Shown here: positions 1 to 64,000 of the stretch, piece after piece
Layout of the letters: each line of letters starts with the position of its first letter
How positions within the stretch are numbered: position 1 is the stretch's first letter
Source: Halobellus litoreus
GTDB lineage: Archaea; Halobacteriota; Halobacteria; Halobacteriales; Haloferacaceae
Reading direction: 5' to 3'
DNA: 64,000 bases
Assembly (NCBI RefSeq): GCF_024464595.1
Contig: NZ_JANHAW010000005.1
Coordinates: 1-64,000 of the forward strand
Position numbers and translations under genes: made by a program
The notes under the pieces: generated by a model
Database searches by the model: none
What the model saw: the letters and a program-made list of their open reading frames with translations, nothing else
What the model was told of the DNA's origin: nothing

Positions 1-837
1 GGGGACATCGAAGACGACGTCGAAGAAGACGGCATCACCATCGCTGTTAGTAACGATAGCGACTCCGATGAGGACTCCAACAAAGACGAGGAAGGATCGG
101 AGACCATCATCTACGGCGGCTTCCAGACCGGGTACGACTTCCGAGGCACGCAGACGCTCTGGGCGCGACCTGTCCTCTTCTTCCCCGACAGCGGGACCGT
201 CCTTCCCGATATGGGCGAACGGTACACACGGCGGCACTACGGGAAAGCCACGAATGCCGATCACGAACGCAGTCAGGGCCGTGTCCCGATTAGCGAGTGG
301 TGGCGCTCTATCTACGACGACATCGACACTCGGATGATCGAGGTCGATACCGCTATTCGTCGGACACGGGCCATCGCGTACGACTTTGAGGACCTCCCTT
401 TCTCCGTCGAAGACTGCTACACCTACTGGGGGATCGCATTCAAATACGCAGAGCGGGCCGCCGACCGAGCGATCTCGATCGCAAAGCCCTCCTCGCGACC
501 AACTGTGTTCAACCTTCAGCTCTCCTTGCTCATCGCGGTACTACAGGAATACGAGGGATCGATGGCCTCGGATACCTATCAGGAGTACCTTGAGGTCGCT
601 GGCGAGTTGTTCAGAAAGCCAGCGATGATGATCCAACTCGCCATGCAAGAGCACGACCGGCGGACGGACGACGACTCCCAGCATGTCCTTCCCGAGAATC
701 AGCAGACGCTCAGTGACTCTCTCGAAGACATCGTCGATATCCCGGGCATCAGCGTCGATACAGAGGCCGACCTCTCGGATCAGCAAGCACACCGAGTGCA
801 GGATCAGCTTCAGCGACGACTCGGTGACATCTCCTGA
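1..837 (+). CDS. Acidic hypothetical protein, 5'-truncated by the window edge
   Basis: The reading frame is open from the first base of the window to a TGA at 835-837, so 278 residues of the C-terminal part are visible and the true start lies upstream. The visible N-terminal part (residues 1-35) is very rich in Asp/Glu and Ser. After that comes a mostly helical region with several Trp and Tyr residues around ISEWWRSIYDDID and then an acidic tail. I recognise no domain. An internal ATG at position 211 is unlikely to be the start, because the upstream frame keeps haloarchaeal acidic composition without a stop. Confidence 0.7.
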   Translation, partial: GDIEDDVEEDGITIAVSNDSDSDEDSNKDEEGSETIIYGGFQTGYDFRGTQTLWARPVLFFPDSGTVLPDMGERYTRRHYGKATNADHERSQGRVPISEWWRSIYDDIDTRMIEVDTAIRRTRAIAYDFEDLPFSVEDCYTYWGIAFKYAERAADRAISIAKPSSRPTVFNLQLSLLIAVLQEYEGSMASDTYQEYLEVAGELFRKPAMMIQLAMQEHDRRTDDDSQHVLPENQQTLSDSLEDIVDIPGISVDTEADLSDQQAHRVQDQLQRRLGDIS

Positions 838-1086
838 TTCACCGTGAACGAAGTGGTCATTCAACTGTGGATTCGTGAGTTCATAATCATACGCTCAAAT
901 ATTAGATGGCAGATAATTCTCTCACCGCGTGCAAGATGGAGGGCGCGAGTCTTGCATTTGTGAATACTGCTCTCTCAATCGGCGATGCCCAACAGTTCAT
1001 CAACAGTAACTGCTGTTTGCCCGATGATAGTGTCCTCGCATGAGCAATGGCGAGTTGATGAGTATACCTACTTTGGTACTATTGGC
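838..1086. other. Intergenic, no gene seen
   Basis: These 249 bases separate the end of the first gene from the convergent selO gene. The stretch is more AT-rich than its flanks. It contains a short segment around 918-960 (GTGCAAGAT ... CGCGAGTCTTGCA) that resembles, partly inverted, the sequence near 18805-18830, so both may be remains of one dispersed repeat. I see no credible ORF or RNA gene. Confidence 0.4.
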
Positions 1087-2481
1087 TCACGTATTACAGT
1101 ACGTTGTATACTCCGTATCGAATTCTCGTGGCGGCGGTTGCTGGAATTGTGAACCCATATCCTTCGATATATAGGGGTTTTCCAGCACGTTCAATAACCG
1201 TTCGAATGTGGAAAGAGTCCCAGTTTCGAGATACTCGTCCAATGCCTGTTCAACCAGGTAGTTGCGGGGAATGTACCGCGGATTGGCCTCCTGCATCAAC
1301 TCCTCATCTAGGCCGACAGCAGCCAGTTTATCTCTGAGCTGTTCGAATTCTGTAGTTGCAAACGCTGGGTCATCAAACGTACCGGGCGTCTCTAATTCGA
1401 GGAACGTATTGGTATAGTCTGCGTTCGACTTGCGGAGCCACTCCAGGAATTCATCGACGAGTGCTTCCTCATCATCCGAGGTGATCCCCAGCTTCTTTCG
1501 CGTCATCGTGTAGTATTGTGCATCAAATCGATCGTCAAATTCGTCCAGTTTACTTTCGAGTTCATCATACGTGAGCGCCGTTCGTGTACACAGCGGTTGG
1601 AGCGCCTCTGCGAGACGTTCGAGATTCCACCGCAAAATGGGTCGCTGGTTGCCGAACGCATATCGCCCGTGCTTGTCGATCGAGCTGAAGACCGCATCCT
1701 CATCATAGTAATTTATGAACGCACAGGGCCCGTAATCAAATGTTTCTCCATCGATACTCATGTTGTCGGTATTCATCACGCCATGAACGAATCCGACACG
1801 CAGCCAGTCGACAACCATCTCAATCGACGACTGCATGACTGCATCAAAGAAATCGAGGTATGGACGATCCGCTGCAGTTAGCTGTGGGTAGTGTCTGTCG
1901 ATAACGTAGTCAGTGAATCGCTGTAGTTCGTCGGCTGCTCGGCTTGCAACATACTGAAAGGTCCCGTATCGAATATGGCTGTTCATCACTCGGACAAGAA
2001 TGGCTCCAGGTTCCTTCCGCCGTCGTCGGATCGCTTCGTCAGTTTCGAGGACAGCTAGGCTTCTCGATGTTTTGATGTGTAGATTCTGCATCGCATATGA
2101 ATACAGATACTCTCTGAGCATCGAGCTGACAGTTGCGTTGCCGTCGCCTCTCCCGGAGTACGGCGTTCGACCGGAGCCTTTTAATTGGATATCGTATCTA
2201 TCACCATCGCGCACATGTTCGCCGAGTATCATCGCTCTCCCATCGCCCAGGACGGTAAAGCTCCCATACTGGTGGCCTGCATATGCTTGGGCGATTGGTT
2301 CTTCCAAGAGGTCTTGGCCTGCTAGAATGGTAGTATTGAGTTCCGCTGGATCCAATCCAAGATCAGCACAGAGCCCGTCATTACGAACTACAATTTCTGG
2401 ATTAGCGATACTTTTTGGCGTTACTCTCGAATAGAGGTTTGGGTCCAAATTTTTATACGTGGTATCAAATGAAAACGTCAT
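1087..2481 (-). CDS. selO: SelO/YdiU-family protein adenylyltransferase
   Basis: This 464-residue protein matches the SelO (YdiU, UPF0061) family: a pseudokinase fold that binds ATP in a flipped orientation and transfers AMP to Ser/Thr/Tyr of target proteins. Visible family motifs are GHQYGSFTVLGDGRA (about residues 68-82), QLKGSGRTPYSGRGDGNA (about 100-117), HGVMNTDNMSIDG with the catalytic Asn/Asp (about 232-244), and DYGPCAF in the metal-binding DFG position. The usual C-terminal selenocysteine or cysteine is replaced by a short tail ending YCNT, which does contain a Cys. Length is close to that of bacterial homologues. The gene stands alone, convergent with the first gene, and looks intact. 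Confidence 0.93.
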   Translation of the reverse strand: MTFSFDTTYKNLDPNLYSRVTPKSIANPEIVVRNDGLCADLGLDPAELNTTILAGQDLLEEPIAQAYAGHQYGSFTVLGDGRAMILGEHVRDGDRYDIQLKGSGRTPYSGRGDGNATVSSMLREYLYSYAMQNLHIKTSRSLAVLETDEAIRRRRKEPGAILVRVMNSHIRYGTFQYVASRAADELQRFTDYVIDRHYPQLTAADRPYLDFFDAVMQSSIEMVVDWLRVGFVHGVMNTDNMSIDGETFDYGPCAFINYYDEDAVFSSIDKHGRYAFGNQRPILRWNLERLAEALQPLCTRTALTYDELESKLDEFDDRFDAQYYTMTRKKLGITSDDEEALVDEFLEWLRKSNADYTNTFLELETPGTFDDPAFATTEFEQLRDKLAAVGLDEELMQEANPRYIPRNYLVEQALDEYLETGTLSTFERLLNVLENPYISKDMGSQFQQPPPREFDTEYTTYCNT

Positions 2482-2693
2482 TTTGTCTTAAGTAGTATTA
2501 TTTTGCTTGTTGAATAAACTTACTTTTGAGGATATTAAGATACGGTCAGTAGAGAGATTCAAATCGGCGCGTGCTGCATAATCTTCTATCTCTTACACAC
2601 GGTTCTATCAAATAATGAGTCTCTTCTCCGGTTTGAGGAATAACAAACCCCCCAATCAACGGTTGGAAGCACCACTTAGCCCACCGATACAAC

Positions 2694-2701
2694 TTTATGT
2701 A
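2694..2701 (+). promoter_or_regulatory. Probable TATA box of the HTH/PIN pair
   Basis: TTTATGTA is centred about 24-25 bases before the ATG at 2722. Haloarchaeal TATA boxes lie about 25-27 bases before the transcript start, so the message is probably leaderless or has a very short leader. The upstream 2482-2690 region holds no gene. Confidence 0.5.
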
Positions 2702-2721
2702 TTCCGCGGAAATTAAAATGC

Positions 2722-3309
2722 ATGGCCAAATCAGCTCTCTCGGGTTCGCACCCGTTGGATACGATGCTGGCAGTTTCTGACGTGATCCAGAACGAACGGT
2801 TGGCACGTCTGTACGCTCGGGTACTCGAACTCGACACCCCCACTGTAGAGGAGCTCGCAAGCCGTTCTGCGAGTTCTCAAACCACGGTCTACGAGGATGT
2901 CAAGCATCTCGTGGAAATCGGTGTCCTCAAGCGCGTGACGGACTCTCAGCCGCACCGATATAGCGCTCGTCGGGTCGATATGACCATACAGACCGGGGAA
3001 GAGACGTTTCAAATCACCCCGACGCTTCTCGTTGCCCTGGCTCAACGCGACTCAAACGACAATATCGAACTTTACGTCGAACGCCACGAAGTCAGCGGTC
3101 TGGCGACGGCAATCGAATACGCTCGGGCCTACACGAAATCGGAGATGACTGCCCGGATTATGGCTCGCGAGCAGGAGATTCCCGTCCTCGAAGCCGAAAC
3201 AATCCTCCAGGAACTCCAGGAAATCCTCCTTGATGTAGAAAACGAGATTTCGACGGAAATCGATATCGAGGCGTTGGACGCAGATGTCGACGAGCGAACC
3301 GGCGAGTAG
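2722..3309 (+). CDS. Winged-helix DNA-binding protein, likely antitoxin/regulator
   Basis: This protein has 195 residues. Residues about 20-80 form a clear winged helix-turn-helix (TPTVEELASRSASSQTTVYEDVKHLVEIGVLKRV followed by a basic wing), as in MarR/TrmB-like archaeal regulators. The second half is helical and acidic and could bind the partner. The gene ends five bases before the GTG start of a PIN-domain gene, so the two are almost certainly one operon. This HTH-then-PIN order is common in haloarchaea and is read as a toxin-antitoxin module in which this protein represses the operon and neutralises the nuclease. The promoter is the TATA box at 2694. Confidence 0.82.
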   Translation: MAKSALSGSHPLDTMLAVSDVIQNERLARLYARVLELDTPTVEELASRSASSQTTVYEDVKHLVEIGVLKRVTDSQPHRYSARRVDMTIQTGEETFQITPTLLVALAQRDSNDNIELYVERHEVSGLATAIEYARAYTKSEMTARIMAREQEIPVLEAETILQELQEILLDVENEISTEIDIEALDADVDERTGE

Positions 3310-3314
3310 TACCC

Positions 3315-3848
3315 GTGCCGGAACACCTCTTTCCCGATGTCGAGAGCCACCTCATTGACACGAATCTCTTCATTCGCTTCGAGCGCCACGATACGATTGG
3401 CCTGCTCAAGCGGGCAGTGACCGAACACGATATCGTTCTCTTGGTCCCGCAGCGAGTATACGACGAACTCACGCCAGAGTCCTATCCCTACGACCAACCT
3501 CCAATTGACGATGCGATAGAATCCGGCTGGGTGCAGGTCTTGGATGAAGTTGATTACTCGAACCCCGTCGTTTCAGCCACGATGGATATGGTTCGACACT
3601 ATATCTCCGCCGCAACTGAGCGTCCCGAGCATACGATAGAGCAAGCCGATGCAGAAGTAGGTGGGGCGGCTGCTACGCTCTTGGAAGACGGACTCACAAA
3701 CTCGATAGCGATCTACACGAACGACAGAGCCGCATTCCGTGGGATTGAGCGAGCACTCTCTCAACACAGCTACGAGAATCACGTTCAGTTAGTCAAGGCG
3801 TTCGATTTCGCGGATACCGTCGAGAACAGATATCAATTCTCTAGATAA
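3315..3848 (+). CDS. PIN-domain ribonuclease, VapC-like toxin candidate
   Basis: This 177-residue protein starts with GTG five bases after the HTH gene. It carries the PIN signature: an N-terminal LIDTNLFIRFER segment with the first acidic residue and Asn, a central acidic patch (EQADAEVGGAAATLLED, about residues 110-126) and a C-terminal AIYTNDRAA with the last Asp. PIN domains are metal-dependent RNases; VapC members cleave tRNA or rRNA. The partner upstream is a winged-helix protein rather than a classical VapB. Pairing and spacing support a toxin-antitoxin role, but a chromosomal housekeeping PIN protein cannot be excluded. Confidence 0.8.
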   Translation: MPEHLFPDVESHLIDTNLFIRFERHDTIGLLKRAVTEHDIVLLVPQRVYDELTPESYPYDQPPIDDAIESGWVQVLDEVDYSNPVVSATMDMVRHYISAATERPEHTIEQADAEVGGAAATLLEDGLTNSIAIYTNDRAAFRGIERALSQHSYENHVQLVKAFDFADTVENRYQFSR

Positions 3849-3877
3849 CCACTCTTTCAACAATCAGACGAATGGAG

Positions 3878-4100
3878 TATTGACATCCTCCTCCGCGTGA
3901 ACGCGGAGGAATCCCACGGCACCGCACCGCTGGATTGGGATATTAGGGTTTGCAGTCCACCACCTCTGTCCGAGGTTGGAATCCTCGGGAGAGGTCATGA
4001 AGGTAGACTCCGGGCTGTGCCAACCAGCCGGTACTCCTATCCTCGTCCAAACTGGCCGAAGACTCAGAGTTACTTTCGCTATTGTTGATGTCGTGGCGGA
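3878..4100 (-). ncRNA. Probable omega RNA / right-end RNA of the TnpB element
   Basis: In IS200/IS605 elements the guide (omega) RNA overlaps the 3' end of tnpB and runs into the right end. Here the region downstream of the tnpB stop contains a perfect 10-bp hairpin (TCCTCCGCGT, loop GA, ACGCGGAGGA, at 3889-3910) next to GATGTCAA at about 3880-3887, which is the pattern of haloarchaeal right ends. The guide part would be the flanking sequence left of about 3880. Boundaries are estimates. Confidence 0.4.
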
Positions 4101-5268
4101 TGTTTTCCGCCCCGTTCACGTCAGCGTTGAACGCCGCATCACACTCCTCGCACACGTACAAGCCGCGTTCGACACGCTGACTATCGTCTTCTCTACCGCA
4201 CACGCAACACGTCTTACTCGTATCGCGCTCTGACACTTCCACGACTTCGATTCCCTCGACCTTCGCCTTGTACGTGAGAATCGACGTGAAGCGGTCGAAC
4301 GCCCACCCGTGCAAGTCAAGGTTGCCGTGCCGACCCCAATTCTTCGAGTCGCCGTCTTCGTCCTCGCGGACGCCTTCCAAGTCTCCGACATTTATTCGCC
4401 CAACACCCTTCTCGACGCACTGTTCAACGATGTGTCTCGCTAAGGAATGGAAGAAGTGGGTGCGGCGTTCCGACCACTTGTGATGCAGTCGAGTGGCCCG
4501 TTTGCCACCCGAGTCGTCGCACTTGGCGATTTCTTTCGGGAAGTAGTACCCGTCTTGTTTGAGGCGGTTGCCGGGGTACAGGTCGGCGTCTTCGGTGCTG
4601 TAGGCGACGGCAGCGAAGTTGCTGATGCCGAGATCGATACCCGCCGTTTCGTTGCCGGGTGCGGTGGGCGTCTCGACTTCGTCTTTGCAGACGAGATGCA
4701 GCTCCCACCGTTCATTCGACTTATCGTAGACCGCGCGAACTTGTTGTAGGTTATCGACGGTGACGCCGGGGCGCGTCTCGTACTCGACAAGGATGTACTC
4801 CCACGCTTTCGGGTGTTCCTTATGATTCGCGCCTTTCGAAAGTCGGACACAGTTGTTCTTCGTGTCGTGGCGGATGCCGTTCTGTTTCCACGTCACCGTC
4901 GAACGGGGGTGTTCTTCGTGGACGCGGTTGCCGTCGTTGTCGTAGTAGTTTTTCTTGCAGTAGCCGGGCGGATTCGCGCGATCATCGGACTGCCTCTTGC
5001 CGTACCACGAGTTAAAGGCTTCAGCGAGTTCCTCCAGAACGCGCTGACTGGACTGACTATGCAGTCCCTTGTATTTTGGATGGGTCTTCAACTCGTCTTT
5101 GAGGTCGCCGTGGTCGGGAATCTCGCCCGTTTCCTCCCACACTTCTCGGGAGTGGTAGTTAGCGACGTTCCAGAGCTTGCTGGCCGACCACCCGTGCCGG
5201 TTGAGCGGTTCCTCTACCTGCTGGTGGTTGAGGATTTTCGCTTGGTGTGTTCGGTGGACTTCCAGCAT
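3943..5268 (-). CDS. tnpB: TnpB, IS1341-type RNA-guided nuclease of IS200/IS605
   Basis: This protein has 441 residues. The RuvC-like nuclease triad is present: GIDLGISNFA (Asp), NVGDLEGVRED (Glu) and FNADVNGAENI (Asp). The four-cysteine zinc finger CCVCGRED...YVCEEC lies just before the last motif. I take MLEVHRTHQAKI at 5268 as the start, since it is the usual haloarchaeal TnpB beginning; a frame-consistent ATG seven codons upstream is possible. No tnpA lies beside it, so this is a TnpB-only element. TnpB proteins cut DNA at element-free target sites, guided by the omega RNA, and so help retain the element. Confidence 0.92.
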   Translation of the reverse strand: MLEVHRTHQAKILNHQQVEEPLNRHGWSASKLWNVANYHSREVWEETGEIPDHGDLKDELKTHPKYKGLHSQSSQRVLEELAEAFNSWYGKRQSDDRANPPGYCKKNYYDNDGNRVHEEHPRSTVTWKQNGIRHDTKNNCVRLSKGANHKEHPKAWEYILVEYETRPGVTVDNLQQVRAVYDKSNERWELHLVCKDEVETPTAPGNETAGIDLGISNFAAVAYSTEDADLYPGNRLKQDGYYFPKEIAKCDDSGGKRATRLHHKWSERRTHFFHSLARHIVEQCVEKGVGRINVGDLEGVREDEDGDSKNWGRHGNLDLHGWAFDRFTSILTYKAKVEGIEVVEVSERDTSKTCCVCGREDDSQRVERGLYVCEECDAAFNADVNGAENIRHDINNSESNSESSASLDEDRSTGWLAQPGVYLHDLSRGFQPRTEVVDCKP

Positions 5269-5382
5269 CTTGAACGCCTGTATAATCACTTATACTTGTT
5301 TCTGTTGTAAAAGTGTGGGTTGAGACTGGTGGAATATCCGGCCCTGCCATAGATGGTGGGTTGTGGAATGGGTTGTCGAATT

Positions 5383-5400
5383 CATCCCGCGCCTAAAGGC
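5383..5400 (+). repeat. Left half of a split TnpB-type right-end palindrome
   Basis: The CCCGCGCCTAAA half here and the matching half at 5644-5658 join, once the intervening insertion is removed, into CCCGCGCCTAAAGGCGCGGG. This resembles hairpins at right ends of haloarchaeal IS1341-type elements, so a second TnpB-type end or relic existed here before the insertion. Confidence 0.5.
5391..5400 (+). repeat. Target-site duplication (left) of the MITE
   Basis: GCCTAAAGGC is repeated exactly at 5644-5653 on the other side of the 243-bp element. Confidence 0.8.
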
Positions 5401-5643
5401 CTGTCTCTTACCCATAAGTTCACGGAGTCCCAAACAGACGTTTCAGACGCTGTCGAACCCAATCTGCAATCGGAAGATCGAGGCGAGGAGTGATCCGGGC
5501 GATGATCTCGGCGGTAGGGGGTTACTGAATGTGGTACACGGGATTAGCAAAATCGTTCCATAGGAGTGTTAAATCTGTAGATATCGAGGTTTCGATCGGA
5601 TTTATTGACCTCGGCAACGACTCGATTTGTGGGTAAGAGACAG
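5401..5643. mobile_element. 243-bp MITE with 14-bp terminal inverted repeats
   Basis: The element begins CTGTCTCTTACCCA and ends with the exact reverse complement TGGGTAAGAGACAG, and it is flanked by 10-bp direct repeats (GCCTAAAGGC). The ends resemble those of the IS4/IS50-like superfamily (compare CTGTCTCTTA of Tn5 ends). Read on the minus strand, 5437-5520 still encodes the C-terminal end of a transposase-like protein, finishing RQRLKRLFGTP-stop, so the MITE arose by internal deletion of a full-length insertion sequence. It has no gene of its own and would need a transposase supplied in trans. Confidence 0.8.
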
Positions 5644-5653
5644 GCCTAAAGGC
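5644..5653 (+). repeat. Target-site duplication (right) of the MITE
   Basis: This is an exact copy of GCCTAAAGGC at 5391-5400. The following GCGGG completes the palindrome split by the insertion. Confidence 0.8.
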
Positions 5654-5760
5654 GCGGGTATTCGCCTTGCTCTTTATAATCGAGAGCCGTACCTCGTTTC
5701 CCTGTTCGGAATTCGATTCTAGACACCGACCGTTGCACGCTCTCTGACGGTGGAACGCCA

Positions 5761-5790
5761 TTTTTGTCGCCCCCCGACAGGTGAAGGGGC
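5761..5790 (+). promoter_or_regulatory. Leader hairpin, copy 1 (TTTGTC-C5/G4 family)
   Basis: TTTTTGTCG is followed by a C-run, a short loop containing CAGGTGAA and the complementary GGGGC. It lies 39 bases before the ATG of the MoxR-like gene. It is the first of about thirteen copies in the window; the family is described in the findings. Confidence 0.7.
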
Positions 5791-5829
5791 TGGAAAGGCC
5801 CAGACAGAACGCCTCGACCACCAGAACTC

Positions 5830-7434
5830 ATGTCCTCAGCATCCACCGCGAGTGGCGACACCACTCCCGAAGGCCAGGTTGTCCTCTCACACCTCGTGAA
5901 CCGACTCCTCCAACGTGAAGGAGGCAACGTCCCTGTCGAGCGAGTGGCGCTACGAGTGTCCGACTACGTCGACCTCTCCGACCAGGACGCCGCCGACCTC
6001 ATCGACGAGGGGGACGACGCCGGTATTTACACGCTAGATCGCTCTTCGAGCGGGAACGCCACCATCACCGGCGTTTCACCACAGGGGACGGAACCCGAGG
6101 TCATCACCGATGCCTTCGGCGAACTCCAACAAGACACCGACGTTGACTTCCGCATGATCGAAGTCGTGACCGACACGATTAATGACGCCCTCCAAGACGC
6201 CGGGTACGACGCCTTCGAGTCGCTCGCGGACGCCAACGTTGACGACATCGCCGGCCTCACCAGCACGCTCACCGAGAGCCGCGCCGAGAACCTCCTCAAA
6301 GAGGCCGCCACGCACGTCCCCGTTGGACTCCGCCTCGCGAAGAACGCCGCCACCTACTACGACCAGCGGATGGACCCCGACACCGAACGGGCTGCCGCTC
6401 GCGTCACCGACCTCTCGCTCGTCACAGATTCCGTCGGAGAACCTCTGTACCGTTCCGAGGGGTGGGAGCCCGACGACGAGCGAGGAATGTACGTTTCCGA
6501 CATCGGCCGCAACGCCGGGAGTCCTGTCCCCACAGGCCTGCACATTCTTGACGATCCCGACTACCCGAGCGTCCCGAAGGCCGCGACTCACCCCGACGCA
6601 GCCTATGACGCGCTCTCGGTCGACGACAACGGCGAGGTCGTCCCACCAGCCGTCCCCATCGACCCACGCTTCCAGGTCCCCCTCGATGAACTCATCGCGA
6701 AGAAACTCGCTCGTGGCCTCGTCCCGATTCGGGTGGTCGGGCCGCGTGGGTCGGGGAAGAATTACCTTCTCAAGTATCTGTGCCACAAGACAAACCGGGG
6801 CTACCAGTCAATCGATGTCGACCGAGCGACCGAACCCGAAGACCTCTTCGGCCCGCTCGTCCCGGATGGCGATGTCATCGTTCCTCGCAACGGCGCCGTG
6901 AAACAGGGCCTTCTGAACGGCGATACGATTGTCATCAACGAGTTCCCCGTCATGCAGGCCGGCGCTGCCATCGCGTTACACCGACTCTTGAACGAGGGGA
7001 CGCTCTTGGTGAAGAGTCACGGTGAACTCGTTGAGCCCCACCCGTCGGCCCGCCTCGTCATCACTATGAACCCGCCGACCCGCGAGTACCGGGATTCGGA
7101 GCCGATGAACTCGGCGACGAGAGGCCGCTTCCGCTCGTTCGAGCAGCCCTACATCCAGGATGTTGAGGAAGAAGTGGATACGCTCGATAGGCAGGTGAAC
7201 AGCGGTAAACCCGTCGTGGATCGACCGACGCTCAAGAAAATTGTCCAGTTCGCCCACCAGACCCGAGAGAACGAGTCCTGGCCCACGCTCTCGACGCGGA
7301 ATCTCACGATCCTCTGTGAACACATCGAAGACGGAGTGTACCCGAAGGCCGCCGTCAAGGGGGTGCTCTGGGGAGTAGCCGAACCAAACCAGTACCCCGA
7401 GGACGCCTACGAAACCCTGAATGACTACCTCTAG
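5830..7434 (+). CDS. MoxR/CobS-like AAA+ ATPase
   Basis: This protein has 534 residues. The first 290 form a poorly conserved acidic region that includes a helix-hairpin-helix-like stretch (about 110-155, FESLADANVDDIAGLTST). The AAA+ module follows: Walker A GPRGSGKN (about 304-311), Walker B DTIVINEF (about 365-372) and a sensor segment LVITMNPPTREY (about 410-421). Asn replaces the usual Thr/Ser at the end of Walker A. MoxR-type ATPases remodel or activate partners that carry VWA domains, and the next gene is such a partner. The start is the first ATG after leader copy 1. Confidence 0.85.
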   Translation: MSSASTASGDTTPEGQVVLSHLVNRLLQREGGNVPVERVALRVSDYVDLSDQDAADLIDEGDDAGIYTLDRSSSGNATITGVSPQGTEPEVITDAFGELQQDTDVDFRMIEVVTDTINDALQDAGYDAFESLADANVDDIAGLTSTLTESRAENLLKEAATHVPVGLRLAKNAATYYDQRMDPDTERAAARVTDLSLVTDSVGEPLYRSEGWEPDDERGMYVSDIGRNAGSPVPTGLHILDDPDYPSVPKAATHPDAAYDALSVDDNGEVVPPAVPIDPRFQVPLDELIAKKLARGLVPIRVVGPRGSGKNYLLKYLCHKTNRGYQSIDVDRATEPEDLFGPLVPDGDVIVPRNGAVKQGLLNGDTIVINEFPVMQAGAAIALHRLLNEGTLLVKSHGELVEPHPSARLVITMNPPTREYRDSEPMNSATRGRFRSFEQPYIQDVEEEVDTLDRQVNSGKPVVDRPTLKKIVQFAHQTRENESWPTLSTRNLTILCEHIEDGVYPKAAVKGVLWGVAEPNQYPEDAYETLNDYL

Positions 7435-7449
7435 AGGAACCAGCGGCGC

Positions 7450-7486
7450 TTGTTTGTGCGCCCCCGTGACGACGAGGGGGCTGCAC
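7450..7486 (+). promoter_or_regulatory. Leader hairpin, copy 2
   Basis: GTGCGCCCCC and GGGGGCTGCAC pair around a ten-base loop directly after TTGTTT. This is the longest stem in the family. It sits 46 bases before the ATG of the VWA gene. Confidence 0.7.
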
Positions 7487-7532
7487 ACTCTGTCCATTAC
7501 TTGCCCGTCCCAGCCTCCGTCCTGTTCCAAAA

Positions 7533-10526
7533 ATGTCAATTCAACATCACCAGGTCGTCGACGATCTCAAACCCAAGGCCGCTGTGAGATCACGAATTTC
7601 TCCGCAGCGGGCCGACCGTCTCCGAGAGTTCATCCTCGGTCACCTGCCAAGGGGTCTGACCGTCGACGTCGTCATTTCCTCCAGCGTCCAGACCGCTGCC
7701 GTTCTCCCCGTCGATGTCGATGCTATCGTCTCTTCAGATGCGACCGAAATCGAACGCGCTCAGGCCGAACAGTTGCTCGCCGGCGTCGACACTGATTACC
7801 TGGTGATGGTGACTGGGACCGAGGCCGACCTCACCCGCATCCCGCTCAACGACCAGCTCACCGCCGACCACGCCCACCAGTTCGGCCTTGCCTTTCACGA
7901 ACTGCTCCACATACTCAAGACAGCCATCACAGCGATATCAGAACTCCTCGAGACCGAGGTCGATGTCAAATACCATGCCCAGGTTCACGACCTCATCAAC
8001 ATCGTCGAGGATGGCGCCATCGAGTCCGAAGCCATCCACGGCGAGAATTTCAGCGATAACGCCGGAATTCGACTTGAACTCACTCGACGGCTCCACTCGC
8101 AGACGCCCAAGGACATCCCAGACGGTGAGGAAATTCGCTACTCGTTCTGGGACGCTGTGACGAGTTGTCTGTACGACGAAGCCATCTATCCGACGGGAAC
8201 GACCGATGTTCTTCTCGACGAAAACGATTCTCGCATACAATTCAAGAGTGATGCGGATCGGGATGCGTTCGAGGCGATCCACACAGAACTGTGTACGCTG
8301 TCTGACGACGTACACGCGATTCGGAGCGCCGACCGATCAGACATCACTCACAACCACGACAAGACCGCCTCGATCCGTCGAGCGCGACGAGTTATCCAGA
8401 CATGGACCGACCACATTCAGCCCGTCCTCGAGGCCGACAAAGAGGACGAAGAAGAGCAGGAACAGGACGTCCAGGTCAACCAACAGGTCGGTGGTAAGAA
8501 CGAAGGTGGGTATCAAGACCAGTCCAGCGGGGATGGGAGTGACGAGGCCGCAGAATTGCTGGAAATGCCATCCAACTCTGATGCAGGCGACGACAGTTCC
8601 AGTAGAAACGAAGGGCTACAGGACGCTGAAGAGGGCGCTAGTACAGATGAGGATTCACAGCGGCTGTCACAGACCCAGCCCCCGACGCAACTCCCCGAAG
8701 ACTTCGATCCGACCGACGTCTCGCTATCGCGGGAAGCAACGAGTGACCCCCATCAAAACGTCTTCGAACAACCGCCGGTCACGGACGATCCCAGCCCCAC
8801 CGACGTCGGCGAGATCGACAATCATGGGGAAGAGGACGAACAGAACGACGAGCAGGCCCCCAGCATTGGCGAGGGCGCACAGGGGCACCACCGCGATGGT
8901 AAAGACGGACGTGACGCAGAAGCCGACGTGGAGAGAACTGACGCCGCTCAGGACACGGGAGGCGACAGTGATGGTGAGGGAGATGTCAAAGACAAGGCGG
9001 GTGGAGAGAATGATGGACAGGCCGAGTCAGAATCCGAACCGTTGAGTCGGGCTCAAGCTATCGCGCAGGCCGCTGACCGTGCCCGACAACGCGAGCAGGA
9101 ACGACAGGGTGGGAATCCAGGCCAGAGGACGAACACCGAGACAGAAGCGCCGTCGAAGTCACCATCTCCTGAGGAGGACATGGGTGACGTCCCGAGATCC
9201 GCCGCTTCGAGTTCCATCGACACTCAGCAACAGAACCAAGACCAGCTCACTCTCGGGAAATTCGGCGGCGATTCCCAGGATAATCACGAGGGTACAAATC
9301 CCGATACGAGCGAAGGCGAGACCGACGACGAGCACTCCTCGGACGGATTAGATGAGGCATGCCAGTCGGACCAAGCGGATACCCCGACGCTCGAGACGGC
9401 GAGCAGCAGCGCGGCGGGAGACATCGACACCGACGCACGTTCGGAATCGGAGTCCGGTTCAGAACCCGAAGCAGAATCAGACTCTGAATCGGGGCAAGAC
9501 ATCCCGGAAGGACCTGCCCATACCGAGAGTTCGACGAGGTCGCCCGACGAAGACGAAGCCACCTACGAGAATGCCCTTGCCGGAGACGAACGCGCTGCCC
9601 ACCGTGAATCCGAGCGCGAAGGTATCGACGAACAGGCCCTCGAAGAAGAACTCTCCGCGCTAGCTGACCAGCTCGAACGCTCCGCCCGCCAGCAAGCACA
9701 GAACGGAAAAGATCAGAACAATGGGGAGGGTGGACAATACGGTGGGCCTGGAAGTCTCGAGGATCTCGAGATTCTCCCCATCAGCGACAATCTCGCCCTC
9801 AATCGCGAGTGGGGCGCTATCGAAGAAGGGGCTGATCGGGTCGCAGAAACTCTCGAAATGTACCTTCGACTCGACCGCCGCAAAAACGTGCGACGTGGTC
9901 TTTCTTCTGGGGCGTACGATCCGCGGGCCGGTCATCGCCTCGCTATCGGTGACCCCCGCGTGTGTAAATCCCGAACCCTTGGGGACGAAAAGCAGTACGC
10001 GCTCGTCCTCATCCTCGATCGATCTGGATCGATGCGGCGGGGGTCACCGCCGAAGATCGAGATCGCAACGCAAGCCCTTGCCCGGTTCGCACTCGCCGCC
10101 GAGAACCTCGGGATTCGCGTCGCCATCACTGACTTCTACCGTGGCGAGGCACGTCTCGTGAAGCCATTCAGCATAGAAACGCGCCACGTCCAGGCGAATC
10201 TCCTTGATACGACGTGTGGTGGCGGGACGCCCCTCGCGGATGCGGTTATCCTCGCCCGTGAACTCGTCGAAGCACAACGCGACGAGCCGCTGATAATCAC
10301 TGTGACGGATGACAACCCCTCTTCGACGGACGATGTCATCGACCAGATCCGGCGGTCGCACGCACCCGTGTGTTCGCTCACTATCGCGACCGATTGCCAA
10401 CCCGGGTCGCTCTCTGACAGCGCCTCCGAACTCTCCCGGTACTACGAACGCCAAGAAGCCGTTTACACACCCGATCGTCTCGACGACAGACTCGATCAGT
10501 TCGCGAGTCTGCTAGCGGGGTTGTGA
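7533..10526 (+). CDS. CobT-like protein: putative metallopeptidase domain, acidic linker, VWA domain
   Basis: This protein has 997 residues. An N-terminal domain carries FHELLHIL (about residues 120-127), a zincin-like HExxH, with a possible third ligand Glu in NIVEDGAIE about 35 residues on; this matches the DUF2201/CobT-like putative metallopeptidase pattern. Residues about 300-740 are a low-complexity Asp/Glu/Ser/Gln linker. The C-terminal VWA domain has a MIDAS: LDRSGSM (about 825), GGTPLADA (Thr, about 896) and VTDDNPS (about 921). Such proteins pair with MoxR ATPases, as here with the upstream gene. The substrate is unknown; cobalt chelation is only one use of this pair, and no other cob genes are nearby. 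Confidence 0.85.
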   Translation: MSIQHHQVVDDLKPKAAVRSRISPQRADRLREFILGHLPRGLTVDVVISSSVQTAAVLPVDVDAIVSSDATEIERAQAEQLLAGVDTDYLVMVTGTEADLTRIPLNDQLTADHAHQFGLAFHELLHILKTAITAISELLETEVDVKYHAQVHDLINIVEDGAIESEAIHGENFSDNAGIRLELTRRLHSQTPKDIPDGEEIRYSFWDAVTSCLYDEAIYPTGTTDVLLDENDSRIQFKSDADRDAFEAIHTELCTLSDDVHAIRSADRSDITHNHDKTASIRRARRVIQTWTDHIQPVLEADKEDEEEQEQDVQVNQQVGGKNEGGYQDQSSGDGSDEAAELLEMPSNSDAGDDSSSRNEGLQDAEEGASTDEDSQRLSQTQPPTQLPEDFDPTDVSLSREATSDPHQNVFEQPPVTDDPSPTDVGEIDNHGEEDEQNDEQAPSIGEGAQGHHRDGKDGRDAEADVERTDAAQDTGGDSDGEGDVKDKAGGENDGQAESESEPLSRAQAIAQAADRARQREQERQGGNPGQRTNTETEAPSKSPSPEEDMGDVPRSAASSSIDTQQQNQDQLTLGKFGGDSQDNHEGTNPDTSEGETDDEHSSDGLDEACQSDQADTPTLETASSSAAGDIDTDARSESESGSEPEAESDSESGQDIPEGPAHTESSTRSPDEDEATYENALAGDERAAHRESEREGIDEQALEEELSALADQLERSARQQAQNGKDQNNGEGGQYGGPGSLEDLEILPISDNLALNREWGAIEEGADRVAETLEMYLRLDRRKNVRRGLSSGAYDPRAGHRLAIGDPRVCKSRTLGDEKQYALVLILDRSGSMRRGSPPKIEIATQALARFALAAENLGIRVAITDFYRGEARLVKPFSIETRHVQANLLDTTCGGGTPLADAVILARELVEAQRDEPLIITVTDDNPSSTDDVIDQIRRSHAPVCSLTIATDCQPGSLSDSASELSRYYERQEAVYTPDRLDDRLDQFASLLAGL

Positions 10527-10652
10527 TAATTAGCTGAAGATTCCATACATTCTATCTTAATAACTCTGTCACTGATAAATCCAGTTTGCTGAATACACAG
10601 CGCATATCCGTCACCACCTGCGTTCCGAGAAACATGTACAATACTGAGCAGT

Positions 10653-10901
10653 CTACCAGCCACTGGTTAGCGATGAAATGAACCCGAAGACAGCTAGTAC
10701 GTCAACAACGCCTAGCAACCCACCGATAGCCACCCATCCCATCACGAGACTGCTTGCTGCACCAGAGAACGGGCCGGAAAAGATGTCCATCGGGGCAACG
10801 CCGATAACCATCGATAAAATCAGAGTGAACAACAGGTACGCGACATTCCCGGCGATAAGTCCGATAACTAGTCCTACTGGGTCGCCCCCACCTCTACTCA
10901 T
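10653..10901 (-). CDS. Small membrane protein, 82 aa
   Basis: After a short glycine-rich start (MSRGGGDP) there are two clear hydrophobic segments (about residues 9-32 and 45-74, the second long enough for two passes). I do not recognise the family. It is the only minus-strand gene among its neighbours, and its upstream region is shared with the divergent SWIM operon, including the box pair at 11062-11100. Confidence 0.65.
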   Translation of the reverse strand: MSRGGGDPVGLVIGLIAGNVAYLLFTLILSMVIGVAPMDIFSGPFSGAASSLVMGWVAIGGLLGVVDVLAVFGFISSLTSGW

Positions 10902-11061
10902 AACTCCACATGAGTTGGGCCGCTGTCACAAAGCTATCGCTCAGCCACATTTGAATAGGGCAGTACTGACTACACGCTCTATATCTGCCAACGTGATTTC
11001 ATTCAGTTGAGGATCTATTACGTTGAAAAGCACGAGGACTTCCACGAACCGCTATGAGATT

Positions 11062-11100
11062 GTCCTACGCTACGTAGACACCAGGTTTGTTATGTAGGAC
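11062..11100. promoter_or_regulatory. Inverted 12-bp box pair A (spacing 27)
   Basis: GTCCTACGCTAC at 11062-11073 and GTTATGTAGGAC at 11089-11100 form an imperfect inverted repeat whose arms start 27 bp apart. The pair lies just upstream of leader copy 3 and between divergent genes. The symmetry suggests a dimeric regulator. Confidence 0.65.
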
Positions 11101-11114
11101 ATCTTCCGAGCCAA

Positions 11115-11144
11115 TTTTTCACCCCCCGCGTCGGTAGTGGGGCG
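11115..11144 (+). promoter_or_regulatory. Leader hairpin, copy 3
   Basis: TTTTTCACCCCCC, a loop with GTCGGTAGT, then GGGGCG. It ends 42 bases before the ATG at 11187 and 14 bases after box pair A. Confidence 0.65.
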
Positions 11145-11186
11145 TCCAGCAGACGACCGACTTCAACATTCCGCCCTTCGTCAATC

Positions 11187-12203
11187 ATGTCCTGTCGAAC
11201 CATCCACTCAGCCGACGGCAGTGTGCCTCACCTGGCGTTGCCACCAGGCGCACTCGCCCACATGGACCGTGACTACGACTACAAAGTTGATCGCGATCCA
11301 CCGAACGTCGAACCCATCGAACACCAGATTCGCCTCGACTTCATGGGCGGTGGGCCTGTCCGCCGCGACCAGCTCCTCGGAGACTACAATCCCTGGTCAT
11401 ACAAGGCCGAGACTCCCACAACCCATCCCTGGCGGGGGGTAAAACAGAAGCCGAGGGGCCTCGATTACGCCGAAGCATCGTGTGATGTACGGATTCGCGA
11501 AGAGGAGAAGTTCTACGAACACGCCGACGATGACACTGTTCTGGTCGACGCACCTGCCTACCTTGCCGCACGTATCCGCGAAGCTAGTGAGCAATCCGAC
11601 CCTCACGAAGCCGTCCGTGAGGTGCGTAAGGACCGGGAGAAGTGGTATCAGGAACTCATCCCCGGCGCGAATCTCCGCCAGATCCTCAAGGAGTCGTCCT
11701 ATGGGTCGCTGATCGAGAAGTGCATCGGACCCACTCCCGACGCCAACCACCTCCTCGAGCACAACGCCTTCGTGGGGATGGTCATCGTTGACGACGACAC
11801 CAACCCCGACGCAATCGCCCGAGAACATGACATCGACTCGGTGTACGTCCTCCCGGAATCTGTGCTCTCACACGCGAACACTGACGAACCAGTGGCTCTC
11901 GCTGACTACGGTATCGAACTCCCCGCACCCGTCCTTGTCGGAGAATACGACAGCGGGAGCCAGTACCCATTCATCCCGTGGGGGGACGCCCTCACCTGTT
12001 CGTGCCCGTACAAGCAATCCGCTCCCTTCCGCGTGATGTGTAAACACGAACTTCTCGCGACCATCGTCTGTGGCGACCACGACTCAATATTCATCCCTCT
12101 CACCCGGGGTATCCACGTCCCTCACCGCGCTCGTCGATTCGCTAGTCCCGAGATCGCCGTTTCTCACCAGCCGCGAACAGCGGGAGGTCACCCGTCGCCA
12201 TGA
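11187..12203 (+). CDS. SWIM zinc-finger protein
   Basis: This protein has 338 residues. Near the C-terminus (about 270-288) lies CSCPYKQSAPFRVMCKHE, a CxCx(n)CxH SWIM finger, a small zinc domain that binds DNA or protein. The rest of the protein is acidic and unrecognised. It is the first gene of a three-gene operon: its TGA overlaps the ATG of the methylase-like gene by four bases. Box pair A and leader copy 3 precede it. Confidence 0.8.
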   Translation: MSCRTIHSADGSVPHLALPPGALAHMDRDYDYKVDRDPPNVEPIEHQIRLDFMGGGPVRRDQLLGDYNPWSYKAETPTTHPWRGVKQKPRGLDYAEASCDVRIREEEKFYEHADDDTVLVDAPAYLAARIREASEQSDPHEAVREVRKDREKWYQELIPGANLRQILKESSYGSLIEKCIGPTPDANHLLEHNAFVGMVIVDDDTNPDAIAREHDIDSVYVLPESVLSHANTDEPVALADYGIELPAPVLVGEYDSGSQYPFIPWGDALTCSCPYKQSAPFRVMCKHELLATIVCGDHDSIFIPLTRGIHVPHRARRFASPEIAVSHQPRTAGGHPSP

Positions 12204-13105
12204 CGACACTCTTGGAACCCAAACACCGCGAACTCGTCACTGACTCGCTCGACGACATCAGTCAGCAGACGGGTAAATCCACCTACCGGGTCTTCTCCGA
12301 TTGGATCAGTATGGCGGTCGCCAGCTTCTCCGGCGACGAAGACGCCTATCAGAAACCGCTCGACCGGTATCGAAATGATGGTCGGGACGAGGAGACGGTT
12401 CGAGAGTTCGCGACGCTGCACGCCAACGCCCTCGGGGGTCTCGTCCTTGCGATGGAGGAAACGCAAGAAGATGTCCTCGGCGGCGTCTACGAACACTACG
12501 GCCTCACCAGCGAGCACTTCGCCCAGTACTTCACGCCCGGAGCGGTGAGCCGAGCGATGGCCCAGATGAACCTCCCCGACACCGATAGCCTCCGTGAGGC
12601 CACGCCGGACGACCCTCTGGTGATCGGTGATGTCTCTGGGTGCGGGAGCGGTCGACTCATCGTCGACAGTGCCCATCGACTCCAGGACCTCGCACCAGAG
12701 ACTCCAGCCGTCTATCTCGGATACGACAAAGATCCTCTCTGCGCGAAGATGGCCGTTCTCAATTTCGTTCTCAACGCTATGACCGGGTACGTCCTACTCG
12801 GTGACGCCTTGAAACTCGATGCCCGACGGGTATGGTTCATCAGCACTGCCCAGCTCATCGGGGGCGACCATCCTGTGCGAGAACTCGACACGAGCGAGCG
12901 TGACCGCGTCCTCGCCCGATTCTTCGGTGTATCCCTCGTCGACGACGACACCGACGCCGGCGCCGCACAAGAGGAACCGGACACCGAATCTGAGCTGGAC
13001 GTCGACCCGGAACCAACACCCGAAGAACCAACACTCGCACCGAACCTCGATGTCACGCTCGACCCGAGTGACACCTCCCAGGCTGGTTTCGACGAGTTCG
13101 TATGA
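12200..13105 (+). CDS. HsdM-type N6-adenine methyltransferase-like protein lacking NPPY
   Basis: This protein has 301 residues. EHFAQYFTPGAVSRAMAQM (about 102-120) and DVSGCGSGRLIVDSA (about 144-158) are the SAM-binding region and motif I of Type I/N6 methylases, followed by YLGYDKDPLCAKMAVLNF and a DALKLD motif. The catalytic (N/D)PP(Y/F) tetrapeptide expected after GDAL is absent; the corresponding stretch reads RRVWFISTAQL. The protein may therefore bind SAM without methylating, or use other chemistry. The C-terminal 60 residues are an acidic tail. It is translationally coupled to the genes on both sides. Confidence 0.8.
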   Translation: MTTLLEPKHRELVTDSLDDISQQTGKSTYRVFSDWISMAVASFSGDEDAYQKPLDRYRNDGRDEETVREFATLHANALGGLVLAMEETQEDVLGGVYEHYGLTSEHFAQYFTPGAVSRAMAQMNLPDTDSLREATPDDPLVIGDVSGCGSGRLIVDSAHRLQDLAPETPAVYLGYDKDPLCAKMAVLNFVLNAMTGYVLLGDALKLDARRVWFISTAQLIGGDHPVRELDTSERDRVLARFFGVSLVDDDTDAGAAQEEPDTESELDVDPEPTPEEPTLAPNLDVTLDPSDTSQAGFDEFV

Positions 13106-13401
13106 CCATCTCCTGCAATCGCGACGGCTGTGATCGAACGTGGCCCCGCGATCCCGTGCTTGAGGTAGGGTGCTCATCGTGTAGCGCTCCTATCGGCACG
13201 AAGTGCAAGCGCCCGTCGGGGCACGCCGGTAATTTCGTTCATCCGCACGGAAAGCGTGACCGCCTCGCTGTCGACGAAGGCCACTACGGAACGTGTCCAC
13301 TCGATATCTGCGCTGAAACACTCGAAGACATAGATCGATCGGATACGCCCACCGAGGAAGATGGAGATACTACCGAACAGGTCTCGATCGGAGCATTTTG
13401 A
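13102..13401 (+). CDS. Small zinc-finger protein
   Basis: This 99-residue protein has six cysteines in its first 45 residues. The pattern VGCSSCSAPIGTKCKRPSG...H..HGKR resembles the small CxxCxAxxGxxC...HxxR fingers found in mobile-element DNA-binding proteins. It overlaps the preceding methylase-like gene by four bases, so it is the third gene of that operon. The final 30 residues are acidic and variable. Confidence 0.75.
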   Translation: MTISCNRDGCDRTWPRDPVLEVGCSSCSAPIGTKCKRPSGHAGNFVHPHGKRDRLAVDEGHYGTCPLDICAETLEDIDRSDTPTEEDGDTTEQVSIGAF

Positions 13402-13422
13402 ATCGTTCTTCCGGCGTTCAGC

Positions 13423-13461
13423 GTCCTACGTTACAGTACGGACGCGAGCGTAGCGTAGGAC
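13423..13461. promoter_or_regulatory. Inverted 12-bp box pair B (spacing 27)
   Basis: GTCCTACGTTAC at 13423-13434 and GTAGCGTAGGAC at 13450-13461. Arm starts are 27 bp apart, as in pair A. The right arm abuts leader copy 4. Confidence 0.7.
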
Positions 13462-13464
13462 CAG

Positions 13465-13492
13465 TTTTGTCGCCCCCGTGCCGGTGAGGGAC
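13465..13492 (+). promoter_or_regulatory. Leader hairpin, copy 4
   Basis: TTTTGTCGCCCCC, loop GTGCCGGTGA, then GGGAC. It ends eight bases before the ATG at 13501. Confidence 0.7.
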
Positions 13493-13500
13493 GTACAAAC

Positions 13501-13836
13501 ATGACCTATGAAGTCGCAGAAGACGCGCCTGAACGCACCCGTAGTGAAGTAGAACAGCTCCACGAACTCGCGGTCAACACGTTTGGCTACGCCACCGACC
13601 ACGTCCTCTTCACCGCTCACGGCGACGGGACGATCTCCGGTCGAATCGCCCTCCCTACCGGCCGTCCGTACGATGACACGGACGACGATCGGGAGCGCAC
13701 AACACTCCACGACCGAATCGCCCGTCGCTTTCAGAACAACAACGACACCGATCCCGACCCACCCGCCGTCTGCGCACCCATCACCCCAGACGCACCGAGC
13801 GCGAATATCCCGGACGAAGCGCAAGCCAGTGCATGA
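13501..13836 (+). CDS. Hypothetical protein, 111 aa
   Basis: The N-terminal 65 residues look folded, with alternating strands and a helix around RSEVEQLHELAVNTFGYATDHVLF, and the tail is acidic and proline-rich. I do not recognise a family. It is the first gene of a three-gene operon whose members overlap by ATGA, preceded by box pair B and leader copy 4. Confidence 0.7.
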   Translation: MTYEVAEDAPERTRSEVEQLHELAVNTFGYATDHVLFTAHGDGTISGRIALPTGRPYDDTDDDRERTTLHDRIARRFQNNNDTDPDPPAVCAPITPDAPSANIPDEAQASA

Positions 13837-14246
13837 CCGGTGACTCTACGCCCAATAACGTGCCTCGGTGGGAGGATATCGACCTCGATGCTATCGACTA
13901 CGAGGCGCGTGATGGTCTCTCATCCGGTCACGAGCGCACGCTTCGAGCACTGCGGTCGAAAATCGGCTCTACGGAGGCGCTGCTCCGACGCTATCTTAGA
14001 GAACTCGGTGTCTCATCCGGGGGTGACCTCGCCAAAGTCAGTATCCCGACGCATCTGCAGTATCGTGACCCGTTCGCGTTCGACCGAGTTCGCCGAGCCC
14101 GGAGCTCCCAGATGACCCTCGAGAGTCAGCGAAATCGCTTTTCTCGGGTGTATGCCGACCACTGTGCCGAGAAAGCTCGCCTCCGTGAGAAAGCCGAGGC
14201 CAAAGGTGACAGTGGCACTAATGATGGGGAGGCAGTCTCCGAATGA
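13833..14246 (+). CDS. Hypothetical helical protein, 137 aa
   Basis: The middle gene of a coupled trio, overlapping both neighbours by four bases. The protein is predicted to be mostly helical, with basic patches (RTLRALRSKIGSTEALLRRYLREL and, near the C-terminus, ESQRNRFSRVYADHCAEKARLREKAEAK) that could form a coiled coil or contact nucleic acid. The family is not recognised. Confidence 0.7.
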   Translation: MTGDSTPNNVPRWEDIDLDAIDYEARDGLSSGHERTLRALRSKIGSTEALLRRYLRELGVSSGGDLAKVSIPTHLQYRDPFAFDRVRRARSSQMTLESQRNRFSRVYADHCAEKARLREKAEAKGDSGTNDGEAVSE

Positions 14247-14620
14247 CTCAGACCTTCATTCCAACACCGGTCCCCGAACCGCTACCGCTCGCCGAATCTC
14301 TCGTCGACGACGTCCTCGATGAACTCGACGAGATGGGAACCTCGCTCGAAACAGTGAATTCCGACCAACTGCTCGAGGCTCGCTACTCGGCGCTCGACGA
14401 TCTCCTCCATACTGATCGCGACCCCTTTGGAAGCGATCTCGTCGCCATCGCCTATACGCTCCAGACCCTTGCTCGGGTGTACGATCTCCACGACGTCCAA
14501 GAGCCTGCTCAATTCCCTGATTGCGCAACAACCCTTACTGAGACGTTTCGGTCTGGTCTACTGTGGCATCATCTTGAGGCAGCCGTCACCATCGAACTCC
14601 TGGACGAACCAAATAGCTGA
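14243..14620 (+). CDS. Hypothetical protein, 125 aa
   Basis: The last gene of the trio. It is acidic and helical, with regular leucines (LAESLVDDVLDELDEMGTSLE). No known motif is visible. The roughly 120 bases after it lead to the next leader copy. Confidence 0.7.
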   Translation: MTQTFIPTPVPEPLPLAESLVDDVLDELDEMGTSLETVNSDQLLEARYSALDDLLHTDRDPFGSDLVAIAYTLQTLARVYDLHDVQEPAQFPDCATTLTETFRSGLLWHHLEAAVTIELLDEPNS

Positions 14621-14700
14621 GATTTCGACTCCGATTCAATCCGCGACAAACTGTGCATCTCGTTAACCCCGAATTGCTCGGTCGCCAAGCCACCCGACTG

Positions 14701-14725
14701 CCTCCGTTTGTCGCTCGCTGGAGGG
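14701..14725 (+). promoter_or_regulatory. Leader element, degenerate copy 5
   Basis: CGTTTGTCGCTCGCTGGAGGG keeps the TTTGTC and GGAGGG parts but lacks the C-run. Here CCTCC upstream of TTTGTC could pair with GGAGG instead. It lies about 18 bases before the ATG at 14744. Confidence 0.4.
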
Positions 14726-14743
14726 TGCGCGAGATCAGAGACG

Positions 14744-15961
14744 ATGTCCTCAGAAGCACCCGCCAGTCCCGGTCAGCGATCGCCTTCTCATGGTGAATCG
14801 CTATCGCCCGGAGTACAGGAGAGTGAGCGGTTCAAGTTCCACTACACGGTCGGGTCCGGATCATCGCGAAAAGCCATCGGGACGGCTGCACTTGCCGCCA
14901 CAAATCCCGACGCACTCGATCTCGACGATCTGGAAGCGCTTCTCGCTGCTGGTGTCGACCTCAACGCCATCCCACACCCTGGATACGCGATGATATCCTA
15001 CGCTCGCCGGGACAATCGCCCTTTCGAGGGGCCGAACTGGTTCATCGATTCCGGCGGGTACAGCGTTCAGAAGAAGTTCAACCATTACCCGACGAGCATT
15101 GACGACTATGTTGCCTACTTGAGCGAGTACGACGATCAAATCGAAAAGTACACGCTCCGGGATTGGGCGTGTGCCCTCGATCTTCTTCGCGACGCCGACC
15201 GGGATATCCGCACCCACCAGGAGTGGTCAATACGCGACCACGTCTACTGCCTGGAAGCTGCGGAGGAAGCCGGTCTCACCGCCGAACCCGTTGCCGTCTT
15301 GCAGGGGCACGACATCGAAGAGTATCTGTGGTCGTTCGACTACCTCAAAGAGCACGGCCTCGCCTCACCAACGCTTGGCATCGGGTCAATTCTTCGCCCG
15401 AACAAAACCAGTGAAGTTCGTGCGATCATTCAGGAGTTGCGCGACGCTATCCCCTCGAAGTATGCGCTCCACGGCTTCGGGATCTCGAAGACCGTTCTCG
15501 AGGACGCCGAGACCCTCTGGGCACTCGATTCGGCCGATACGACATCGTGGCAGTCGAAGGCCGCTCACGCTCGTGTGACTGACCCTGAGTGGGCCGACCG
15601 CGTCCCCGCCTGGATTCGCACTCTCCAAGCGTACATGGACTACGGCGATGCCGTCGACGCACTCATCGCAGCTGCCTACGCCGACGAGTCGGCAGACGCA
15701 GCAACCGAACCCGGGCGCTTGCGAGTCGTCCCCCTCAGCGCGTTCGCTGCCGGGAAGCCGGGCCGTCCTGACGTTGCCGACCCGTTGGTTGAGTGTATCT
15801 GTGGGAACCTAATCGACCCGAATCGGCATCCATACGAGGAAAATACCGCCTGGTGTCGATTCTGCGAGCAACTCCAGTTCAACCTATGGAACAGGCAGTT
15901 CTGTGTGGACGACACCGACGGCGTCGAGACAGACGAGCCATACCCTTCGAAAGAACTGTAG
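14744..15961 (+). CDS. TGT/DpdA-like queuine-transglycosylase-fold protein
   Basis: This protein has 405 residues and TIM-barrel-like TGT family signatures: NWFIDSGGYSVQ (compare TDSGGFQ of tRNA-guanine transglycosylase), a VAVLQGHD segment in the place of the GxVQGG loop, LGIGSIL, LHGFGISK and SADTTSW, where the Asp could be the nucleophile. A C-terminal CxC...CxxC cluster (residues about 352-384) could bind zinc. DpdA-type relatives insert 7-deazaguanines into DNA; canonical TGTs act on tRNA. An upstream in-frame ATG at 14708 exists, but it would lie inside the leader element, so I chose 14744. Confidence 0.75.
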   Translation: MSSEAPASPGQRSPSHGESLSPGVQESERFKFHYTVGSGSSRKAIGTAALAATNPDALDLDDLEALLAAGVDLNAIPHPGYAMISYARRDNRPFEGPNWFIDSGGYSVQKKFNHYPTSIDDYVAYLSEYDDQIEKYTLRDWACALDLLRDADRDIRTHQEWSIRDHVYCLEAAEEAGLTAEPVAVLQGHDIEEYLWSFDYLKEHGLASPTLGIGSILRPNKTSEVRAIIQELRDAIPSKYALHGFGISKTVLEDAETLWALDSADTTSWQSKAAHARVTDPEWADRVPAWIRTLQAYMDYGDAVDALIAAAYADESADAATEPGRLRVVPLSAFAAGKPGRPDVADPLVECICGNLIDPNRHPYEENTAWCRFCEQLQFNLWNRQFCVDDTDGVETDEPYPSKEL

Positions 15962-16018
15962 CCGCCACATTTGATGTGATTCAGTCTCACTTATGAGCAG
16001 ACCCGTCCTACTGTACCT

Positions 16019-16363
16019 GTGAATATCACCTCCAAATATCCGACCCTCAGCCTCGAATCAGAGTTCGAGGCGGACTCTTTCACCATGATTACCATCATGG
16101 ATGGTCCAGGGGTGAACGGCCTCGAGCGATACTTTCTCGGGTACTATGATGAGGACCTTCGCGACGATGATGGCTCATTCCTCGCCCGCCCCGTCGGGCA
16201 TCACGAACTCCCTCACCCGATGACGCTCCCTGAGGTCGAAGAGTGGGCGCTCGATTATCTCAGTGTCCCAGAAGAAGCCCTCACCGAATGTGAGGCTCGA
16301 CAGCTCCGAGCGAAACGAGCACGAGAAGGAGAACTGTCCGACGACGAACGCGAACAGGTGTAG
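16019..16363 (+). CDS. Hypothetical protein, 114 aa, GTG start
   Basis: The frame is clean and acidic, with a compact first 90 residues (ESEFEADSFTMITIMDGPG, ERYFLGYYDEDL) and a charged helical tail. No family is recognised. It ends 17 bases before the lipoprotein gene, so the two are probably cotranscribed. Confidence 0.6.
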   Translation: MNITSKYPTLSLESEFEADSFTMITIMDGPGVNGLERYFLGYYDEDLRDDDGSFLARPVGHHELPHPMTLPEVEEWALDYLSVPEEALTECEARQLRAKRAREGELSDDEREQV

Positions 16364-16380
16364 AAGCGGGACCGCCCTCT

Positions 16381-17244
16381 ATGATTACCCCTCAAGATCC
16401 GCTCTCCCAACCGAAAGCAGTCACTCCCGGCAGCACTCGACGAGTAACCCGTCGGACTGTTCTCGGCGGTATTGGGACAGTTGGCCTCGCCAGCCTCGCC
16501 GGATGTCTCGGCGTCTTCGGCGCAGAACCCGTCAACAGCGAGCAGAACGCGACTGACGAAGACGGACCCGGGAGCGGTGGTGGGCAGACTCCTGCTCGAA
16601 CGTCCACGACGACGAACCAACCCGACACCAGCGACGGAACCCCCGAACCAACGTCCGAGCCTGACCCTGACGACGATAGACCTGGTGGACTGCCGAACGG
16701 TCCCGGCGTGATGCCTGGCGACCTCCCCCCTTCGTACACCAGATATCCTGAACGCTTCGACCCAATTGACCGCGTCTATGTCGGGCCGATCACCTCGCCC
16801 GCCACGAACGACTGGAATCCGCATTACGACGATCCCGAGCCTGGGAAGAAACTCGCCGACGTTGCCGTCCACAATTCGACCATCGAGGACTGGGTCGTGA
16901 GCCCGCCCCACACGATGCACCGGGTGGACGGCCTCGAGCTCACCGTCGACGGCGACGGTGCGTTCACGGCAGAGGGCGGCTTCCACTACAGAAACAAGTG
17001 CGGATACTTTGGCGTCAATCATCTCTATGTTAGGGGGCCCACCGCGACGATCTACCTCGCGTACAGCCACGACCCTGCCTGCTCCGAGAGTGAGGTTCGC
17101 GACGAAGAGGGGTATTGGTACGGGCCTGTTACGGTGACGGGGAGCCTCGATGGAGACTTCGACACGCTTCGTATCATCCTCCTCAACGGGAACGAGAACC
17201 TCGGCGAGTTTGATTCTACAGACACGATGGAATTTGGGATATAG
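16381..17244 (+). CDS. Tat-exported lipoprotein
   Basis: This protein has 287 residues. A twin-arginine signal (RRVTRRTVLGGIGTVG) is followed by a lipobox LAGC at about residues 38-41, so the mature protein should be anchored to the outer face of the membrane through a lipidated Cys. An acidic Thr/Ser/Pro linker (about 45-115) precedes a C-terminal domain of about 170 residues rich in beta strands, with two Cys that may pair. The ligand or role is unknown. It is the only clearly exported product of this block. Confidence 0.8.
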   Translation: MITPQDPLSQPKAVTPGSTRRVTRRTVLGGIGTVGLASLAGCLGVFGAEPVNSEQNATDEDGPGSGGGQTPARTSTTTNQPDTSDGTPEPTSEPDPDDDRPGGLPNGPGVMPGDLPPSYTRYPERFDPIDRVYVGPITSPATNDWNPHYDDPEPGKKLADVAVHNSTIEDWVVSPPHTMHRVDGLELTVDGDGAFTAEGGFHYRNKCGYFGVNHLYVRGPTATIYLAYSHDPACSESEVRDEEGYWYGPVTVTGSLDGDFDTLRIILLNGNENLGEFDSTDTMEFGI

Positions 17245-17302
17245 TGGTCCGTCATGGCTAAACTCATCAATATAAATCCAAGACCGGCCTGCCCACGGCC
17301 TA

Positions 17303-17334
17303 CTCGTTTGTCGCCCCCGGACGCGGTGCGGGGA
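17303..17334 (+). promoter_or_regulatory. Leader hairpin, copy 6
   Basis: CTCGTTTGTCGCCCCC, loop GGACGCGGTGC, then GGGGA. The ATG at 17418 is 84 bases downstream, one of the longest gaps in the family. Confidence 0.65.
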
Positions 17335-17417
17335 TCGCCTGCCTCATCAACCCCACTAATCCGCACGACGTGAGAATCATATCAGTCGAATCACCCGTTC
17401 TGCAGGAACTACAATCT

Positions 17418-17903
17418 ATGAGTACTGATACCGACACCAGCGCCAGCGTACCGAACCGACACCGCTCGTTCACTGTGCATCACCAGTCTGTTTTCGTGAC
17501 AACTGAACACGAAGACGAAGCTCAAGATGACCCCGAAAATACCGAGACGAAGATCATCGACGAGGCCGGTTTGCTTGCCCTCGATGACGAACCCTTCGAG
17601 ACCACGCTCTTTCACCATGGAGTCAACGTTGATACCCGGGAGCGAGCCTCACGAATCGAGACCGGCGGCTCCGACGAGTTCGTCGACAACCGTTCTCTCT
17701 CCGCTATCCGTGCTCAGAACGGTGAGAAGACGGTTCCCGAGGACGCGTCCGGACGCCAGAGGACGCTGTTTGCAGATACCGCCGTCGATCAGCGCACCCT
17801 CGATGGGGACAAAGCCAGCGCTCGCTTCATGTTCGAGGCCGACCAGCGCCGCCAACAAGCGGACTCTCGCGAACAGGACGCATCTCGCGTACCCTATCAA
17901 TGA
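17418..17903 (+). CDS. Hypothetical protein, 161 aa, with SDEFVDNR motif
   Basis: The protein is acidic and probably partly disordered. SDEFVDNR (about residues 84-91) and a following QxxL...QxxL pattern recur in the protein encoded at 23585-25084, so the two share a short domain or interaction motif. I chose MSTDTD as the start; an upstream GTG at 17370 is in frame but gives a less haloarchaeal N-terminus. Leader copy 6 lies upstream. Confidence 0.65.
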   Translation: MSTDTDTSASVPNRHRSFTVHHQSVFVTTEHEDEAQDDPENTETKIIDEAGLLALDDEPFETTLFHHGVNVDTRERASRIETGGSDEFVDNRSLSAIRAQNGEKTVPEDASGRQRTLFADTAVDQRTLDGDKASARFMFEADQRRQQADSREQDASRVPYQ

Positions 17904-17987
17904 ACCCCCTTTTGCTTCAAGCTCGCCGCTAGTGCTTGCGCTCGTTTATATTAGAGAACAATCTATGAAGGAGGGAGGAATCCCTCC

Positions 17988-18752
17988 ATGAACGCCGAAA
18001 GCCCTTGGGACGACGACCGGAGATTCTACAGCAAGGACGACTTCGGAGACACATCTTTTGAAGACGAGCATTACGGCCCCAATGACGCCGGCGAATTCAC
18101 CGTCGACGAAGCCCCGCGGTGTACCCAGTGTGATCGCCCCGTCGATCCCGATCGGGCCCTCTGCAAGGAATGTGAGCGCGACACGGAACTCGAATCGGAG
18201 AATCCCTATGGACCTATTCACGACGACGTCTCCGTGACCTACGAGAAACGAATTGACGCACTCGCGTTCGCCGTCGTGCCGGCGAAATCTCGCTTCGAGG
18301 CGATCGTCAAGGCCACCCTTGCATTCGATGCTCGAGAGAACGCCCCCAAGAAGCCCGCCGGCTTCGACGGGATGACCTTTGAGCTCCTCCACGAAGCCGA
18401 CGACCCGGATATCCGTCCTTTCAATATCGGCTGGGGCGCACTCCCTGAAGCCGTGCCCGTCGCGAGCGAACGCGGCCTCGAACTATTTAATAAAGCCCAC
18501 AACCGCACCAACTGGGGTGATCACCTCTCTGAAGGCCCTGAAGTTGACTTCGAACCCGAACCTGACATCTACCTCTACGACGAGGACGGAACCGCAATCT
18601 GCCGCGCCGGGCAGTTCATAGACCTCATCGACAGCTACACCGTCCCTGATGATCCCAGCGACTACACTCAGCCCGAGTACGGCAGTACTGACGAGGAGCT
18701 ATGGATCGTCCCGGCATTCACCCTGAGTGTCCATCCTACTACTGACGGTTGA
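17988..18752 (+). CDS. Hypothetical protein with zinc ribbon, 254 aa
   Basis: A CTQC...CKEC zinc ribbon lies at about residues 43-61 (RCTQCDRPVDPDRALCKECER). The remaining 190 residues look like a globular acidic domain with no recognisable family. The ATG follows a purine-rich hairpin, GGAGGGAGGAATCCCTCC (17972-17987), whose GGAGG may serve as a ribosome binding site that the hairpin can hide. Confidence 0.7.
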   Translation: MNAESPWDDDRRFYSKDDFGDTSFEDEHYGPNDAGEFTVDEAPRCTQCDRPVDPDRALCKECERDTELESENPYGPIHDDVSVTYEKRIDALAFAVVPAKSRFEAIVKATLAFDARENAPKKPAGFDGMTFELLHEADDPDIRPFNIGWGALPEAVPVASERGLELFNKAHNRTNWGDHLSEGPEVDFEPEPDIYLYDEDGTAICRAGQFIDLIDSYTVPDDPSDYTQPEYGSTDEELWIVPAFTLSVHPTTDG

Positions 18753-19021
18753 TTACGAGAGAGCCTGTCATAGAAAGCTCCGCGCTCTCTGTCTATCCAA
18801 GTCTTGTCAAGACTCGCGTGCAAGATACAGCGCGCGTATCGGTCACCGTGGGGTGTCGAAATCAGTGCTGCTCGAATCGGTCGATACAGGCTGAGTGCTG
18901 AACGCACGAACATCCGCGAGCGAAGCGATTGAGGAAAGCCGACGAGCAAAAGATTCCCCCGAAACACATTGGTCGACCGAGTATCCAGCGCGTTAGGGGG
19001 ATGTGGCTTCAGAGAGACAGC
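18753..19021. other. Intergenic, probable degenerate insertion-sequence remnant
   Basis: No gene is supported in these 269 bases. A minus-strand frame from 18967 reads through but has an unusual Arg/Ser-rich composition and overlaps the end of the preceding gene. Short words such as CAAGACTCGCG and GTGCAAGATACAG recur near 920 and, as GCAAGATACAGAGCG on the minus strand, near 20010, which suggests scattered remains of one repeat. Confidence 0.35.
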
Positions 19022-19384
19022 TTACGAGAGGTCTGCTTCAGTCGGTTCGTACACCCGTATCCATCCGTCGCTCTGGACTTTCACGAGGTAGTCGGTATAC
19101 TGAAACTCGACCGTCCCAACACCCTGCCGAGAATCCCCGGCTACGTCTGGCCCGAAGAATGCGTCTTCAATCGCTGGTACGTCCACGGATTCGTACAGCG
19201 GTGGCGACTTCAGTTCGCTTGGAGACACGCCCTCGGCCTCTGCGATGGCGTAGATGATTGCAGTTGTGAGTTCCACCTGTCCGTTGGGTTCGTAGTGTCG
19301 TTGTGCTACCTGTGTCTGGTGCGTATCAACGCCGTTAGTCGGGTCGTCTTCAGCCCCCTCTCTCTCGTCACTGCTCTTGCTCAT
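19022..19384 (-). CDS. HalOD1-type output-domain protein
   Basis: This protein has 120 residues. After a charged N-terminus, the segment ELTTAIIYAIAEAEGVSPSELKSPPLYESVD and the following strand-rich DYLVKVQSDGWIRVYE match the small HalOD1 domain found in many haloarchaeal regulators. Its start overlaps the end of the DUF7344-like gene by 17 bases, and the two domains often occur as a pair. A longer start at 19435 would run further into the upstream gene and is less likely. Confidence 0.75.
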   Translation of the reverse strand: MSKSSDEREGAEDDPTNGVDTHQTQVAQRHYEPNGQVELTTAIIYAIAEAEGVSPSELKSPPLYESVDVPAIEDAFFGPDVAGDSRQGVGTVEFQYTDYLVKVQSDGWIRVYEPTEADLS

Positions 19385-19817
19385 CCATGTCACTCCGGGC
19401 GTGGGTTTCCTGCTTCGAGTCGAGGCTGGCACCAATCCCTTCGAGGGCGGCTAAGACCTGTTCGGCGTGGTCGGCAGTCGTAATCGTTTCGGTCGCCTCA
19501 TCGAACGTAATCACACCCTCGTCAACCAACTTCGGGACGTGGGCGTGGTACAGCGAGACGTACACCTCTTCGCGCTGGTCTTCTGTGACGGCTTGTTCAG
19601 GAATGTCGTTCTCCCACGCGGCGATTTTCGTCGCCAAGTCAGTCAGCGACCATTCGGTGTCTTCGAAGAGAGTATAGCACAGGTAGCGCCGTCGGGAGTT
19701 CCCCAATGCCTCGTAGACCGTCTCCATCTCCAAAATGTCCAGCGACGGCAGTTGCGTTTCGGACGGGGCGGACGCGTCGGATGTTGCTTCCCCAGCCGGG
19801 TCAGGTTCGTTAGACAT
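19368..19817 (-). CDS. DUF7344-like winged-helix regulator
   Basis: This protein has 149 residues. A winged helix (METVYEALGNSRRRYLCYTLF ... YVSLYHAHVPKLVDEGVITFD) is typical of the haloarchaeal DUF7344 family. I took MSNEPDP at 19817 as the start because the further upstream part lacks acidic composition. It is cotranscribed with the HalOD1 gene and the pair probably forms a small two-part regulator. Confidence 0.75.
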   Translation of the reverse strand: MSNEPDPAGEATSDASAPSETQLPSLDILEMETVYEALGNSRRRYLCYTLFEDTEWSLTDLATKIAAWENDIPEQAVTEDQREEVYVSLYHAHVPKLVDEGVITFDEATETITTADHAEQVLAALEGIGASLDSKQETHARSDMDEQEQ

Positions 19818-20131
19818 TATAGAGAAATGGGGAGAGGCTAATAAAAACATTTCTCTGAGTTGATAAAACGGGTATTTCAACACTGAATACGTTCGGTTTG
19901 GTGTTTGTACTCACCAGTTATAAACAGGTTGAATAAGTCGGTATTGCAGACGTTCTCGACTGTCGGTGACATCGAAGTGAAATCACCGGTGGTAGAGTGC
20001 TGCATAGACGCTCTGTATCTTGCAGCGGCTTCTGTATGCATATATGATTCAACATTTTCTACCGCTTGCACCGCAGTAAATCGGCTGTGAACGATTCTAT
20101 GACTCCCTTCACATACGAGATCGATTTTACC
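19818..20131. other. Intergenic with a possible fragment of an unknown small gene
   Basis: A minus-strand frame between about 20045 and 19877 encodes MHTEAAARYRASMQHSTTGD... ending KHQTERIQC, which looks protein-like, but I find no clear start context or family. The end GGGTATTTCAACACTGAA is reminiscent of insertion-sequence ends. The stretch separates the minus-strand regulator pair from leader copy 7. Confidence 0.35.
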
Positions 20132-20161
20132 CTGTTTGTGGCCCCCGAGACGGTGGAGGAG
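20132..20161 (+). promoter_or_regulatory. Leader hairpin, copy 7
   Basis: CTGTTTGTGGCCCCC, loop GAGACGGTG, then GGAGGA. It is followed after 10 bases by the ATG of a 17-codon ORF. Confidence 0.65.
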
Positions 20162-20171
20162 TCCAAACAAG

Positions 20172-20225
20172 ATGGCAACCACCAGCCGCAGTACAAACCG
20201 GCGAATATACGAGGTCGTTAGATGA
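20172..20225 (+). CDS. Possible 17-aa leader peptide
   Basis: ATG at 20172 opens MATTSRSTNRRIYEVVR, basic and unlike the acidic neighbours. Its TGA overlaps the ATG of the next gene (ATGA at 20222-20225). The overlap suggests translational coupling, so the peptide may matter only as a way to deliver ribosomes to the next gene. Confidence 0.4.
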   Translation: MATTSRSTNRRIYEVVR

Positions 20226-20497
20226 ACTCCGAATCGGAGTTGCTTGTCTGTCCAGATTGTGGAAACGGACGGTTCTCGTGGATCATCCGTCAAGTACAGT
20301 TCGGAGCTGTGCATCGCTTTGCGAACGGACATATCGATGTCGAAGTGACAAAGAATGGCCCCATCACCGACTCCGATATCGGTGAGAACGGAGTCTTCTG
20401 TGTCGATTGCCAGGAATTCCGAACCTATGAGGAACTTGTTCCAGACGACGCCGAGGCGGTTCACCTCAGTGAAGACGAATTAGAGGGAGACCGCTGA
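20222..20497 (+). CDS. Zinc-ribbon protein, 91 aa
   Basis: CPDCGNGRF near the N-terminus and GVFCVDCQEFR near residue 61 form a four-cysteine zinc ribbon around a strand-rich middle. The C-terminus is acidic. It is coupled to the gene before (ATGA) and after (the TGA and ATG share one base). Function is unknown. Confidence 0.75.
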   Translation: MNSESELLVCPDCGNGRFSWIIRQVQFGAVHRFANGHIDVEVTKNGPITDSDIGENGVFCVDCQEFRTYEELVPDDAEAVHLSEDELEGDR

Positions 20498-20793
20498 TGG
20501 GCGCTCACACGTTTTTCACCCGAGCGAACGGCGAGGACGCCAAGAGCGCGTTTAGCGACGCCGTCGAGGACGCCCAGTACCACTACGGCCAAGGTGGATA
20601 CACCGGGACCATCGCGGAGAAAACCTCGTTCACCCGTATTCCCGACGACGAAGTAGGCGACACCGACCCCGCCGAGTACGCCAGCCAGCTTATCGACGAA
20701 CAGGACTCTCGAATCGACAGCAAGTGGGGCCCTGCTGGATGTATTCACGTCGAAGAAGACACGTACCTGTTCTTTGGCTGGGCATCCGCCTAA
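20497..20793 (+). CDS. Hypothetical protein, 98 aa
   Basis: A compact small protein (GAHTFFTRANGEDAKSAF, a YHYGQGGYTGTIAEK turn-rich segment and a VEEDTYLFFGWASA end). The ATG overlaps the previous stop by one base. It lies 15 bases before the Mom-like gene, so the four genes from 20172 are probably one transcript. I do not recognise the family with certainty. Confidence 0.75.
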   Translation: MGAHTFFTRANGEDAKSAFSDAVEDAQYHYGQGGYTGTIAEKTSFTRIPDDEVGDTDPAEYASQLIDEQDSRIDSKWGPAGCIHVEEDTYLFFGWASA

Positions 20794-20808
20794 CGCCTCT
20801 CCTTTCCC

Positions 20809-22209
20809 GTGAGTACTCGTCACCACCCCTCGTCCAGAGTGATACGGCCGCTTCGCGCCGGCGACATCATCGCGTTCCCCTACCTCAACGCTATCGGGCG
20901 ATGCATTGGGGGCGACTCCATCGGATCCTTCAACTGGTACGTCCCGCCAGGGGGCCCACTTAGTATCGGTCGCCTCCCCAACCAAGACGAGACCGATGCG
21001 ATGATCGACTCCGGGGAGATCGTCATACTCGAGACGGAATTCGACTCCCTTGCCGCCTACCACGCCTATCGGACATACCGCGACTGTGACCCCCGTCTCG
21101 TCTCGCCCGGTGGTGCGTCGTCAACGGGGCACCTATCGCTCCGCGCTGAGCGTGGGTCCAGAGTCCGTGAGCGTGTCAACGGCTTCCTGAAGCACCCCGA
21201 CGTCGCGTATCAGCACGACCCAGTGACCACGCCCTTCCGAATCGCACTCACTGCCACCTACCAGGACCGAGAGGTTGCGATGGCGGTCCTCGGACGCCCG
21301 CGGGGGCGACACAACGCCGACGGTCGGACGGTCGAACTGTATCGCTTCGCTGCCCACCCTGACCGGCCCGTGAATACCGGCTCGTGGCTCCTCTCACGCT
21401 GTTGTGCGTGGAGTCGCCTGGAAGGATACGATCGCCTGCTTACGTACGCCGGTGTCCAGAACAACAACGTGGGGACGATGTACCAGGCCGCTGGGTTCGA
21501 GCTCCTCGGGACGACGATAGCCGACCGGAGTGACTGGCACTCTCGTGAGGGCCGTGCTGGGGGTGGACGGTACCGGAAATGGCGCTACAGATACGTCCTC
21601 GCCAGTCATTCGATCGAGGCTCGACGGCCCGCCGGTCGCGTCAGTCCCGATCAGGCCCGCCTCACCGACAAGAACACACCAGCCGGACCTGCGTGTGCCT
21701 CTGCCCGCACGCTTGCTCAGGGGGAACTCGTCCAGACCCGGGAGGAGCGTCTGGCTCGTCGAGAAACCACCCTCACCCCCGACGCCCGGGCGTTCCTCGA
21801 TGAGTACGACTGTGGCGAATCTGACGACACCGCACCGCTCGTCGCGTGCTTCGCCTACCGGACGCCAGAAGACTCCCTGGTTGCCGTACTCTGCCTTCGA
21901 GACCACTCCGGGGAGCAGAACACCCGGGACAACACCGAAGCCGTCACGCTGTCCACTGCGAGCGTCCAGACCGACGCCCTCGCTTACCCGGTGAACGTGC
22001 TTCGGGGACTCATCGCCGACGCCTGTGAGTGGGCTCGGCTCCACGGCTACGCGACTGTCGAGAACTGCCTCACCGGGAACGTCGCGACCGCCGCAGTCGA
22101 GGGAATCGCTGGCCTCGAGATCGACTACGACCATCTTCGTGACCCATCCATGGAGCCATCCGAACGAGCATCCTCGTCGTCGAGCTCCCCTTCTGTGTCT
22201 TCCGCGTAG
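20809..22209 (+). CDS. Mom-like GNAT-fold acyltransferase, apparently with a second degenerate GNAT half
   Basis: This protein has 466 residues and a GTG start. About residues 145-265 match the XF1762/Mom-type GNAT group: TVELYRFAAHPDRPVNTGSW, LLTYAGVQNNNVGTMYQAAGFELLG, then GRYRKWRYRYVL. Phage Mu Mom modifies adenine in DNA. About residues 340-450 (PLVACFAYRTPEDSLVAVL ... DACEWARLHGYATVENCL) look like a second, more diverged GNAT half. The first 100 residues are an extra domain. Its presence beside TGT/DpdA-like genes suggests DNA modification. The Mom assignment rests on pattern recognition, not alignment. Confidence 0.68.
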   Translation: MSTRHHPSSRVIRPLRAGDIIAFPYLNAIGRCIGGDSIGSFNWYVPPGGPLSIGRLPNQDETDAMIDSGEIVILETEFDSLAAYHAYRTYRDCDPRLVSPGGASSTGHLSLRAERGSRVRERVNGFLKHPDVAYQHDPVTTPFRIALTATYQDREVAMAVLGRPRGRHNADGRTVELYRFAAHPDRPVNTGSWLLSRCCAWSRLEGYDRLLTYAGVQNNNVGTMYQAAGFELLGTTIADRSDWHSREGRAGGGRYRKWRYRYVLASHSIEARRPAGRVSPDQARLTDKNTPAGPACASARTLAQGELVQTREERLARRETTLTPDARAFLDEYDCGESDDTAPLVACFAYRTPEDSLVAVLCLRDHSGEQNTRDNTEAVTLSTASVQTDALAYPVNVLRGLIADACEWARLHGYATVENCLTGNVATAAVEGIAGLEIDYDHLRDPSMEPSERASSSSSSPSVSSA

Positions 22210-22228
22210 GCGAGGTTTCGTCCGCCAG

Positions 22229-22258
22229 TTTTTGTCGGCGGCGGAGCCGTGCGCCGCC
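22229..22258 (+). promoter_or_regulatory. Leader hairpin, copy 8 (re-coded stem)
   Basis: The TTTTTGTC part is kept, but the stem is GGCGGCG (22237-22243) pairing with CGCCGCC (22252-22258) around an eight-base loop, instead of the usual C-run and G-run. The pairing is preserved although the bases are not. The ATG is 27 bases downstream. Confidence 0.65.
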
Positions 22259-22285
22259 AGCTGACCATCCTGACGGCCACTTCCT

Positions 22286-23488
22286 ATGGTGAGTTCCAAT
22301 ACCAGTTCAGTCGAGAGCATCGGCCACGGCCAACTCGACCTCTCCACGTACCTCTCGCCGGCGACTCTTGACACACTCGAGGACAGACACCGGGCCTCGG
22401 GAGGCGAGCATTCCGACCACCGGTCCGAGATCGAGGCCGACAGCAACACCGAACGAGAACGCGAAGAGGACGCGCTTCCTATCGAAGTCGCTCGTCGTGC
22501 CGAGTACATCGGGTTCCTTCATCGAGCCCCGTTTGCGACTGAGGCATACGCCCTCGGATTCGTTACCGGCGCTCGCGAGGACTGTCGGATTCAGGATAGC
22601 CATCTCCGCAACGTTGACGTCCCGATCCTCATGCTCGACAACGACTTCAATCGGCCCGACCTCGATCGGTATCTCACCCGCTTCCGTGAGGTTGAGCCCG
22701 AAATCGGTGTCGTTGGCGATGCCCGCACTCCTGAGGAAGCACACACGTTTGTCGACGCCGCCCGCGAACTCAAATCTGACTACCCAGACGCGACCATCAT
22801 CATCGTCCCGAAGTGTCGCGAGGCCATCGATATCGTCGCCAACGCTGATATCCCCGGGGAATCGCTCGTCCTCGGATACGCGATGGGGCGTTCAAATATC
22901 AAAGCGTGGCACTTCTCGGATATCGCCAACTGGCGCGGTCACCGTGTGCATCTCCTTGGAGCCAGCCCGACGAAGCAATGGCGCGTCATCCAGGAGCTCA
23001 CCCAACCGAATCTCACAGGGGACCCGCCTGCGGACATCATCGGTCTCGATTGGAACGGCCCGCAGGGTATCGCCTACAAAGGCGAATCCTGGTCACGCGA
23101 CGGGTGGCAAGACGCTGACTTCCTCACCATCCGCGAGACCGTCCGTCGAAGCCTCCGTGAGATGCGAGCATTCTGGGAGGAACGTGGAGTGTGGCCCTCC
23201 GAGGGGAAGACGCCAATCGAACGCCTCGAGCCCGCCGTCAAAGAACCGGACGACCCTATCTGGGCTGCCAACGGAGGGGATCTCAGCGATCCCGATCCGC
23301 TTGGGTCACCCGATGAGTGGGCAGAACTAGTGGACTACGAGGACGAAGATGGCCCCTATCCCATCGAGCAGGCCATCATCGTCACCTACGAAGACGGGCG
23401 CACTTTCGCATATCGGACACAGACCGAGCGCAACTACGTCGAATACCACGAAGGGCTCTGGGACGAGGTCGTGGACGAGCGGCCGTAA
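22286..23488 (+). CDS. DUF6610-like TIM-barrel protein, second TGT/DpdA-like candidate
   Basis: This protein has 400 residues. After 65 acidic residues the segment PILMLDNDFNRPDLDRYL, TIIIVPKCREAIDIV, SLVLGYAMGRSN, HRVHLLGASP and ADIIGLDWNGPQGIA gives the strand-then-loop order of a TIM barrel like that of TGT/DpdA proteins; the Asp in IIGLDWNG could be the nucleophile. It matches what I know as haloarchaeal DUF6610. The C-terminal 100 residues are a separate acidic part. The protein differs clearly from the 14744-15961 product, so the block carries two barrels of this kind. Confidence 0.65.
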   Translation: MVSSNTSSVESIGHGQLDLSTYLSPATLDTLEDRHRASGGEHSDHRSEIEADSNTEREREEDALPIEVARRAEYIGFLHRAPFATEAYALGFVTGAREDCRIQDSHLRNVDVPILMLDNDFNRPDLDRYLTRFREVEPEIGVVGDARTPEEAHTFVDAARELKSDYPDATIIIVPKCREAIDIVANADIPGESLVLGYAMGRSNIKAWHFSDIANWRGHRVHLLGASPTKQWRVIQELTQPNLTGDPPADIIGLDWNGPQGIAYKGESWSRDGWQDADFLTIRETVRRSLREMRAFWEERGVWPSEGKTPIERLEPAVKEPDDPIWAANGGDLSDPDPLGSPDEWAELVDYEDEDGPYPIEQAIIVTYEDGRTFAYRTQTERNYVEYHEGLWDEVVDERP

Positions 23489-23498
23489 CGGTCGCCCG

Positions 23499-23546
23499 GT
23501 CCTACGTTACGGTGCGAACTGTCGGTGTCCGTATGTTGCGTAGGGC
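23499..23546. promoter_or_regulatory. Inverted 12-bp box pair C (spacing 36)
   Basis: GTCCTACGTTAC at 23499-23510 and GTTGCGTAGGGC at 23535-23546. Arm starts are 36 bp apart, 9 bp more than in pairs A, B and D. Confidence 0.65.
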
Positions 23547-23578
23547 TCGATTTGTCCGGCCCCCGCACGGCGGAGGCC
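23547..23578 (+). promoter_or_regulatory. Leader hairpin, copy 9
   Basis: CGATTTGTCCGGCCCCC, loop GCACGGC, then GGAGGCC. It ends six bases before the ATG at 23585 and directly follows box pair C. Confidence 0.7.
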
Positions 23579-23584
23579 CACAGA

Positions 23585-25084
23585 ATGCCCTCACCACCGC
23601 CGACCGACGCGAGTAGCAACAATTCGACGAACTCCACTGGAGAGGTCGTGGACAGGAGTGACGAGTTCGTCGACAACCGAAACGACGTGTGCGACCCGCC
23701 TGCTAACCCCGGCGAGCAGGCCAGCCTCGCTTCCGAGGTGATCGAGGGGCAGACGGATCTCACCGGCAGCCAGGCGACCGAGGACCCGGAATACCTCGAT
23801 GGTGGAACTCGGGAGAGTGCGCTCGATGCGCTGGCCAACGGCTCATGGACCCCCTCCACGATCACTCGAGCCTTCGAAGTCACTGGAAACGTCGCCAACT
23901 CGATCAAAGAGATGGGTTCGGGTGCCAGTCACGTCCTGAAAGTCGAAGATAACACCGAGGACCTATCGGAGTGGCCGGGAATCGGGGACGCTTCGGCCAA
24001 ATCGATCCGGACAACGATACCGAAATTAAAGGCCCGTGGAATCACCCGCCACGGTCTCCCCATCGACGTCAATGCCCAGGCAACCGAGGATGCCGGCGGC
24101 GACGTCGATGAGCTCGAGGGCGTCGAGAGTGTGACCGAACAGACGGTCATGGAGGGGATCGTTGACTCTCTGGACGTTCCCGAACACTGGACAATCGTCG
24201 ATGAGCACGAGGACGCCGAGCAAGAGCCCTCGATCCTCGTTGAGCATCCGGACGGCTACTTGGCCGAAATGTGGCTTCGGGACGACGACGTCTCATCCGG
24301 CGCCGGTGAGTGGGACATCGAATACGTCGACCCGGTGGGGACCCGGCGGGACGGGAGCGGGCAGTTCCACGAGAGCGCCCAGGACGCGCTCGACGAACTC
24401 GTTCCGCACATCAAGGAGGTTCGGGCCGAGGAGCGCGACCGGGCCGAACAGCAGGCCGAGCAGGAAGATATCGACTGGCCTGAAACAATCGGGCGCTTTC
24501 GGCTCCGGGAGCAGACCGTGAGTGACACCCATGCCGAGTATCGGACTGACTATCTGGCGGGCTACGGTATACTGGGGACCAAGCGACGGGAGCGGTCGGA
24601 GGGCATCCGTTTCTACGACGACACCCGGAAGTACCACTTCATGGATGAGACCTACGCCCGGAAGAAGACCGCAATCGAGACAGCCGAGGAGAAGCTCACG
24701 GACCTGACGGAGACACTCGATGAGCGGGAGGACGCGGTGATCGAGCAGAACGATATCCCCGACCACGTTCTCCCCCACCGCTACCGGGGCGATCTCGACG
24801 ACCAGGACAGCGGCAGTGACGATGTCCCGGATAGCAAAACCCGTCAGATGGGTGTCTCACCTGACGACACCGACCAACTCACCGTCGATATTCGCTTCGC
24901 CACCGAAGGCATTAGCGCCTCGGTCTACGCCATCTCCGAGACACCCAACCGAACCGATCTCCTCGAAGAAGCCTGGTACACCTGGACCGAGGTGGACGAA
25001 CTCACCACGGATACGGAGAGTCACATCATATTCGAGATTCCCGTGCAGCACTCCCAAAACGAGAACGAGGACGCGGCGGACTAA
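23585..25084 (+). CDS. Hypothetical protein with helix-hairpin-helix-like region, 499 aa
   Basis: The acidic N-terminus contains SDEFVDNR, shared with the 17418-17903 product. About residues 115-150 (LSEWPGIGDASAKSIRTTIPKLKARG) look like a helix-hairpin-helix DNA-binding motif. The middle (about 180-275) resembles a strand-rich domain, and residues about 290-400 are helical with a coiled coil (ARKKTAIETAEEKLTDLTETLDE). I chose the ATG right after leader copy 9; a GTG 60 bases upstream would place the leader inside the gene. Confidence 0.68.
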   Translation: MPSPPPTDASSNNSTNSTGEVVDRSDEFVDNRNDVCDPPANPGEQASLASEVIEGQTDLTGSQATEDPEYLDGGTRESALDALANGSWTPSTITRAFEVTGNVANSIKEMGSGASHVLKVEDNTEDLSEWPGIGDASAKSIRTTIPKLKARGITRHGLPIDVNAQATEDAGGDVDELEGVESVTEQTVMEGIVDSLDVPEHWTIVDEHEDAEQEPSILVEHPDGYLAEMWLRDDDVSSGAGEWDIEYVDPVGTRRDGSGQFHESAQDALDELVPHIKEVRAEERDRAEQQAEQEDIDWPETIGRFRLREQTVSDTHAEYRTDYLAGYGILGTKRRERSEGIRFYDDTRKYHFMDETYARKKTAIETAEEKLTDLTETLDEREDAVIEQNDIPDHVLPHRYRGDLDDQDSGSDDVPDSKTRQMGVSPDDTDQLTVDIRFATEGISASVYAISETPNRTDLLEEAWYTWTEVDELTTDTESHIIFEIPVQHSQNENEDAAD

Positions 25085-25090
25085 CTCGTG

Positions 25091-25123
25091 CTCGTTTGTC
25101 GGGCCCCCACGCGGTGGAGGCCC
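25091..25123 (+). promoter_or_regulatory. Leader hairpin, copy 10
   Basis: CTCGTTTGTCGGGCCCCC, loop ACGCGGT, then GGAGGCCC: an extended stem with GGGCC pairing to GGCCC. It ends seven bases before the ATG. Confidence 0.7.
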
Positions 25124-25130
25124 ACTCAAA

Positions 25131-25364
25131 ATGGAATCCACCACAGACGACAATATCGCCGGACAGCGCATCGCCGACGTTCGTGAAATGACCAGCGAAG
25201 AACTTGAACGCGAAGGCTGGCAAGCCCATGATTGGCAATCGACAGTCGTTCTCGAACTCGAGTCCGGGACGATCCTCTATCCATCTACTGATCCCGAAGG
25301 AAACGCTCCTGGCGCGATATTCGGCATCGACGCCGACGATACCGCATTCGCCCTCTACCCCTGA
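25131..25364 (+). CDS. Hypothetical protein, 77 aa
   Basis: A small acidic protein (MTSEELEREGWQAHDWQS, then strands ending DDTAFALYP). The frame is open further upstream, but the leader hairpin and the change to acidic composition fix the start at 25131. It is followed after 11 bases by the next gene, so the two likely share a transcript. Confidence 0.65.
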   Translation: MESTTDDNIAGQRIADVREMTSEELEREGWQAHDWQSTVVLELESGTILYPSTDPEGNAPGAIFGIDADDTAFALYP

Positions 25365-25375
25365 CCAAATTCATT

Positions 25376-25963
25376 ATGCACATGCTCATCAGAGTCGTCT
25401 CCGAAGCCTACGACGCCGAAGACGCGACCGGCATCGCCCACGGCCTCTTTGAGGGCGTTGACGCGCCGCTCTACCCGACGTTCGACTACGGCACACTCAT
25501 GACCGATGGTGGTCGCTGGAGCGAGTCACTCCCTGAAATCTTCCGTGAAGAGGGCTCCGCTCGTGCCGACTCCGAGATCGGGAACGATCTTCTCGAGGGC
25601 GCCTGGGTATCAACCACTCGCGAACTCGCTCGAAGAATGGCCGTCATCCGCAAGGGATTCGAAGAGTACACCGACAAGGAACTCCTCGAAAGCCCCCGTA
25701 TTAAAGCCGACGTCGAACCGTGGAACCCTCTCGGCCCAACCCGAAGCGAAGAGGAGTTCATCGACTCCTACTCAATCGACGTCCGGTATGCGATGTACTC
25801 TGTCGGTGAATACGCCGGCCCGGTCTACTACCTCTACAACGAATACGGAACCGCGATTCGGAGCCAAGCCGAATACGAACAACTTCTCGACGAGATTGCG
25901 ACCGATGATACAGGGAACGACGAGACCTCGTTCTACGTGACGCCAGTCGACGTCCACTATTAA
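25376..25963 (+). CDS. Hypothetical protein, 195 aa
   Basis: An acidic globular protein with aromatic-rich segments (VRYAMYSVGEYAGPVYYLYNEYG). The YLYNEYGTAIRSQAEY part faintly resembles YLYDEDGTAICRAGQF in the 17988-18752 product, which could mean distant relatives. No known family is recognised. It is the second gene of the leader copy 10 unit. Confidence 0.65.
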   Translation: MHMLIRVVSEAYDAEDATGIAHGLFEGVDAPLYPTFDYGTLMTDGGRWSESLPEIFREEGSARADSEIGNDLLEGAWVSTTRELARRMAVIRKGFEEYTDKELLESPRIKADVEPWNPLGPTRSEEEFIDSYSIDVRYAMYSVGEYAGPVYYLYNEYGTAIRSQAEYEQLLDEIATDDTGNDETSFYVTPVDVHY

Positions 25964-26130
25964 TCCGGCTCCCATATCAAGCGAATCCTAGGTACAATCA
26001 GAGTCACCCGATTACTAATGACGCTGAGTGTCCCGCGGAGGTAGATTCATCCCCAGCGGGTGTCAAAATCGCACCGACTGATGCACACAGGTTCGTGGCG
26101 GGGGTGACTCACGCCGCTCCGAGACGACAG

Positions 26131-26721
26131 ATGCCAACGAGACAGACCACAATCGAGACGATTCAGACTGACGGTGGAGGCCGTGAGGATAGTGATCGAA
26201 GTGGTCTCCTCGTTCGCCGAGCTGCCCTCGTCGGGTGTGGCGACGCGAAACACGACGGCTTGCTTCCTGCTCGCGAAAAATACCGTTCGACATACTTCGG
26301 CCTCAAGCGCGATTTCGCTGAGACACTCTGTGCTCGCTGGTGGATCCTTTCTGCGAAATTCGGACTGCTTGATCCCGACCGCGTCATCGACGATTACGAT
26401 GTCGCCATCACCGACGACGATGTGGACACCGCTCAGTGGGTCGAGGACGTCCGCACGGTGCTCTCTAATGTGGAGTGGCCCGAGACGACCAAGGACGGTC
26501 GGGACATCGTCTGGGAGCTATATGCGCTTGCTGGAAGTGACTACCTCGAGGCCACCGACCAGGATGAACACTCGCTCCGTGTGCAACTCCCCGACATTAC
26601 ACCCGATCACGTAACGATCCGATTCCCCTTCGACGACCTCGCGGGGATCGGCTACCAAAATGGGTGGCTCGCCGCGTGTCGTGACTCCGGGCGTATCGTC
26701 GATACTGCAACCCACGGCTGA
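26131..26721 (+). CDS. DUF6884-like protein
   Basis: This protein has 196 residues from MPTRQT; an in-frame ATG at 26095 would add 12. LVGCGDAKHDGLLPAREKYRS near residue 35 and WWILSAKFGLLDPDRVIDDYD near residue 70 are the signature of DUF6884, a family often carried by phages and plasmids whose biochemical role I do not know. It follows about 165 bases of unremarkable sequence and has no obvious leader element. Confidence 0.65.
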   Translation: MPTRQTTIETIQTDGGGREDSDRSGLLVRRAALVGCGDAKHDGLLPAREKYRSTYFGLKRDFAETLCARWWILSAKFGLLDPDRVIDDYDVAITDDDVDTAQWVEDVRTVLSNVEWPETTKDGRDIVWELYALAGSDYLEATDQDEHSLRVQLPDITPDHVTIRFPFDDLAGIGYQNGWLAACRDSGRIVDTATHG

Positions 26722-26745
26722 ATACGAACGGGGCGTCTGTCTGAG

Positions 26746-27822
26746 TCACTCCAAGGCTGGTGGGGAATCATGGACTGCGACAACGTCATCAGCAAACTCC
26801 TCGACTGCAAGTGACGGTTCGGAGTGTTCAGTTGGTCCAACGGGCTCGAACTTGCAGAGAACCAAGTTGTAGGAGATGGACGCTTGGACAATCCTCCAGT
26901 AATATGGCCCGCTTTCGTCCCTGTCAGGATCAATTTCGACAATATCACCGAGGTCGAACTCGACGGGTTGTTCATAGGAGCTGCCTGCGAGTTCCGCCTG
27001 TCTCCCTTCTACGTCGGGAAGCGGGTCATGCAGAGTTTCAGCGAGAATATACCAGTCATCAACAAGCCGTCGCTGTCGAACGCCTTCTCGCAACTCTCCA
27101 TCAAGTTCTACGTCGTAGACTGGTCTTGGGGTGATTGGAGATTGGTCCCAGAGTGGTGTCAGCCACGCCTCGTATCGGTCACGAATACGGCAGTGTCCGT
27201 TCTGCGTGTCAAATTCGTCCCCAGCGACAAACAGAAACTCTTCATACGGACTCTGTGTATCTCGACCGAAACGCCCGTCAACTTTGTCACCTTCTTCAAT
27301 CGCCCCCGGGAGATACGACCAGCCAGCAAATTCGGGGTGATGGTACTCAACAAACGGCGCTGAAAGATAGTCGTTTGGCGTCCCAAACACATCGCTCAGA
27401 CGAGTGAGTGCTTCACGCTCCGAAAGAGAGTCACTTCGACTACCGGCTGCGGACTCAAATGAATCCAACTCCGTCGGAGATGCAGACAAGTCATCAGCTG
27501 GCGGATCGCTCCAGTCATCGACCGGAGAATGGAACGAGAACTCACCAATATACAGGCAGTAGTATTCTCTGTTGTCGATTTTGTGAAGGCGAACCTCATC
27601 GACGCAGTCTCGCTCAACTAACGATTCGAGAATTGACTGTTTGAACGCATACAGTGCCTTTTTCCGAATACTGTGATGCCGCGCTCGCGCTTTAGCTCCC
27701 CCGGAGTAATTATTGCTTGCCGACTCAGCGTACTTCTTCGCTTCAACGTTGATCTGGTATAATGCCTCTAGCTGGTCGAATGAACACTTCGGACAGTGTT
27801 CCGAATCAGTTGCATCAGGCAT
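26746..27822 (-). CDS. Hypothetical protein, 358 aa
   Basis: The N-terminus has a CPKC pair (residues 10-13) followed by a basic helical region (YSGGAKARARHHSIRKKALYAFKQ); the middle is acidic and Ser-rich; the C-terminal part has an SH3-like strand pattern (EFDLGDIVEIDPDRDESGPYYWRIVQ). No family is recognised. The gene is convergent with the DUF6884-like gene. A palindrome at 27913-27933 lies about 90 bases upstream of its start. Confidence 0.65.
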   Translation of the reverse strand: MPDATDSEHCPKCSFDQLEALYQINVEAKKYAESASNNYSGGAKARARHHSIRKKALYAFKQSILESLVERDCVDEVRLHKIDNREYYCLYIGEFSFHSPVDDWSDPPADDLSASPTELDSFESAAGSRSDSLSEREALTRLSDVFGTPNDYLSAPFVEYHHPEFAGWSYLPGAIEEGDKVDGRFGRDTQSPYEEFLFVAGDEFDTQNGHCRIRDRYEAWLTPLWDQSPITPRPVYDVELDGELREGVRQRRLVDDWYILAETLHDPLPDVEGRQAELAGSSYEQPVEFDLGDIVEIDPDRDESGPYYWRIVQASISYNLVLCKFEPVGPTEHSEPSLAVEEFADDVVAVHDSPPALE

Positions 27823-27912
27823 GGCAGATTTTGAACAAGGAACTGAAGACGATCATGTCGAGTTGCCGTTTTGTGGTAGTATATCAGACCGGATGAAAGT
27901 TAAAATAACCGA

Positions 27913-27933
27913 GTTGCGTAATAGCTACGCAAC
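27913..27933. promoter_or_regulatory. 8-bp inverted repeat, possible operator or terminator
   Basis: GTTGCGTA, spacer ATAGC, TACGCAAC. It lies between the start of the 27822 gene and the end of the 28062 gene, both on the minus strand, so it could be an operator of the former or mark the 3' end of the latter. The rest of 27823-28061 shows nothing else. Confidence 0.4.
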
Positions 27934-28061
27934 GCTTCTTCTTGTACCAGCCTTTCAGCACGTCGAAGGGACTACACCATCGAGGCGAGTCAAAGGACGA
28001 CATCCGACGGGCTCAGCAAGATGTTCACAGCCTCAGAAGTGGCCTCGTCGACGCGATCGTG

Positions 28062-28538
28062 CTACTCGCCATCAGCCTTCCCCGCATACCTCGAGGTCAC
28101 CTTTCCTCGAAGATCCCGATAGACAGTGTAGCGATACGGACCATGTGGGCAACCATCGCATCCTGGCCCACACGGGAGCTTCCGTTTCTGAAGGTGTCCA
28201 TATCGAGTTAACTCCTCGTCTGACAGTTCCTTTAGCTGTTCCGTACTCATTTCCTCAAACTCTTCTTTCGCTGCACGCCGCTTTTCGCGGGATAGGTTCT
28301 GCGGTGGCTTCTCGACTGCGACCTCACCCGCTCCGACCTTCTCATCCGGAGACACCGGTCGCTCCTTGTGCTCGATGAGTTCATCGCAGTAGTCGATGAC
28401 TCGCTCTAGATCGTACACGGTCTGTACCTGCAGGGGCTCCCACACGCGCTTTGCTAGCCCTTCCGGGGGTGTAGGCATTGCTTCGCCCCGCTCTTCAGGA
28501 CTGGCGGGAGCGCTAGCGTCGGGGTCAGGTTCGGGCAT
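28062..28538 (-). CDS. DUF6788-like small protein, 158 aa
   Basis: The C-terminal 45 residues read CGPGCDGCPHGPYRYTVYRDLRGKVTSRYAGK. This is the Cys-rich then GPY...W/YRxxGKxxSRYxGK pattern of DUF6788-type proteins, common on mobile elements. The N-terminal part is acidic and helical. The start lies six bases from box pair D, which it shares with the divergent 28637 operon. Confidence 0.7.
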   Translation of the reverse strand: MPEPDPDASAPASPEERGEAMPTPPEGLAKRVWEPLQVQTVYDLERVIDYCDELIEHKERPVSPDEKVGAGEVAVEKPPQNLSREKRRAAKEEFEEMSTEQLKELSDEELTRYGHLQKRKLPCGPGCDGCPHGPYRYTVYRDLRGKVTSRYAGKADGE

Positions 28539-28543
28539 GTATT

Positions 28544-28582
28544 ATCCTACGCTACCTTCGTACTAATAATGTAACGTAGGGC
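28544..28582. promoter_or_regulatory. Inverted 12-bp box pair D (spacing 27)
   Basis: ATCCTACGCTAC at 28544-28555 and GTAACGTAGGGC at 28571-28582 lie between divergent genes. The left arm is only six bases from the start of the minus-strand gene, so binding could block both promoters. Confidence 0.68.
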
Positions 28583-28595
28583 CGGATCACCACTC

Positions 28596-28626
28596 CTCGT
28601 TTGTCGTCCCCCGCTTCGGTGGAGGG
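28596..28626 (+). promoter_or_regulatory. Leader hairpin, copy 11
   Basis: CTCGTTTGTCGTCCCCC, loop GCTTCGGT, then GGAGGGA. It ends ten bases before the ATG at 28637. Confidence 0.7.
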
Positions 28627-28636
28627 ATTCATTCCG

Positions 28637-28981
28637 ATGAACACTATCACGACCGCACAGCGCATCTCCACCAGCAGCGACATCGACGCCAGTATCGCCG
28701 CCACCCGCCGTGTGCACCATCTCACCGCCGTCGCCCGAGACGCTATCGACGATCCCAGATCCCTCGATGGAGACACACTTGCGAAGGCTGTCGTCAAAGT
28801 ACTCTACGACGCACACCCTCACATCCGATTCGAGGATGCCCTCGAGCTCGCTGTAATCGTCGAGACACCACCTCTCGACTCGTCGACGGTAGAAGCCATT
28901 GAATACGTCGTCGCAGACATCTGTTCCCATCTCGACGAGTGGAACCGCTTCGAGCCACCGACACTCCCAGGACAAGCATGA
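28637..28981 (+). CDS. Hypothetical protein, 114 aa
   Basis: A helical acidic protein without a known motif (HHLTAVARDAIDDPRSLDGDTLAKAVVKVL). The start is set by leader copy 11; the frame is open upstream only through the hairpin. The TGA overlaps the ATG of the following gene. Confidence 0.7.
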   Translation: MNTITTAQRISTSSDIDASIAATRRVHHLTAVARDAIDDPRSLDGDTLAKAVVKVLYDAHPHIRFEDALELAVIVETPPLDSSTVEAIEYVVADICSHLDEWNRFEPPTLPGQA

Positions 28982-29388
28982 GTGGCGATGAATCGCTCCT
29001 CGAACAGCTCCCGCCCGAGAAACTCCTCGATACACGGAACACGCGGGTCATCACGCCCGCGATCGAGATGATGGAAGAGGTCGCGACCGTTGAACTATAC
29101 CTCGAACACGAGCGGGCGAACCGTGATCGGCCGGGTATCGTCCGCCACTTCACCGAGCAAATTGACGCCATCTACGAGGAAAACGGCGAGATCCCGCCCG
29201 GAGAAAAGGACCAGGAACAGGAGTCGGAAGGCGAACACGAAGGAGACAACATGTCCACCGCCGATGCCGAGACGGTCTCACCGATGTCGCCACCGGAAGA
29301 GCTGCTTGCGTACATCCACGGCCTCGGGAATGAGTCAGACGACGAGATTGCTTCGTCGCCCGCGCCACCCACGTGGGATGAGCTCTAA
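28978..29388 (+). CDS. Hypothetical protein, 136 aa
   Basis: A second coupled gene of the unit (ATGA overlap at 28978-28981). The first 65 residues are helical, with mixed charges (TPAIEMMEEVATVELYLEHERAN). The rest is an acidic Glu/Gln/Ser-rich tail and a short folded end. No family is recognised. It ends two bases before leader copy 12. Confidence 0.68.
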   Translation: MSGDESLLEQLPPEKLLDTRNTRVITPAIEMMEEVATVELYLEHERANRDRPGIVRHFTEQIDAIYEENGEIPPGEKDQEQESEGEHEGDNMSTADAETVSPMSPPEELLAYIHGLGNESDDEIASSPAPPTWDEL

Positions 29389-29390
29389 CT

Positions 29391-29420
29391 CTCGTTTGTC
29401 ACCCCCGACATCCCGTGGGG
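29391..29420 (+). promoter_or_regulatory. Leader hairpin, copy 12, cut off from its gene
   Basis: CTCGTTTGTCACCCCC, loop GACATCCC, then GTGGGGA. The 1.6-kb transposon at 29482-31079 now separates it from the ATG at 31117; without the insertion the distance would be about 90 bases. Confidence 0.65.
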
Positions 29421-29473
29421 ATACGCACATAGAACCGCCCTATCCGGCGATTTCTCCGTATGTTCTTAACCTC

Positions 29474-29481
29474 ATTCTGCC
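29474..29481 (+). repeat. 8-bp target duplication, left
   Basis: ATTCTGCC is repeated exactly at 31080-31087. Confidence 0.85.
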
Positions 29482-29533
29482 GGCTCTGTTGAAATCCTTA
29501 GTGAGTTACAGGTTCAGTCGATAGCTTGAGTAG

Positions 29534-30355
29534 ATGCAGACCCTCCCAAAGTCTCGGTTGCTCCGGTTTGTCGAGGAAGCCTTTCAGTTAGCGCAACGTG
29601 CCGTATCTCGATACTCCTCGAAGTTCTCGAAGCAACACTACACGCTCCATCAGCACATCGTTCTCCTGTGTCTCAAAGTTCGAAAGGATACGACGTATCG
29701 AACACTTCTCGACGAACTCATCGAGATGCCCCGTATTCGGAACGCGATCAATCTCACTGAACTGCCTGCCCCATCGACACTGTGCAAAGCGTTCGATAGA
29801 CTTGATATGGCTGTCTGGCGAGTGCTTCTCAATCTCTCTGTATCACTGCTCCCGACCAATGGCGTTGCGGGGATCGATGCTTCGGGATTCGACCGCAGTC
29901 ACGCTTCCAAACACTACACGAAACGAGCCGAACTCACGATTCAGCAACTCAAAGTAACACTGCTAGTCGATTCCAAAGTGAACGCAATCCTTGATCTACA
30001 CGTGACGACGACACGAAAACACGATAGCCAGATCGCTCCTTCGTTGATCAAACGCAACCCCGAGACTATCGACATCCTGCTCGGTGACAAAGGCTACGAC
30101 GACCAGAAGATCAGACGGCTTGCCCGTCAACACGAGATTCGGCCACTAATCAAGCATCGTGAGTTCACATCGCTTCACAAGGCATGGAATACACGCTTAG
30201 ACGCTGACCTCTACGGCCAACGGAGTCAATCAGAGACAGTTAACTCAACGCTCAAGCGGAAGTACGGCGCGTTCGTCCGTTCACGACGCTGGTGGAAGCA
30301 GTTCCGTGAACTCGCACTTGCGTGTATTGTCCACAATCTTGACCAAGCAATCTAA
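29534..30355 (+). CDS. IS5-family transposase
   Basis: This protein has 273 residues. The DDE residues are visible in GIDASGFDRSH (first Asp), DILLGDKGYDD (second Asp) and SQSETVNSTLKRK (Glu with the YREK-like tail). It is about 85-90% identical by eye to the transposase at 45144-45965, so both belong to one element family. It looks intact. Confidence 0.92.
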   Translation: MQTLPKSRLLRFVEEAFQLAQRAVSRYSSKFSKQHYTLHQHIVLLCLKVRKDTTYRTLLDELIEMPRIRNAINLTELPAPSTLCKAFDRLDMAVWRVLLNLSVSLLPTNGVAGIDASGFDRSHASKHYTKRAELTIQQLKVTLLVDSKVNAILDLHVTTTRKHDSQIAPSLIKRNPETIDILLGDKGYDDQKIRRLARQHEIRPLIKHREFTSLHKAWNTRLDADLYGQRSQSETVNSTLKRKYGAFVRSRRWWKQFRELALACIVHNLDQAI

Positions 30356-30414
30356 CGACCAGTGCAAGTGATAAACCGCACACTGTGAGGCGACGGAGTG
30401 TCTGCTCCGAAGCG

Positions 30415-30585
30415 CTATGATTTCAGTTGAAAGAGCATGAGTTCAAAGTCTGGTGTATCTGGATCATCATGTTGAAGGGGATATGCACCGTCGTTCAGGT
30501 CTACACCATTATTATATGCCTGTTGGATGATTTCATCCAGAGATTGACGGAGTTCTTCTTTCGTTGTCGGTCCTTGTCTTCTCAT
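30415..30585 (-). CDS. Passenger ORF 1, 56 aa
   Basis: MRRQGPTTKEELRQSLDEII opens a 56-residue acidic protein ending MLFQLKS, with a helical first half and an Asp-rich second half. It lies inside the transposon, antisense to the transposase and convergent with it. No family is recognised. Its composition is haloarchaeal-like (acidic), which supports a real gene. Confidence 0.55.
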   Translation of the reverse strand: MRRQGPTTKEELRQSLDEIIQQAYNNGVDLNDGAYPLQHDDPDTPDFELMLFQLKS

Positions 30586-30714
30586 TATTAACCGATTGTC
30601 GCACAGGAGGATAATATCTGGGCATTGTGCACCATGGCGGGTTTAATCCGCAGTCTTCAGCGAACGACTGTTGCAGGTAGTTTGAGAGGCCACGTATCAC
30701 TCTGTATTTCCCCT

Positions 30715-30912
30715 TTATTCAGTCAATTTCTCATCTCCAAAATCTGGGCCTTTACGTACGATGTTGGCCTCTCTGTCCCATTCGACTAACCCAATGGCCT
30801 CTAATTGCTCCAGAGAGTGATCTTTGAGCTGGAGGCGGAGTCGGGCAACGTCCTCATCGGTAGAAACAGGGTCATTACGGTATGCATCTTCTGGAATGTT
30901 GTTCTCTGTCAT
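30715..30912 (-). CDS. Passenger ORF 2, 65 aa, winged-helix-like
   Basis: LRLQLKDHSLEQLEAIGLVEWDREANIVRKGPDF looks like the C-terminal half of a haloarchaeal DUF7344-type winged helix (helix, then a strand hairpin). A 65-residue protein with an intact acidic start (MTENNIPEDAY) may be a small regulator moved by the transposon. It is 129 bases upstream of passenger ORF 1 and could be cotranscribed with it. Confidence 0.55.
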   Translation of the reverse strand: MTENNIPEDAYRNDPVSTDEDVARLRLQLKDHSLEQLEAIGLVEWDREANIVRKGPDFGDEKLTE

Positions 30913-31079
30913 GAGTTGCTATACTTCGGTTCTGAAAACGGATTAACCCCGAAGGTTTTCACACAGATTTGATGTTTGATTATCCGAGTGACAGCCAGCG
31001 ATCCGCATTCAATATGCATGTGTAGTGTACAGTAGATTCACGGGAACACATGTCTAAAGAAGAGGATTTCAACAGAGCC

Positions 31080-31087
31080 ATTCTGCC
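31080..31087 (+). repeat. 8-bp target duplication, right
   Basis: ATTCTGCC, an exact copy of 29474-29481. Confidence 0.85.
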
Positions 31088-31116
31088 CCTATCTTTGCCT
31101 AGGTGAACGGTGAGAC

Positions 31117-31251
31117 ATGTCGACCGTCGTCACAGCGAAACATCATCAGACGACCTACAACAAAACAGAACTCAACCCCATGAAATACAACCAGGTTGAC
31201 ACCACAGAACCAACCGAAACCGACTCCAAATCCCCTGAAAACTGGCCGTGA
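31117..31251 (+). CDS. Small ORF, 44 aa, coupled to the TSCPD gene
   Basis: MSTVVTAKHHQTTYNKTEL runs to a TGA at 31249-31251 that overlaps the GTG start of the next gene (GTGA at 31248-31251). The product is Thr- and Asn-rich. The overlap mirrors the ATGA couplings seen elsewhere in this block and makes translation plausible. Confidence 0.45.
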   Translation: MSTVVTAKHHQTTYNKTELNPMKYNQVDTTEPTETDSKSPENWP

Positions 31252-31868
31252 AGCAACCATGTCCAGACGTTCTCACTGGCGTCACGCAGCGCGTTCAGAC
31301 CGGCTACGGCAAATTCTACGTCATTATCAACGAGGACGCCGACGGCCGGCCGTTCGAACTCTTCGCGAATATCGGGAACTCCGGCGGATTCACCGCTTCC
31401 TTTACCGAGGCACTCGCGAAGACTGTCTCAACCTGGCTCCGTTCTGGTTTTGATCCCGAGGAGATCGCCAGCGAACTCCGAGGCATTCGCTCACCGAAGG
31501 TTGGGTGGGATAAAGGTGACAAGACGCAATCCATCCCGGACGCCATCGGCCTCGCGATGGCGCGCTATCTTGAGGGTGATCCCCACCTCGACTACCCCCA
31601 TCAGCAGAACCTCGCGGAAGCAGTCGAAGAAGACGCCACAGCCGCACACACTGCCGACGGTGGCACGGTCGCTGATCACGATGCGAACTTGAATACGGGC
31701 GCCAACGATAACGATAGTGACCGGGAAGACGATAAGCAGGAAGATGGCACTGCTGAACTCCTCGAAGCCGGCGAATCTCCCGAGTGTCCAGAGTGTGGGT
31801 CAATATCCCTGTATTACTCGGAGGGATGCAAAACCTGCCGAGCCTGCGGCTGGTCAGAATGTTCGTAA
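31248..31868 (+). CDS. Stand-alone TSCPD-domain protein (class II ribonucleotide reductase C-terminal type)
   Basis: This protein has 206 residues and a GTG start. GKFYVIINEDADGRPFELFANIGNSGGFTASFTEAL and ELRGIRSP match the TSCPD domain, and the C-terminal SPECPECGSISLYY...GCKTCRACGWSEC matches the zinc-binding tail of B12-dependent ribonucleotide reductases. The catalytic reductase domain is absent and no other RNR gene is in the window. The acidic linker between the two parts is expanded (about 120-170). It may regulate or reactivate a reductase elsewhere, or be a nucleic-acid-binding relic. Confidence 0.8.
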   Translation: MKQPCPDVLTGVTQRVQTGYGKFYVIINEDADGRPFELFANIGNSGGFTASFTEALAKTVSTWLRSGFDPEEIASELRGIRSPKVGWDKGDKTQSIPDAIGLAMARYLEGDPHLDYPHQQNLAEAVEEDATAAHTADGGTVADHDANLNTGANDNDSDREDDKQEDGTAELLEAGESPECPECGSISLYYSEGCKTCRACGWSECS

Positions 31869-31891
31869 CGTAGTCAAAACAGTTCGTCTCG

Positions 31892-33112
31892 CTAGTCCCA
31901 TACCATCTCTGGCGGGTTGCTCGTTGACCGCTTCCTATCCGACGACGGCTTCGCCGCCTTTGCATCCCTCTCGGGTTCACCGAAGAGCCGTCGGATCGGG
32001 TGGCGCAGCGCCGCCAGACGTCCGAGGTCTCCCTTTCGGTAATTCACTGCCCACGTCCGCGTGTTTCCCTTCTTGTCGCGTCGAGCGACCACGATTTTCA
32101 CTGGACAGTATGGCACTTTGGCGATAGAGATCCAGCTCTCACACAACTCCGTCCCTCGGAAACTCAGCGATGCGCCACCGACCCAGTGTGCAACCTGTTG
32201 GTCTGCACTCCCCGAGTCAAACCACTCCTTTGTTTCTTCCATGAACGCTTCAAATCTCTCGGGAAACTCGCTCCCGATGTGGACGATCATGTACTCCGAA
32301 TTGCCCTGCTCGGTATCCTTCTTCCACCACTCGAGAAAGATGTGGTTCGCGGGTGAGCGGAGAACGTTGACCCACGCCCGTTCGCGCCCCTTTCCGTGGA
32401 GGGAAATTGCGTCAACCTTCTTCCATCCCTCAGGTGAGACGCCCTTATTGTAGTACCCCCGAAGCGGCGGGATCACTTCGAGGGCGTGGGCCCGCAGGTA
32501 CTCCATTGGGAACGGAATCTCCATCTTCACCTCAGGCTGTTCCGGCGGGTTCATCAACCGCCGCACGCTCTCTGCGTAGCCGTCGAGACCTTCGACGATT
32601 GGGACGGCATCGGGCCACGGTTTCTTCACGCGATGTTCGGCGAACTTCATGTCGTGGCCCTCGAAGTCAGACTGATACGCCCAGAACACCGAATATCCCG
32701 CTTCCAGGTAGTCCCACGAGAGCGAGCCGATCTCCTTGTCGTCGTGCTTGTGCTGAATCTCGACGATGAAGCCTTTCCCGAACGGATAGAGTTCCGCAGA
32801 AAACGTCGCGACAACATCCGCAACTCGGTCAGTCCCCGGGATGGTATACTCGTGACTGACGGTTGCTGACTCGAAAATCTCGCGGAGTTTCATCGCCGCG
32901 ATCGTCTTGAATCTAGCGTGGAGGTTTGACTCGCCCGGACACTCTGACCCAGAGTGGTGGACAAAGTGTTTCGAGACGAAGCGTCCATTGTTGTAATGCG
33001 ATCGGCGGAGGAACAGCGATTCTTCACACAGCGGACAGAGAATGTCGTCGTCGCCGTCGACGTCTAAGGAGAGCACCCGATCACCGTTCGGCCGCATGGC
33101 GAGGTATGGCAT
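31892..33112 (-). CDS. Competence CoiA-like nuclease-fold protein
   Basis: This protein has 406 residues. N-terminal CPLCEESLFLRR...KHFVHH...CPGESNLHARFKTIAA is the CoiA zinc-finger region; ADVVATFSAELYPFGKGFIVEIQHKH supplies the D...ExQ of a PD-(D/E)xK nuclease core. The C-terminal 200 residues are an added strand-rich domain. CoiA aids uptake or recombination of incoming DNA in bacteria; the archaeal role is unknown. The gene is divergent from the SWIM gene, with box pair E between them. Confidence 0.78.
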   Translation of the reverse strand: MPYLAMRPNGDRVLSLDVDGDDDILCPLCEESLFLRRSHYNNGRFVSKHFVHHSGSECPGESNLHARFKTIAAMKLREIFESATVSHEYTIPGTDRVADVVATFSAELYPFGKGFIVEIQHKHDDKEIGSLSWDYLEAGYSVFWAYQSDFEGHDMKFAEHRVKKPWPDAVPIVEGLDGYAESVRRLMNPPEQPEVKMEIPFPMEYLRAHALEVIPPLRGYYNKGVSPEGWKKVDAISLHGKGRERAWVNVLRSPANHIFLEWWKKDTEQGNSEYMIVHIGSEFPERFEAFMEETKEWFDSGSADQQVAHWVGGASLSFRGTELCESWISIAKVPYCPVKIVVARRDKKGNTRTWAVNYRKGDLGRLAALRHPIRRLFGEPERDAKAAKPSSDRKRSTSNPPEMVWD

Positions 33113-33242
33113 GAAGGGATTCTTCGCGGGGGTGTTTTCTGGTATCGCTCACGTTCTAATTCGCGCCATGCGGTAAAATAGCACTCGGGGTATCAACCCG
33201 ACAACCCCCCGAAAACCCGTCCGTTCGCCGCAGTAGGCGACT

Positions 33243-33290
33243 GTCCTACGTAACTATCCAAACGATATAGCCGAGATTGTAACGTAGGAC
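33243..33290. promoter_or_regulatory. Inverted 12-bp box pair E (spacing 36)
   Basis: GTCCTACGTAAC at 33243-33254 and GTAACGTAGGAC at 33279-33290. Arm starts are 36 bp apart, as in pair C. It lies between the divergent CoiA-like and SWIM genes. Confidence 0.7.
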
Positions 33291-33330
33291 AAATCACCCC
33301 TCCAGCCGAACCGGCTGGTTCTACCCGCCA

Positions 33331-33362
33331 TTTTTGTTTTCCCCCCGGAGCGTAGAGGGGCG
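33331..33362 (+). promoter_or_regulatory. Leader hairpin, copy 13
   Basis: TTTTTGTTTTCCCCCC, loop GGAGCGTAGA, then GGGGCG. The ATG at 33415 is 52 bases downstream. Confidence 0.6.
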
Positions 33363-33414
33363 ACACTAGAGGCACCTGCCAGTCGTGTGTAGCATCTCGA
33401 CGTGTCGTCGTCCC

Positions 33415-33960
33415 ATGGAGACCGATATCCCGATGGCAACAGCAGCATCCGATTCCAACCCAGTAGAAGAATCGACACCGTCTATTGAGAACGCCGCAAT
33501 CCGACGTGAGGGCCGGGCACAGACTCAAGAGATGGACGTCTCGTTGCTCCGACAGGGTGGCATCTACGAGGTTCGATCGGCGTCCGGGGGCATCTACGAG
33601 GTCGACGTACTCCAACGAACCTGTACGTGCCTCGATGAGCCACCGGAAGGTGGCTGCAAACACTACCGACGCGTTCGTACTGACATTCAAGCCGGCCTCG
33701 TCCCCAGACCTGATGGGAAGCTCCCCAATACCACTCAATCAGCGTTAACCGACGAAGAGATTCACGCGATTCGGTCAGCAGAAGCCACTATCCTCAAACA
33801 GCATCTTCTCGATGCCCTCCTCGCTCGCGAACTCGAACGCGCCCAGCTCGACCAGGAGATCCATGACCTCGAGTTCCTCGTAGAGGTCCTCCTGGAGGTC
33901 AGCATTGCAGAAGGATACGACCTCGACGAGAGTAGGATACTCTTACCAGATCTCTCTTAA
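33415..33960 (+). CDS. Small SWIM zinc-finger protein
   Basis: This protein has 181 residues from METDIP; MATAAS at 33433 is an alternative. CTCLDEPPEGGCKHYRRV (about residues 72-89) is a compact CxCx(n)CxH SWIM finger, preceded by two GGIYEV repeats. The C-terminal half is a long helix likely to form a coiled coil (LLDALLARELERAQLDQEIHDL). It is the second SWIM protein of this block and, like the first, sits behind a box pair and leader hairpin. Confidence 0.78.
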   Translation: METDIPMATAASDSNPVEESTPSIENAAIRREGRAQTQEMDVSLLRQGGIYEVRSASGGIYEVDVLQRTCTCLDEPPEGGCKHYRRVRTDIQAGLVPRPDGKLPNTTQSALTDEEIHAIRSAEATILKQHLLDALLARELERAQLDQEIHDLEFLVEVLLEVSIAEGYDLDESRILLPDLS

Positions 33961-34310
33961 ATTATGCCAACAGGTTCAAAACTACGACACTTACCGGAGA
34001 CGTCTGCTGCGTAGTGGCCTGTGCTCCTCCAAAAGCATCGGCCACAGGGGAACACCCTCCAAGAAGTGCCTGAGTGACGAAGCCCACTCTCATTCTAACG
34101 GGAGCGAACCTGTCACTCGTCCGCGCAGACGTTCCTGACCGGGTGTCGTAGTCCTGTCGGAGTTGAATATACTGACTCACATGGTATATCCTTTGGCCCA
34201 ATCGACAGCCGATAGGCTGTTCCAGGGGAGGATCGACGAGACTCAGCTGATGATTGTGGGACTCACGTAAACAGCCTCGGGCCACCGCGCCCGAGGCTTT
34301 TCTAATTCCC
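33961..34310. other. Intergenic with the right end of the next TnpB element
   Basis: A perfect 9-bp stem (GCCTCGGGC 34274-34282, GCCCGAGGC 34289-34297) followed by TTTT lies just past the stop of the minus-strand tnpB. On the plus strand it reads like a terminator; given the position it is more likely the right-end/omega RNA hairpin of the element. Nothing else is recognised in 33961-34270. Confidence 0.5.
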
Positions 34311-35615
34311 TCAGTCGTGCGCTAACACTCCCTGCTCGGCAAGCGAGCGGGATGAGGTTGGGCGGCTTACACGCCCCGACCCGGACAGACGCACCAACCG
34401 AACCTGCGGTTGGGTTTTGTGAGTCCGGTAATTCGATTCGTCACCGTCGAGCTTCGCCTTCTCGCGCCACGCGATGTTCACTGAGGCATTCCGGTCGGCG
34501 TGGTCTTGCGCTACATCACACTCGTTGTTCGTACACCGAAACCGCCGTCCCTGCCGACTGCCACGTTCACCACAGCACGAACACGTCTTCGAGTTGTAGT
34601 ACGCGTCTACCGTATCCGTAGGAATCTCTCGCCACGTCGCCTTGTACGAGACAAACTTCTCGAACTTGTGGAACGGCAGTTTGTGCAACCGGCGGTTCAT
34701 ATATGTTCCGTACTTGATTTCGTCGCGGATACCGCTCATATCCTCGAACACGATAACCGGATTCGAGAACTGCTCTGCGAGCTCCACGACAGCACGGGAA
34801 AGCCGATGCAACACCCACTCGGTGAACCGCTCCTCCTTGTCACCGAGTTTCCGATGAATACTTGTCTTGCCGTGTTCCTGACAGCGTTTCGTGATCGTGT
34901 GGTAGCGTTGGCGTTCCTGCTTAACCCATCCGTAGTCGAGGACGAGTGTTCCCTTCGTCCGCATCGTCTCGCGGTCGAAGGCGGTGAGTGCGACGTTGCG
35001 CTCGTTGATGTCCACACCGACTACCGTATCGGCGGTATCGGGTTCGGGCACGTCGAACACGCGTGTAACCGTGACGTGTAAGTAATACACGCCATCGCGG
35101 TACAGGAGTTCGGCCTGCCCAACATCCACCTCGTCCGACGTGAGGGCGTCTCGCAGTTCGTCCATTGCGTCCGGTTCGCCGCGCAGGTGTCCGTTCACGT
35201 TCTTGTAGGGTTTCGGGCTGATGCGGAACTGGACGCGGTTCGTGTCGTCGTCCACGGTGAGGCGGTAGCCTTCCGTGTGCGCCATCACAAGTGGATACGC
35301 ACCAGATTTGTCCGTACTCGGCGGAGTCGGCTTCCCTCCGTCAGGGTCGTCTTGGTTCTCCCACCAGTCTTTGAGTGATTGGTAGGAGTCCCATGTTTGG
35401 AGGGCTTTGCCGACGACCGCGCACTTGTTGTTCCGTAGGAAGTCGTTGCGGTCAACCCCTTTCTGTATCTCGGTGCGATTGTACCCTTGTTGTTTGAGGC
35501 GGATGGTTTGGTTGAAGATCTCGCGTGAGGCGAGGCGGGCGTTGTGAAGCCACGATCGTTCACCAGACGCTATGTGGAGGCGCGTCCGGATCGTCTTCGT
35601 GGCTTCTTCACCCAT
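34311..35615 (-). CDS. tnpB: TnpB of an IS605-type element
   Basis: This protein has 434 residues. RuvC motifs GVDINERNVAL, VIVFEDMSGIRD and DHADRNASVNIA give the catalytic D-E-D, and CSCCGERG...CTNNEC is the zinc finger. The N-terminus (TIRTRLHIASGERSWLHNARLASREIFN) differs from the TnpB at 3943, so the two belong to different subgroups. The dead tnpA lies divergently 45 bases upstream. TnpB itself looks intact. Confidence 0.92.
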   Translation of the reverse strand: MGEEATKTIRTRLHIASGERSWLHNARLASREIFNQTIRLKQQGYNRTEIQKGVDRNDFLRNNKCAVVGKALQTWDSYQSLKDWWENQDDPDGGKPTPPSTDKSGAYPLVMAHTEGYRLTVDDDTNRVQFRISPKPYKNVNGHLRGEPDAMDELRDALTSDEVDVGQAELLYRDGVYYLHVTVTRVFDVPEPDTADTVVGVDINERNVALTAFDRETMRTKGTLVLDYGWVKQERQRYHTITKRCQEHGKTSIHRKLGDKEERFTEWVLHRLSRAVVELAEQFSNPVIVFEDMSGIRDEIKYGTYMNRRLHKLPFHKFEKFVSYKATWREIPTDTVDAYYNSKTCSCCGERGSRQGRRFRCTNNECDVAQDHADRNASVNIAWREKAKLDGDESNYRTHKTQPQVRLVRLSGSGRVSRPTSSRSLAEQGVLAHD

Positions 35616-35659
35616 GCTTTGACAATCGTTCTAACTCATCATAAATATAGGGATTAGAG

Positions 35660-36067
35660 ATAGAGGAGTACCGCAGTCATGCACATTCGGTTAGTTCCTG
35701 TAAGTATCATTTTGTCTGGTGTCACAAGTACCGTCACCCGGTTCTCAACGTGGTTGAAGACGATGTGCGAGAGTTGTTTGGTGAGACTTCCGACCACTTC
35801 GGGCACAAAATTCTGGCGTTGGAGATTGCAGACGACCACGTACACCTGTTCGTCTAGTGCGACCCAAAACACAGTCCAGCCGACCTCGCTCGGCAGTTCA
35901 AGTCGTACTCGGGTAAGCACTTGCTGGAGCGGTATCCCGAGATTCGGGAGTCGTATTTCTGGGGTGGCGGATTCTGGAAGGTTGGGTACTACGTGGGAAC
36001 GACAGGTGCGGTGTCGGAGGAAGTGGTTGAGCGGTATATCGAAGAGACGGAACACGCGCCGGAGTGA
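35660..36067 (+). pseudogene. tnpA: IS200-type TnpA (Y1 transposase), inactivated
   Basis: In one frame the sequence reads HSVSSCKYHFVWCHKYRHP ... IADDHVHLFV, then TAG at 35855-35857, then CDPKHSPADLARQFKSYSG ... WKVGYYVGTTGAVSEEVV, ending at 36067. The HxH motif is HVH and the Tyr motif lies after the stop. In relatives the residue at the stop is usually Glu (GAG), so a single G-to-T change would explain it. The start codon also seems lost (ATA GAG GAG at 35660). Mobility would need a TnpA in trans. Confidence 0.85.
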
Positions 36068-36321
36068 CGCGCCCCACCCCCGCCCACGATGGGGCAGGGA
36101 ACTCGCGCTGCTTTTCGTTTAGAATTCCTATCGCCACCTCTACAACCCGAGATCTCGATATCGATTCGCGAAGTCTCTAACTCACTGGCCGCCTAGTTGT
36201 TTGCGGTATCTACGGTATTAATCATACTAACGTTACTACCACTATTACCAATATGAGTGTTCACACCTATATACCGAACACATAAACAAGTGATATTATT
36301 GGCCAGGAGAGAACGCTGAGA
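36068..36321. repeat. AT-rich downstream flank of the par operon with partition-like repeats
   Basis: After the transposon edge (about 36120) the DNA becomes AT-rich. Between 36200 and 36290 it contains words like those upstream of parA (GCGGTATC, ACGGTATTAA, AACGTTACTACC, TATTACCA, ATACCGAA). The par genes are therefore flanked by related short repeats on both sides. Confidence 0.4.
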
Positions 36322-36804
36322 TTACTCCTCAGTGTCCATACCAAGTTCGCCACGGATGAGATTGGGATTGTCTAAGATGACCCGGAAGCAGGCCATGTAG
36401 AAGTCCCAGTTCTTGTTGAGTTCCGTGTCGTGAGATTTCTTCCATTCATACTCGATGTCATCCCAGAGGCCCTCAACGGCGTCGACGACCTCGGGTGAGA
36501 GGAATACGTTATTATTTGCATAGACATCAGCAAGCGCTCCCAGCTCCCTATCTGGGTTCGGGTATTCGTGGGTATCAGGTCCTCCAGTCGTGCGTGACTC
36601 TTGTTCAACTGCCTGCTGAGCAGCCGATGGATCATCAGAATCCACTTCGGCTATCTCCTCAGTGTCACCCGTGGTATTTTCGGACAACGATTCAGCGCCC
36701 GAACTCGAGCTTGGGTCCGAACCGGAGACTCCGAGCTTCTGCGCCCGCTCTGAAACATCGCTCATCTGTGCCTCAAAGTCGTCTTCAGAGGAATCGTCAC
36801 TCAT
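36322..36804 (-). CDS. ParA partner protein, ParB/SegB-like role inferred
   Basis: This protein has 160 residues. The first 90 are acidic and Ser-rich; the last 70 (VYANNNVFLSPEVVDAVEGLWDDIEYEWKKSHDTELNKNWDFYMACFRVIL) form a helical domain. It overlaps the parA stop by four bases (ATGA), the standard layout for an adaptor that links the ATPase to the centromere. No classical ParB or RHH motif is visible, so the role is inferred from position. Confidence 0.7.
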   Translation of the reverse strand: MSDDSSEDDFEAQMSDVSERAQKLGVSGSDPSSSSGAESLSENTTGDTEEIAEVDSDDPSAAQQAVEQESRTTGGPDTHEYPNPDRELGALADVYANNNVFLSPEVVDAVEGLWDDIEYEWKKSHDTELNKNWDFYMACFRVILDNPNLIRGELGMDTEE

Positions 36805-37685
36805 GCTTCCACCTCTTGGTCGGCCGCCGCAGCGCGAATATCTTCGACGGTCATCGCCTTTGCCGCTTCAACATCCAATCCGAGCGTCGGTGGTGATGTC
36901 TGCTTAAGAATCAATTGAAGGAGTTCGTCGTATCGTTCGACTTCGTCGTTCCGGAGCGATTCTGGGTGAGCGTAGATTGACTGCTGGCTCTTTTTGGCCC
37001 TCGCGAACGCCGCTCGATGGTCAGTAATAACGCCCTTCTCGTCGAAAGTTTCATTGAACCACTCGACCATTCGCTTGTTCTCGTTGGTCATCTTCGTCGA
37101 GTTAACCGTCATCAGGAATGCGAGATACTGAATCTCGAGATCGTGCATCATTCCAAGGACCTCATATTGGTCGAACAACAGATCTGTCGAATGCGGCATC
37201 TCCGTCTCCGGCTCCATCGGCACGACGATCTTCTCGCCGGCCGTGACCGCGTTTTTCGCGTATGGTGAGAAATCCGGTGGGCAATCACAGACAACGTAGT
37301 GATAGTCGTCTTCAAGTCGTTCTAAGAGTCGCCCCAATCGGTTCTCGCCGGCATCAGCCGAGTCTAGGGGTGTTTTATTTCCATTATAACTCTGGTTGCT
37401 GGGGATAAGATCGAACTCTTCGTGATCGGTGTGGATGAGGTCGTTCACATTATCCCAACTTTTCGGATCTAAAAGGATTTCATCTAGTGAGAGCGCGTCC
37501 AGGTCTTTGTAGAGGTCTCGCTTCCCAAGGTTTGCGGTGAGAGTGCCCTGTGGGTCAAGGTCGATGGCAAGCACGTTGAAGCCGCGAGCTGCAAGACCGC
37601 CCGCAATGTTCAACGAGGTGAATGTCTTGCCAGTGCCACCCTTCTGAAACGAGATGGCGAGTACTTCTGGGTAGGTGTCGGTCAT
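36801..37685 (-). CDS. parA: ParA/SegA-type partition ATPase
   Basis: This protein has 294 residues. The deviant Walker A KGGTGKTFTSLNIAGGLA is at about residues 15-32, the A' motif IDLDPQGTLTANLG at about 40-53, and the Walker B YVVCDCPPDF at about 125-134. These proteins dimerise on ATP and DNA to move plasmid copies. I start it at MTDTYPEV, four codons after the first possible start. The upstream repeat region at 37700-37985 is the likely centromere and promoter. Confidence 0.9.
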   Translation of the reverse strand: MTDTYPEVLAISFQKGGTGKTFTSLNIAGGLAARGFNVLAIDLDPQGTLTANLGKRDLYKDLDALSLDEILLDPKSWDNVNDLIHTDHEEFDLIPSNQSYNGNKTPLDSADAGENRLGRLLERLEDDYHYVVCDCPPDFSPYAKNAVTAGEKIVVPMEPETEMPHSTDLLFDQYEVLGMMHDLEIQYLAFLMTVNSTKMTNENKRMVEWFNETFDEKGVITDHRAAFARAKKSQQSIYAHPESLRNDEVERYDELLQLILKQTSPPTLGLDVEAAKAMTVEDIRAAAADQEVEA

Positions 37686-37699
37686 AACTACCCTCAAAT

Positions 37700-37985
37700 T
37701 GAATTCATACCGTTATAATTGTTCGTCAGACGATTACCGTTTAGAACGGTACTACCGTTAATAATGCTATTATTGATCTGCTTCTATTCCTCCAATTCGG
37801 CATTTTAACCTATGTAGGGCCTATTCTGATGCGACAATAATAACGGTAATACCGATTTTAACAGTATATGCGGTATTACCATTATAACTACTATGGTCAG
37901 TAGTACCGTTATCAGCGATATTACCGTTAAAAAGGCTATTGCTGTTAGTACTATTTGTTACACTATTTCCATTATTCACGGTAAC
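37700..37985. repeat. Centromere-like cluster of TACCGTTA repeats
   Basis: TACCGTTA or its complement TAACGGTA occurs at 37708-37715, 37753-37760, 37841-37848, 37904-37911 and 37922-37929, with near copies at 37735 and 37870. The stretch is AT-rich and non-coding and lies directly upstream of parA. This matches the usual form of plasmid partition sites bound by the ParA partner. Replication iterons are an alternative, but no replication protein is in the window. Confidence 0.65.
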
Positions 37986-38069
37986 TACATTTTGAACATT
38001 CAACATGTTAGCACTACTATGACAGACATTAAGATCGCTACCGACTGGGGCACAGTGGATAGATGAGTG

Positions 38070-39320
38070 CTACCCGTCGGAGTCCTGGTCGGGCACATCT
38101 TTCTGGCTAGGTCGCTGATTCTGAAACGCCGTCTCAGCCATCTGAGCGCGTTCACTCGCCTCGATATGTGAGTAGTGCTCGCGAACCACCTCCTCGGAGT
38201 TATCTAGGTGTCGTGCAGCCTCCGTGTACCCGAACTCCCGAACCATCACCTCGCCAGCTCCCCGACGAGCGCCGTGCGGCGCCAGATAGCCGTGTTTGTC
38301 GTCATCCAACTCGATGTCTGCGTCCTCTGTGAGTCGCTGCAAAATCCGCCGTGCGCTGTGGGTCGTCAACGCCGGAGGGTCGACATCGTACTCGACACAG
38401 AGTTCGATCATCGAGACGTCCCCATCGTTCACCCGCTCGCGATGCAGACTTTCAGCCTCTTTGCGCGTATAGTCCCGCTCAACGAGTTCGTCTTTGAACG
38501 TCTCGACAAGGGTGGGATACGACAGCGTCGTGAACACGGGCCAGTCGTCACTCGATGGGTTCAGTACTGACCGGAGGCGTTCGAGTGACGGGATCGCAGA
38601 CGGTGGGACAGCCCTATCGCTCCATTCACCCTTCTTCCCGAGGACGGTGATTGTGTTGTCCTCGAGGGAAACGTCCGACCACCGGAGACCGTCGCGACCG
38701 CGCCGGGCGTCGGCGACATCGCCTAGGACTTCCGCGCCGCGGACGCCCGAGAAGCACAGGAGATAGACGAGCGCCCGGTCGCGACACGCTTTGATCGCCT
38801 CGTAGCGGTTCTCACCTACTTCGTCGATGGCTTCGTGTGCCTGTTCGTCGACGTACTTCAGGAGTGCCGTTCGCTGCTCGGGTGACCACGCCTGTTGGCG
38901 CTCGGTCTTACGTCCGTCGTCTTCTGGAAGTGGCTCTTTCGCCCGTGATTTTAACGCCGGATTCTCGTCGAGATATCCCTCGCGTACTGCCCATCCGCAG
39001 AACGCTGAAATGTGGGCGTAATAGTTCTGCTTCGTGCTTTCAGTCCAATCCTGTGTCCCGAGATGGCGAGCGTATTGGCGGATATCCCGGATAGTCAGCT
39101 CCTCGAATGTCGTAGGCGAACGCGGGCGCTCATGTTCGAGGAAAGTGAGAAAGCGGTCGAGTTCGCGTTTTGCATCCCTCCTGTACGTCCCGCTCTTTCC
39201 TTCCGCTCCTTTGCCCTTGTCCGTGAGGTAATCCTCGACGACGTCCGCGACCTCGACCGGCCGATCATCCTGGCCGTCCGTGTGGCCCTGGCCGTTGCCA
39301 GAAGAACTCATCTCACTCAC
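38070..39320 (-). CDS. Tyrosine recombinase / integrase
   Basis: This protein has 416 residues. A SAM-like N-terminal core-binding domain (about 25-130) is followed by the catalytic domain: SGVRGAEV (first Arg, about 195), HGARRGAG (His-x-x-Arg, about 350), ARHLDN (His) and REHYSHIEA with the Tyr nucleophile (about 380). This is the XerC/D-like class found on haloarchaeal plasmids. It may resolve plasmid multimers or integrate the replicon. No tRNA gene is nearby to suggest an attachment site. Confidence 0.9.
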   Translation of the reverse strand: MSEMSSSGNGQGHTDGQDDRPVEVADVVEDYLTDKGKGAEGKSGTYRRDAKRELDRFLTFLEHERPRSPTTFEELTIRDIRQYARHLGTQDWTESTKQNYYAHISAFCGWAVREGYLDENPALKSRAKEPLPEDDGRKTERQQAWSPEQRTALLKYVDEQAHEAIDEVGENRYEAIKACRDRALVYLLCFSGVRGAEVLGDVADARRGRDGLRWSDVSLEDNTITVLGKKGEWSDRAVPPSAIPSLERLRSVLNPSSDDWPVFTTLSYPTLVETFKDELVERDYTRKEAESLHRERVNDGDVSMIELCVEYDVDPPALTTHSARRILQRLTEDADIELDDDKHGYLAPHGARRGAGEVMVREFGYTEAARHLDNSEEVVREHYSHIEASERAQMAETAFQNQRPSQKDVPDQDSDG

Positions 39321-39771
39321 CGCCTCCGTGGAACCGTGCTTCGAGGGCTATCTGGGCGGGAATACCTGGGATGTCGGGTGGAGTCATGGGATTCGCTTTG
39401 GTAGACGGCGGCCACCTGCTTGAAAGTACGTACTCTTATCGAACTAAGAGTACCTACTCGAATCTCGAAACTATGACTCGGTAAACGCACGATACAGAGC
39501 CACTAACGCAGAAATACCGTGTTTTAGGGATCCAGATTTAGTTAATAAACGGTATGCTGCTATATCGAAAATTTCTGCTTTGGAAGTTGAGACTACAGTG
39601 GGTTTAGCGGGGCTGTGATGCGTGGTTTCGGCTGAATCAGTAATCAGTAACGGCTCCAGATCGGCTCTCAATCGTCCTTTCCTGTTGTACTACCAACTAT
39701 ATCGTCGAATTTCAAAGACGTCTAGTAGTGTAGCCACTCAGCAACCGGGCTAACTCAGACCGAGTGCCTCT
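39321..39771. other. Intergenic with an inverted repeat upstream of the integrase
   Basis: GTACTCTTA, spacer TCGAAC, TAAGAGTAC (about 39428-39451) forms a 9-bp palindrome flanked by further GTAC words, about 110 bases upstream of the integrase start. It could be an operator or a recombination site. A minus-strand 66-codon frame at 39471-39671 has no recognisable features and I do not call it. The transposon's left end should lie near 39700-39770. Confidence 0.45.
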
Positions 39772-41448
39772 TTACCCAATTCCGGTTTCCTTCTTCAGCA
39801 GCGTGAGTGTATTATCTGCCGTCACGATCGGTGAATGTTCATATTTACCCCTTAATTCGACCTGTACGAGTAGGTCCACTGCTCGCCAAATCGAGTACAG
39901 CAGGCAGGCGAACGCGAAATAGAAGAACCGCAACCCGAAATGCTTCGACGTGGTGGCGGCCATAAACCGCTTGATAGACCTGTAGCCACTCTCGATCTCC
40001 CACCGGTACCCGTACTCGGTGAGATGTCCGCTCTCCCGATTCGTCATAAACACCGAATACTGTCGATAGTCGTCGTGCTCGGAGCCCTCTTTCCGACGGT
40101 AGATTAGCGTCGTCTCGTGCCACTCGTTCTTCCCGAGGTGGAGCTTCCGGTCGGTCTCATACCGGTCTTGATCACGGCGGAGCAACCGCTTTGCCTGCGC
40201 TTTCTCGCTGGTCTGCATCCGTTTCGGGACAACGTACGACAGCCCACGCCGGCTGATCATCTCTAGGACATGCTGGCTGTCGAATTCTCGATCCATCAGC
40301 ACGTTATCGACATACACCATCTCCTCGGCAGAGTCCAAGAGGTCCTCGACGATTTCTAGACGGGACTCACCTTTCCGGACTGGCCGTGCGTCTAGAACGA
40401 TCGGTACTGCATTGCCGACTAACTGGACCGTGGCCCACTGGTAGGCGTACTCGTCAGTCTGCTCCTTCGTGCCGATGATTTCGTCCTCGTGGCCTGTTCT
40501 ATCACCCGTGAACGGACCGGCTTCGGTAATGTCGATGGCGACAATTCCTGCCCGGAAGAACTCCTCTGTCTCGGCGACTCTGTTCAGGAGTCTATGGATG
40601 GCTTGCCGGTACATCTCCCGTACCTGTTCAATCGAGAGATCACGAAGCTGCTTTCGGTGGCCGTGACCCAACGGCGTCCGATCTCGAGTTGATTCGTAGA
40701 CGAAACTGCGAGCCCCTTCGTTAGCAGCCAGCCTCTCACGGAGCCCGAGATAGGTTTGCAAGCCCCAGTAGGCATTTTCGTGGATCTCACAGCCGTCGCC
40801 ACGATCCAATGAGAACTCCGGGAAGACGACGCGGCTGACATGGTCCGTGATCGTCTCCGCCCGCTCCAAGACGCGTTGCTCGTCCGGTGTCGAATCCTCG
40901 TCGTCGCTGGTCCGATAACAGAGCTTCCGCTCAGGGTCGCGTGGGACCGAGACACCGGCATTCTGGGCTTTGATGAGGATCGTCCGAGCAGTTGTCTCCA
41001 CCGTCCCGCGAAGGTCTGCGGTGAACCGTTTGTTCCAACTGCGCCACAGCGTCGACTGATCTGGAACCATCTCCAGATTCAGTCGTTCGCATACTTCTGG
41101 AGAGCTACCGAGGTATTCGACAAGGGCCGTTTCGTGGGCCCAGCCGTGGAGTTCTTTCAACACGAACACGCGAAAGAGCGTCTCCATTTCGTATCGTGTG
41201 GAATCCGCATAGCGATCGTGGGCGTCGAAAATGAAGTAGGCCAACGGGAGCGAGCAGACAAATTGCTCGACCGAATCGTGGGACTCGTGTCCGAACCACG
41301 TTTCCGAGACGGTACGAACGTCTGATTCCAGTCCATCGAGCGAGGCTCGGTCGTACAACGGTGTGGACTCGTACACCGGCCAGTCAACGTACGATCGGAA
41401 TGCAATCCGTCGAAAGACATCTCGGCGAGATTCACAACTCGAAGTCAC
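39772..41448 (-). CDS. DDE-type transposase, 558 aa, family not settled
   Basis: A DDE_Tnp_1-like fold is suggested by VAIDITEAGPFTGD (first Asp), VLMDREFDS (second Asp) and YRWEIESGYRSIKRFM (Glu), with an extra N-terminal region of about 280 residues. This is longer than most IS4/IS5 transposases and resembles large haloarchaeal ISH transposases. GTAGTG at 39725 and CACTAC at 41446 are possible short inverted ends, but I cannot show a target duplication. It appears to have landed in a cetZ-like gene. Confidence 0.75.
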   Translation of the reverse strand: MTSSCESRRDVFRRIAFRSYVDWPVYESTPLYDRASLDGLESDVRTVSETWFGHESHDSVEQFVCSLPLAYFIFDAHDRYADSTRYEMETLFRVFVLKELHGWAHETALVEYLGSSPEVCERLNLEMVPDQSTLWRSWNKRFTADLRGTVETTARTILIKAQNAGVSVPRDPERKLCYRTSDDEDSTPDEQRVLERAETITDHVSRVVFPEFSLDRGDGCEIHENAYWGLQTYLGLRERLAANEGARSFVYESTRDRTPLGHGHRKQLRDLSIEQVREMYRQAIHRLLNRVAETEEFFRAGIVAIDITEAGPFTGDRTGHEDEIIGTKEQTDEYAYQWATVQLVGNAVPIVLDARPVRKGESRLEIVEDLLDSAEEMVYVDNVLMDREFDSQHVLEMISRRGLSYVVPKRMQTSEKAQAKRLLRRDQDRYETDRKLHLGKNEWHETTLIYRRKEGSEHDDYRQYSVFMTNRESGHLTEYGYRWEIESGYRSIKRFMAATTSKHFGLRFFYFAFACLLYSIWRAVDLLVQVELRGKYEHSPIVTADNTLTLLKKETGIG

Positions 41449-41472
41449 TACGAGATGTTGGATTCGATACGC

Positions 41473-41601
41473 TCAAGAACGCATCCACATCCGAGGGAAC
41501 CCGAAAAAGAACGATATGGGTGTTCGTTCGCTGATAATATTCGAGAATTGGATCAACGATTTTCCACCCGTCTGACCGAGGCCGACGACGCCGAGTTTCA
41601 T
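41473..41601 (-). pseudogene. Truncated N-terminus of a CetZ/tubulin-like gene
   Basis: ATG at 41601 starts MKLGVVGLGQTGGKSLIQFS, close to the MKLxxIGxGQAGGK start of haloarchaeal CetZ proteins (the first glycine-rich nucleotide loop). After about 25 residues the similarity ends and a stop follows at 41473. The transposon to the left is the likely cause. The rest of the gene is not in the window. Confidence 0.45.
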
Positions 41602-41744
41602 TTGGGACCACCCTACCTACCCGGTAGCATCTTGTAAAGACGGGTCCCCGGTTTCGGGTAGTGAAGCGGTGTCACCTCTTGGTCGTTCTTTTTATCTGTC
41701 GATATCTCGTGACTGTGATCCCCTCCAAGTGGCCCAGCTCCGAC

Positions 41745-42164
41745 TCAGTGGTCAGATGTCTGATCATCGTCCCACGATTTACGCACCGTTGCAGGTAATC
41801 GATTGATACAATTGTGGCAATATCGATAGCTGATTGGATTCCGTGCGCCACAGTGACGGCAGATAACGACCCAGTCCTCTGCCTTTGAATAGCCATCCTC
41901 TGATGTGCTGGATTTGAACGCAATCGCTAGCCGAGACTGTCTACGACGCTGGAGACGGGGCCGGATGAAACCATACCAGAAGATGAGCATCACACCACCA
42001 GCAACAAGTACGGCTTTGATATCGAAGGAAACCTCGAATATCGATATCCAGCGACGGATACCACGAAGAAGCTCGACTAGTATCCCCTCTCGAAGAGGAC
42101 TGTTCGGTATGACATCCTGCACTGGCAACCTAATACCCAAATCGTTCTCCGCGTGTATCACCAT
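41745..42164 (-). CDS. Membrane protein with C-terminal zinc ribbon, 139 aa
   Basis: One transmembrane segment (about residues 50-70, AVLVAGGVMLIFWYGFI) is followed by a basic stop-transfer stretch (RPRLQRRRQSR). A cytosolic zinc ribbon, CRHCGARNPISYRYCHNC (about 102-119), resembles those of membrane-bound zinc-ribbon proteins of unknown function. It is divergent from the HTH gene at 42484. Confidence 0.7.
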   Translation of the reverse strand: MVIHAENDLGIRLPVQDVIPNSPLREGILVELLRGIRRWISIFEVSFDIKAVLVAGGVMLIFWYGFIRPRLQRRRQSRLAIAFKSSTSEDGYSKAEDWVVICRHCGARNPISYRYCHNCINRLPATVRKSWDDDQTSDH

Positions 42165-42483
42165 TGAGCACGGTTTCGGAACGCGAATCCCAGAGACTAA
42201 TTAACAAGGGACAGGCACAAACGGACAGTCGGGTATCACGATACCCCAACAGTCGGTGGAAAACAGATCATAGGGACGGTTCAATTCGTCGCGCCCACCC
42301 CCTCGTCTGTAGCTCCCTTCCCCCACCCCTACCCCTTCCACTATTGAACCCGATCTTATCGGGAAAGATTGATACGACAACCGTAGTAACAACTGGATAC
42401 GAACGGTGACGGGACGTCTTCGGACCGTGAAGCCAACCCCACAACCGTACATACGCAAGAAATCAACAGAGGTGGTATGGACT

Positions 42484-42909
42484 GTGAGCAAAGAATGGGA
42501 GCCAGAGAACGTGTTCGACGTGCTCGGGAGCGAGATTGCTCGGCAAATTCTTGCGTTAGCCAGCCTCCGGCCCCTGTCAGCAAACAAACTGGCCGAACAC
42601 TGTGATGTCTCGGAGCCAACGATCTATCGACGGATTCACGCGCTCCAAGAATACGATATGCTGGACGAGCAGATGGAAATCGACGATGACGGCCACCACT
42701 ACAAGCGGTTCAGAACGAATCTCAAGGAGGCACGGTTCCGGGTTGAGGACGGGCAGTTCGGTATCGATATCCAGCTCAAGAAAGACTATACTGACAAATT
42801 CACGGACTTCTGGAACGATCTGGAGAAGGGGGCAGAAGACGTTTCGAACGATGCGAACCCAGACTCTCGTCACCGTGATAGTTCGTCGTCTGATCTCAGT
42901 GGTGGGTAA
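42484..42909 (+). CDS. ArsR-like winged-helix regulator
   Basis: This protein has 141 residues from GTG at 42484. VLGSEIARQILALASLRPLSANKLAEHCDVSEPTIYRRIHALQEYDML is a classic ArsR-type winged helix. An in-frame GTG 26 codons upstream is possible, but GAGGTGG at about 42469-42475 is a well-placed Shine-Dalgarno for 42484, and the N-terminus MSKEWEPENVFDVLGS is the common form. It forms a pair with the membrane protein two bases downstream. Confidence 0.8.
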   Translation: MSKEWEPENVFDVLGSEIARQILALASLRPLSANKLAEHCDVSEPTIYRRIHALQEYDMLDEQMEIDDDGHHYKRFRTNLKEARFRVEDGQFGIDIQLKKDYTDKFTDFWNDLEKGAEDVSNDANPDSRHRDSSSSDLSGG

Positions 42910-42911
42910 AA

Positions 42912-43214
42912 ATGGCTGAGCCGCCGGAGTTCTGGAGTTTCCTCGTAGCCAATTCACTCTTGTTCATCGCCGGAGGGGCCTTGACGGCGCTCAGCTATCG
43001 AGCCTACATTCGCGTCCAGGAAAGCAGCCTCCGTCTCGCATCAGGAGGCTTCGCACTCATCACGTTCGGTGGACTCCTCGACATCATTTATCAACTCGGT
43101 ATTCGGCGGGACTACAATCTTGCCGCCCGTGAATCGCTCGCGCTTCAAACGATCGATAGCCTGCTCATTACCGCGGGACTCGTCGTTATCTTCTATGCGC
43201 TTTCTCGATACTGA
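42912..43214 (+). CDS. DUF7521-like membrane protein, 100 aa
   Basis: Three hydrophobic helices (about 10-28, 42-64 and 78-98) are joined by short charged loops; RAYIRVQESSLRLASGGFALITFG is the recognisable segment. The family regularly sits directly after an ArsR-like HTH gene in haloarchaea, as here, and may be regulated by it or sense signals for it. Confidence 0.75.
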   Translation: MAEPPEFWSFLVANSLLFIAGGALTALSYRAYIRVQESSLRLASGGFALITFGGLLDIIYQLGIRRDYNLAARESLALQTIDSLLITAGLVVIFYALSRY

Positions 43215-43276
43215 CTGTATATTACGAAAGCGGTCGAACGCGACGTTTCGAACCTAGTCGGTCATAATCCGCGGGG

Positions 43277-43598
43277 TTAGTCAGTCGCCCTAGGTGATGA
43301 TGAGTTCGATGTTCGGTCATCTTCGTTTGGGGCCTCCTGTTGTGGGGCTTCTCCAAACCCGCAACTGATAATGCGGATGAGGGCATCCTCAGTGGATTCG
43401 TCGAGTTCCCTGACGTCCTCTCGCGCAAGTTCAACGACAAATCCTGTTGTGATATTCGGTGCCGTCGGAATGAATACTACAACACGGCCATCTGACGCAC
43501 GATTCCCCGTCTTGAATCCGGTCATATACATCCCGGGCCACGTTTCTACCCGCACCGGCGTGCGTAGGTGGTCAGTCCCGTCAATAACCGTCTCAATC
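43277..43598 (-). pseudogene. DUF502-family membrane protein, 5' end removed by the transposon
   Basis: The frame is open from 43598, the base next to the transposon end, to the stop at 43277. MYMTGFKTGN, VVVFIPTAPNITTGFVVELAREDVRELDESTEDALIRIISCG is the conserved C-terminal part of DUF502. The N-terminal membrane segments are missing and are not on the other side of the transposon, so DNA was lost. The GTG at 43555 would give only a fragment. Confidence 0.75.
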
Positions 43599-43775
43599 GG
43601 CTCTGTTGAAATCCTCTTCTTTAGACATATTCTCGCCTGAATTAGCCGGTCAATGAGAGCTGCGGTCTTTCCGGGGTTGTTGGAGCTATTTTGATGGCCG
43701 AAGTGTTCAGGCAGGTATCGCGGTGTGTGGTGAGTATACGGAGGTTCAAGTGGCCGTGGGTTATGGTGTCAGATA

Positions 43776-45080
43776 ATGAACCGACGGCGGCTTCTCACAA
43801 CGATTGGCGTCAGCGGGACAGCAAGTCTTACTGGCTGTATCGGTAGGCTGACGGGGAACGGAGAAGAGGAAAATGACCCTACGCTAGAGGAGTTCCAGTA
43901 CTTCTTCGTCGATGAAACCGGAACACTTGGCGAACCGGCTGAAGGACAACAACCGCCGGAAGACGCAGAGGACTGGCAGATCGTAAAAAATACTTTAGAG
44001 GAATCCGACTGGCAGGAAAAACAGGAAAACGACGTCGAAAGAGCAAGAGGATATCTTGCAGGGGAAGCAACTGATGTAACAGGAAGCGGTCCTGATGGCG
44101 GAGAAGTCTTCGAGGGAACAGTCGAAGAAATCGTACAGAGAACTCAGGAAATGTATGAAAACCCTGAGGAAGAATTTGATCCCTCATCTGGAACTGAAGG
44201 TCATATACTTGAAGAGATGCAACAGGAAGACGACCCTGTCGCATTCACAAGAGCACTGATCCACGCTACAGATACAGTAACAGACGTTACCTCAAGTGGA
44301 GGAAAAGATTTCTTGGCACCAAACTTGGCTGAGTATGCGATGGAAGAACTTGGACTGGATTTCCCTGAATACGAACTTTCCACCATGATATCCACAGAAC
44401 CAACAGGACTAGAAGATCAGATGATTGAAGGCTCCATGAGAGAAACAGAGGGAGGCCAGACAATCGGAACTACTGGAATGAGACACCTCTTAAGCCTTCT
44501 AACTTACGAAAATGAAGACGGCGAACTTCAGAACAAGTACGTGGAAAACATCAAAGCACACCCCACAAGTACATTCCGTTCGATGTTGAGAGATCCCGAA
44601 GACAGTGCCTACAGAGAACCAATCGAAGGAGGACGTTTCAAGATACACGAAAACACCCAGGGAGCACCAATGTGGCCAGAACACTACGCAACCGCCTTCG
44701 AACAGGAAAAACTAGAGAACATGAGGGAAATGGGTCTTGACATAGATAACCCTGGAGAGCAGTTTACGATGGCTGCATTGGCCATGGTAGATGATGGATT
44801 AAACGACATATCTAAACTCCCTAACGAGGGATACCAGATAACAGTCTCTGATGAAATAAAGGAACAGGCAGAAGATTTTGCATTGAACCCGACGAAAGAT
44901 AAGAAGGAAAAAATTGAGAACTTTGGGAAGATGGCCTACAGCGTACTGGAAAAAGAGATTGGAGAAGATTTCAAAAACGATCCTATCTACGGAGCCGACA
45001 ATCCGATCCGGATAGAAGGATCACTTGAAACTCCGGAGTTCTACCACGAACCAAGAGAGAAATACGTAAGCGAACAATAA
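43776..45080 (+). CDS. Tat-type lipoprotein with foreign codon usage, 434 aa
   Basis: MNRRRLLTTIGVSGTASLTGC is a twin-arginine signal plus lipobox, so the protein is probably exported and lipid-anchored. The mature part is acidic and helical, with no recognised domain. Codon choice (AGA for Arg, GGA for Gly, many AAA/GAA and ATA) and the lower GC differ sharply from the surrounding CGN/GGC-rich genes and recall DPANN-type haloarchaeal symbionts. It lies between the transposon ends and was probably brought in with them. Confidence 0.8.
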   Translation: MNRRRLLTTIGVSGTASLTGCIGRLTGNGEEENDPTLEEFQYFFVDETGTLGEPAEGQQPPEDAEDWQIVKNTLEESDWQEKQENDVERARGYLAGEATDVTGSGPDGGEVFEGTVEEIVQRTQEMYENPEEEFDPSSGTEGHILEEMQQEDDPVAFTRALIHATDTVTDVTSSGGKDFLAPNLAEYAMEELGLDFPEYELSTMISTEPTGLEDQMIEGSMRETEGGQTIGTTGMRHLLSLLTYENEDGELQNKYVENIKAHPTSTFRSMLRDPEDSAYREPIEGGRFKIHENTQGAPMWPEHYATAFEQEKLENMREMGLDIDNPGEQFTMAALAMVDDGLNDISKLPNEGYQITVSDEIKEQAEDFALNPTKDKKEKIENFGKMAYSVLEKEIGEDFKNDPIYGADNPIRIEGSLETPEFYHEPREKYVSEQ

Positions 45081-45143
45081 ATGGAAGTAGCGCGTTCTCG
45101 TAGTCTGTCGGTCTTCGCTAACTGAGTTACCTGTATTGACCGT

Positions 45144-45965
45144 TCAGAGTGATCGGTCTATATTATGAATGAGACAGGCGATGGTGAGTTCCCGAAACTG
45201 TTTCCACCAGCGTCGTGACCGGACAAACGAACCAAACTTCCGCTTGAGCGTAGAGTTAACTGTCTCGGATTGACTCCGCTGGCCGTAAAGATCAGCATCT
45301 AAGCGCGCGTTCCATGCCTTATGGAGCGATGTGAACTCACGATGCTTGATCAGTGGACGAACCTTGTGTTGACGGGCAAGTCGTCTGATTTTCTGGTCGT
45401 CGTAGCCTTTGTCACCGAGTAGAACATCAATATTCTCGGGGTTGCGCTTGATCAATGACGGGGCGATCTGGCTATCGTGTTTTCGTGTCGTCGTTACGTG
45501 GAGGTCGAGGATTGCGTTCACTTTCGTATCGACCAGCAGCGTCATTTTGAGCTGCTGAATCGTGAGTTCAGCTCGTTTCGTGTAGTGTTTCGAAGCGTGA
45601 CTGCGGTCAAACCCTGACGCATCAACTCCAACAACTCCGCTCGTCGGAAGTAGCGTCGTTGAGAGAGTCAATATAACACGCCAGACAGCCATATCAAGTC
45701 GATTGAACGCCTTACAGAGCGTTGATGGTGCGGGAAGTTCAGCTAATCCGAGGACGCGACGAATGCGTGGCATCTCGATCAATTCGTCAAGTAGACCACG
45801 ATAGGTCGTGTTTTTCCGAACTTTGAGACAGAGCAGAACAACGTGCTGCGGGAGTGTATAACGACGTTTGGAAAATTTCGAGGAGTATCGAGAGACCGCT
45901 CGGCGTGCCAGATGGATCGCCTTCTCAGTAAAACGGAGAATTTGCGACTTCGGAAGGGGTTTCAT
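45144..45965 (-). CDS. IS5-family transposase, second copy
   Basis: This protein has 273 residues. The DDE motifs GVDASGFDRSH, DVLLGDKGYDD and SQSETVNSTLKRK are as in the 29534 copy, from which it differs at a limited number of positions, mostly in the first 110 residues. It looks intact. It reads towards the passenger lipoprotein gene (convergent). Confidence 0.92.
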   Translation of the reverse strand: MKPLPKSQILRFTEKAIHLARRAVSRYSSKFSKRRYTLPQHVVLLCLKVRKNTTYRGLLDELIEMPRIRRVLGLAELPAPSTLCKAFNRLDMAVWRVILTLSTTLLPTSGVVGVDASGFDRSHASKHYTKRAELTIQQLKMTLLVDTKVNAILDLHVTTTRKHDSQIAPSLIKRNPENIDVLLGDKGYDDQKIRRLARQHKVRPLIKHREFTSLHKAWNARLDADLYGQRSQSETVNSTLKRKFGSFVRSRRWWKQFRELTIACLIHNIDRSL

Positions 45966-46081
45966 CTCGTGGAATTACAGGGCGAACCTGTAACTCTTTG
46001 AGGATTTCAACAGAGCCAGAAGTTACTATATGGCTTATTTATCGAGAAGAGATACTTTAGCAGAGCCCTGGTGAAGAGGCG

Positions 46082-46300
46082 TTAGAATCCCAAGCCAAAC
46101 AACACGAACATAATGCCGGTCAGGCCGGTCGCAGTGGCGTAAATGACCGTCCGTATCTCCTGTTTCTTTTTGGCACCTGTTGAGTCGCGCTCCAACTCAC
46201 GTACAGAGACCCACGGTCGAGCTCGGCTCATAGGGTCGCTGACGGTATAGACGGCGAAAGCGATTAAGAAGACGCCGAGGCCGACCACGACGAGCTTCAT
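46082..46300 (-). CDS. Small membrane protein, 72 aa
   Basis: Two transmembrane helices (about residues 3-19 and 51-70) are separated by a charged loop (ERDSTGAKKKQEIR). The family is not recognised. It begins about 190 bases from the nuclease-like gene's stop and is not part of that operon. Confidence 0.6.
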   Translation of the reverse strand: MKLVVVGLGVFLIAFAVYTVSDPMSRARPWVSVRELERDSTGAKKKQEIRTVIYATATGLTGIMFVLFGLGF

Positions 46301-46488
46301 AGCCGCGGATACGACATAGTTATAATAAATGTCTTGTGTGGAAGTCCCACAGTGCCACGTAATACGCTTCGAGAATCACTCGATTTGCAATCAGAGTCTT
46401 ATGGCTATTCGTCTGTAAGATCGTGAAACAAATACCGTGGCAACCCTTCTATGACACCCTGTATAGTGGTTATTCGTATTCAGGTTGT

Positions 46489-47136
46489 TCAGCTGTGTTC
46501 GCGCTTTCGTTGATATTTGTCACGGAGAAATTTGGAGAAGTGTTTAGCGAAAATGTTCAGTTGTTCTTCTGTGTAGTCGATCTGAACCTTTGGTGGTATA
46601 GTTTTTAGCACCTCTTCGGCGGCATATGCAGCATCTGATCTGAGATTTCGTTCCTCAATACTAAGATAACTCAAGGGGGTAATGAGCACGCTTGCATCGT
46701 CTACATCGGCAGATTCTAGCTCAATTGGGGTGTATACGCTTTCCGGGCCCTTCGGAGAGTTCGAGTACAGCCGCATTCTGGTTCCGTTAGTTAGCACGCC
46801 GTAATTTGCAGAGATCTCATTCATATAGTCAAACAGTTGCGATTGGTACTTGATGAGCGATTTATCGGGTGATTTGAACTCATACACGACCGTTTGTGAA
46901 TCCCGGTAGTTGTCAGATTTCCCGCTCGTAACGAAATCGACCTTCTTCTGGCTTGGCAGGGTAAATTCACTTCGCAGGTGATTCCCAACGTGTTCAAACC
47001 CAAGTGATTGAAAGAATCCCTGATTCAAAAATATCAATTCAACCTCACGCTCCGAGTGCTCTCTCTTAATTCGTGAACCAATATCATTCAAAGTGTGAGC
47101 GAGCACATCTATTTGTTCAACTTCTGATTCGGTCAT
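46489..47136 (-). CDS. Stand-alone HsdR_N-like nuclease domain protein
   Basis: This protein has 215 residues. FTLPSQKKVDFVTSG...QTVVYEFKSPDKSL (about 58-95) gives the D...ExK of a PD-(D/E)xK nuclease, followed by a YQSQLFDYMNEISANYGVLTNGTRMRLY segment typical of Type I restriction R-subunit N-termini. No helicase is attached. It is the last gene of a four-gene minus-strand operon, six bases after its neighbour. A defence or DNA-processing role is likely but not proven. Confidence 0.75.
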   Translation of the reverse strand: MTESEVEQIDVLAHTLNDIGSRIKREHSEREVELIFLNQGFFQSLGFEHVGNHLRSEFTLPSQKKVDFVTSGKSDNYRDSQTVVYEFKSPDKSLIKYQSQLFDYMNEISANYGVLTNGTRMRLYSNSPKGPESVYTPIELESADVDDASVLITPLSYLSIEERNLRSDAAYAAEEVLKTIPPKVQIDYTEEQLNIFAKHFSKFLRDKYQRKREHS

Positions 47137-47142
47137 AGTTAC

Positions 47143-47607
47143 TTACTCCGGGAATTGATGATTCTCGTCGATGTCGGTGATGTTGAGTGTAGAAGCATCT
47201 GTCTCGATTAGAGCACTTACTTGATCGTATTCTTGATCTGGCCGGGCAGCGTTGAGAATTCGTAATTCAATCCACGCCGGAGTCATCTCCGGGGTCGTCT
47301 CAACCGTCTGTTGTGACGGTTGACCACCGACGTGCACAACTGGTTCAAATTTCAGACTTGTATTGTCGCTAATCGGTCTAAACCGAGCTGTGACCCGCTT
47401 TGTCCCCGCAGGAAATGGAAGCATCTCGTGGATTGTCCGTTCATCGCCGCCATCGTATAGACACAGCAGGTGAATACGTTGCTGACGCTCTCCAAACTCC
47501 CGTCTGAGATGTACTTCAAGCCACCCATCCGAAAACTGCACAGCGTCAATATACGGGGTGCCGTCAACCGCAGGCCCCATCTGCGTTCGTGTACCTGATC
47601 GCTTCAT
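47143..47607 (-). CDS. Hypothetical protein, 154 aa
   Basis: A strand-rich acidic protein (YIDAVQFSDGWLEVHLRREFG, KRVTARFRPISDNTSLKFEPVV). No family is recognised. It is the third gene of the four-gene operon, two bases after the Tat protein gene and six before the nuclease-like gene. It carries no signal peptide. Confidence 0.65.
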   Translation of the reverse strand: MKRSGTRTQMGPAVDGTPYIDAVQFSDGWLEVHLRREFGERQQRIHLLCLYDGGDERTIHEMLPFPAGTKRVTARFRPISDNTSLKFEPVVHVGGQPSQQTVETTPEMTPAWIELRILNAARPDQEYDQVSALIETDASTLNITDIDENHQFPE

Positions 47608-47609
47608 CG

Positions 47610-48209
47610 CTATCCTTCCCTGAATATCACGGAATCGGTTGTAGTGACTGTTCGTTGATTACGGGTTCGCTGTGTCTCTTGGGGGGAATTACGCTGTCCC
47701 GGCGTTGATGGAGTCACGACATAGTCGCCTTCGAGGTTGTACTCGCTATGCCACACGCGATCAGTGTTGCCAGCCGTTCGGACTGGGTCATCAAACTCAA
47801 TCTGTAGTCGGTAGTCGTAGTCTCCAGCAGGGAGTGGCGGGATCGAGTATTCCCACTTATAGCTGTACTGGTCGTCAAAATTCTGTTCAATCCTGGTCCA
47901 CCCCTGATGGAAATCGGTCACCTCTGTGCCATCAAGGGTAAATGTATACGAAGCCGTACTGCGGACGGTTTCTAATGCGGGTTTCCCCTCGTCACCTTCT
48001 GTTGTGAATCCAAACCAATGAGTCGGCCACTCATCGGTTGCTACTCTGTGCGTTTGATCGTGTCTCACCGGAATATACGACTGTGCTGCTTTAGCAGGTG
48101 GGTCCTGGTATAGGGCCTGGGTATCGGTATTCTTGAAGGTTGACGCAGCAACTCCGACCCCGATACTTCGTAAGAAATCGCGTCGAGATGCTGTGTTTAT
48201 ATTAACCAT
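47610..48209 (-). CDS. Tat-exported protein, 199 aa
   Basis: ASRRDFLRSIGVGVAASTF is a twin-arginine signal without a lipobox Cys, so the mature protein should be secreted or held by other means. The mature part is strand-rich (SYTFTLDGTEVTDFHQGWTRIEQ, DYDYRLQIEFDDP), consistent with an immunoglobulin-like sandwich. The family is not recognised. It lies 27 bases after the RHH gene in the same operon. Confidence 0.7.
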   Translation of the reverse strand: MVNINTASRRDFLRSIGVGVAASTFKNTDTQALYQDPPAKAAQSYIPVRHDQTHRVATDEWPTHWFGFTTEGDEGKPALETVRSTASYTFTLDGTEVTDFHQGWTRIEQNFDDQYSYKWEYSIPPLPAGDYDYRLQIEFDDPVRTAGNTDRVWHSEYNLEGDYVVTPSTPGQRNSPQETQRTRNQRTVTTTDSVIFREG

Positions 48210-48236
48210 CGTACTTACTGGTGGGTGATTTGGCTG

Positions 48237-48812
48237 TTAGTTGTCGATGTGTCGTTCGAGGGCATCTTCTAGCTCTTTGTGCGGATTCTTCCAGCTCTTA
48301 GCGCCGACAATCGCCTCGTCAATTGTCGTGAGAATTGTATCAACCACCGTGTCGAGGTCTGTACCACTCACGTGGTCGGCTGCGAGTCGGATTTCGATCC
48401 ATCCGTCAGTCTCTGTCTTGCGGTCCCACGGATCCTCTCGTGTGAGCCTGCAATCTGCAACTACGTCTAACTCCTCGACAGGTCCAGTGATATCCTCGGA
48501 TTCGATGTCCTGATCGTCGATTGAAAGAACAAGCAGACTGCCCTCGTTGGCACGGTTTCCAATCCGGGATCCTTCTGGCCGGACGTAGATCGGCGGGTAC
48601 TCATCGTTTTTGAACTGTAGTGACGTAGACTTAGGCGAGGTATACTCGAAGTCGTGGCTCCGAGTTTCGGATGGAATACTGTTTGATGGCTCCACTTCCT
48701 CAAGCCGTCGGCGGATAGCGTCCCGAACAAATTCCGATTCGGTGCCGTATCCGGCTGATTCGTATGCTTGCTGGATCCGTTCTGCGAGTTGATCTGGTAT
48801 CTTTGGCCTCAT
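48237..48812 (-). CDS. Ribbon-helix-helix protein with C-terminal domain, 191 aa
   Basis: MRPKIPDQLAERIQQAYESAGYGTESEFVRDAIRRRLEE is a ribbon-helix-helix DNA-binding domain. About 120 strand-rich residues and a helical end follow. I chose ATG 48812 because the longer frame to 48929 adds a Cys-rich, non-acidic stretch. As the first gene of the operon it is the likely autoregulator. Confidence 0.75.
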   Translation of the reverse strand: MRPKIPDQLAERIQQAYESAGYGTESEFVRDAIRRRLEEVEPSNSIPSETRSHDFEYTSPKSTSLQFKNDEYPPIYVRPEGSRIGNRANEGSLLVLSIDDQDIESEDITGPVEELDVVADCRLTREDPWDRKTETDGWIEIRLAADHVSGTDLDTVVDTILTTIDEAIVGAKSWKNPHKELEDALERHIDN

Positions 48813-49016
48813 ACGTACCGGCTGTGAACATATATTGTACGCAAAATGTATTAATGTTTTGGAAGTGATACCGATGGACTGCTTGTTCATCGCGCAACTG
48901 TCGCTTGAGACAAGCCCGGCCCGGCACACCTACCCAATCAGTCAGAATAGACTACTGCGTTGGCGACCGGTCGAATTCAAAGAAAAGTACAAGAGGACTT
49001 CCCGTCATTATCCCCT

Positions 49017-49382
49017 ATGGTTACTTTTGCAGAGCAAAACACGAAAGACTCCACAAAACCCTCTGTTCGTCGGTGTGGCGTTGATTTAGCCTTTGATGAT
49101 GAAGGAACTCCCCTGTCAGCAGTTGCCCGCACAGTCCTACATCAAACTCAACCACAGGTCCGCCGTGAGACACAAATCGCATTCTCAATCCACGATGGCG
49201 TCGCAAAACTAACAGGATTCGTCAAGCCAGACCAGCCGGCAGTACCACACTTCAAAACAGTCCCAACAGCCTGCGAGCAAGTTGCCAATATAACCAGCAT
49301 CGATACAGTTGAACACCCGTCAAAAACACTTAACCGGGTTTTTGAAAGTGGCAGACACCTTGACCAAGGGAATAAGAACTAG
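49017..49382 (+). CDS. Hypothetical protein, 121 aa, weakly BON-like
   Basis: SAVARTVLHQTQPQVRRETQIAFSIHDGVAKLTGFV and the later EQVANITSIDTVEHPS follow the helix-strand-strand order of a BON domain, which binds phospholipid or acts in folding, but the match is weak. The gene is divergent from the RHH operon. A short GGCT/AGCC stem with T5 at 49425-49442 may end the transcript. Confidence 0.5.
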   Translation: MVTFAEQNTKDSTKPSVRRCGVDLAFDDEGTPLSAVARTVLHQTQPQVRRETQIAFSIHDGVAKLTGFVKPDQPAVPHFKTVPTACEQVANITSIDTVEHPSKTLNRVFESGRHLDQGNKN

Positions 49383-49655
49383 AAGACAGTTGGTGGCGCC
49401 TGACTCAACAGTAGGACAGTCGATGGCTCCGGTAGCCTTTTTATGAGTATAACTTTAGTTAGACAGCCCTCTCAGCGCTCCCACGGTGACTTTCCAGACG
49501 ATCTAGTTTACGGGATACCAACCCGACAGAATATCGGCTTCAATCGTTGTTATCGCTGTATGTAGGAACTGAAGAGCTTCAACCGTTTTTCCGAAGCCAC
49601 ATTCGACTCGCAATACTGGAGCTATGAACTTCCAAATAAGACGACCAAAGAATCT
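49383..49655. other. Intergenic; possible weak terminator only
   Basis: GGCTCCGGTAGCC followed by TTTTT at 49425-49442 may end transcription of the 49017 gene. The rest of the 273 bases between it and the convergent helicase gene shows no ORF or repeat that I can support. Confidence 0.4.
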
Positions 49656-52600
49656 CTAAGGATTGTCTGGCTGTTCTCTCTCGGGTACGTCATCCAGTGT
49701 CGAAACGTCTGAGATTGCCTGTAGACTGCTTCTTGTATTCCAAACTAGTTCTTTTTCGTCTTTGAACTCACTGACTTTCAGATTGGACAGTCGATACCAC
49801 TGGCCTCGTTCAAGAGTGGGTGGATCATCGCTTGCCCAAGAGACAAATCGTGCAGACCCGCCGTATCGGTCGCTTAGAATGCCTCTCTGGTGTTGTTTCG
49901 TGAACGGGTCGAGTAACTGCTTAACGCGCGCTGTAACAGTCATTGATTTACCAACTTCGTCAAGCGGTTCCACGTGTCCGGCATCGACGGTTTCAGTGTA
50001 GTCGTCGATTTCGTCGAGGAATCTCGACTGGTGGTCACCGCGGGTGAGGATGTCGAGTGTTCGTTTGCTTCGCGTGACTGCGACGTAAAACGCACGGCGT
50101 TCCTCTTCGATGCCGCCGACAGTTATGGGTTGAACCGGGGAGAGAAGTTCGCCTTGACGACGGTTCGATGGGAAGCCGTAGGGGCCTTCTGCGGCGTGAA
50201 CGAGAATGATGTGGTCTGCTTCCCGGCCTTTGGCTTGGTACAGCGAATAGACAGCCACCCCATCTTCGTTATTGTCTGGGCCGTGGTATTGGTCGGATTT
50301 GCCGATGTACGGGATCTGCTGTGCTTGCAGTCCATCTTTGATTTCGGTGAGATGCGGGACAGCATCATCGTACCGACACAGAATCATAATATCGTCTGGT
50401 GCTGCGCCGTCTGCGAGGTACTCGGCCACGAGATCAACGGTATACTTACGGACACGACGGACGTAATCGTAGAACTGGTAGCCACGCAGTACGTGGACGC
50501 TGGGGGTCGTCTCTCGGTCAACCGCTGATCGGACCGTCTTCGTAAGCTGGGTTGAGTTGTTTTCGATCAACGCGTTCCCTGCTGTGACAGCTGTCGAAGG
50601 CGATCGGAAGTTCGTCGTGAGATCTGTCCGGATCGGGTCGTCGAAGTACTCGGCAAAGTCTGTGAAGTACTCAACGACTGCCCCTTGAAACGAGTAGATG
50701 CTCTGCCAATCATCGCCCACAGCGAACAGCTTCGCGCCGTCTGTTCCGGTTAGTTCTTGAATCAGATCGAGTTTCCCCTTCCCGATATCCTGAAACTCAT
50801 CCACGAGTAGATGCTCATACCGGTCGGTGTAGGACTCCGGATCTTGTTGAATGGTATCGACGGCGTCGTGCACCATATCCTGGAAGTCAACTAATCCGTT
50901 CCGCGTGAGGTAGCGCGCATACTCCTGTAAAAGGTGAATGCCGCAGTGTCCAAAGTGGTACTGCCGCGGATTCGCTTCCGAAAGCTGGGTTTCGATCTCA
51001 GAGGGTGTAAACTCGAATCGCTTCGCGTTCTCAATGAAATTAACAAACCGGGTTTTAATCCATCCTTCGCGGTGATTGTACTCAAACGCCGAATCGACCA
51101 ATTCCTCGAAATCCAACCGGTCCAGCTTGACGCCGTGGTTCGTGAGTCGATGTCGAAGACCCTGTTTGAGCCGATCGGCTTCGTGTTCGAATTCGTAGGT
51201 TCCAACCAGCGTGTAGTCGGTATCGGTGAACTGGGTCCGCGCCCACGCGATTTTCTCACGGTACTCCGCGGAACTTTGTGAGAACCACGCCGCTACCGAC
51301 CCGGACTCGTCAACCCCCCAGTGTTCGATGTACAGATCATACTGTGGCAGATAGAAGTCAGGGGTATACCCAGCCTTTTCAGGATCCGAGTCAGCCCACG
51401 TCGCCCGGTCCTCATACCGGTACTCAACCTGGTGCGTATAGAGGAAATCAGCGATCAGTTTCTCAGCCCGTGACTTCACCTCAGTACCTCGCAGCGTCAC
51501 GTACGTCTGCTTCTGGCGGGCGTCCACGTACTCCTCGCGGGTGTCGAAGTCCGCTTCATCGTAGTACACATCGTCAAAGTGCACGAGGAACTCGTAGTAG
51601 TGCTCTAAGAACTCCGATGAAGTGTCTTGTTTGCGGGCTTGGCTGATCTGCCGGTCAACTACGTTGCGCTGTTCGTTTGGATCAATCGACTCAACAAAGC
51701 CGTCTTGAGACTCCTGGATAAGCCCGTAGCCAAACGAGTGAATCGTCTTGACCGGCACGGCAGTGATCCCGAACTGATCTTGTAACCGTGTACGCATTTC
51801 GTCAGCCGCTTCCTTGGTATACGCAAGAACAAGGATCTCTGTGGGATCGACACTCTGGTGCTGGATGAGGTACGCAACTCGTGTTGTGAGTGTGAGTGTT
51901 TTCCCGGTGCCAGCGGCGGCGATCACTTGATTATACGTCCCGTTGCGAATCACCGCCTTCTGTTGCTCCGGTGTGAGGTCTAACTCAGTATCACCGATTG
52001 CGGAGAATAGATCTGCACACCGCTTTCGTTCTCGTTCAACGAACTCCGGATTATACTCAGATGGGCGTAGCTCCGATTGGATCGTCTGTATGCCTTGTTC
52101 AAGTGTATCAACACGCTGTATGTCAGCGTCCGCCAATAGAGAAAAGTCAACTTGTTGTCGGAGATCAGTGAGATCCCTTTTGATCAGTTCCGTCTGCGTA
52201 CAAAGGCGGCTATATACAGACTCCGTTAAATACTGTCTATAATTAAGATATGGTGCAGCGTCGGTTTTCAGCGTCTGAAACGCCGCTAAACACTCATCAA
52301 ATAGTTTATCGAAGGTGGTTTTCGCTTCGATGAATGCCTCAAATTCATCGAGTTGCGTCGTGTGCCTGAGTAAGGTATTAAGTCGGTGTGTCTTGATCTG
52401 GTCGCTATATACCGCTTGCTGAAAGTTCTTGATTGACTGGCGAAGCGTCTCAATCTGATCTCTAAGTTCCTGAACATCGGTCAGTTTTTTTCCGTTACTT
52501 CGAGCCGGGGTGAGTTGCTGGTGGAGTTCCGCTATGCCCTCGTCAACTGCTTCATATGTGTGCTCAAACTGCTTGCGGGCGTACTGTACCCGTGATTGTT

Positions 52601-54167
52601 TGAGATCCTCGTGTAATTCGGACAAGGCACGCTGTAGTGAACGGGAACGTTCAGCGACTGGATGTTGGATCTGGCTGTCAACGGAGACTTGGTGTGTTGC
52701 TGCGATCTCGTCACGTAGCTGTTTCAGTTGGGTAAGTAGGTTGTCGTCAGCCAGATATTGTTCAACTTCAAGATACGGTGTACTCTGCTGTTTTAATTCA
52801 TCGTGTGACTGTTCCCAATCAGCTATCTCTTTTTCCAAAGTTGAGATGGTGGTTTGACGCTGGGATTCAAGCCGCTGATGACGCTTCTCCCCAACTTCTA
52901 CGGAGTGCCGAAGTAGCGTTCGAGCAGAGCGAAGATCTGTAACCTCTTCTTCTTCGAGAGAACTGGCCTCTGGCCCGGAAAGGATGCGTTCGATTTGTGT
53001 GAGGATATTTTTTTCATCCGCGACTGCTGTCTCGATAGCTAAGATATATTCCTGTAGTGCCTTGTACTGGTCTTGTGGCTCCACTGAGGCTGGGAACTGA
53101 GACTCGGCAATCCTCGTTAATCGTTCTTCAGTAAGACGAATTGTGGTGTGGCCCGACTGGCTAGTGTGAAATGTGTTTTTATCCAGGATGTTTGACTCGA
53201 TTTCTAAAACTGAGTCAATAACCGTCTCATATTCGTTCAGTGCGTATTCTCGTGGTGCTTTTTTTAAGTCCCAAATCAACTGCGAGACGGTCATTAGTAA
53301 GTTATGACACCGGCTTACGACCGGATGATCAAGTTTCCTTCCTGTCTGTGAGATAACTATGTTTAGATCCTGCTGTTGCTCTAACGGGTGCTCAACCGGC
53401 TCAGTCATCGAATCAAACTCCAACGCAATCTTCTCGAATAACTTTGTCGCGTCGCTGAGCACCTCGTTATTTCGCGGATATTCATCGAGTTGAACAAGCG
53501 ACTGGCCCCGGGTTTTCAGTCGCTGGTATTTTTGTTCCCAGGATCTCACTCGATTCTTGAGCTGTGTCACCCTCTTCGCTCTTTCACGTTGCGTTTTTAA
53601 CGTGTGTAGCCGTGATTCACCCAGATTCACAGAGTAACTGAGAAATCTCTGAGCTGTAGCTACGAACTCACGTTCTTCACGAGTTAAAAAAGCCGCAGTC
53701 GGCTTCAAGAGAAGTTGCTCAACGACCGAGAGTACTCTTTTTTCTCTTTCCAGAGCTGTCTCAATGATTGCGATCTGTCTGGAGACTGCCTGTTCATTTG
53801 GCTGTATATCAGCAGATGCGGGATAACAAGACTGGTCAATCTTATCAAGACACTCCCCCGAAAGTACAGACTGTCGGCCAATATTTTCAATACTGCTCTT
53901 ACTCTGTAACTGATTTGTAGCTTCACGGCATAGTTCAACGATTTGATCATACTGGCTCACCACGTGGCCTCTATACTCGGATAACGTTTCGGCGTCAACA
54001 CTCGTAGGAACAAAAAACTGCTTCCAGATCATATCCGGAAGCACAATCCGTCCTAGAATTGACCTTGATTCAGAGACGTAGGCCTTGATTTCGTCAAATG
54101 TACTCCAATCAGGATCCTTGACCGGGGGATCAGGAAGCGGTTTTGAAGAAGATCCGTCCGTCTGCAC
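49656..54167 (-). CDS. UvrD/HelD-type SF1 helicase with long coiled-coil N-terminus, 1503 aa
   Basis: Residues about 1-730 are helical repeats and coiled coils without a known domain. The SF1A helicase follows: Walker A IAAAGTGKTLTLTTR (about 750), TIHSFGYG, Walker B LLVDEFQD (about 1122), VGDDWQSIYSFQGA and motif VI FYVAVTRSKRTLD (about 1366). Inserted in the helicase (about 905-950) is SRAEKLIADFLYTHQVEYRYE...TPDFYLPQYDLYIEHWG, a PD-(D/E)xK-like nuclease as in HelD-type proteins. It probably unwinds and cuts DNA. It lies downstream of the BREX-like genes and may be part of that defence island. Confidence 0.88.
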   Translation of the reverse strand: MQTDGSSSKPLPDPPVKDPDWSTFDEIKAYVSESRSILGRIVLPDMIWKQFFVPTSVDAETLSEYRGHVVSQYDQIVELCREATNQLQSKSSIENIGRQSVLSGECLDKIDQSCYPASADIQPNEQAVSRQIAIIETALEREKRVLSVVEQLLLKPTAAFLTREEREFVATAQRFLSYSVNLGESRLHTLKTQRERAKRVTQLKNRVRSWEQKYQRLKTRGQSLVQLDEYPRNNEVLSDATKLFEKIALEFDSMTEPVEHPLEQQQDLNIVISQTGRKLDHPVVSRCHNLLMTVSQLIWDLKKAPREYALNEYETVIDSVLEIESNILDKNTFHTSQSGHTTIRLTEERLTRIAESQFPASVEPQDQYKALQEYILAIETAVADEKNILTQIERILSGPEASSLEEEEVTDLRSARTLLRHSVEVGEKRHQRLESQRQTTISTLEKEIADWEQSHDELKQQSTPYLEVEQYLADDNLLTQLKQLRDEIAATHQVSVDSQIQHPVAERSRSLQRALSELHEDLKQSRVQYARKQFEHTYEAVDEGIAELHQQLTPARSNGKKLTDVQELRDQIETLRQSIKNFQQAVYSDQIKTHRLNTLLRHTTQLDEFEAFIEAKTTFDKLFDECLAAFQTLKTDAAPYLNYRQYLTESVYSRLCTQTELIKRDLTDLRQQVDFSLLADADIQRVDTLEQGIQTIQSELRPSEYNPEFVERERKRCADLFSAIGDTELDLTPEQQKAVIRNGTYNQVIAAAGTGKTLTLTTRVAYLIQHQSVDPTEILVLAYTKEAADEMRTRLQDQFGITAVPVKTIHSFGYGLIQESQDGFVESIDPNEQRNVVDRQISQARKQDTSSEFLEHYYEFLVHFDDVYYDEADFDTREEYVDARQKQTYVTLRGTEVKSRAEKLIADFLYTHQVEYRYEDRATWADSDPEKAGYTPDFYLPQYDLYIEHWGVDESGSVAAWFSQSSAEYREKIAWARTQFTDTDYTLVGTYEFEHEADRLKQGLRHRLTNHGVKLDRLDFEELVDSAFEYNHREGWIKTRFVNFIENAKRFEFTPSEIETQLSEANPRQYHFGHCGIHLLQEYARYLTRNGLVDFQDMVHDAVDTIQQDPESYTDRYEHLLVDEFQDIGKGKLDLIQELTGTDGAKLFAVGDDWQSIYSFQGAVVEYFTDFAEYFDDPIRTDLTTNFRSPSTAVTAGNALIENNSTQLTKTVRSAVDRETTPSVHVLRGYQFYDYVRRVRKYTVDLVAEYLADGAAPDDIMILCRYDDAVPHLTEIKDGLQAQQIPYIGKSDQYHGPDNNEDGVAVYSLYQAKGREADHIILVHAAEGPYGFPSNRRQGELLSPVQPITVGGIEEERRAFYVAVTRSKRTLDILTRGDHQSRFLDEIDDYTETVDAGHVEPLDEVGKSMTVTARVKQLLDPFTKQHQRGILSDRYGGSARFVSWASDDPPTLERGQWYRLSNLKVSEFKDEKELVWNTRSSLQAISDVSTLDDVPEREQPDNP

Positions 54168-54455
54168 CGTACCACTTCCCTTTGTGTGACCGAATATATA
54201 CTTTACTCTGGAACCAGTGCCACATACCGTTTGCTGGGGGTTTCAATCAGTTCCTACCGCACAGTTTTTCACCGGTATGAGAGGTGCGAGACTGTGCGGA
54301 GTCCAGCAAGATTGGCTATAATCCAGATAGCCGTATCGGTTTCCCGAGCAATTGACTCCTTGTTTTGACGACACGGATATATTACTGCTCAAATAATGTA
54401 CCGAGGTGATCTCATCCTCGGAACCCTCACGTTGATGCTGCGAGGTTTGCGTATT

Positions 54456-54677
54456 CTACTCACTCTCTTCTCCAAACTTGCTTTTCCCCTTTTTTACCAT
54501 TTCAGATGGTTTGACGACATTATCGTTGAAGAAGTACTCTTCAGCGGAACGTCCAACGGCCCAAGTTGTCCCCGCGGCTACTGTAGCTGAGACGGCTGCA
54601 CCCACTCCTGGGACGAACTGAATTAATGATCGTGCAGCTGACCGCGCAGCTAGGCCTGCAACAGTCGTTCCCCCCAT
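54456..54677 (-). CDS. DUF697-like short membrane-associated protein, 73 aa
   Basis: GLAARSAARSLIQFVPGVGAAVSATVAAGTTWAVGRSAEEYFF matches the C-terminal hydrophobic module of DUF697/YcjF-like proteins, including the FxPGxG turn. The usual GTPase part is absent. The ATG lies five bases after the stop of the TBP-like gene, so the two are cotranscribed. It is the last gene before the 290-base gap that precedes the helicase start. Confidence 0.65.
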   Translation of the reverse strand: MGGTTVAGLAARSAARSLIQFVPGVGAAVSATVAAGTTWAVGRSAEEYFFNDNVVKPSEMVKKGKSKFGEESE

Positions 54678-54682
54678 CGCCG

Positions 54683-54946
54683 TTAGGTAATCCTCAACGG
54701 TAGAAATTCTGAATTCACCTGGTACATCCTGTCGAATTCGTCTCCTCCACGGAGAATGTACTTCCCAGAGGTGTAGAGAATAATCAGCTCTCCATCTTCC
54801 TCAAACCGAAAGAAAGCAGCATTGTATTCCGGATCGAAGTTAGCCACCGGGAGCTCGGCATCTTCAACGATTTGTTCGATATCGACTTCGATCTCCAGTG
54901 TGCCCAAAGCTGCTATATTGACGACCTCCACCTCTGATTCGGTCAT
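54683..54946 (-). CDS. Single-repeat TATA-binding-protein-like protein, 87 aa
   Basis: VEVVNIAALGTLEIEVDIEQIV, ANFDPEYNAAFFRFEEDGEL and ILYTSGKYILRGG follow the strand-helix-strand order and key words of one TBP repeat (VNIVA..., YxPExFPGLxxR, SSGKxVxTGA). True archaeal TBPs have two repeats and about 185 residues. This protein has only one and so would have to dimerise, or act otherwise. Phe residues at the DNA-facing positions are partly changed. The neighbours are pglZ (80 bases upstream) and the DUF697-like gene. Confidence 0.68.
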   Translation of the reverse strand: MTESEVEVVNIAALGTLEIEVDIEQIVEDAELPVANFDPEYNAAFFRFEEDGELIILYTSGKYILRGGDEFDRMYQVNSEFLPLRIT

Positions 54947-55026
54947 TTGTTAGTGGTTCTTCATAGGCTGCAACAAGACTTGAGATATTAAACACGGTGG
55001 TGGATTGCTCAGGATTGCTCTCGCTA

Positions 55027-57153
55027 CTATTCCTTCTCAATCCGGAGGAAGTTCAGCATACATTCCTGCGGAAGGATTCCACCGTGGTAATATCTGGCGT
55101 CGGTAAGCCCGCTTTTGCTGTTGTACTGTCGAGGTTTGGCGAGCAATCGAACTGACGTTTTCAGATACTCTGTTCCGGGTGTCTGACCCGTGACTCGGAC
55201 ACCTGTTCCGGCGTCCTCGATGTCGTCTCCAGCGATTCGCCGATATTTGACCTCTCCATCACCGTCGTAGCTAGAAATCGATTCCATCGTAGTCCCCTTC
55301 GGGAGCAGGACGAATCCGTGATCCGTCACGACGTAGATTCGATCCCAGTTTTCGTTCTCTAGCTTCTCTGTAATCAGATCGTAGAGTTCGTCGATGTAAC
55401 TGGTGAAGTGACTCTCTGGATTATCGAGTTCATTCTCACCGATGTCGTCGATGTCCTTGTCGTAGTAGGCGATTTGGTGGTGTTGCCACCCGGAATCGCG
55501 ATCGTCCGGTACGTCCCATCCCTCTCGTTCAAGGACTTTCACTCGGTTTCCTTTGTTGTCGAGACGCTGGCCACCTCGTTCGACAGAGAGTTTCCCGTTC
55601 CGGAGTTTGACACGGAACCTGTGGGATCGCCCCGGTGTGAGTGCAGCCATCCCGAACTTGGTCTCCGATGGAAGCGTGCTAACTCTGGTCTCTTCGGCGA
55701 TCGAATAGTCTTCTCGAAGGCGGTTAGCCAGCTCCCGAGCGAGGTCTAATCGCAGCGCATCAATCAGAAACAGGGCGACTGTTTCTCCTGTTGCGAGATC
55801 CTGCTCGTTGTCAGTCCACCACTCGTAGGCAGCGTCTTCCCCCGCCAGAGGCGATCCAGTACTGAACGAACTGACTACTGCCTCGCTCATCTCCTCAAGA
55901 TAGTTCATATACCGCGTCTCTAAGAGCTCGGCGCGAATCTCAGGGAGCGATTCCGTCGCCGGGTGAGAGTTGAGCAGTCTCTCTTGCTCGGGTTCACCTG
56001 TGATCTCGAGCTCCAACACCCCATAGTCGATCTTCCAGGTTCCGTCTTCCTGATCGGCATACTGGTCGAAGGGGTCGAACGACTGGGACCGCTCTTCCCA
56101 GGCTGCAAACCGCAATTCCAACTCGGCTACCTGTTCGGCTTGTTCCCAGAGCGTCGTCCAGGGAATATCGTCCGGATACACTCCAAGAGCTTCTTGGCGT
56201 TCGTTCGCCCTTTCGACACACTCCGTGTACTTCCCCTCTTCTAATGATTCGAGCCAAGCATTCCACAGAGCGGCATCAAGAGCCCCATCAACCGGACAGG
56301 CCGCGAGCTCCCACGCATCGTCGGATGATTCGATTACGTCCCCCCAGTAGCTCTCGCTCAGATAGCGCTCTGCCAACCGCTTGCTATGTCGGGAATCGAC
56401 AATCCGTTTTAGTGGATTGATGTCGCCAAGGGTGCTACCCACGTTTCCATATCCCTCGGGGAAGGCGTCGACATCCAATCCCTCAGCGACGAGCCAGCGA
56501 GCAACGGCCCACTTCCAGACAACGTCCTCGATCTCCTCTGGTGTTTCAGCATTGTCTGCGGGAGCGACGTGCCTGTCTTTAAGCGACTTTTGCACTCGGG
56601 CAATCGTTTCATCATCCTTGTCGATTTCTGGCCATCCACCTTCGAGGAGGTGTTCTAAAATCTGGCCCTCTCCCTTTGTGATTATCTCACCGATCAGGTC
56701 CCCGTAGCGTGGAATTCCACCGCTTGCGAACTGAGTTTTGATTACATTCGCCGCAGTTTCGCGGTCAGATTCCGTCCCTCGCTCAACATCATAGACATCC
56801 CAGGGATTGACCTCATACAGCTCGGCAGTTAGCTGTTCGATCGTGAGTTCGATTTCACCGCCAGTTTCACGGATGTCTCTGAACCAGTCACGATTCTCCT
56901 TCGCTTGCGGGATGTACCAGACGTGGGGAGTCTCCGGTTCGTCGATTGCGTTTCTTCTCAATTCGAGAGGGAACTGTTCTGCCTCCGAGAACCCCACGCC
57001 GATCCGGTCTGCAGCAGCACGGACGACCTCTCGGAGGTGTCCTCCGTCGTCCCACCAGACGACTCGAACAGCTGTCGCGTAGTCGTCAGGAAATTCATCT
57101 TCTAGATGAGCTTTCGCCTGGTCTTCGAGTGTCGTCGTCGGTTGCGATTTCAT
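55027..57153 (-). CDS. pglZ: PglZ-domain protein of a BREX-type system
   Basis: This protein has 708 residues. The C-terminal half carries the PglZ alkaline-phosphatase-like domain: VALFLIDALRLDLARELANRL with the metal Asp (about 480), STLPSETKFGMAALTPG and RIYVVTDHGFVLLPKG with the Asp-His metal ligands (about 625). The N-terminal half is helical. PglZ is a hallmark BREX component. Its start overlaps the stop of the ATPase gene by four bases, so it belongs to the same operon. No pglX methylase is seen in the window; it could lie beyond 64000. Confidence 0.88.
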   Translation of the reverse strand: MKSQPTTTLEDQAKAHLEDEFPDDYATAVRVVWWDDGGHLREVVRAAADRIGVGFSEAEQFPLELRRNAIDEPETPHVWYIPQAKENRDWFRDIRETGGEIELTIEQLTAELYEVNPWDVYDVERGTESDRETAANVIKTQFASGGIPRYGDLIGEIITKGEGQILEHLLEGGWPEIDKDDETIARVQKSLKDRHVAPADNAETPEEIEDVVWKWAVARWLVAEGLDVDAFPEGYGNVGSTLGDINPLKRIVDSRHSKRLAERYLSESYWGDVIESSDDAWELAACPVDGALDAALWNAWLESLEEGKYTECVERANERQEALGVYPDDIPWTTLWEQAEQVAELELRFAAWEERSQSFDPFDQYADQEDGTWKIDYGVLELEITGEPEQERLLNSHPATESLPEIRAELLETRYMNYLEEMSEAVVSSFSTGSPLAGEDAAYEWWTDNEQDLATGETVALFLIDALRLDLARELANRLREDYSIAEETRVSTLPSETKFGMAALTPGRSHRFRVKLRNGKLSVERGGQRLDNKGNRVKVLEREGWDVPDDRDSGWQHHQIAYYDKDIDDIGENELDNPESHFTSYIDELYDLITEKLENENWDRIYVVTDHGFVLLPKGTTMESISSYDGDGEVKYRRIAGDDIEDAGTGVRVTGQTPGTEYLKTSVRLLAKPRQYNSKSGLTDARYYHGGILPQECMLNFLRIEKE

Positions 57154-60100
57154 CGGTCTGCCTCCTCTGTATCGATAACCACAATAGTACCCTCACCTGG
57201 TTCGGTCACATCTGCCCAGAGCTCGTCGACAGATGGTCCGTCGTCATCTTGGCCATCATCGTCTTCATCATCCTCATCATCATCGTCCGTTGACTGGAGC
57301 TTTGCATCGGCCTGTTTCACCAACGCTTCTGCTCGAGACGGTGTGACGAGGTCTGGTCCACTTAGCGCACGCTTCACCTGCTTCGTGATGAACGCCTCAG
57401 AATGTTCTGGGTTGAGTTCCTCGTACCGAGATTCGAGCTGGTTGTAGAGTGGACCATCTGGTTGATCCTCAAGTAGTCCTCGTGCCTCCTCAAGCTGGCT
57501 AGCTTCGCTGACTGCGTTCCCGGATGCGATATCGGATTCGGAGATTTCATCCGCGGATTCAGCGATCTCATCGAGTTCTCTGAGTGACTCGAAATTCACT
57601 CCTGGAATCGTCTCGGTGACGGTGTCGATTTCCACGATTATGTCTTGATCCAGTAACGCTTGCTCGACCGCTGAACAGAGCTCCGAGATCGAATCCGCTT
57701 CAGGTGCGGTTCCCGTGAGAAGGTGGTAGAGTTCACTAATCTGTGAGGTACGGAAGTCCTGAGCCTCTGTCTGGTGCTTAGTCAGGCTCTCCTTGGATGG
57801 GATGCGCGACCCATCGACGGCGTCCTCCATCTTGTAGGTAATCGCAGCATCTGGGTACAGTGATCGCATCGTCTCGAGTGTACTGTTGAACTCATCCCAG
57901 AGCGGCTCCTCGCCCTCGAATAATGGTTCAGCTTTGTGAAACCACTCTGCCTGCGTTGGTACTGGCGATTCAGTCAGTACTGCATCGTCGAGTTCGCTAC
58001 CAGCCATCCCTGGTTCTAACGCGTCACGGAGCGCATCCAGCGTGATTTCTTCGTCAAACTCGAGATCCACACGAGCACAGATGTTCCGAATACCCGAACT
58101 ATTCTTTTCTGCCCATGATGCGAGATTGGAGAGCCAAGCGGTCGGATCGTTCCCTTGTGGAGCGAATCCTCGGAGAGACTGATAGACCGCTTTTAGATTG
58201 CTACTTCCCTCAATGTCCACGGGATCGAATCCAATATCGATGTCACGGATATCGGAAAGACGTCGCATCACGCGACCGATTTCGCCCGGGTCTTCGATAC
58301 GGACCCCATCACGTCTGATCTCGATTTTGTTTGCTGCGGCAAGCGTGATCAAAAGCGCCGCCAGTGCCTCGCGTGGCGTCCCGAGATATTTCCCCCGTCG
58401 ACCAGCGATTTCTTCGAGGACAGTCTCTCCACTCACTAATTCCTCTCCAGCGTAATCGTTGAGGAACTCTTCAGCCCACCCGTCACTAATCTCTCTCGGA
58501 ACTGTCTTGACCCCGAGCATTTCTGCGTCGTCGCTTGAGAACGGCCACGTACCATTCCCGTTGAAGAACTCGAAGAGGGTCCGAGCGTCGTCAACCTCCT
58601 GCAGCCGTGTATCGAGTGTTTTCCTGTTCTCGAATTTCTCTCTGACAGCATCAGCGAGCACACTATCGATGTTGCTTAGATACGTCCCTCGCGTCGTGTT
58701 ATGGTCCGGCGTATAGAGCTTCGCGCCATAGAGGAGTTCCTCGATCTCATCTTCGACGGTCTCCTCCTCCTGTTGTTGCTCGATACGGAGTTCTGCGCTA
58801 GCCCCCGGCTCCAATAACTTATCCAACGCAATCAGATGCCGAATACTCTCGCGAAGGCCCTCTGAAAGCTCAATAACGATAAGGACGTCTTCAACGCCTT
58901 GGTCACCAACGTTCGCCTCCTGCCATCTTGTTCGTGACTCTTCTATTGTATCCGGGTCAGCCGCTAGTACCCTGGCAACTACACCATCGAAACGAGGTTC
59001 CGGTGAGGAGTCGACTTGGTCTAATACAGTGTAGCGGAACGTATACGGGGCGTCGGAGATCCCATCGATATTCCGCGTTCGGAGTGAATCATCCGCGGTC
59101 AACCGACCACGATCCGCCTCCCGAAGAATGTCCTCAATATTGTACCGGACTTGATGTTGAGGAAGCCCTGCTGCCTCCCGGTGAATCTGATCCCAGAACT
59201 CGACAATCTCCTTCGACAGGATTCTATACGTCTGCGGTTGGACACTCTCGTCGGTTCGAACGAAGTTGTCCTCCATCAGCGCTTTGAGGGCTTCCTCAAC
59301 ATCGCTTTCGAGCTGATCGATGTCAGTATCTACTGAGCTAACCAGCAGCCGTGTGATGTTCTCCTTCGTTGTTGGGACGGCGTCGACCTGACCAAGGAGA
59401 TAGAGAACTTTCGCGACACTCACCCCCATCTCGTCAGTCGTGTTCTCGACTTTCTGGATCTGGTCCTTTGCCCACCCCGGAATGTCCGTTGTTTCGCGCT
59501 CAATCAAATCATAGATTTCATCCCACGCAACGACCGCTCCAGGCTCTTTCTGGGACCAATCAAAGCTGGTGAAGAGAGAACGAACGAGAATCAGCAGCGC
59601 TCGTCCCTGAACATACTCTCTGTCCACTTCCAAGTCTTCTTTCTTAAGACTCTGCATGACCTCGCGGAGCAACCAGAGGTCGTGTTCACGGAAGGGATAC
59701 GCCTCTACGGGCTCTCCGACGTCGGTGTATTCTGAAGCGTCGGCAAGTTCTAACTCGAAGTCAGGAGCCCGTTCGAGCAAGTCGTGTACTGTGTTCGCCC
59801 CGGAATCTGACTTTCGGAGCCACCGCTTTCTGACTATGATCTCGGTATCGGCACCCCGGAGCGGAATTTCGTTCGTGTACCACGCCTCAGGATCGACCTC
59901 TCCCATGAAATCCTGCTGCATGTCCCGCAGCGACCACTGTCCTGTTCCCAAAATTGGGGGGTTAATGTCGGCGATGAGTGTGTCGACCGTCTCCAGGAAC
60001 TCTCGATAGCGGTGTTGCTGGTCACCGACGTAAATGGCGACTTCGTCGAGCCCGATGAGGAACTCGTACGTTTCGCCTGATTCCTGTAAGTAGCGCTTCG

Positions 60101-60845
60101 TTCGGTCCAGCCGTTCTACGAGTTCATCGGGTGTGAACGCCTCAGTACTGATCCGTCCCGTGGCTTGCTCGATTGATTCCCTGACGCCATCTTTTGTTGC
60201 ATAGGACGTGCCGTCAGTCTCGTCCATCTCGGGAAGTGCTTCATAGAGCCATGGACGGAGCGCAGCCTTGTCTTGTGCTGCTTCCTCTATCGACATTCCA
60301 TCGTGTTCTACAGAGCGTACGGCTTCCCAGAGCCCATGCTCGATCTCTAGTGTCCACGCCCACTCGAGTAACCAGAGTGGGTCAGTCGGGTAGTTGAGCT
60401 GATTCCCCAACTCCTCGTAGATCAGGAGCGAGAGCGTTGAGTCACGAACCTTGTCCCGGTCGAGAAGGTTCATGAACAGGGGGACCAGGTGGTCGATGTG
60501 GGACGAATTGAGCCGGTCTCTGAATTCCTTGAACCCAGAGAATTGGCTCGACAGCTTTGGAGCGACCGTTTCGAGCCCCTCGATCTCGCCGGTCGCGATT
60601 CCGATCAGCTTCAGAAGGTGCGTTTTCCCGGATCCGAAGGTGGCATGGACATACCGGAAGCGTGGCTGTGATCCTGTACTGTTGACGACTTCTCCAAGTT
60701 CTGTGAGTACCTTTCGAGCGCTATCAGTCTCGTAGAACTCGTCGATGTCGCGTTCGGCTTGGCCGATTTCGTTGACTTTCTGTACTTCTTCGAGTTCTCG
60801 CGTCGGCGAACGAGCAAACAGTGATTCAAGTGTCGTATCAGTCAT
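57150..60845 (-). CDS. brxC: BrxC/PglY-like large P-loop ATPase, 1231 aa
   Basis: Walker A VHATFGSGKTHLLKLI is at about residues 75-90 and Walker B EFLIGLDEVAIYVGD at about 263-277. The large remaining part is helical, with an acidic Asp-rich tail. This is the DUF499/DUF6079-type ATPase of BREX systems. MTDTTLESLF at 60845 is the likely start and overlaps the stop of the brxB-like gene by eight bases; an in-frame ATG ten codons upstream gives a less typical start. It is the first of two BrxC-like proteins here. Confidence 0.85.
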   Translation of the reverse strand: MTDTTLESLFARSPTRELEEVQKVNEIGQAERDIDEFYETDSARKVLTELGEVVNSTGSQPRFRYVHATFGSGKTHLLKLIGIATGEIEGLETVAPKLSSQFSGFKEFRDRLNSSHIDHLVPLFMNLLDRDKVRDSTLSLLIYEELGNQLNYPTDPLWLLEWAWTLEIEHGLWEAVRSVEHDGMSIEEAAQDKAALRPWLYEALPEMDETDGTSYATKDGVRESIEQATGRISTEAFTPDELVERLDRTKRYLQESGETYEFLIGLDEVAIYVGDQQHRYREFLETVDTLIADINPPILGTGQWSLRDMQQDFMGEVDPEAWYTNEIPLRGADTEIIVRKRWLRKSDSGANTVHDLLERAPDFELELADASEYTDVGEPVEAYPFREHDLWLLREVMQSLKKEDLEVDREYVQGRALLILVRSLFTSFDWSQKEPGAVVAWDEIYDLIERETTDIPGWAKDQIQKVENTTDEMGVSVAKVLYLLGQVDAVPTTKENITRLLVSSVDTDIDQLESDVEEALKALMEDNFVRTDESVQPQTYRILSKEIVEFWDQIHREAAGLPQHQVRYNIEDILREADRGRLTADDSLRTRNIDGISDAPYTFRYTVLDQVDSSPEPRFDGVVARVLAADPDTIEESRTRWQEANVGDQGVEDVLIVIELSEGLRESIRHLIALDKLLEPGASAELRIEQQQEEETVEDEIEELLYGAKLYTPDHNTTRGTYLSNIDSVLADAVREKFENRKTLDTRLQEVDDARTLFEFFNGNGTWPFSSDDAEMLGVKTVPREISDGWAEEFLNDYAGEELVSGETVLEEIAGRRGKYLGTPREALAALLITLAAANKIEIRRDGVRIEDPGEIGRVMRRLSDIRDIDIGFDPVDIEGSSNLKAVYQSLRGFAPQGNDPTAWLSNLASWAEKNSSGIRNICARVDLEFDEEITLDALRDALEPGMAGSELDDAVLTESPVPTQAEWFHKAEPLFEGEEPLWDEFNSTLETMRSLYPDAAITYKMEDAVDGSRIPSKESLTKHQTEAQDFRTSQISELYHLLTGTAPEADSISELCSAVEQALLDQDIIVEIDTVTETIPGVNFESLRELDEIAESADEISESDIASGNAVSEASQLEEARGLLEDQPDGPLYNQLESRYEELNPEHSEAFITKQVKRALSGPDLVTPSRAEALVKQADAKLQSTDDDDEDDEDDDGQDDDGPSVDELWADVTEPGEGTIVVIDTEEADR

Positions 60846-61464
60846 CGAGATACACCTCGGTGATTTTCTCGTCAATTCGGTGGGCCGGGTAGTAGTGGCG
60901 TGCGTCCTCGTTGAAGAAGCTCAATTTCCCGCCTCTAATCGAACCCGGGAACGGGATTCCGATTGTAGTATTCACGTTTCGGCGGTCCATCTCATCGAGC
61001 AGCTCTGAGGCGCGGGTGAACGGATAGAGGCTTCCGAGGTTCACCAGCAGAAGGATATGCTGCTGCGCGTTCTCGCCTTTGAGTTGTCCTTCGACGAGTT
61101 TCCCGATGAGTTCGTCAGCTAGACTCGTTTCGAGTGTCTCCGTTACTGCGTTCGTGGTGGTCCGCTCAAGAGGCCCGAGATCGAGTGTGGTTTCGAAAAC
61201 ACGCGTCTCGGGCATCAGGTGATCGAGCCGAACACACTCGACTGTGAGTTCGTTGCCGGCCTGGTTCTCGATGCCAGCCCAGTTCGTCAGTGTATCTGGT
61301 GTTTCGGGGTCTGCCCACTGAACTAACCGTTCCGTCACCCGGTGTTCAACAGATGGTTCGACTGGCACCATGACGAAGGGATTTCGAATTCCTCGCCGTT
61401 CGCCACTTGCGAAGTCGACCAATTCCTCGGTAAATCTCTTGAGCGGGTTTCGCGTCGACGTCAT
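60838..61464 (-). CDS. brxB: BrxB-like protein (DUF1788)
   Basis: This protein has 208 residues. HILLLVNLGSLYPFTRASELLDEM and the later HYYPAHRIDEKITEVYL match the DUF1788 signature (hydrophobic strand then GxxYPFxRxSxLL). BrxB is a small core BREX protein of unknown activity. It overlaps its neighbours by four bases upstream and eight downstream, within one tight operon. Confidence 0.82.
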   Translation of the reverse strand: MTSTRNPLKRFTEELVDFASGERRGIRNPFVMVPVEPSVEHRVTERLVQWADPETPDTLTNWAGIENQAGNELTVECVRLDHLMPETRVFETTLDLGPLERTTTNAVTETLETSLADELIGKLVEGQLKGENAQQHILLLVNLGSLYPFTRASELLDEMDRRNVNTTIGIPFPGSIRGGKLSFFNEDARHYYPAHRIDEKITEVYLDD

Positions 61465-64000
61465 TTGATAATCACACCTCCATCGATCTGTTCGATCGTC
61501 AGCTTCCTCGACTTCACGAGACGCTCAAATTGGCTCTTGAGTGCAGACTCATCGCCGAATAGCACACCTACGCCTTCGATTTCCTCGGGTCGAGTCCCAC
61601 CGACCAACTGCTCTACAGTCTCGTACTTTTCTCGATACGTGTCGACTCGGTCCTCAGTGAGGCTGTCCCAATCCGTCGTTGAGGATACCGTCCCGAGCGC
61701 TCGTTTCAATGTGCGTTCGTCATGAGTTCCTGGTTCCCGGTTCGTTAGCGCACTAATGCAGGCTTGGATGCTTTCATGTGTATCTTTGAAGTGCCGAAGT
61801 GGGCGGAGATATCCGGACTGGAATCCATCGTGAACGCTGTGCTCAGGGAGCTGTAGGGGCGGGATCAGCCATTGATGCCCCTCGAGTTCCGTCACTAGCG
61901 ATTTCGCGTTGGTCTCTGCCACTTGAGCCGACCAATCCTCTTCAAGCGCTGAAATTGCAGTCAATCGGGCATCCAGTGACTGATCAAAGGACTGCCAGCC
62001 CTCCTGCATCCACCACTCCCGACCAGACTCGTTTTCGAGCTGTTGGCTCAGTTGGTCCAGTGCGTCGTAGAACGACTGGCTAAGCCAGTCAATCTCCAGC
62101 TCTCTGAACCGCAGTAGCCCGTCGAGTTGTAATAGATAGGATTCTCTGGAATCCCATCGATCCTCAACCGCAGTCAACCACTCTTCATCACTCGCCACTT
62201 GATCGATTATCTCTTCCCAGTCCGTATCGTCAGCAGCGATTGCGTCGGCGCGAGATTCTGCGCTATCCGCCAGTTCAGAGAGCGCATTGCTGAATGACGC
62301 AACCAGAGAGACGAGTGCATCGCTCTCTATTTCAGTCTCTGTACTGACTTCTGTCGTCTCTGCAAGCGTGCGCGCTTGCCTCTTGACCGACTCATTCAGT
62401 TCTTCAAGGGCAACGATTCCCTCGTCGACCGTTTGAATCGGGTCGATGATCCCAGCATCGATGAACTGTTCCTTGAGCGACGTCGACGACGGTGCCGTTC
62501 GCAGCTTGATTTCCATCTGCTGAGAGAGCGTCAGCAGTTCATCCGCAGCGAGAGCCTCTCCGTCCTCTGCAACGGGACGGAACTCTCCCGCACGACACAG
62601 CCCCCAGAGGACCGCCGTTACTGCCGGCTTGACCTCTCCGTAGAACGGCGTCTCCTCGGTGATTTTCTCGAAGAGCGCTGGCAGACCCATCTCGTTGTCA
62701 TGGTCAACCAGCGTTCGACCGACGGCGCCTCGAATCTCTTTCGCAATCGTCCCCATCGTGGACACCTCCGCATCTGGTGTTGGGACATCGATTTTCTGTG
62801 CCCACTCCGGGTACTCCTCGTCGTCGTTGAGTCGCTTTAGCTCCGAGAGGTAGCTCTGGTCCACCTCGAGCATGACGGGATGGAAGAACGAGGGATAGGC
62901 ACGGTTGATGCACTCTTTGACCGCAGACTCGAGACCACGTGGTTCCTGAGATTCAACCTTGTACGAGCCATCTTTGAGCGCGCTCGCGAGCTTACTTTTC
63001 ACCCTGTCCGCTGCATCGTCGACGTCGCGGGCTATCGTATCGGGTGTTTCCGTCTCGGCCGTCGCTTCGTGGAACGACCACCACTCGATGAGCTGGCTTC
63101 GGAGATCATCCAATCCATCCTCCTTGACCGACCAGTAGATCGTTCCCTCGTTGACTTTCTTCGAGTCGACATCAGGTCGCACACCCCGGATAACCACAGT
63201 GGCTTCGAGGGCACCCTCGTGTTCGTCCGCCCCATCTAGTGGTTGTCCATCGATGGAGAAGTTGTACGAGATGGGGTAGTTGTCGCCGTCCCCACCGTAG
63301 GGAACCGACGTTGGGAGATTCAGACGAGGGCTGATGTCCGCCCAGAGTTCATTGTCGAAAGCGGTGATAATCTCGTCCCAATCTGGGTTCTTGCGGTTCT
63401 TGCGTGCCTCTTCGATGATCTCTCGTTCCTCTCGATCCGTGATTCGAAGGAGAGGACCGTCCTCGGCCGTGTTCGGCCTGATGTACTTGTCGAGGTTCTC
63501 CAGTGAATTCTGGACCTGGTTTCGGACGGTCGTCCGCGGCTGCCCGTTGAGGTCGTCCATTACCGCAACCGCGATGTTGGCGTCGTTCTGTGGGACTGAG
63601 TCGGGTACGTACGAGAGGAGCAAGACCGCTTTTGCGACCTTGAGATCGAAGTCAGTCGTGTCTTCGTCGGCTTCGATCTCTTCCAGGACTTCGATCTCGT
63701 TGGGGATGATGTCCTCGAGCTCGTACCGAATCAGGTCATAGAAATCGACGAGGCTGATGAGGGACAGCTCGTCTTTGCTTTCGTCGCGCATCCATCGGTC
63801 TCGGAGTCCGGCAACGATGGCGAGAATCGCTCTCGCTGTTCCAGAGAAGATCGACTTCGTCGAGTCGGCCAACTCGTTCCGAAGGTTCGAGAGTATCTCC
63901 AGGAAGAGCGCCGGCTGGTAGGGCAGGAGCGGATAGAACTGCACGAACTCCTTTTCCTTGACTCGATTGAGAGGGGGCTCCGTGTTCTGCCCGACCTCTG
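61461..64000 (-). CDS. BrxC/PglY-like protein, 5'-truncated by the window edge
   Basis: The frame stays open from the stop at 61461 to the last base of the window, so about 846 residues of the C-terminal part are visible. FVQFYPLLPYQPALFLEILSNLRNEL is the conserved segment that follows the ATPase core in BrxC/PglY proteins; the P-loop should be beyond 64000. The rest is long, helical and acidic. The GTG at 63944 is internal and not a start. Two BrxC-like genes around brxB resemble archaeal type 5 BREX. Confidence 0.8.
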   Translation of the reverse strand, partial: EVGQNTEPPLNRVKEKEFVQFYPLLPYQPALFLEILSNLRNELADSTKSIFSGTARAILAIVAGLRDRWMRDESKDELSLISLVDFYDLIRYELEDIIPNEIEVLEEIEADEDTTDFDLKVAKAVLLLSYVPDSVPQNDANIAVAVMDDLNGQPRTTVRNQVQNSLENLDKYIRPNTAEDGPLLRITDREEREIIEEARKNRKNPDWDEIITAFDNELWADISPRLNLPTSVPYGGDGDNYPISYNFSIDGQPLDGADEHEGALEATVVIRGVRPDVDSKKVNEGTIYWSVKEDGLDDLRSQLIEWWSFHEATAETETPDTIARDVDDAADRVKSKLASALKDGSYKVESQEPRGLESAVKECINRAYPSFFHPVMLEVDQSYLSELKRLNDDEEYPEWAQKIDVPTPDAEVSTMGTIAKEIRGAVGRTLVDHDNEMGLPALFEKITEETPFYGEVKPAVTAVLWGLCRAGEFRPVAEDGEALAADELLTLSQQMEIKLRTAPSSTSLKEQFIDAGIIDPIQTVDEGIVALEELNESVKRQARTLAETTEVSTETEIESDALVSLVASFSNALSELADSAESRADAIAADDTDWEEIIDQVASDEEWLTAVEDRWDSRESYLLQLDGLLRFRELEIDWLSQSFYDALDQLSQQLENESGREWWMQEGWQSFDQSLDARLTAISALEEDWSAQVAETNAKSLVTELEGHQWLIPPLQLPEHSVHDGFQSGYLRPLRHFKDTHESIQACISALTNREPGTHDERTLKRALGTVSSTTDWDSLTEDRVDTYREKYETVEQLVGGTRPEEIEGVGVLFGDESALKSQFERLVKSRKLTIEQIDGGVIIK

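Follow-up and report, generated by a model that had tools for sequence, protein, structure and literature searches.

In a family of short leaders carried by haloarchaeal plasmids, selection appears to keep the pairing of the two hairpin arms and not their letters. This conclusion is well supported by comparisons of leader sequences. We infer that the leader probably works as RNA in the transcript, and we give about even chances to its being an mRNA hairpin element that controls plasmid backbone genes after transcription.

Leaders in the window

The window, that is, the whole 64-kb stretch of DNA that was analysed, is a contig of haloarchaeal plasmid type, with near-identical or related stretches on plasmids of Haloplanus, Halobellus, Halorarius, Halorientalis, Salinirubellus, Salinigranum and Haloglomus. 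It contains about 13 leader copies on the plus strand. In the leader layout, a T-rich box TTTNTC/G, with all four bases occurring at its fourth position, is followed after 0-4 bases by a hairpin and then by a gene start. The commonest stems are of the C-run/G-run type, and the 3' edge of the loop is usually GGUG-like. The copies, the gene led by copy 8 and a set of inverted repeats are listed below.

5761..5790, plus strand: copy 1, GCCCC/GGGGC; precedes the AAA ATPase gene 5830-7434 (AAA_5)
7453..7481, plus strand: copy 2, GCCCCC/GGGGGC; precedes the VWA gene 7533-10526
11063-11100: inverted repeat GTCCTACG/CGTAGGAC
11115..11144, plus strand: copy 3, box TTTTTC; precedes the gene 11187-12203
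13424-13461: inverted repeat of the same kind
13466..13496, plus strand: copy 4, C-run/G-run type; precedes the ORF 13501-13836
14707..14733, plus strand: copy 5, CTCGC/GCGAG, loop TGGAGGGTGC; precedes the DpdA-like gene (PF23859, 2e-20)
17307..17333, plus strand: copy 6, CCCCG/CGGGG
20135..20160, plus strand: copy 7, CC/GG, weakly paired in the window
22229..22258, plus strand: copy 8, read directly, with fold, uniqueness in the window and orthologs checked
22286..23488, plus strand: DUF6610 gene led by copy 8 (PF20314, 1.2e-59)
23500-23546: inverted repeat of the same kind
23551..23577, plus strand: copy 9, GGCC/GGCC, 13-base loop
25095..25121, plus strand: copy 10, GGGCC/GGCCC, 13-base loop
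28545-28582: inverted repeat of the same kind
28600..28626, plus strand: copy 11, GTCCC/GGGAT
29395..29420, plus strand: copy 12, CCCC/GGGG
33244-33290: inverted repeat of the same kind
33331..33364, plus strand: copy 13, CCCC/GGGG

The T-rich box of copy 8 is TTTTTGTC at 22229-22236 (five T at 22229-22233, GTC at 22234-22236). The 5' arm GGCGGCG (22237-22243) and the 3' arm CGCCGCC (22252-22258) form seven perfect pairs out of seven around the 8-base loop GAGCCGTG (22244-22251). The letters and coordinates of this hairpin agree exactly with the initial annotation, which also numbered the copy correctly as the eighth in order. Two other statements of the annotation have to be corrected. The box TTTTTGTC had been regarded as a kept motif; it occurs only twice in the window, which equals chance, and it is TTTGT, or more widely TTTNT plus a C or G, that is kept. 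Nor is copy 8 the lone deviant stem: copy 5 has a second wholly different one, and those of copies 9 and 10 are of the GGCC type.

An all-G/C 7-bp stem with an 8-base loop is found in the window at copy 8 only, and no such hairpin occurred across ten first-order Markov windows. RNA folding of the copy 8 34-mer alone gave -17.5 kcal/mol with a modest z-score of -1.94; the fold z-scores of single leader sequences span -2.1 to +0.6. A covariance model (R1) made from 30 hand-set leaders recovers most of the window copies, its information being too low for genome-wide use. Scanning by pairing score behind every TTTGT yielded only a modest excess, because most TTTGT are coding.

The inverted repeats, GTCCTACG ... 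CGTAGGAC with a loop of about 20-30, lie shortly upstream of copies 3, 4, 9, 11 and 13, and the remaining window copies are without them. On other plasmids the same place is taken by different repeats (TCCTACGCAACA/TGTTGCGTAGGA, TTAACCAACA/TGTTGGTTAA, GTTACCCCACA/TGTGGGGTAAC). Possibly, these repeats are operators that differ from plasmid to plasmid. A small unlisted ORF (MATTSRSTNRRIYEVVR, 20172-20225) starts 37 nt past the box of copy 7 and shares ATGA with the gene after it; on another plasmid (L081), where the ortholog of copy 7 has the stem CCTCC/GGAGG, the leader likewise has a homologous small ORF behind it. The window also contains sot2652 (RF02657), an annotated sense-overlapping RNA, at 34248-34432 on the minus strand, at the end of the TnpB-like gene 34311-35615.

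Conservation of arm pairing

For the swap test, leaders were picked by the box and position alone, and near duplicates were dropped. The leaders were cut after 12 or 14 bases, the 3' halves were dealt among them, and the best stem was refitted. In statistics that ignore the kinship remaining after removal of near duplicates, the mean stem score of 75 non-redundant leaders was 10.91 versus 7.20 (sd 0.56) for the swapped ones; 300 swaps all stayed below the observed value, the best giving 8.57. The same was obtained for the DUF6610 leaders only (13.02 versus 9.08, sd 0.84, 0/300) and for the plasmid-gene leaders only (10.32 versus 6.26, sd 0.75, 0/300). Earlier sets gave 0/200 for 36 plasmid leaders and 0/300 for 38 DUF6610 leaders, the latter being optimistic since these leaders had been picked by the best hairpin. 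Control boxes in the same upstream regions scored 5.4-6.3 versus 10.9 for the leaders, with the exception of one control pattern (G/C-T-N-TTT) that scored 10.7 and overlaps real leaders.

In the pair tables C-G is exchanged for G-C and/or T-A at every position or almost every one, although the stems in these tables were set by hand or by eye and hence the tables lean towards pairing. As MAFFT displaced the arms in the ortholog alignment (A4), pair types were counted by a script instead. Some leaders of group B pair poorly. The arms pair and covary ahead of a start codon, the feature by which a structured cis-acting mRNA leader is recognised. The claim that the fold itself is selected is borne out by the swaps in both the 75-leader and the DUF6610 sets, and by distant orthologous stems that differ yet pair.

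Copy 8 was compared with the leaders of the DUF6610 gene in Halorarius, Haloplanus GDY1, Salinirubellus and Salinigranum. These near orthologs, whose proteins are about 70% identical, all keep the inner six pairs GCGGCG/CGCCGC; the outermost pair is G-C, A.C, G.U or C.U, and the loop drifts. No covariation was seen among the close orthologs, the stem being invariant; thus, the wholesale stem change ascribed to copy 8 is not a change within its own lineage. In L037 and L038, relatives with about 62% protein identity, one or more stem pairs are lost. The leaders of distant DUF6610 homologs have the stems GCCCC/GGGGC, CGCCCC/GGGGCG, CGCGCC/GGCGCG, GGCGCGC/GCGCGCC, CACTC/GAGTG and GCCCT/AGGGC. The initial annotation had named unpaired stems at homologous loci as evidence against a selected fold. 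Such breaks do occur in L037 and L038, which partly agrees with that counter-evidence; the distant stems differ and still pair. A T-rich box with a hairpin precedes the DUF6610 gene in most genomes examined, and the gene family behind copy 3 likewise has varied paired leaders, some members being poorly paired.

On a Salinigranum plasmid, a small membrane-protein-like gene has a leader of the copy 8 stem type as well. Overall, the pattern of this stem type was found at ten places in 170 family genomes, and the reversed pattern at none. The positions listed for this second leader are:

L194 26601-26627 (NZ_CP026311.1 176601-176627), minus strand: stem of the copy 8 type, before the small membrane-protein-like gene
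G232:C3:117781-117807: leader of the copy 8 stem type

Since the same stem type leads a second gene, copy 8 represents a leader subtype and not a single replacement event. Upstream of some DUF6610 genes (L148, L153, L164, L177) a second, shorter hairpin stands after the leader hairpin and before the ATG; its stems are GAGTC/GACTC, GGAGTC/GACTCC and ATCAACCC/GGGTGAT, and it sometimes covers a GGTGAT motif.

Genes behind the leaders

Genes behind the leaders belong to the plasmid backbone. They encode an AAA ATPase, a VWA protein, a DpdA-like protein, DUF6610 and many small hypothetical proteins, and several of them are DNA-modification-like. On a complete Salinigranum plasmid the gene-associated leaders lie on one strand, from about 50 to 177 kb, adjoining backbone genes that include transcription factor B (TFB), AAA and VWA; a plasmid TFB gene carries a leader too (L086 1959). 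A Haloferax alexandrinus plasmid carries the leader too; this species is related to the laboratory species Haloferax volcanii, and its strain BNX82 has the DUF6610 leader. The same leader type precedes metallopeptidase-like genes (L177 4030-4090, L079 10316, L080 9202), which look ArdC-like. The first of these is annotated as ImmA/IrrE and lies on the H. alexandrinus plasmid, the other two being apparent relatives. No exact copy of the Natrinema-type leader was found in the viral contig set.

Association with genes was counted in six annotated plasmid regions containing 45 leader genes. All leaders but one (44/45) lie on the operon strand. A same-strand gap shorter than 25 nt precedes none of 35 leader genes versus 60 of 136 leaderless genes. 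In nearly half of the leader genes the start lies 34-38 nt past TTTGT. The distance from TTTGT to the start varies from 28 to 109 nt, and that from the box to the hairpin is nearly fixed.

The start codon of the DUF6610 gene lies 55 nt past the TTTGT of copy 8. DUF6610 genes are present in 140 of 391 genomes of the class, and no close relative of the copy 8 one was found in the viral contig set. No solved structure is related to DUF6610 by sequence. An AlphaFold model (mean pLDDT 72.8) gave only two Foldseek matches with E below 0.001, both tRNA-guanine transglycosylases (TGT). All 50 matches listed by VIA-align were of the same kind, with Z of about 14 over about 220 residues. Hence, the TGT fold is predicted for DUF6610. 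Compared by BLASTP, the two transglycosylase-like genes in the window are not significantly similar. Gene 69 of halovirus HVTV-1 (L190:2599-3759) is a full DUF6610 member (2.7e-56) and lies inside the preQ0 gene cluster of the virus. About 30% of G in HVTV-1 DNA is present as dPreQ1, yet no DpdA was found (PMC6884629). DUF6610 may be the missing transglycosylase of HVTV-1, for which it is a good candidate, a shared fold being no proof of activity.

Possible functions and comparison with known systems

As an mRNA element, the leader would present an unpaired U-rich box UUUNUC/G with a short hairpin directly after it, just before the gene start. An RNA-binding factor or the initiating ribosome would read it via the box and the loop, and the leader would set the expression of each backbone gene at translation start or by local mRNA processing. 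Copy 8 would do so for the DUF6610 (transglycosylase-fold) gene. We prefer this explanation because the many widely spaced internal genes of the mobile element would need another start signal; in Haloferax volcanii no more than 4 nt separate over 90% of distal operon genes from the gene before (PMC3986360). Moreover, some leaders have an inverted repeat upstream and others have none, as expected for an element acting in the transcript. Counted against it are the variable distance to the start, unusual for a ribosome-binding device, the broken pairs in L037 and L038, and poor pairing in copy 7 and some group B leaders. A bolder and rather doubtful version is that the leader is an internal translation-initiation element of haloarchaeal mobile elements, functionally like an archaeal IRES. 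In that case ribosomes that normally begin on leaderless mRNAs would initiate on individual internal genes within long plasmid transcripts. Little is known of structured cis-elements in haloarchaeal mRNAs, and at stake is how non-overlapping internal genes are translated where leaderless mRNAs dominate and Shine-Dalgarno (SD) is not used in 5'-UTRs. With a small covarying element before many backbone genes, on plasmids of many genera, the question can be tested by a simple reporter.

Several other explanations were weighed. That the conserved C-rich and G-rich blocks pair through consensus alone is highly improbable, even though C-run/G-run stems are the commonest and single-sequence fold z-scores are modest at best: swaps preserve the consensus and pairing falls far below the observed level, control boxes score much less apart from the pattern overlapping leaders, and the copy 8 stem, unlike its loop, persists in 70%-identical relatives. 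It is unlikely, if conceivable, that the leader is a promoter, with the T-rich box as a TATA-like variant for the plasmid's own TFB and transcription starting in or just after the hairpin. The plasmid TFB gene with its own leader, the fixed box-hairpin spacing combined with a variable start distance (as in a promoter with a variable 5'-UTR), the TATA-like appearance of TTTATC-type boxes in some homologs and the potential operators just upstream of some copies all agree with it. However, a promoter leaves the covarying arms unexplained, the fourth box base is free to vary, and nothing resembling a BRE or TATA block stands ahead of the box in a 42-leader profile.

A hairpin with U-rich sequence next to it could plausibly signal cleavage or pausing. 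The leader pairs these two features and sits between widely spaced genes, so that a nuclease cut or a transcription pause between genes of a long transcript deserves mention. We consider such a processing or attenuation site rather improbable, given that the T-run precedes the hairpin, hence no intrinsic terminator is formed, and that leaders also occur at genes with an upstream inverted repeat, which are apparent unit starts. A single-stranded DNA hairpin serving plasmid entry or replication, e.g., as a one-strand protein-binding or start site, would account for more than 100 kb of the Salinigranum plasmid having leaders on one strand only and for DNA-modification-like genes, of the kind wanted early, among those led. 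Since the leader-bearing backbone genes are co-directional, one strand is expected anyway, and the link to gene starts is tight; this explanation seems very unlikely to us. By eye, G.U and A.C changes are about equally frequent, and thus do not separate RNA from single-stranded DNA.

No Rfam 15 family matched a leader at the gathering threshold in the window, nor at E up to 5 in the 20-26 kb region. No published description of the leader was found in the literature searched, most subscription papers being outside that search. On these sequence searches the leader is filed as a putative structured leader outside the named families. An intrinsic terminator was ruled out by orientation, the T-run standing before the hairpin in every copy. 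The intergenic repeats of halovirus HF2 resemble the leaders in being repeated elements before genes of a haloarchaeal mobile element, but they have a conserved, AT-rich sequence and have been shown to act as promoters (PMC8707807), whereas the plasmid leader arms vary, are G/C-rich and have no upstream BRE/TATA-like block. Hence, a promoter repeat of the HF2 type was ruled out.

The likeness to hairpins that carry or mask SD is that many leader 3' arms hold GGTGA, GGAGG or GAGGG near the start codon. A five-base SD match (complement of anti-SD, 4-12 nt before the start) was found for 19 of 45 leader genes versus 35 of 178 others. In contrast, copies 5 and 8 have no SD-like motif in the 3' arm, and by eye no SD match precedes the start of the copy 8 gene. 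Moreover, the SD mechanism is not used in 5'-UTRs of H. volcanii (PMC3986360). For these reasons SD sequestration was dropped as a general mechanism. Autoregulatory leaders, e.g., those of ribosomal proteins, are likewise structured, covarying and located just upstream of a start codon; unlike them, the plasmid leader, which has no Rfam match, stands before dozens of unrelated genes, and this points to a signal common to them and not to one gene regulating itself.

Follow-up and report, generated by a model that had tools for sequence, protein, structure and literature searches.

How does a lipoprotein gene with unusual codon usage come to lie between the inverted ends of an insertion sequence (IS), and what was its source? 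The locus is at 43599-46017 of the window, by which we mean the whole 64,000-nucleotide stretch of DNA analysed; the window lies on a contig of 122,538 bases in a 3.86-Mb haloarchaeal genome. The initial annotation had described a foreign-looking gene between transposon ends, with adjoining host DNA lost, and this description was supported by our codon-usage comparison, flank comparison and searches for the interrupted DUF502 gene. The reading we prefer, with a probability of roughly 0.85, is that 43599-46017 is one transporter-type IS with a lipoprotein gene as cargo, that the adjoining DNA was later lost, and that the gene belongs to a mobile haloarchaeal family.

Anatomy of the element and its flanks

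The interval 43599-46017 forms a single unit composed of a 66-bp left end, a Tat-type lipoprotein gene, an opposite-strand IS5-family transposase gene and a matching right end. The features of this unit, of its flanks and of a second unit in the window are as follows.

29482-31079, reverse strand: second unit of the IS5-type family, with two small open reading frames (ORFs) as cargo and the 8-bp target duplication ATTCTGCC (from ends and flanks)
29534-30355, forward strand: transposase of the second unit, 273 aa (from ORF and motifs)
43277-43598, reverse strand: truncated DUF502 gene, interrupted at the left end of the element, of which the 106 C-terminal residues are left (matches PF04367 at profile positions 48-107 only)
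43599-46017, no strand assigned: whole cargo-bearing IS5-family element, 2419 bp
43599-43664, forward strand: left end, a 66-bp conserved module made up of the inverted repeat and a sub-terminal stretch (consensus of 30 units)
43776-45080, forward strand: cargo gene for a 434-aa lipoprotein with a twin-arginine signal and lipobox (LTGC), both read by eye from the sequence
45132-45160, no strand assigned: inner border of the transposase module, beginning CTGTATTGACCG, across the transposase stop codon (shared by most sister units)
45144-45965, reverse strand: intact IS5-family transposase, 273 aa (NF033579, PF01609 and motifs)
46000-46017, reverse strand: right-end inverted repeat (from the end match)
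46018-46025, no strand assigned: right flank AGAAGTTA, which differs from the left flank TCTCAATC (flank comparison)

The inverted ends at 43599 and 46017 were identical over 18 bp, and the end pattern, with up to three mismatches allowed, gave five matches in the window against a chance mean of 0.03. As had been proposed, these ends also bound the second IS5-like unit (29482-31079), whose outer 44 bp match the left end at 89%; that unit is inverted relative to 43599-46017, and its cargo differs. The transposase of the lipoprotein unit scored 221.7 bits against the NCBIfam model NF033579 (IS5 family; cut-off 140) and also matched PF01609. It has kept the motifs DASGF, GDKGYD and Y-x2-R-x3-E, which we take to be the DDE-type catalytic signature of IS5. 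The passenger between the ends is unrelated to transposition, as the lipoprotein matched no transposition family in Pfam, NCBIfam or PHROGs. No second copy of the lipoprotein unit was found in the host genome. The left end contains an A+T stretch, a candidate promoter by its sequence. Elsewhere in the window, an inverted repeat at 5386-5658 (32 nt, 91%, arms 209 nt apart) is unrelated to the IS5-type element family.

In the ISH1-type subgroup of IS5, the usual target duplication is 8 bp. No duplication was present at the lipoprotein unit, where the mismatch between the flanks that had been pointed out earlier was confirmed (TCTCAATC on the left, AGAAGTTA on the right). Because this duplication is missing, membership in IS5 rests on the transposase, the ends and the kin of the element, and by these 43599-46017 is an IS5-family member.

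The left flank was ~87% identical to plasmids of Halorarius, Haloglomus and Haloferacaceae archaeon XH8 until query base 1098 (window 43597). Homology to all three plasmids stops at that base, and the reported cut of DUF502 at the element end thus proved accurate to within one base. In related plasmids the DUF502 gene is whole; it is annotated in L039 (208 residues) and L048, and is present without annotation in L049. In the window, 106 residues are left and the frame continues into the element. A query of 2301 bases from L039, comprising the missing part of DUF502 and the genes that follow, had no match in the 99.94%-complete genome; this one query came from a relative ~80-87% similar in the adjoining stretch. 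Since DUF502 is whole in related plasmids and its missing half was not found in the genome, the simplest reading of these sequences is that the DNA beside the right end of the element was probably lost or replaced. The right flank matched no plasmid and, within the genome, matched only itself. A gene to the right of the element (46489-47136) has weak restriction-endonuclease-like Pfam matches.

Sister units and turnover of cargo

The left end was common to 34 sister units from haloarchaeal plasmids and genomes, most of which also had the ~874-bp transposase module. Where the transposase of a sister unit was full-length, it lay 51-52 bp from the right end. Among 292 Halobacteria genomes, 129 contained the left-end 27-mer (up to two mismatches) and 138 the right-end 28-mer (up to three mismatches), and a reversed control pattern was absent among the matches listed. 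The 35 distinct units that we compared came from plasmid records (8), genomes (25) and the window (2); the 25 genome units were hand-chosen for having both ends within a few kb and are thus a non-random sample. One further entry, L093, was dropped as the same record as L043. An ISH3 transposase gene splits this unit, which is from a Halorhabdus tiamatea plasmid.

An exact 8-bp target duplication was present in 23 of the 35 units, including the second unit of the window. L099 had a duplication with a single mismatch, L044 had a 7-base match shifted by one, and the duplication was wholly absent from 10 units, the window lipoprotein unit among them. When flank pairs were shuffled, 0 of 1000 shuffles gave any matching duplication. 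These duplications indicate transposition of the whole unit in the relatives. As the window unit has none, we infer its movement in one piece from the sister units. Two units were examined later: an ISHxa2-annotated one (L160) had AGACGGTG on both sides, and an ISHla2-annotated one had no duplication.

Four of the 35 units had both ends and no transposase. One more, in the host genome (C4:224656-225204), is a MITE-like element of 549 bp with the same ends, an exact 8-bp duplication, GCTTGGTC, and no transposase. The ends therefore also serve non-autonomous elements. The host genome also has a solo left end (C4:217202) with no right end nearby, which could act as a capture point for new cargo.

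The units are built from two conserved modules. Across 30 units, consensus identity at the left end exceeded 0.9 for ~66 bases and then fell to background, and in most units the transposase module started at a border common to them, CTGTATTGACCG, which lies just past the stop codon of the transposase. In the 29 units with a transposase module, the cargo spanned 221 to 2162 bp with a mean GC of 0.489. No pair among the 35 longest cargo proteins matched in blastp at E 1e-3, a count that a gene split between L096 and L105 escapes; small cargo ORFs were called by length, and some may not be genes. Among the 12 pairs of units with the most similar transposase modules, 11 shared no cargo DNA, and unrelated cargo was found with transposase modules up to 93% identical. 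Judged from these comparisons of sequence, the cargo changes while the transposase stays.

An RDD-family gene, 95% identical over 444 bp, was re-used in L099 and L160, in opposite orientations relative to the transposase. L096 (unit 201-2967) and L105 (unit 201-1606) are the same element at ~99% identity, and together they reveal an empty site: L096 has a 1353-bp transposase-less insert inside its cargo gene, and the sequence flanking this insert, ATTCGAAC, occurs once in L105. The inserted cassette carries a gene for a 307-aa lipoprotein-like protein.

The cargo included a maltose-acetyltransferase-like protein, a low-molecular-weight phosphatase, RDD membrane proteins, PIN-type proteins, regulators, an NAD(P)-binding protein and many small hydrophobic proteins. 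Lipoprotein-like cargo was recognised by eye in three units (the window unit, L096 and L116). In a first count, 21 of the 34 longest cargo ORFs were of membrane type, compared with 28 of 77 annotated neighbouring coding sequences (p 0.011); L093, split by the ISH3 element, was left out of the 34. Three of the 77 controls were themselves cargo, and they were moved across, one per unit, for a recount. This gave 23 of 36 against 25 of 74 (p 0.003), under a post hoc hypothesis and a crude hydropathy rule.

Proposed movement of the unit and comparison with known systems

According to the preferred reading, the transposase would recognise the left end, conserved over 66 bp, and the right end fused to its own gene, and would move everything between them, cargo gene included, making an 8-bp target duplication. 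New cargo would replace old by capture of DNA between the left end and the transposase module. With an active transposase, the lipoprotein gene would have been carried in as cargo when the unit inserted into DUF502 on a plasmid-like contig. Deletion or replacement of DNA at the right end would then have removed the second copy of the duplication together with the 5' half of DUF502. The lipoprotein gene itself would derive from a family of haloarchaeal genes with several means of moving.

The variable part of the window unit is bounded by the 66-bp left module and the standard inner border, just as in the sister units, and many equally built sister units have duplications. Both observations argue against a chimera, in which the lipoprotein gene was already in place or came on its own, and recombination between copies brought the ends of two elements to its sides by chance. 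We consider such an origin unlikely, even with the mismatched flanks and the solo left end at C4:217202 in its favour. Also in its favour, the correlation between left and right modules was weak when two outliers were left out (r 0.21, p 0.12, 27 units); it was r 0.43 (p 0.004, n 29) when they were included. A composite transposon, in which two IS copies once surrounded the lipoprotein gene and the left one decayed to its end, would also place a transposase and inverted ends around a foreign-looking gene, but is highly improbable and was rejected on anatomy: the two flanking copies are absent, with a single transposase and no IS copy at the left in the genome, the left end is a distinct left-end type rather than a right end joined to what is left of a transposase, and the one-transposase layout is shared by most sister units.

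In the available text of two papers, transporter ISs (tISs) are IS copies with passenger genes (PMC3129680, PMC7986276). As far as that text describes them, the units reported here resemble tISs in having the size of an IS, one transposase, inverted ends and a passenger unrelated to transposition. They differ in that the passenger varies between nearly all sampled copies and the module borders are sharp at either side of it. The element is also similar to ISHla2 and ISHxa2, from plasmids of Halorubrum lacusprofundi and Halopiger xanaduensis, with 87-88% DNA identity in the transposase part and the same right-end type. The ISHxa2-type copy is in a 2490-bp unit that has an 8-bp duplication and carries an RDD protein and another membrane protein; the ISHla2-type copy, which lacks a duplication, carries a cargo of 57 aa. 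Haloarchaeal MITEs are mobilised in trans, according to the available part of one study (PMC3119063). The MITEs and mobile insertion cassettes of haloarchaea have a counterpart in the 549-bp transposase-less element of the host genome, which shares the ends of the window element and shows an 8-bp duplication; the window element, in contrast, has its own transposase.

No description of variable cargo in an IS5-type haloarchaeal family was found in the literature searched, which covered few subscription journals. Passenger-carrying ISs are already known; what appears new is near-unique cargo per copy in a widespread IS, whose ends occurred in nearly half of the Halobacteria genomes searched. We suggest tentatively, at somewhat less than even odds, that Halobacteria hold a widespread cassette-type transposon system, in which the transposase module and the 66-bp left end capture, exchange and spread single genes, with a bias toward membrane or lipid-anchored products. 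Such a gene-shuttling device would be comparable in effect to bacterial cassette systems. Were this borne out, single genes, often ones that encode membrane or surface proteins, would owe a large part of their spread through the plasmids and chromosomes of haloarchaea to a very small transposon, and cargo swapping by a simple IS would become a testable question. It would also explain lone genes of odd composition in haloarchaeal plasmids without symbiont donors. The window element illustrates how surface-protein genes may pass between archaeal plasmids.

The lipoprotein, its relatives and its source

The 434-aa ORF uses AGA for 9 of its 17 Arg codons and GGA for 24 of its 39 Gly codons. In the other 39 non-overlapping window ORFs of at least 150 aa, AGA made up no more than 0.25 of Arg codons and GGA no more than 0.50 of Gly codons. 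Among 26 ORFs tested, its codon usage was the most distant (9.63), and the AGA/GGA-rich coding noted by the initial annotation does set it apart. The accompanying statement that its GC is lower than that of every neighbour was incorrect, as the gene at 46489-47136 has a GC of 0.445 compared with 0.468 for the lipoprotein gene. The codon usage of that neighbour, which encodes only 215 aa, was nearly as odd (9.3).

We then searched for relatives of the lipoprotein. A six-member profile gave long matches in 10 of 391 Halobacteria genomes, one of them (G535) broken; any match at all was obtained in 33 genomes, and in 23 of these it covered short stretches only, mostly the signal region. Halovenus salina added one relative, and a plasmid search another, from Halobacterium hubeiense. 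In another search, matches were listed in 17 of 392 genomes, with E <1e-40 in only three, one of which was the window itself. Two short peptide patterns, run against 84,980 bacterial and archaeal species, returned three loci, all from Halobacteria. By the present sequence searches, the lipoprotein family is rare and restricted to haloarchaea.

Nine relatives were 31-40% identical to the window lipoprotein. In Halolamina (locus GC 0.667) and Halovenus, the genes of the relatives have a GC of 0.456-0.493 and use AGA for about half or more of Arg codons; AGA is less frequent in the nearest relatives by identity (those of Halobacterium hubeiense, G550 and G397). Because several relatives are coded alike, the AGA-rich, low-GC style belongs to the gene family inside haloarchaea. 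The initial annotation had raised transfer from a nanohaloarchaeal (DPANN) symbiont, with a possible effect on symbiont contact, and AGA/GGA-rich coding at 46.8% GC is compatible with such a source. We regard it as very improbable, as every clear relative in the genome, plasmid, profile and species-pattern searches (the last with the two peptide patterns) was haloarchaeal, and several relatives share the codon style amid DNA of up to 67% GC. The homologues are thus haloarchaeal and several have similar composition, but they look mobile and unlike the ordinary chromosomal genes that had been named as the alternative to a symbiont donor. A viral origin was rejected, since a phage search gave no relative and none of 161 pattern stretches from viral contigs was one.

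Tyrosine integrase genes lie near relatives at three loci (Halolamina pelagica, Halovenus aranensis and G245). The Halovenus salina relative adjoins a DDE transposase match that is weak and scores under the curated threshold. In L156, from a genome of the same genus as the window, a relative adjoins a same-strand cluster of genes for conjugation-type ATPases (TraG-D_C, TrwB, AAA_10). With integrase, transposase and conjugation genes as neighbours, the lipoprotein gene appears to travel by several vehicles. In G604, a relative lies between two degenerate ends 2975 bp apart, with two and three mismatches (expectation 0.015 per 18 kb), and no duplication or transposase was found at that locus. 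That this relative is carried between ends of the IS5-type family is suggestive only.

The window lipoprotein is most probably exported to the cell surface by the Tat pathway and anchored in the membrane. Speculatively, a mobile protein with such an anchor might act in surface or entry exclusion. Searches of Pfam, PHROGs and NCBIfam gave no family worth naming for the window lipoprotein (best E 0.12 and 0.43). Across 10 members, family searches gave TAT_signal in two, two single weak hits and nothing else. A PDB sequence match to a chromatin assembly factor (best E 0.018) was taken as chance. Two structure models had mean pLDDT values of 53 and 52, with a best Foldseek E of 0.08, and the best VIA match (Z 4.3, C-terminal parts of ClpB/ClpC) was below a meaningful level. 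The lipobox Cys is the only Cys invariant among the relatives. Among the matches listed for the low-confidence model (pLDDT 53) were weak ones to TgpA (6g49; Z 2.9, rmsd 6.2, 141 aligned) and to arylamine N-acetyltransferases (Z 2.5-2.8, rmsd 4.4-5.7, 106-125 aligned); a transglutaminase-like middle part of the lipoprotein would be a guess of ours.
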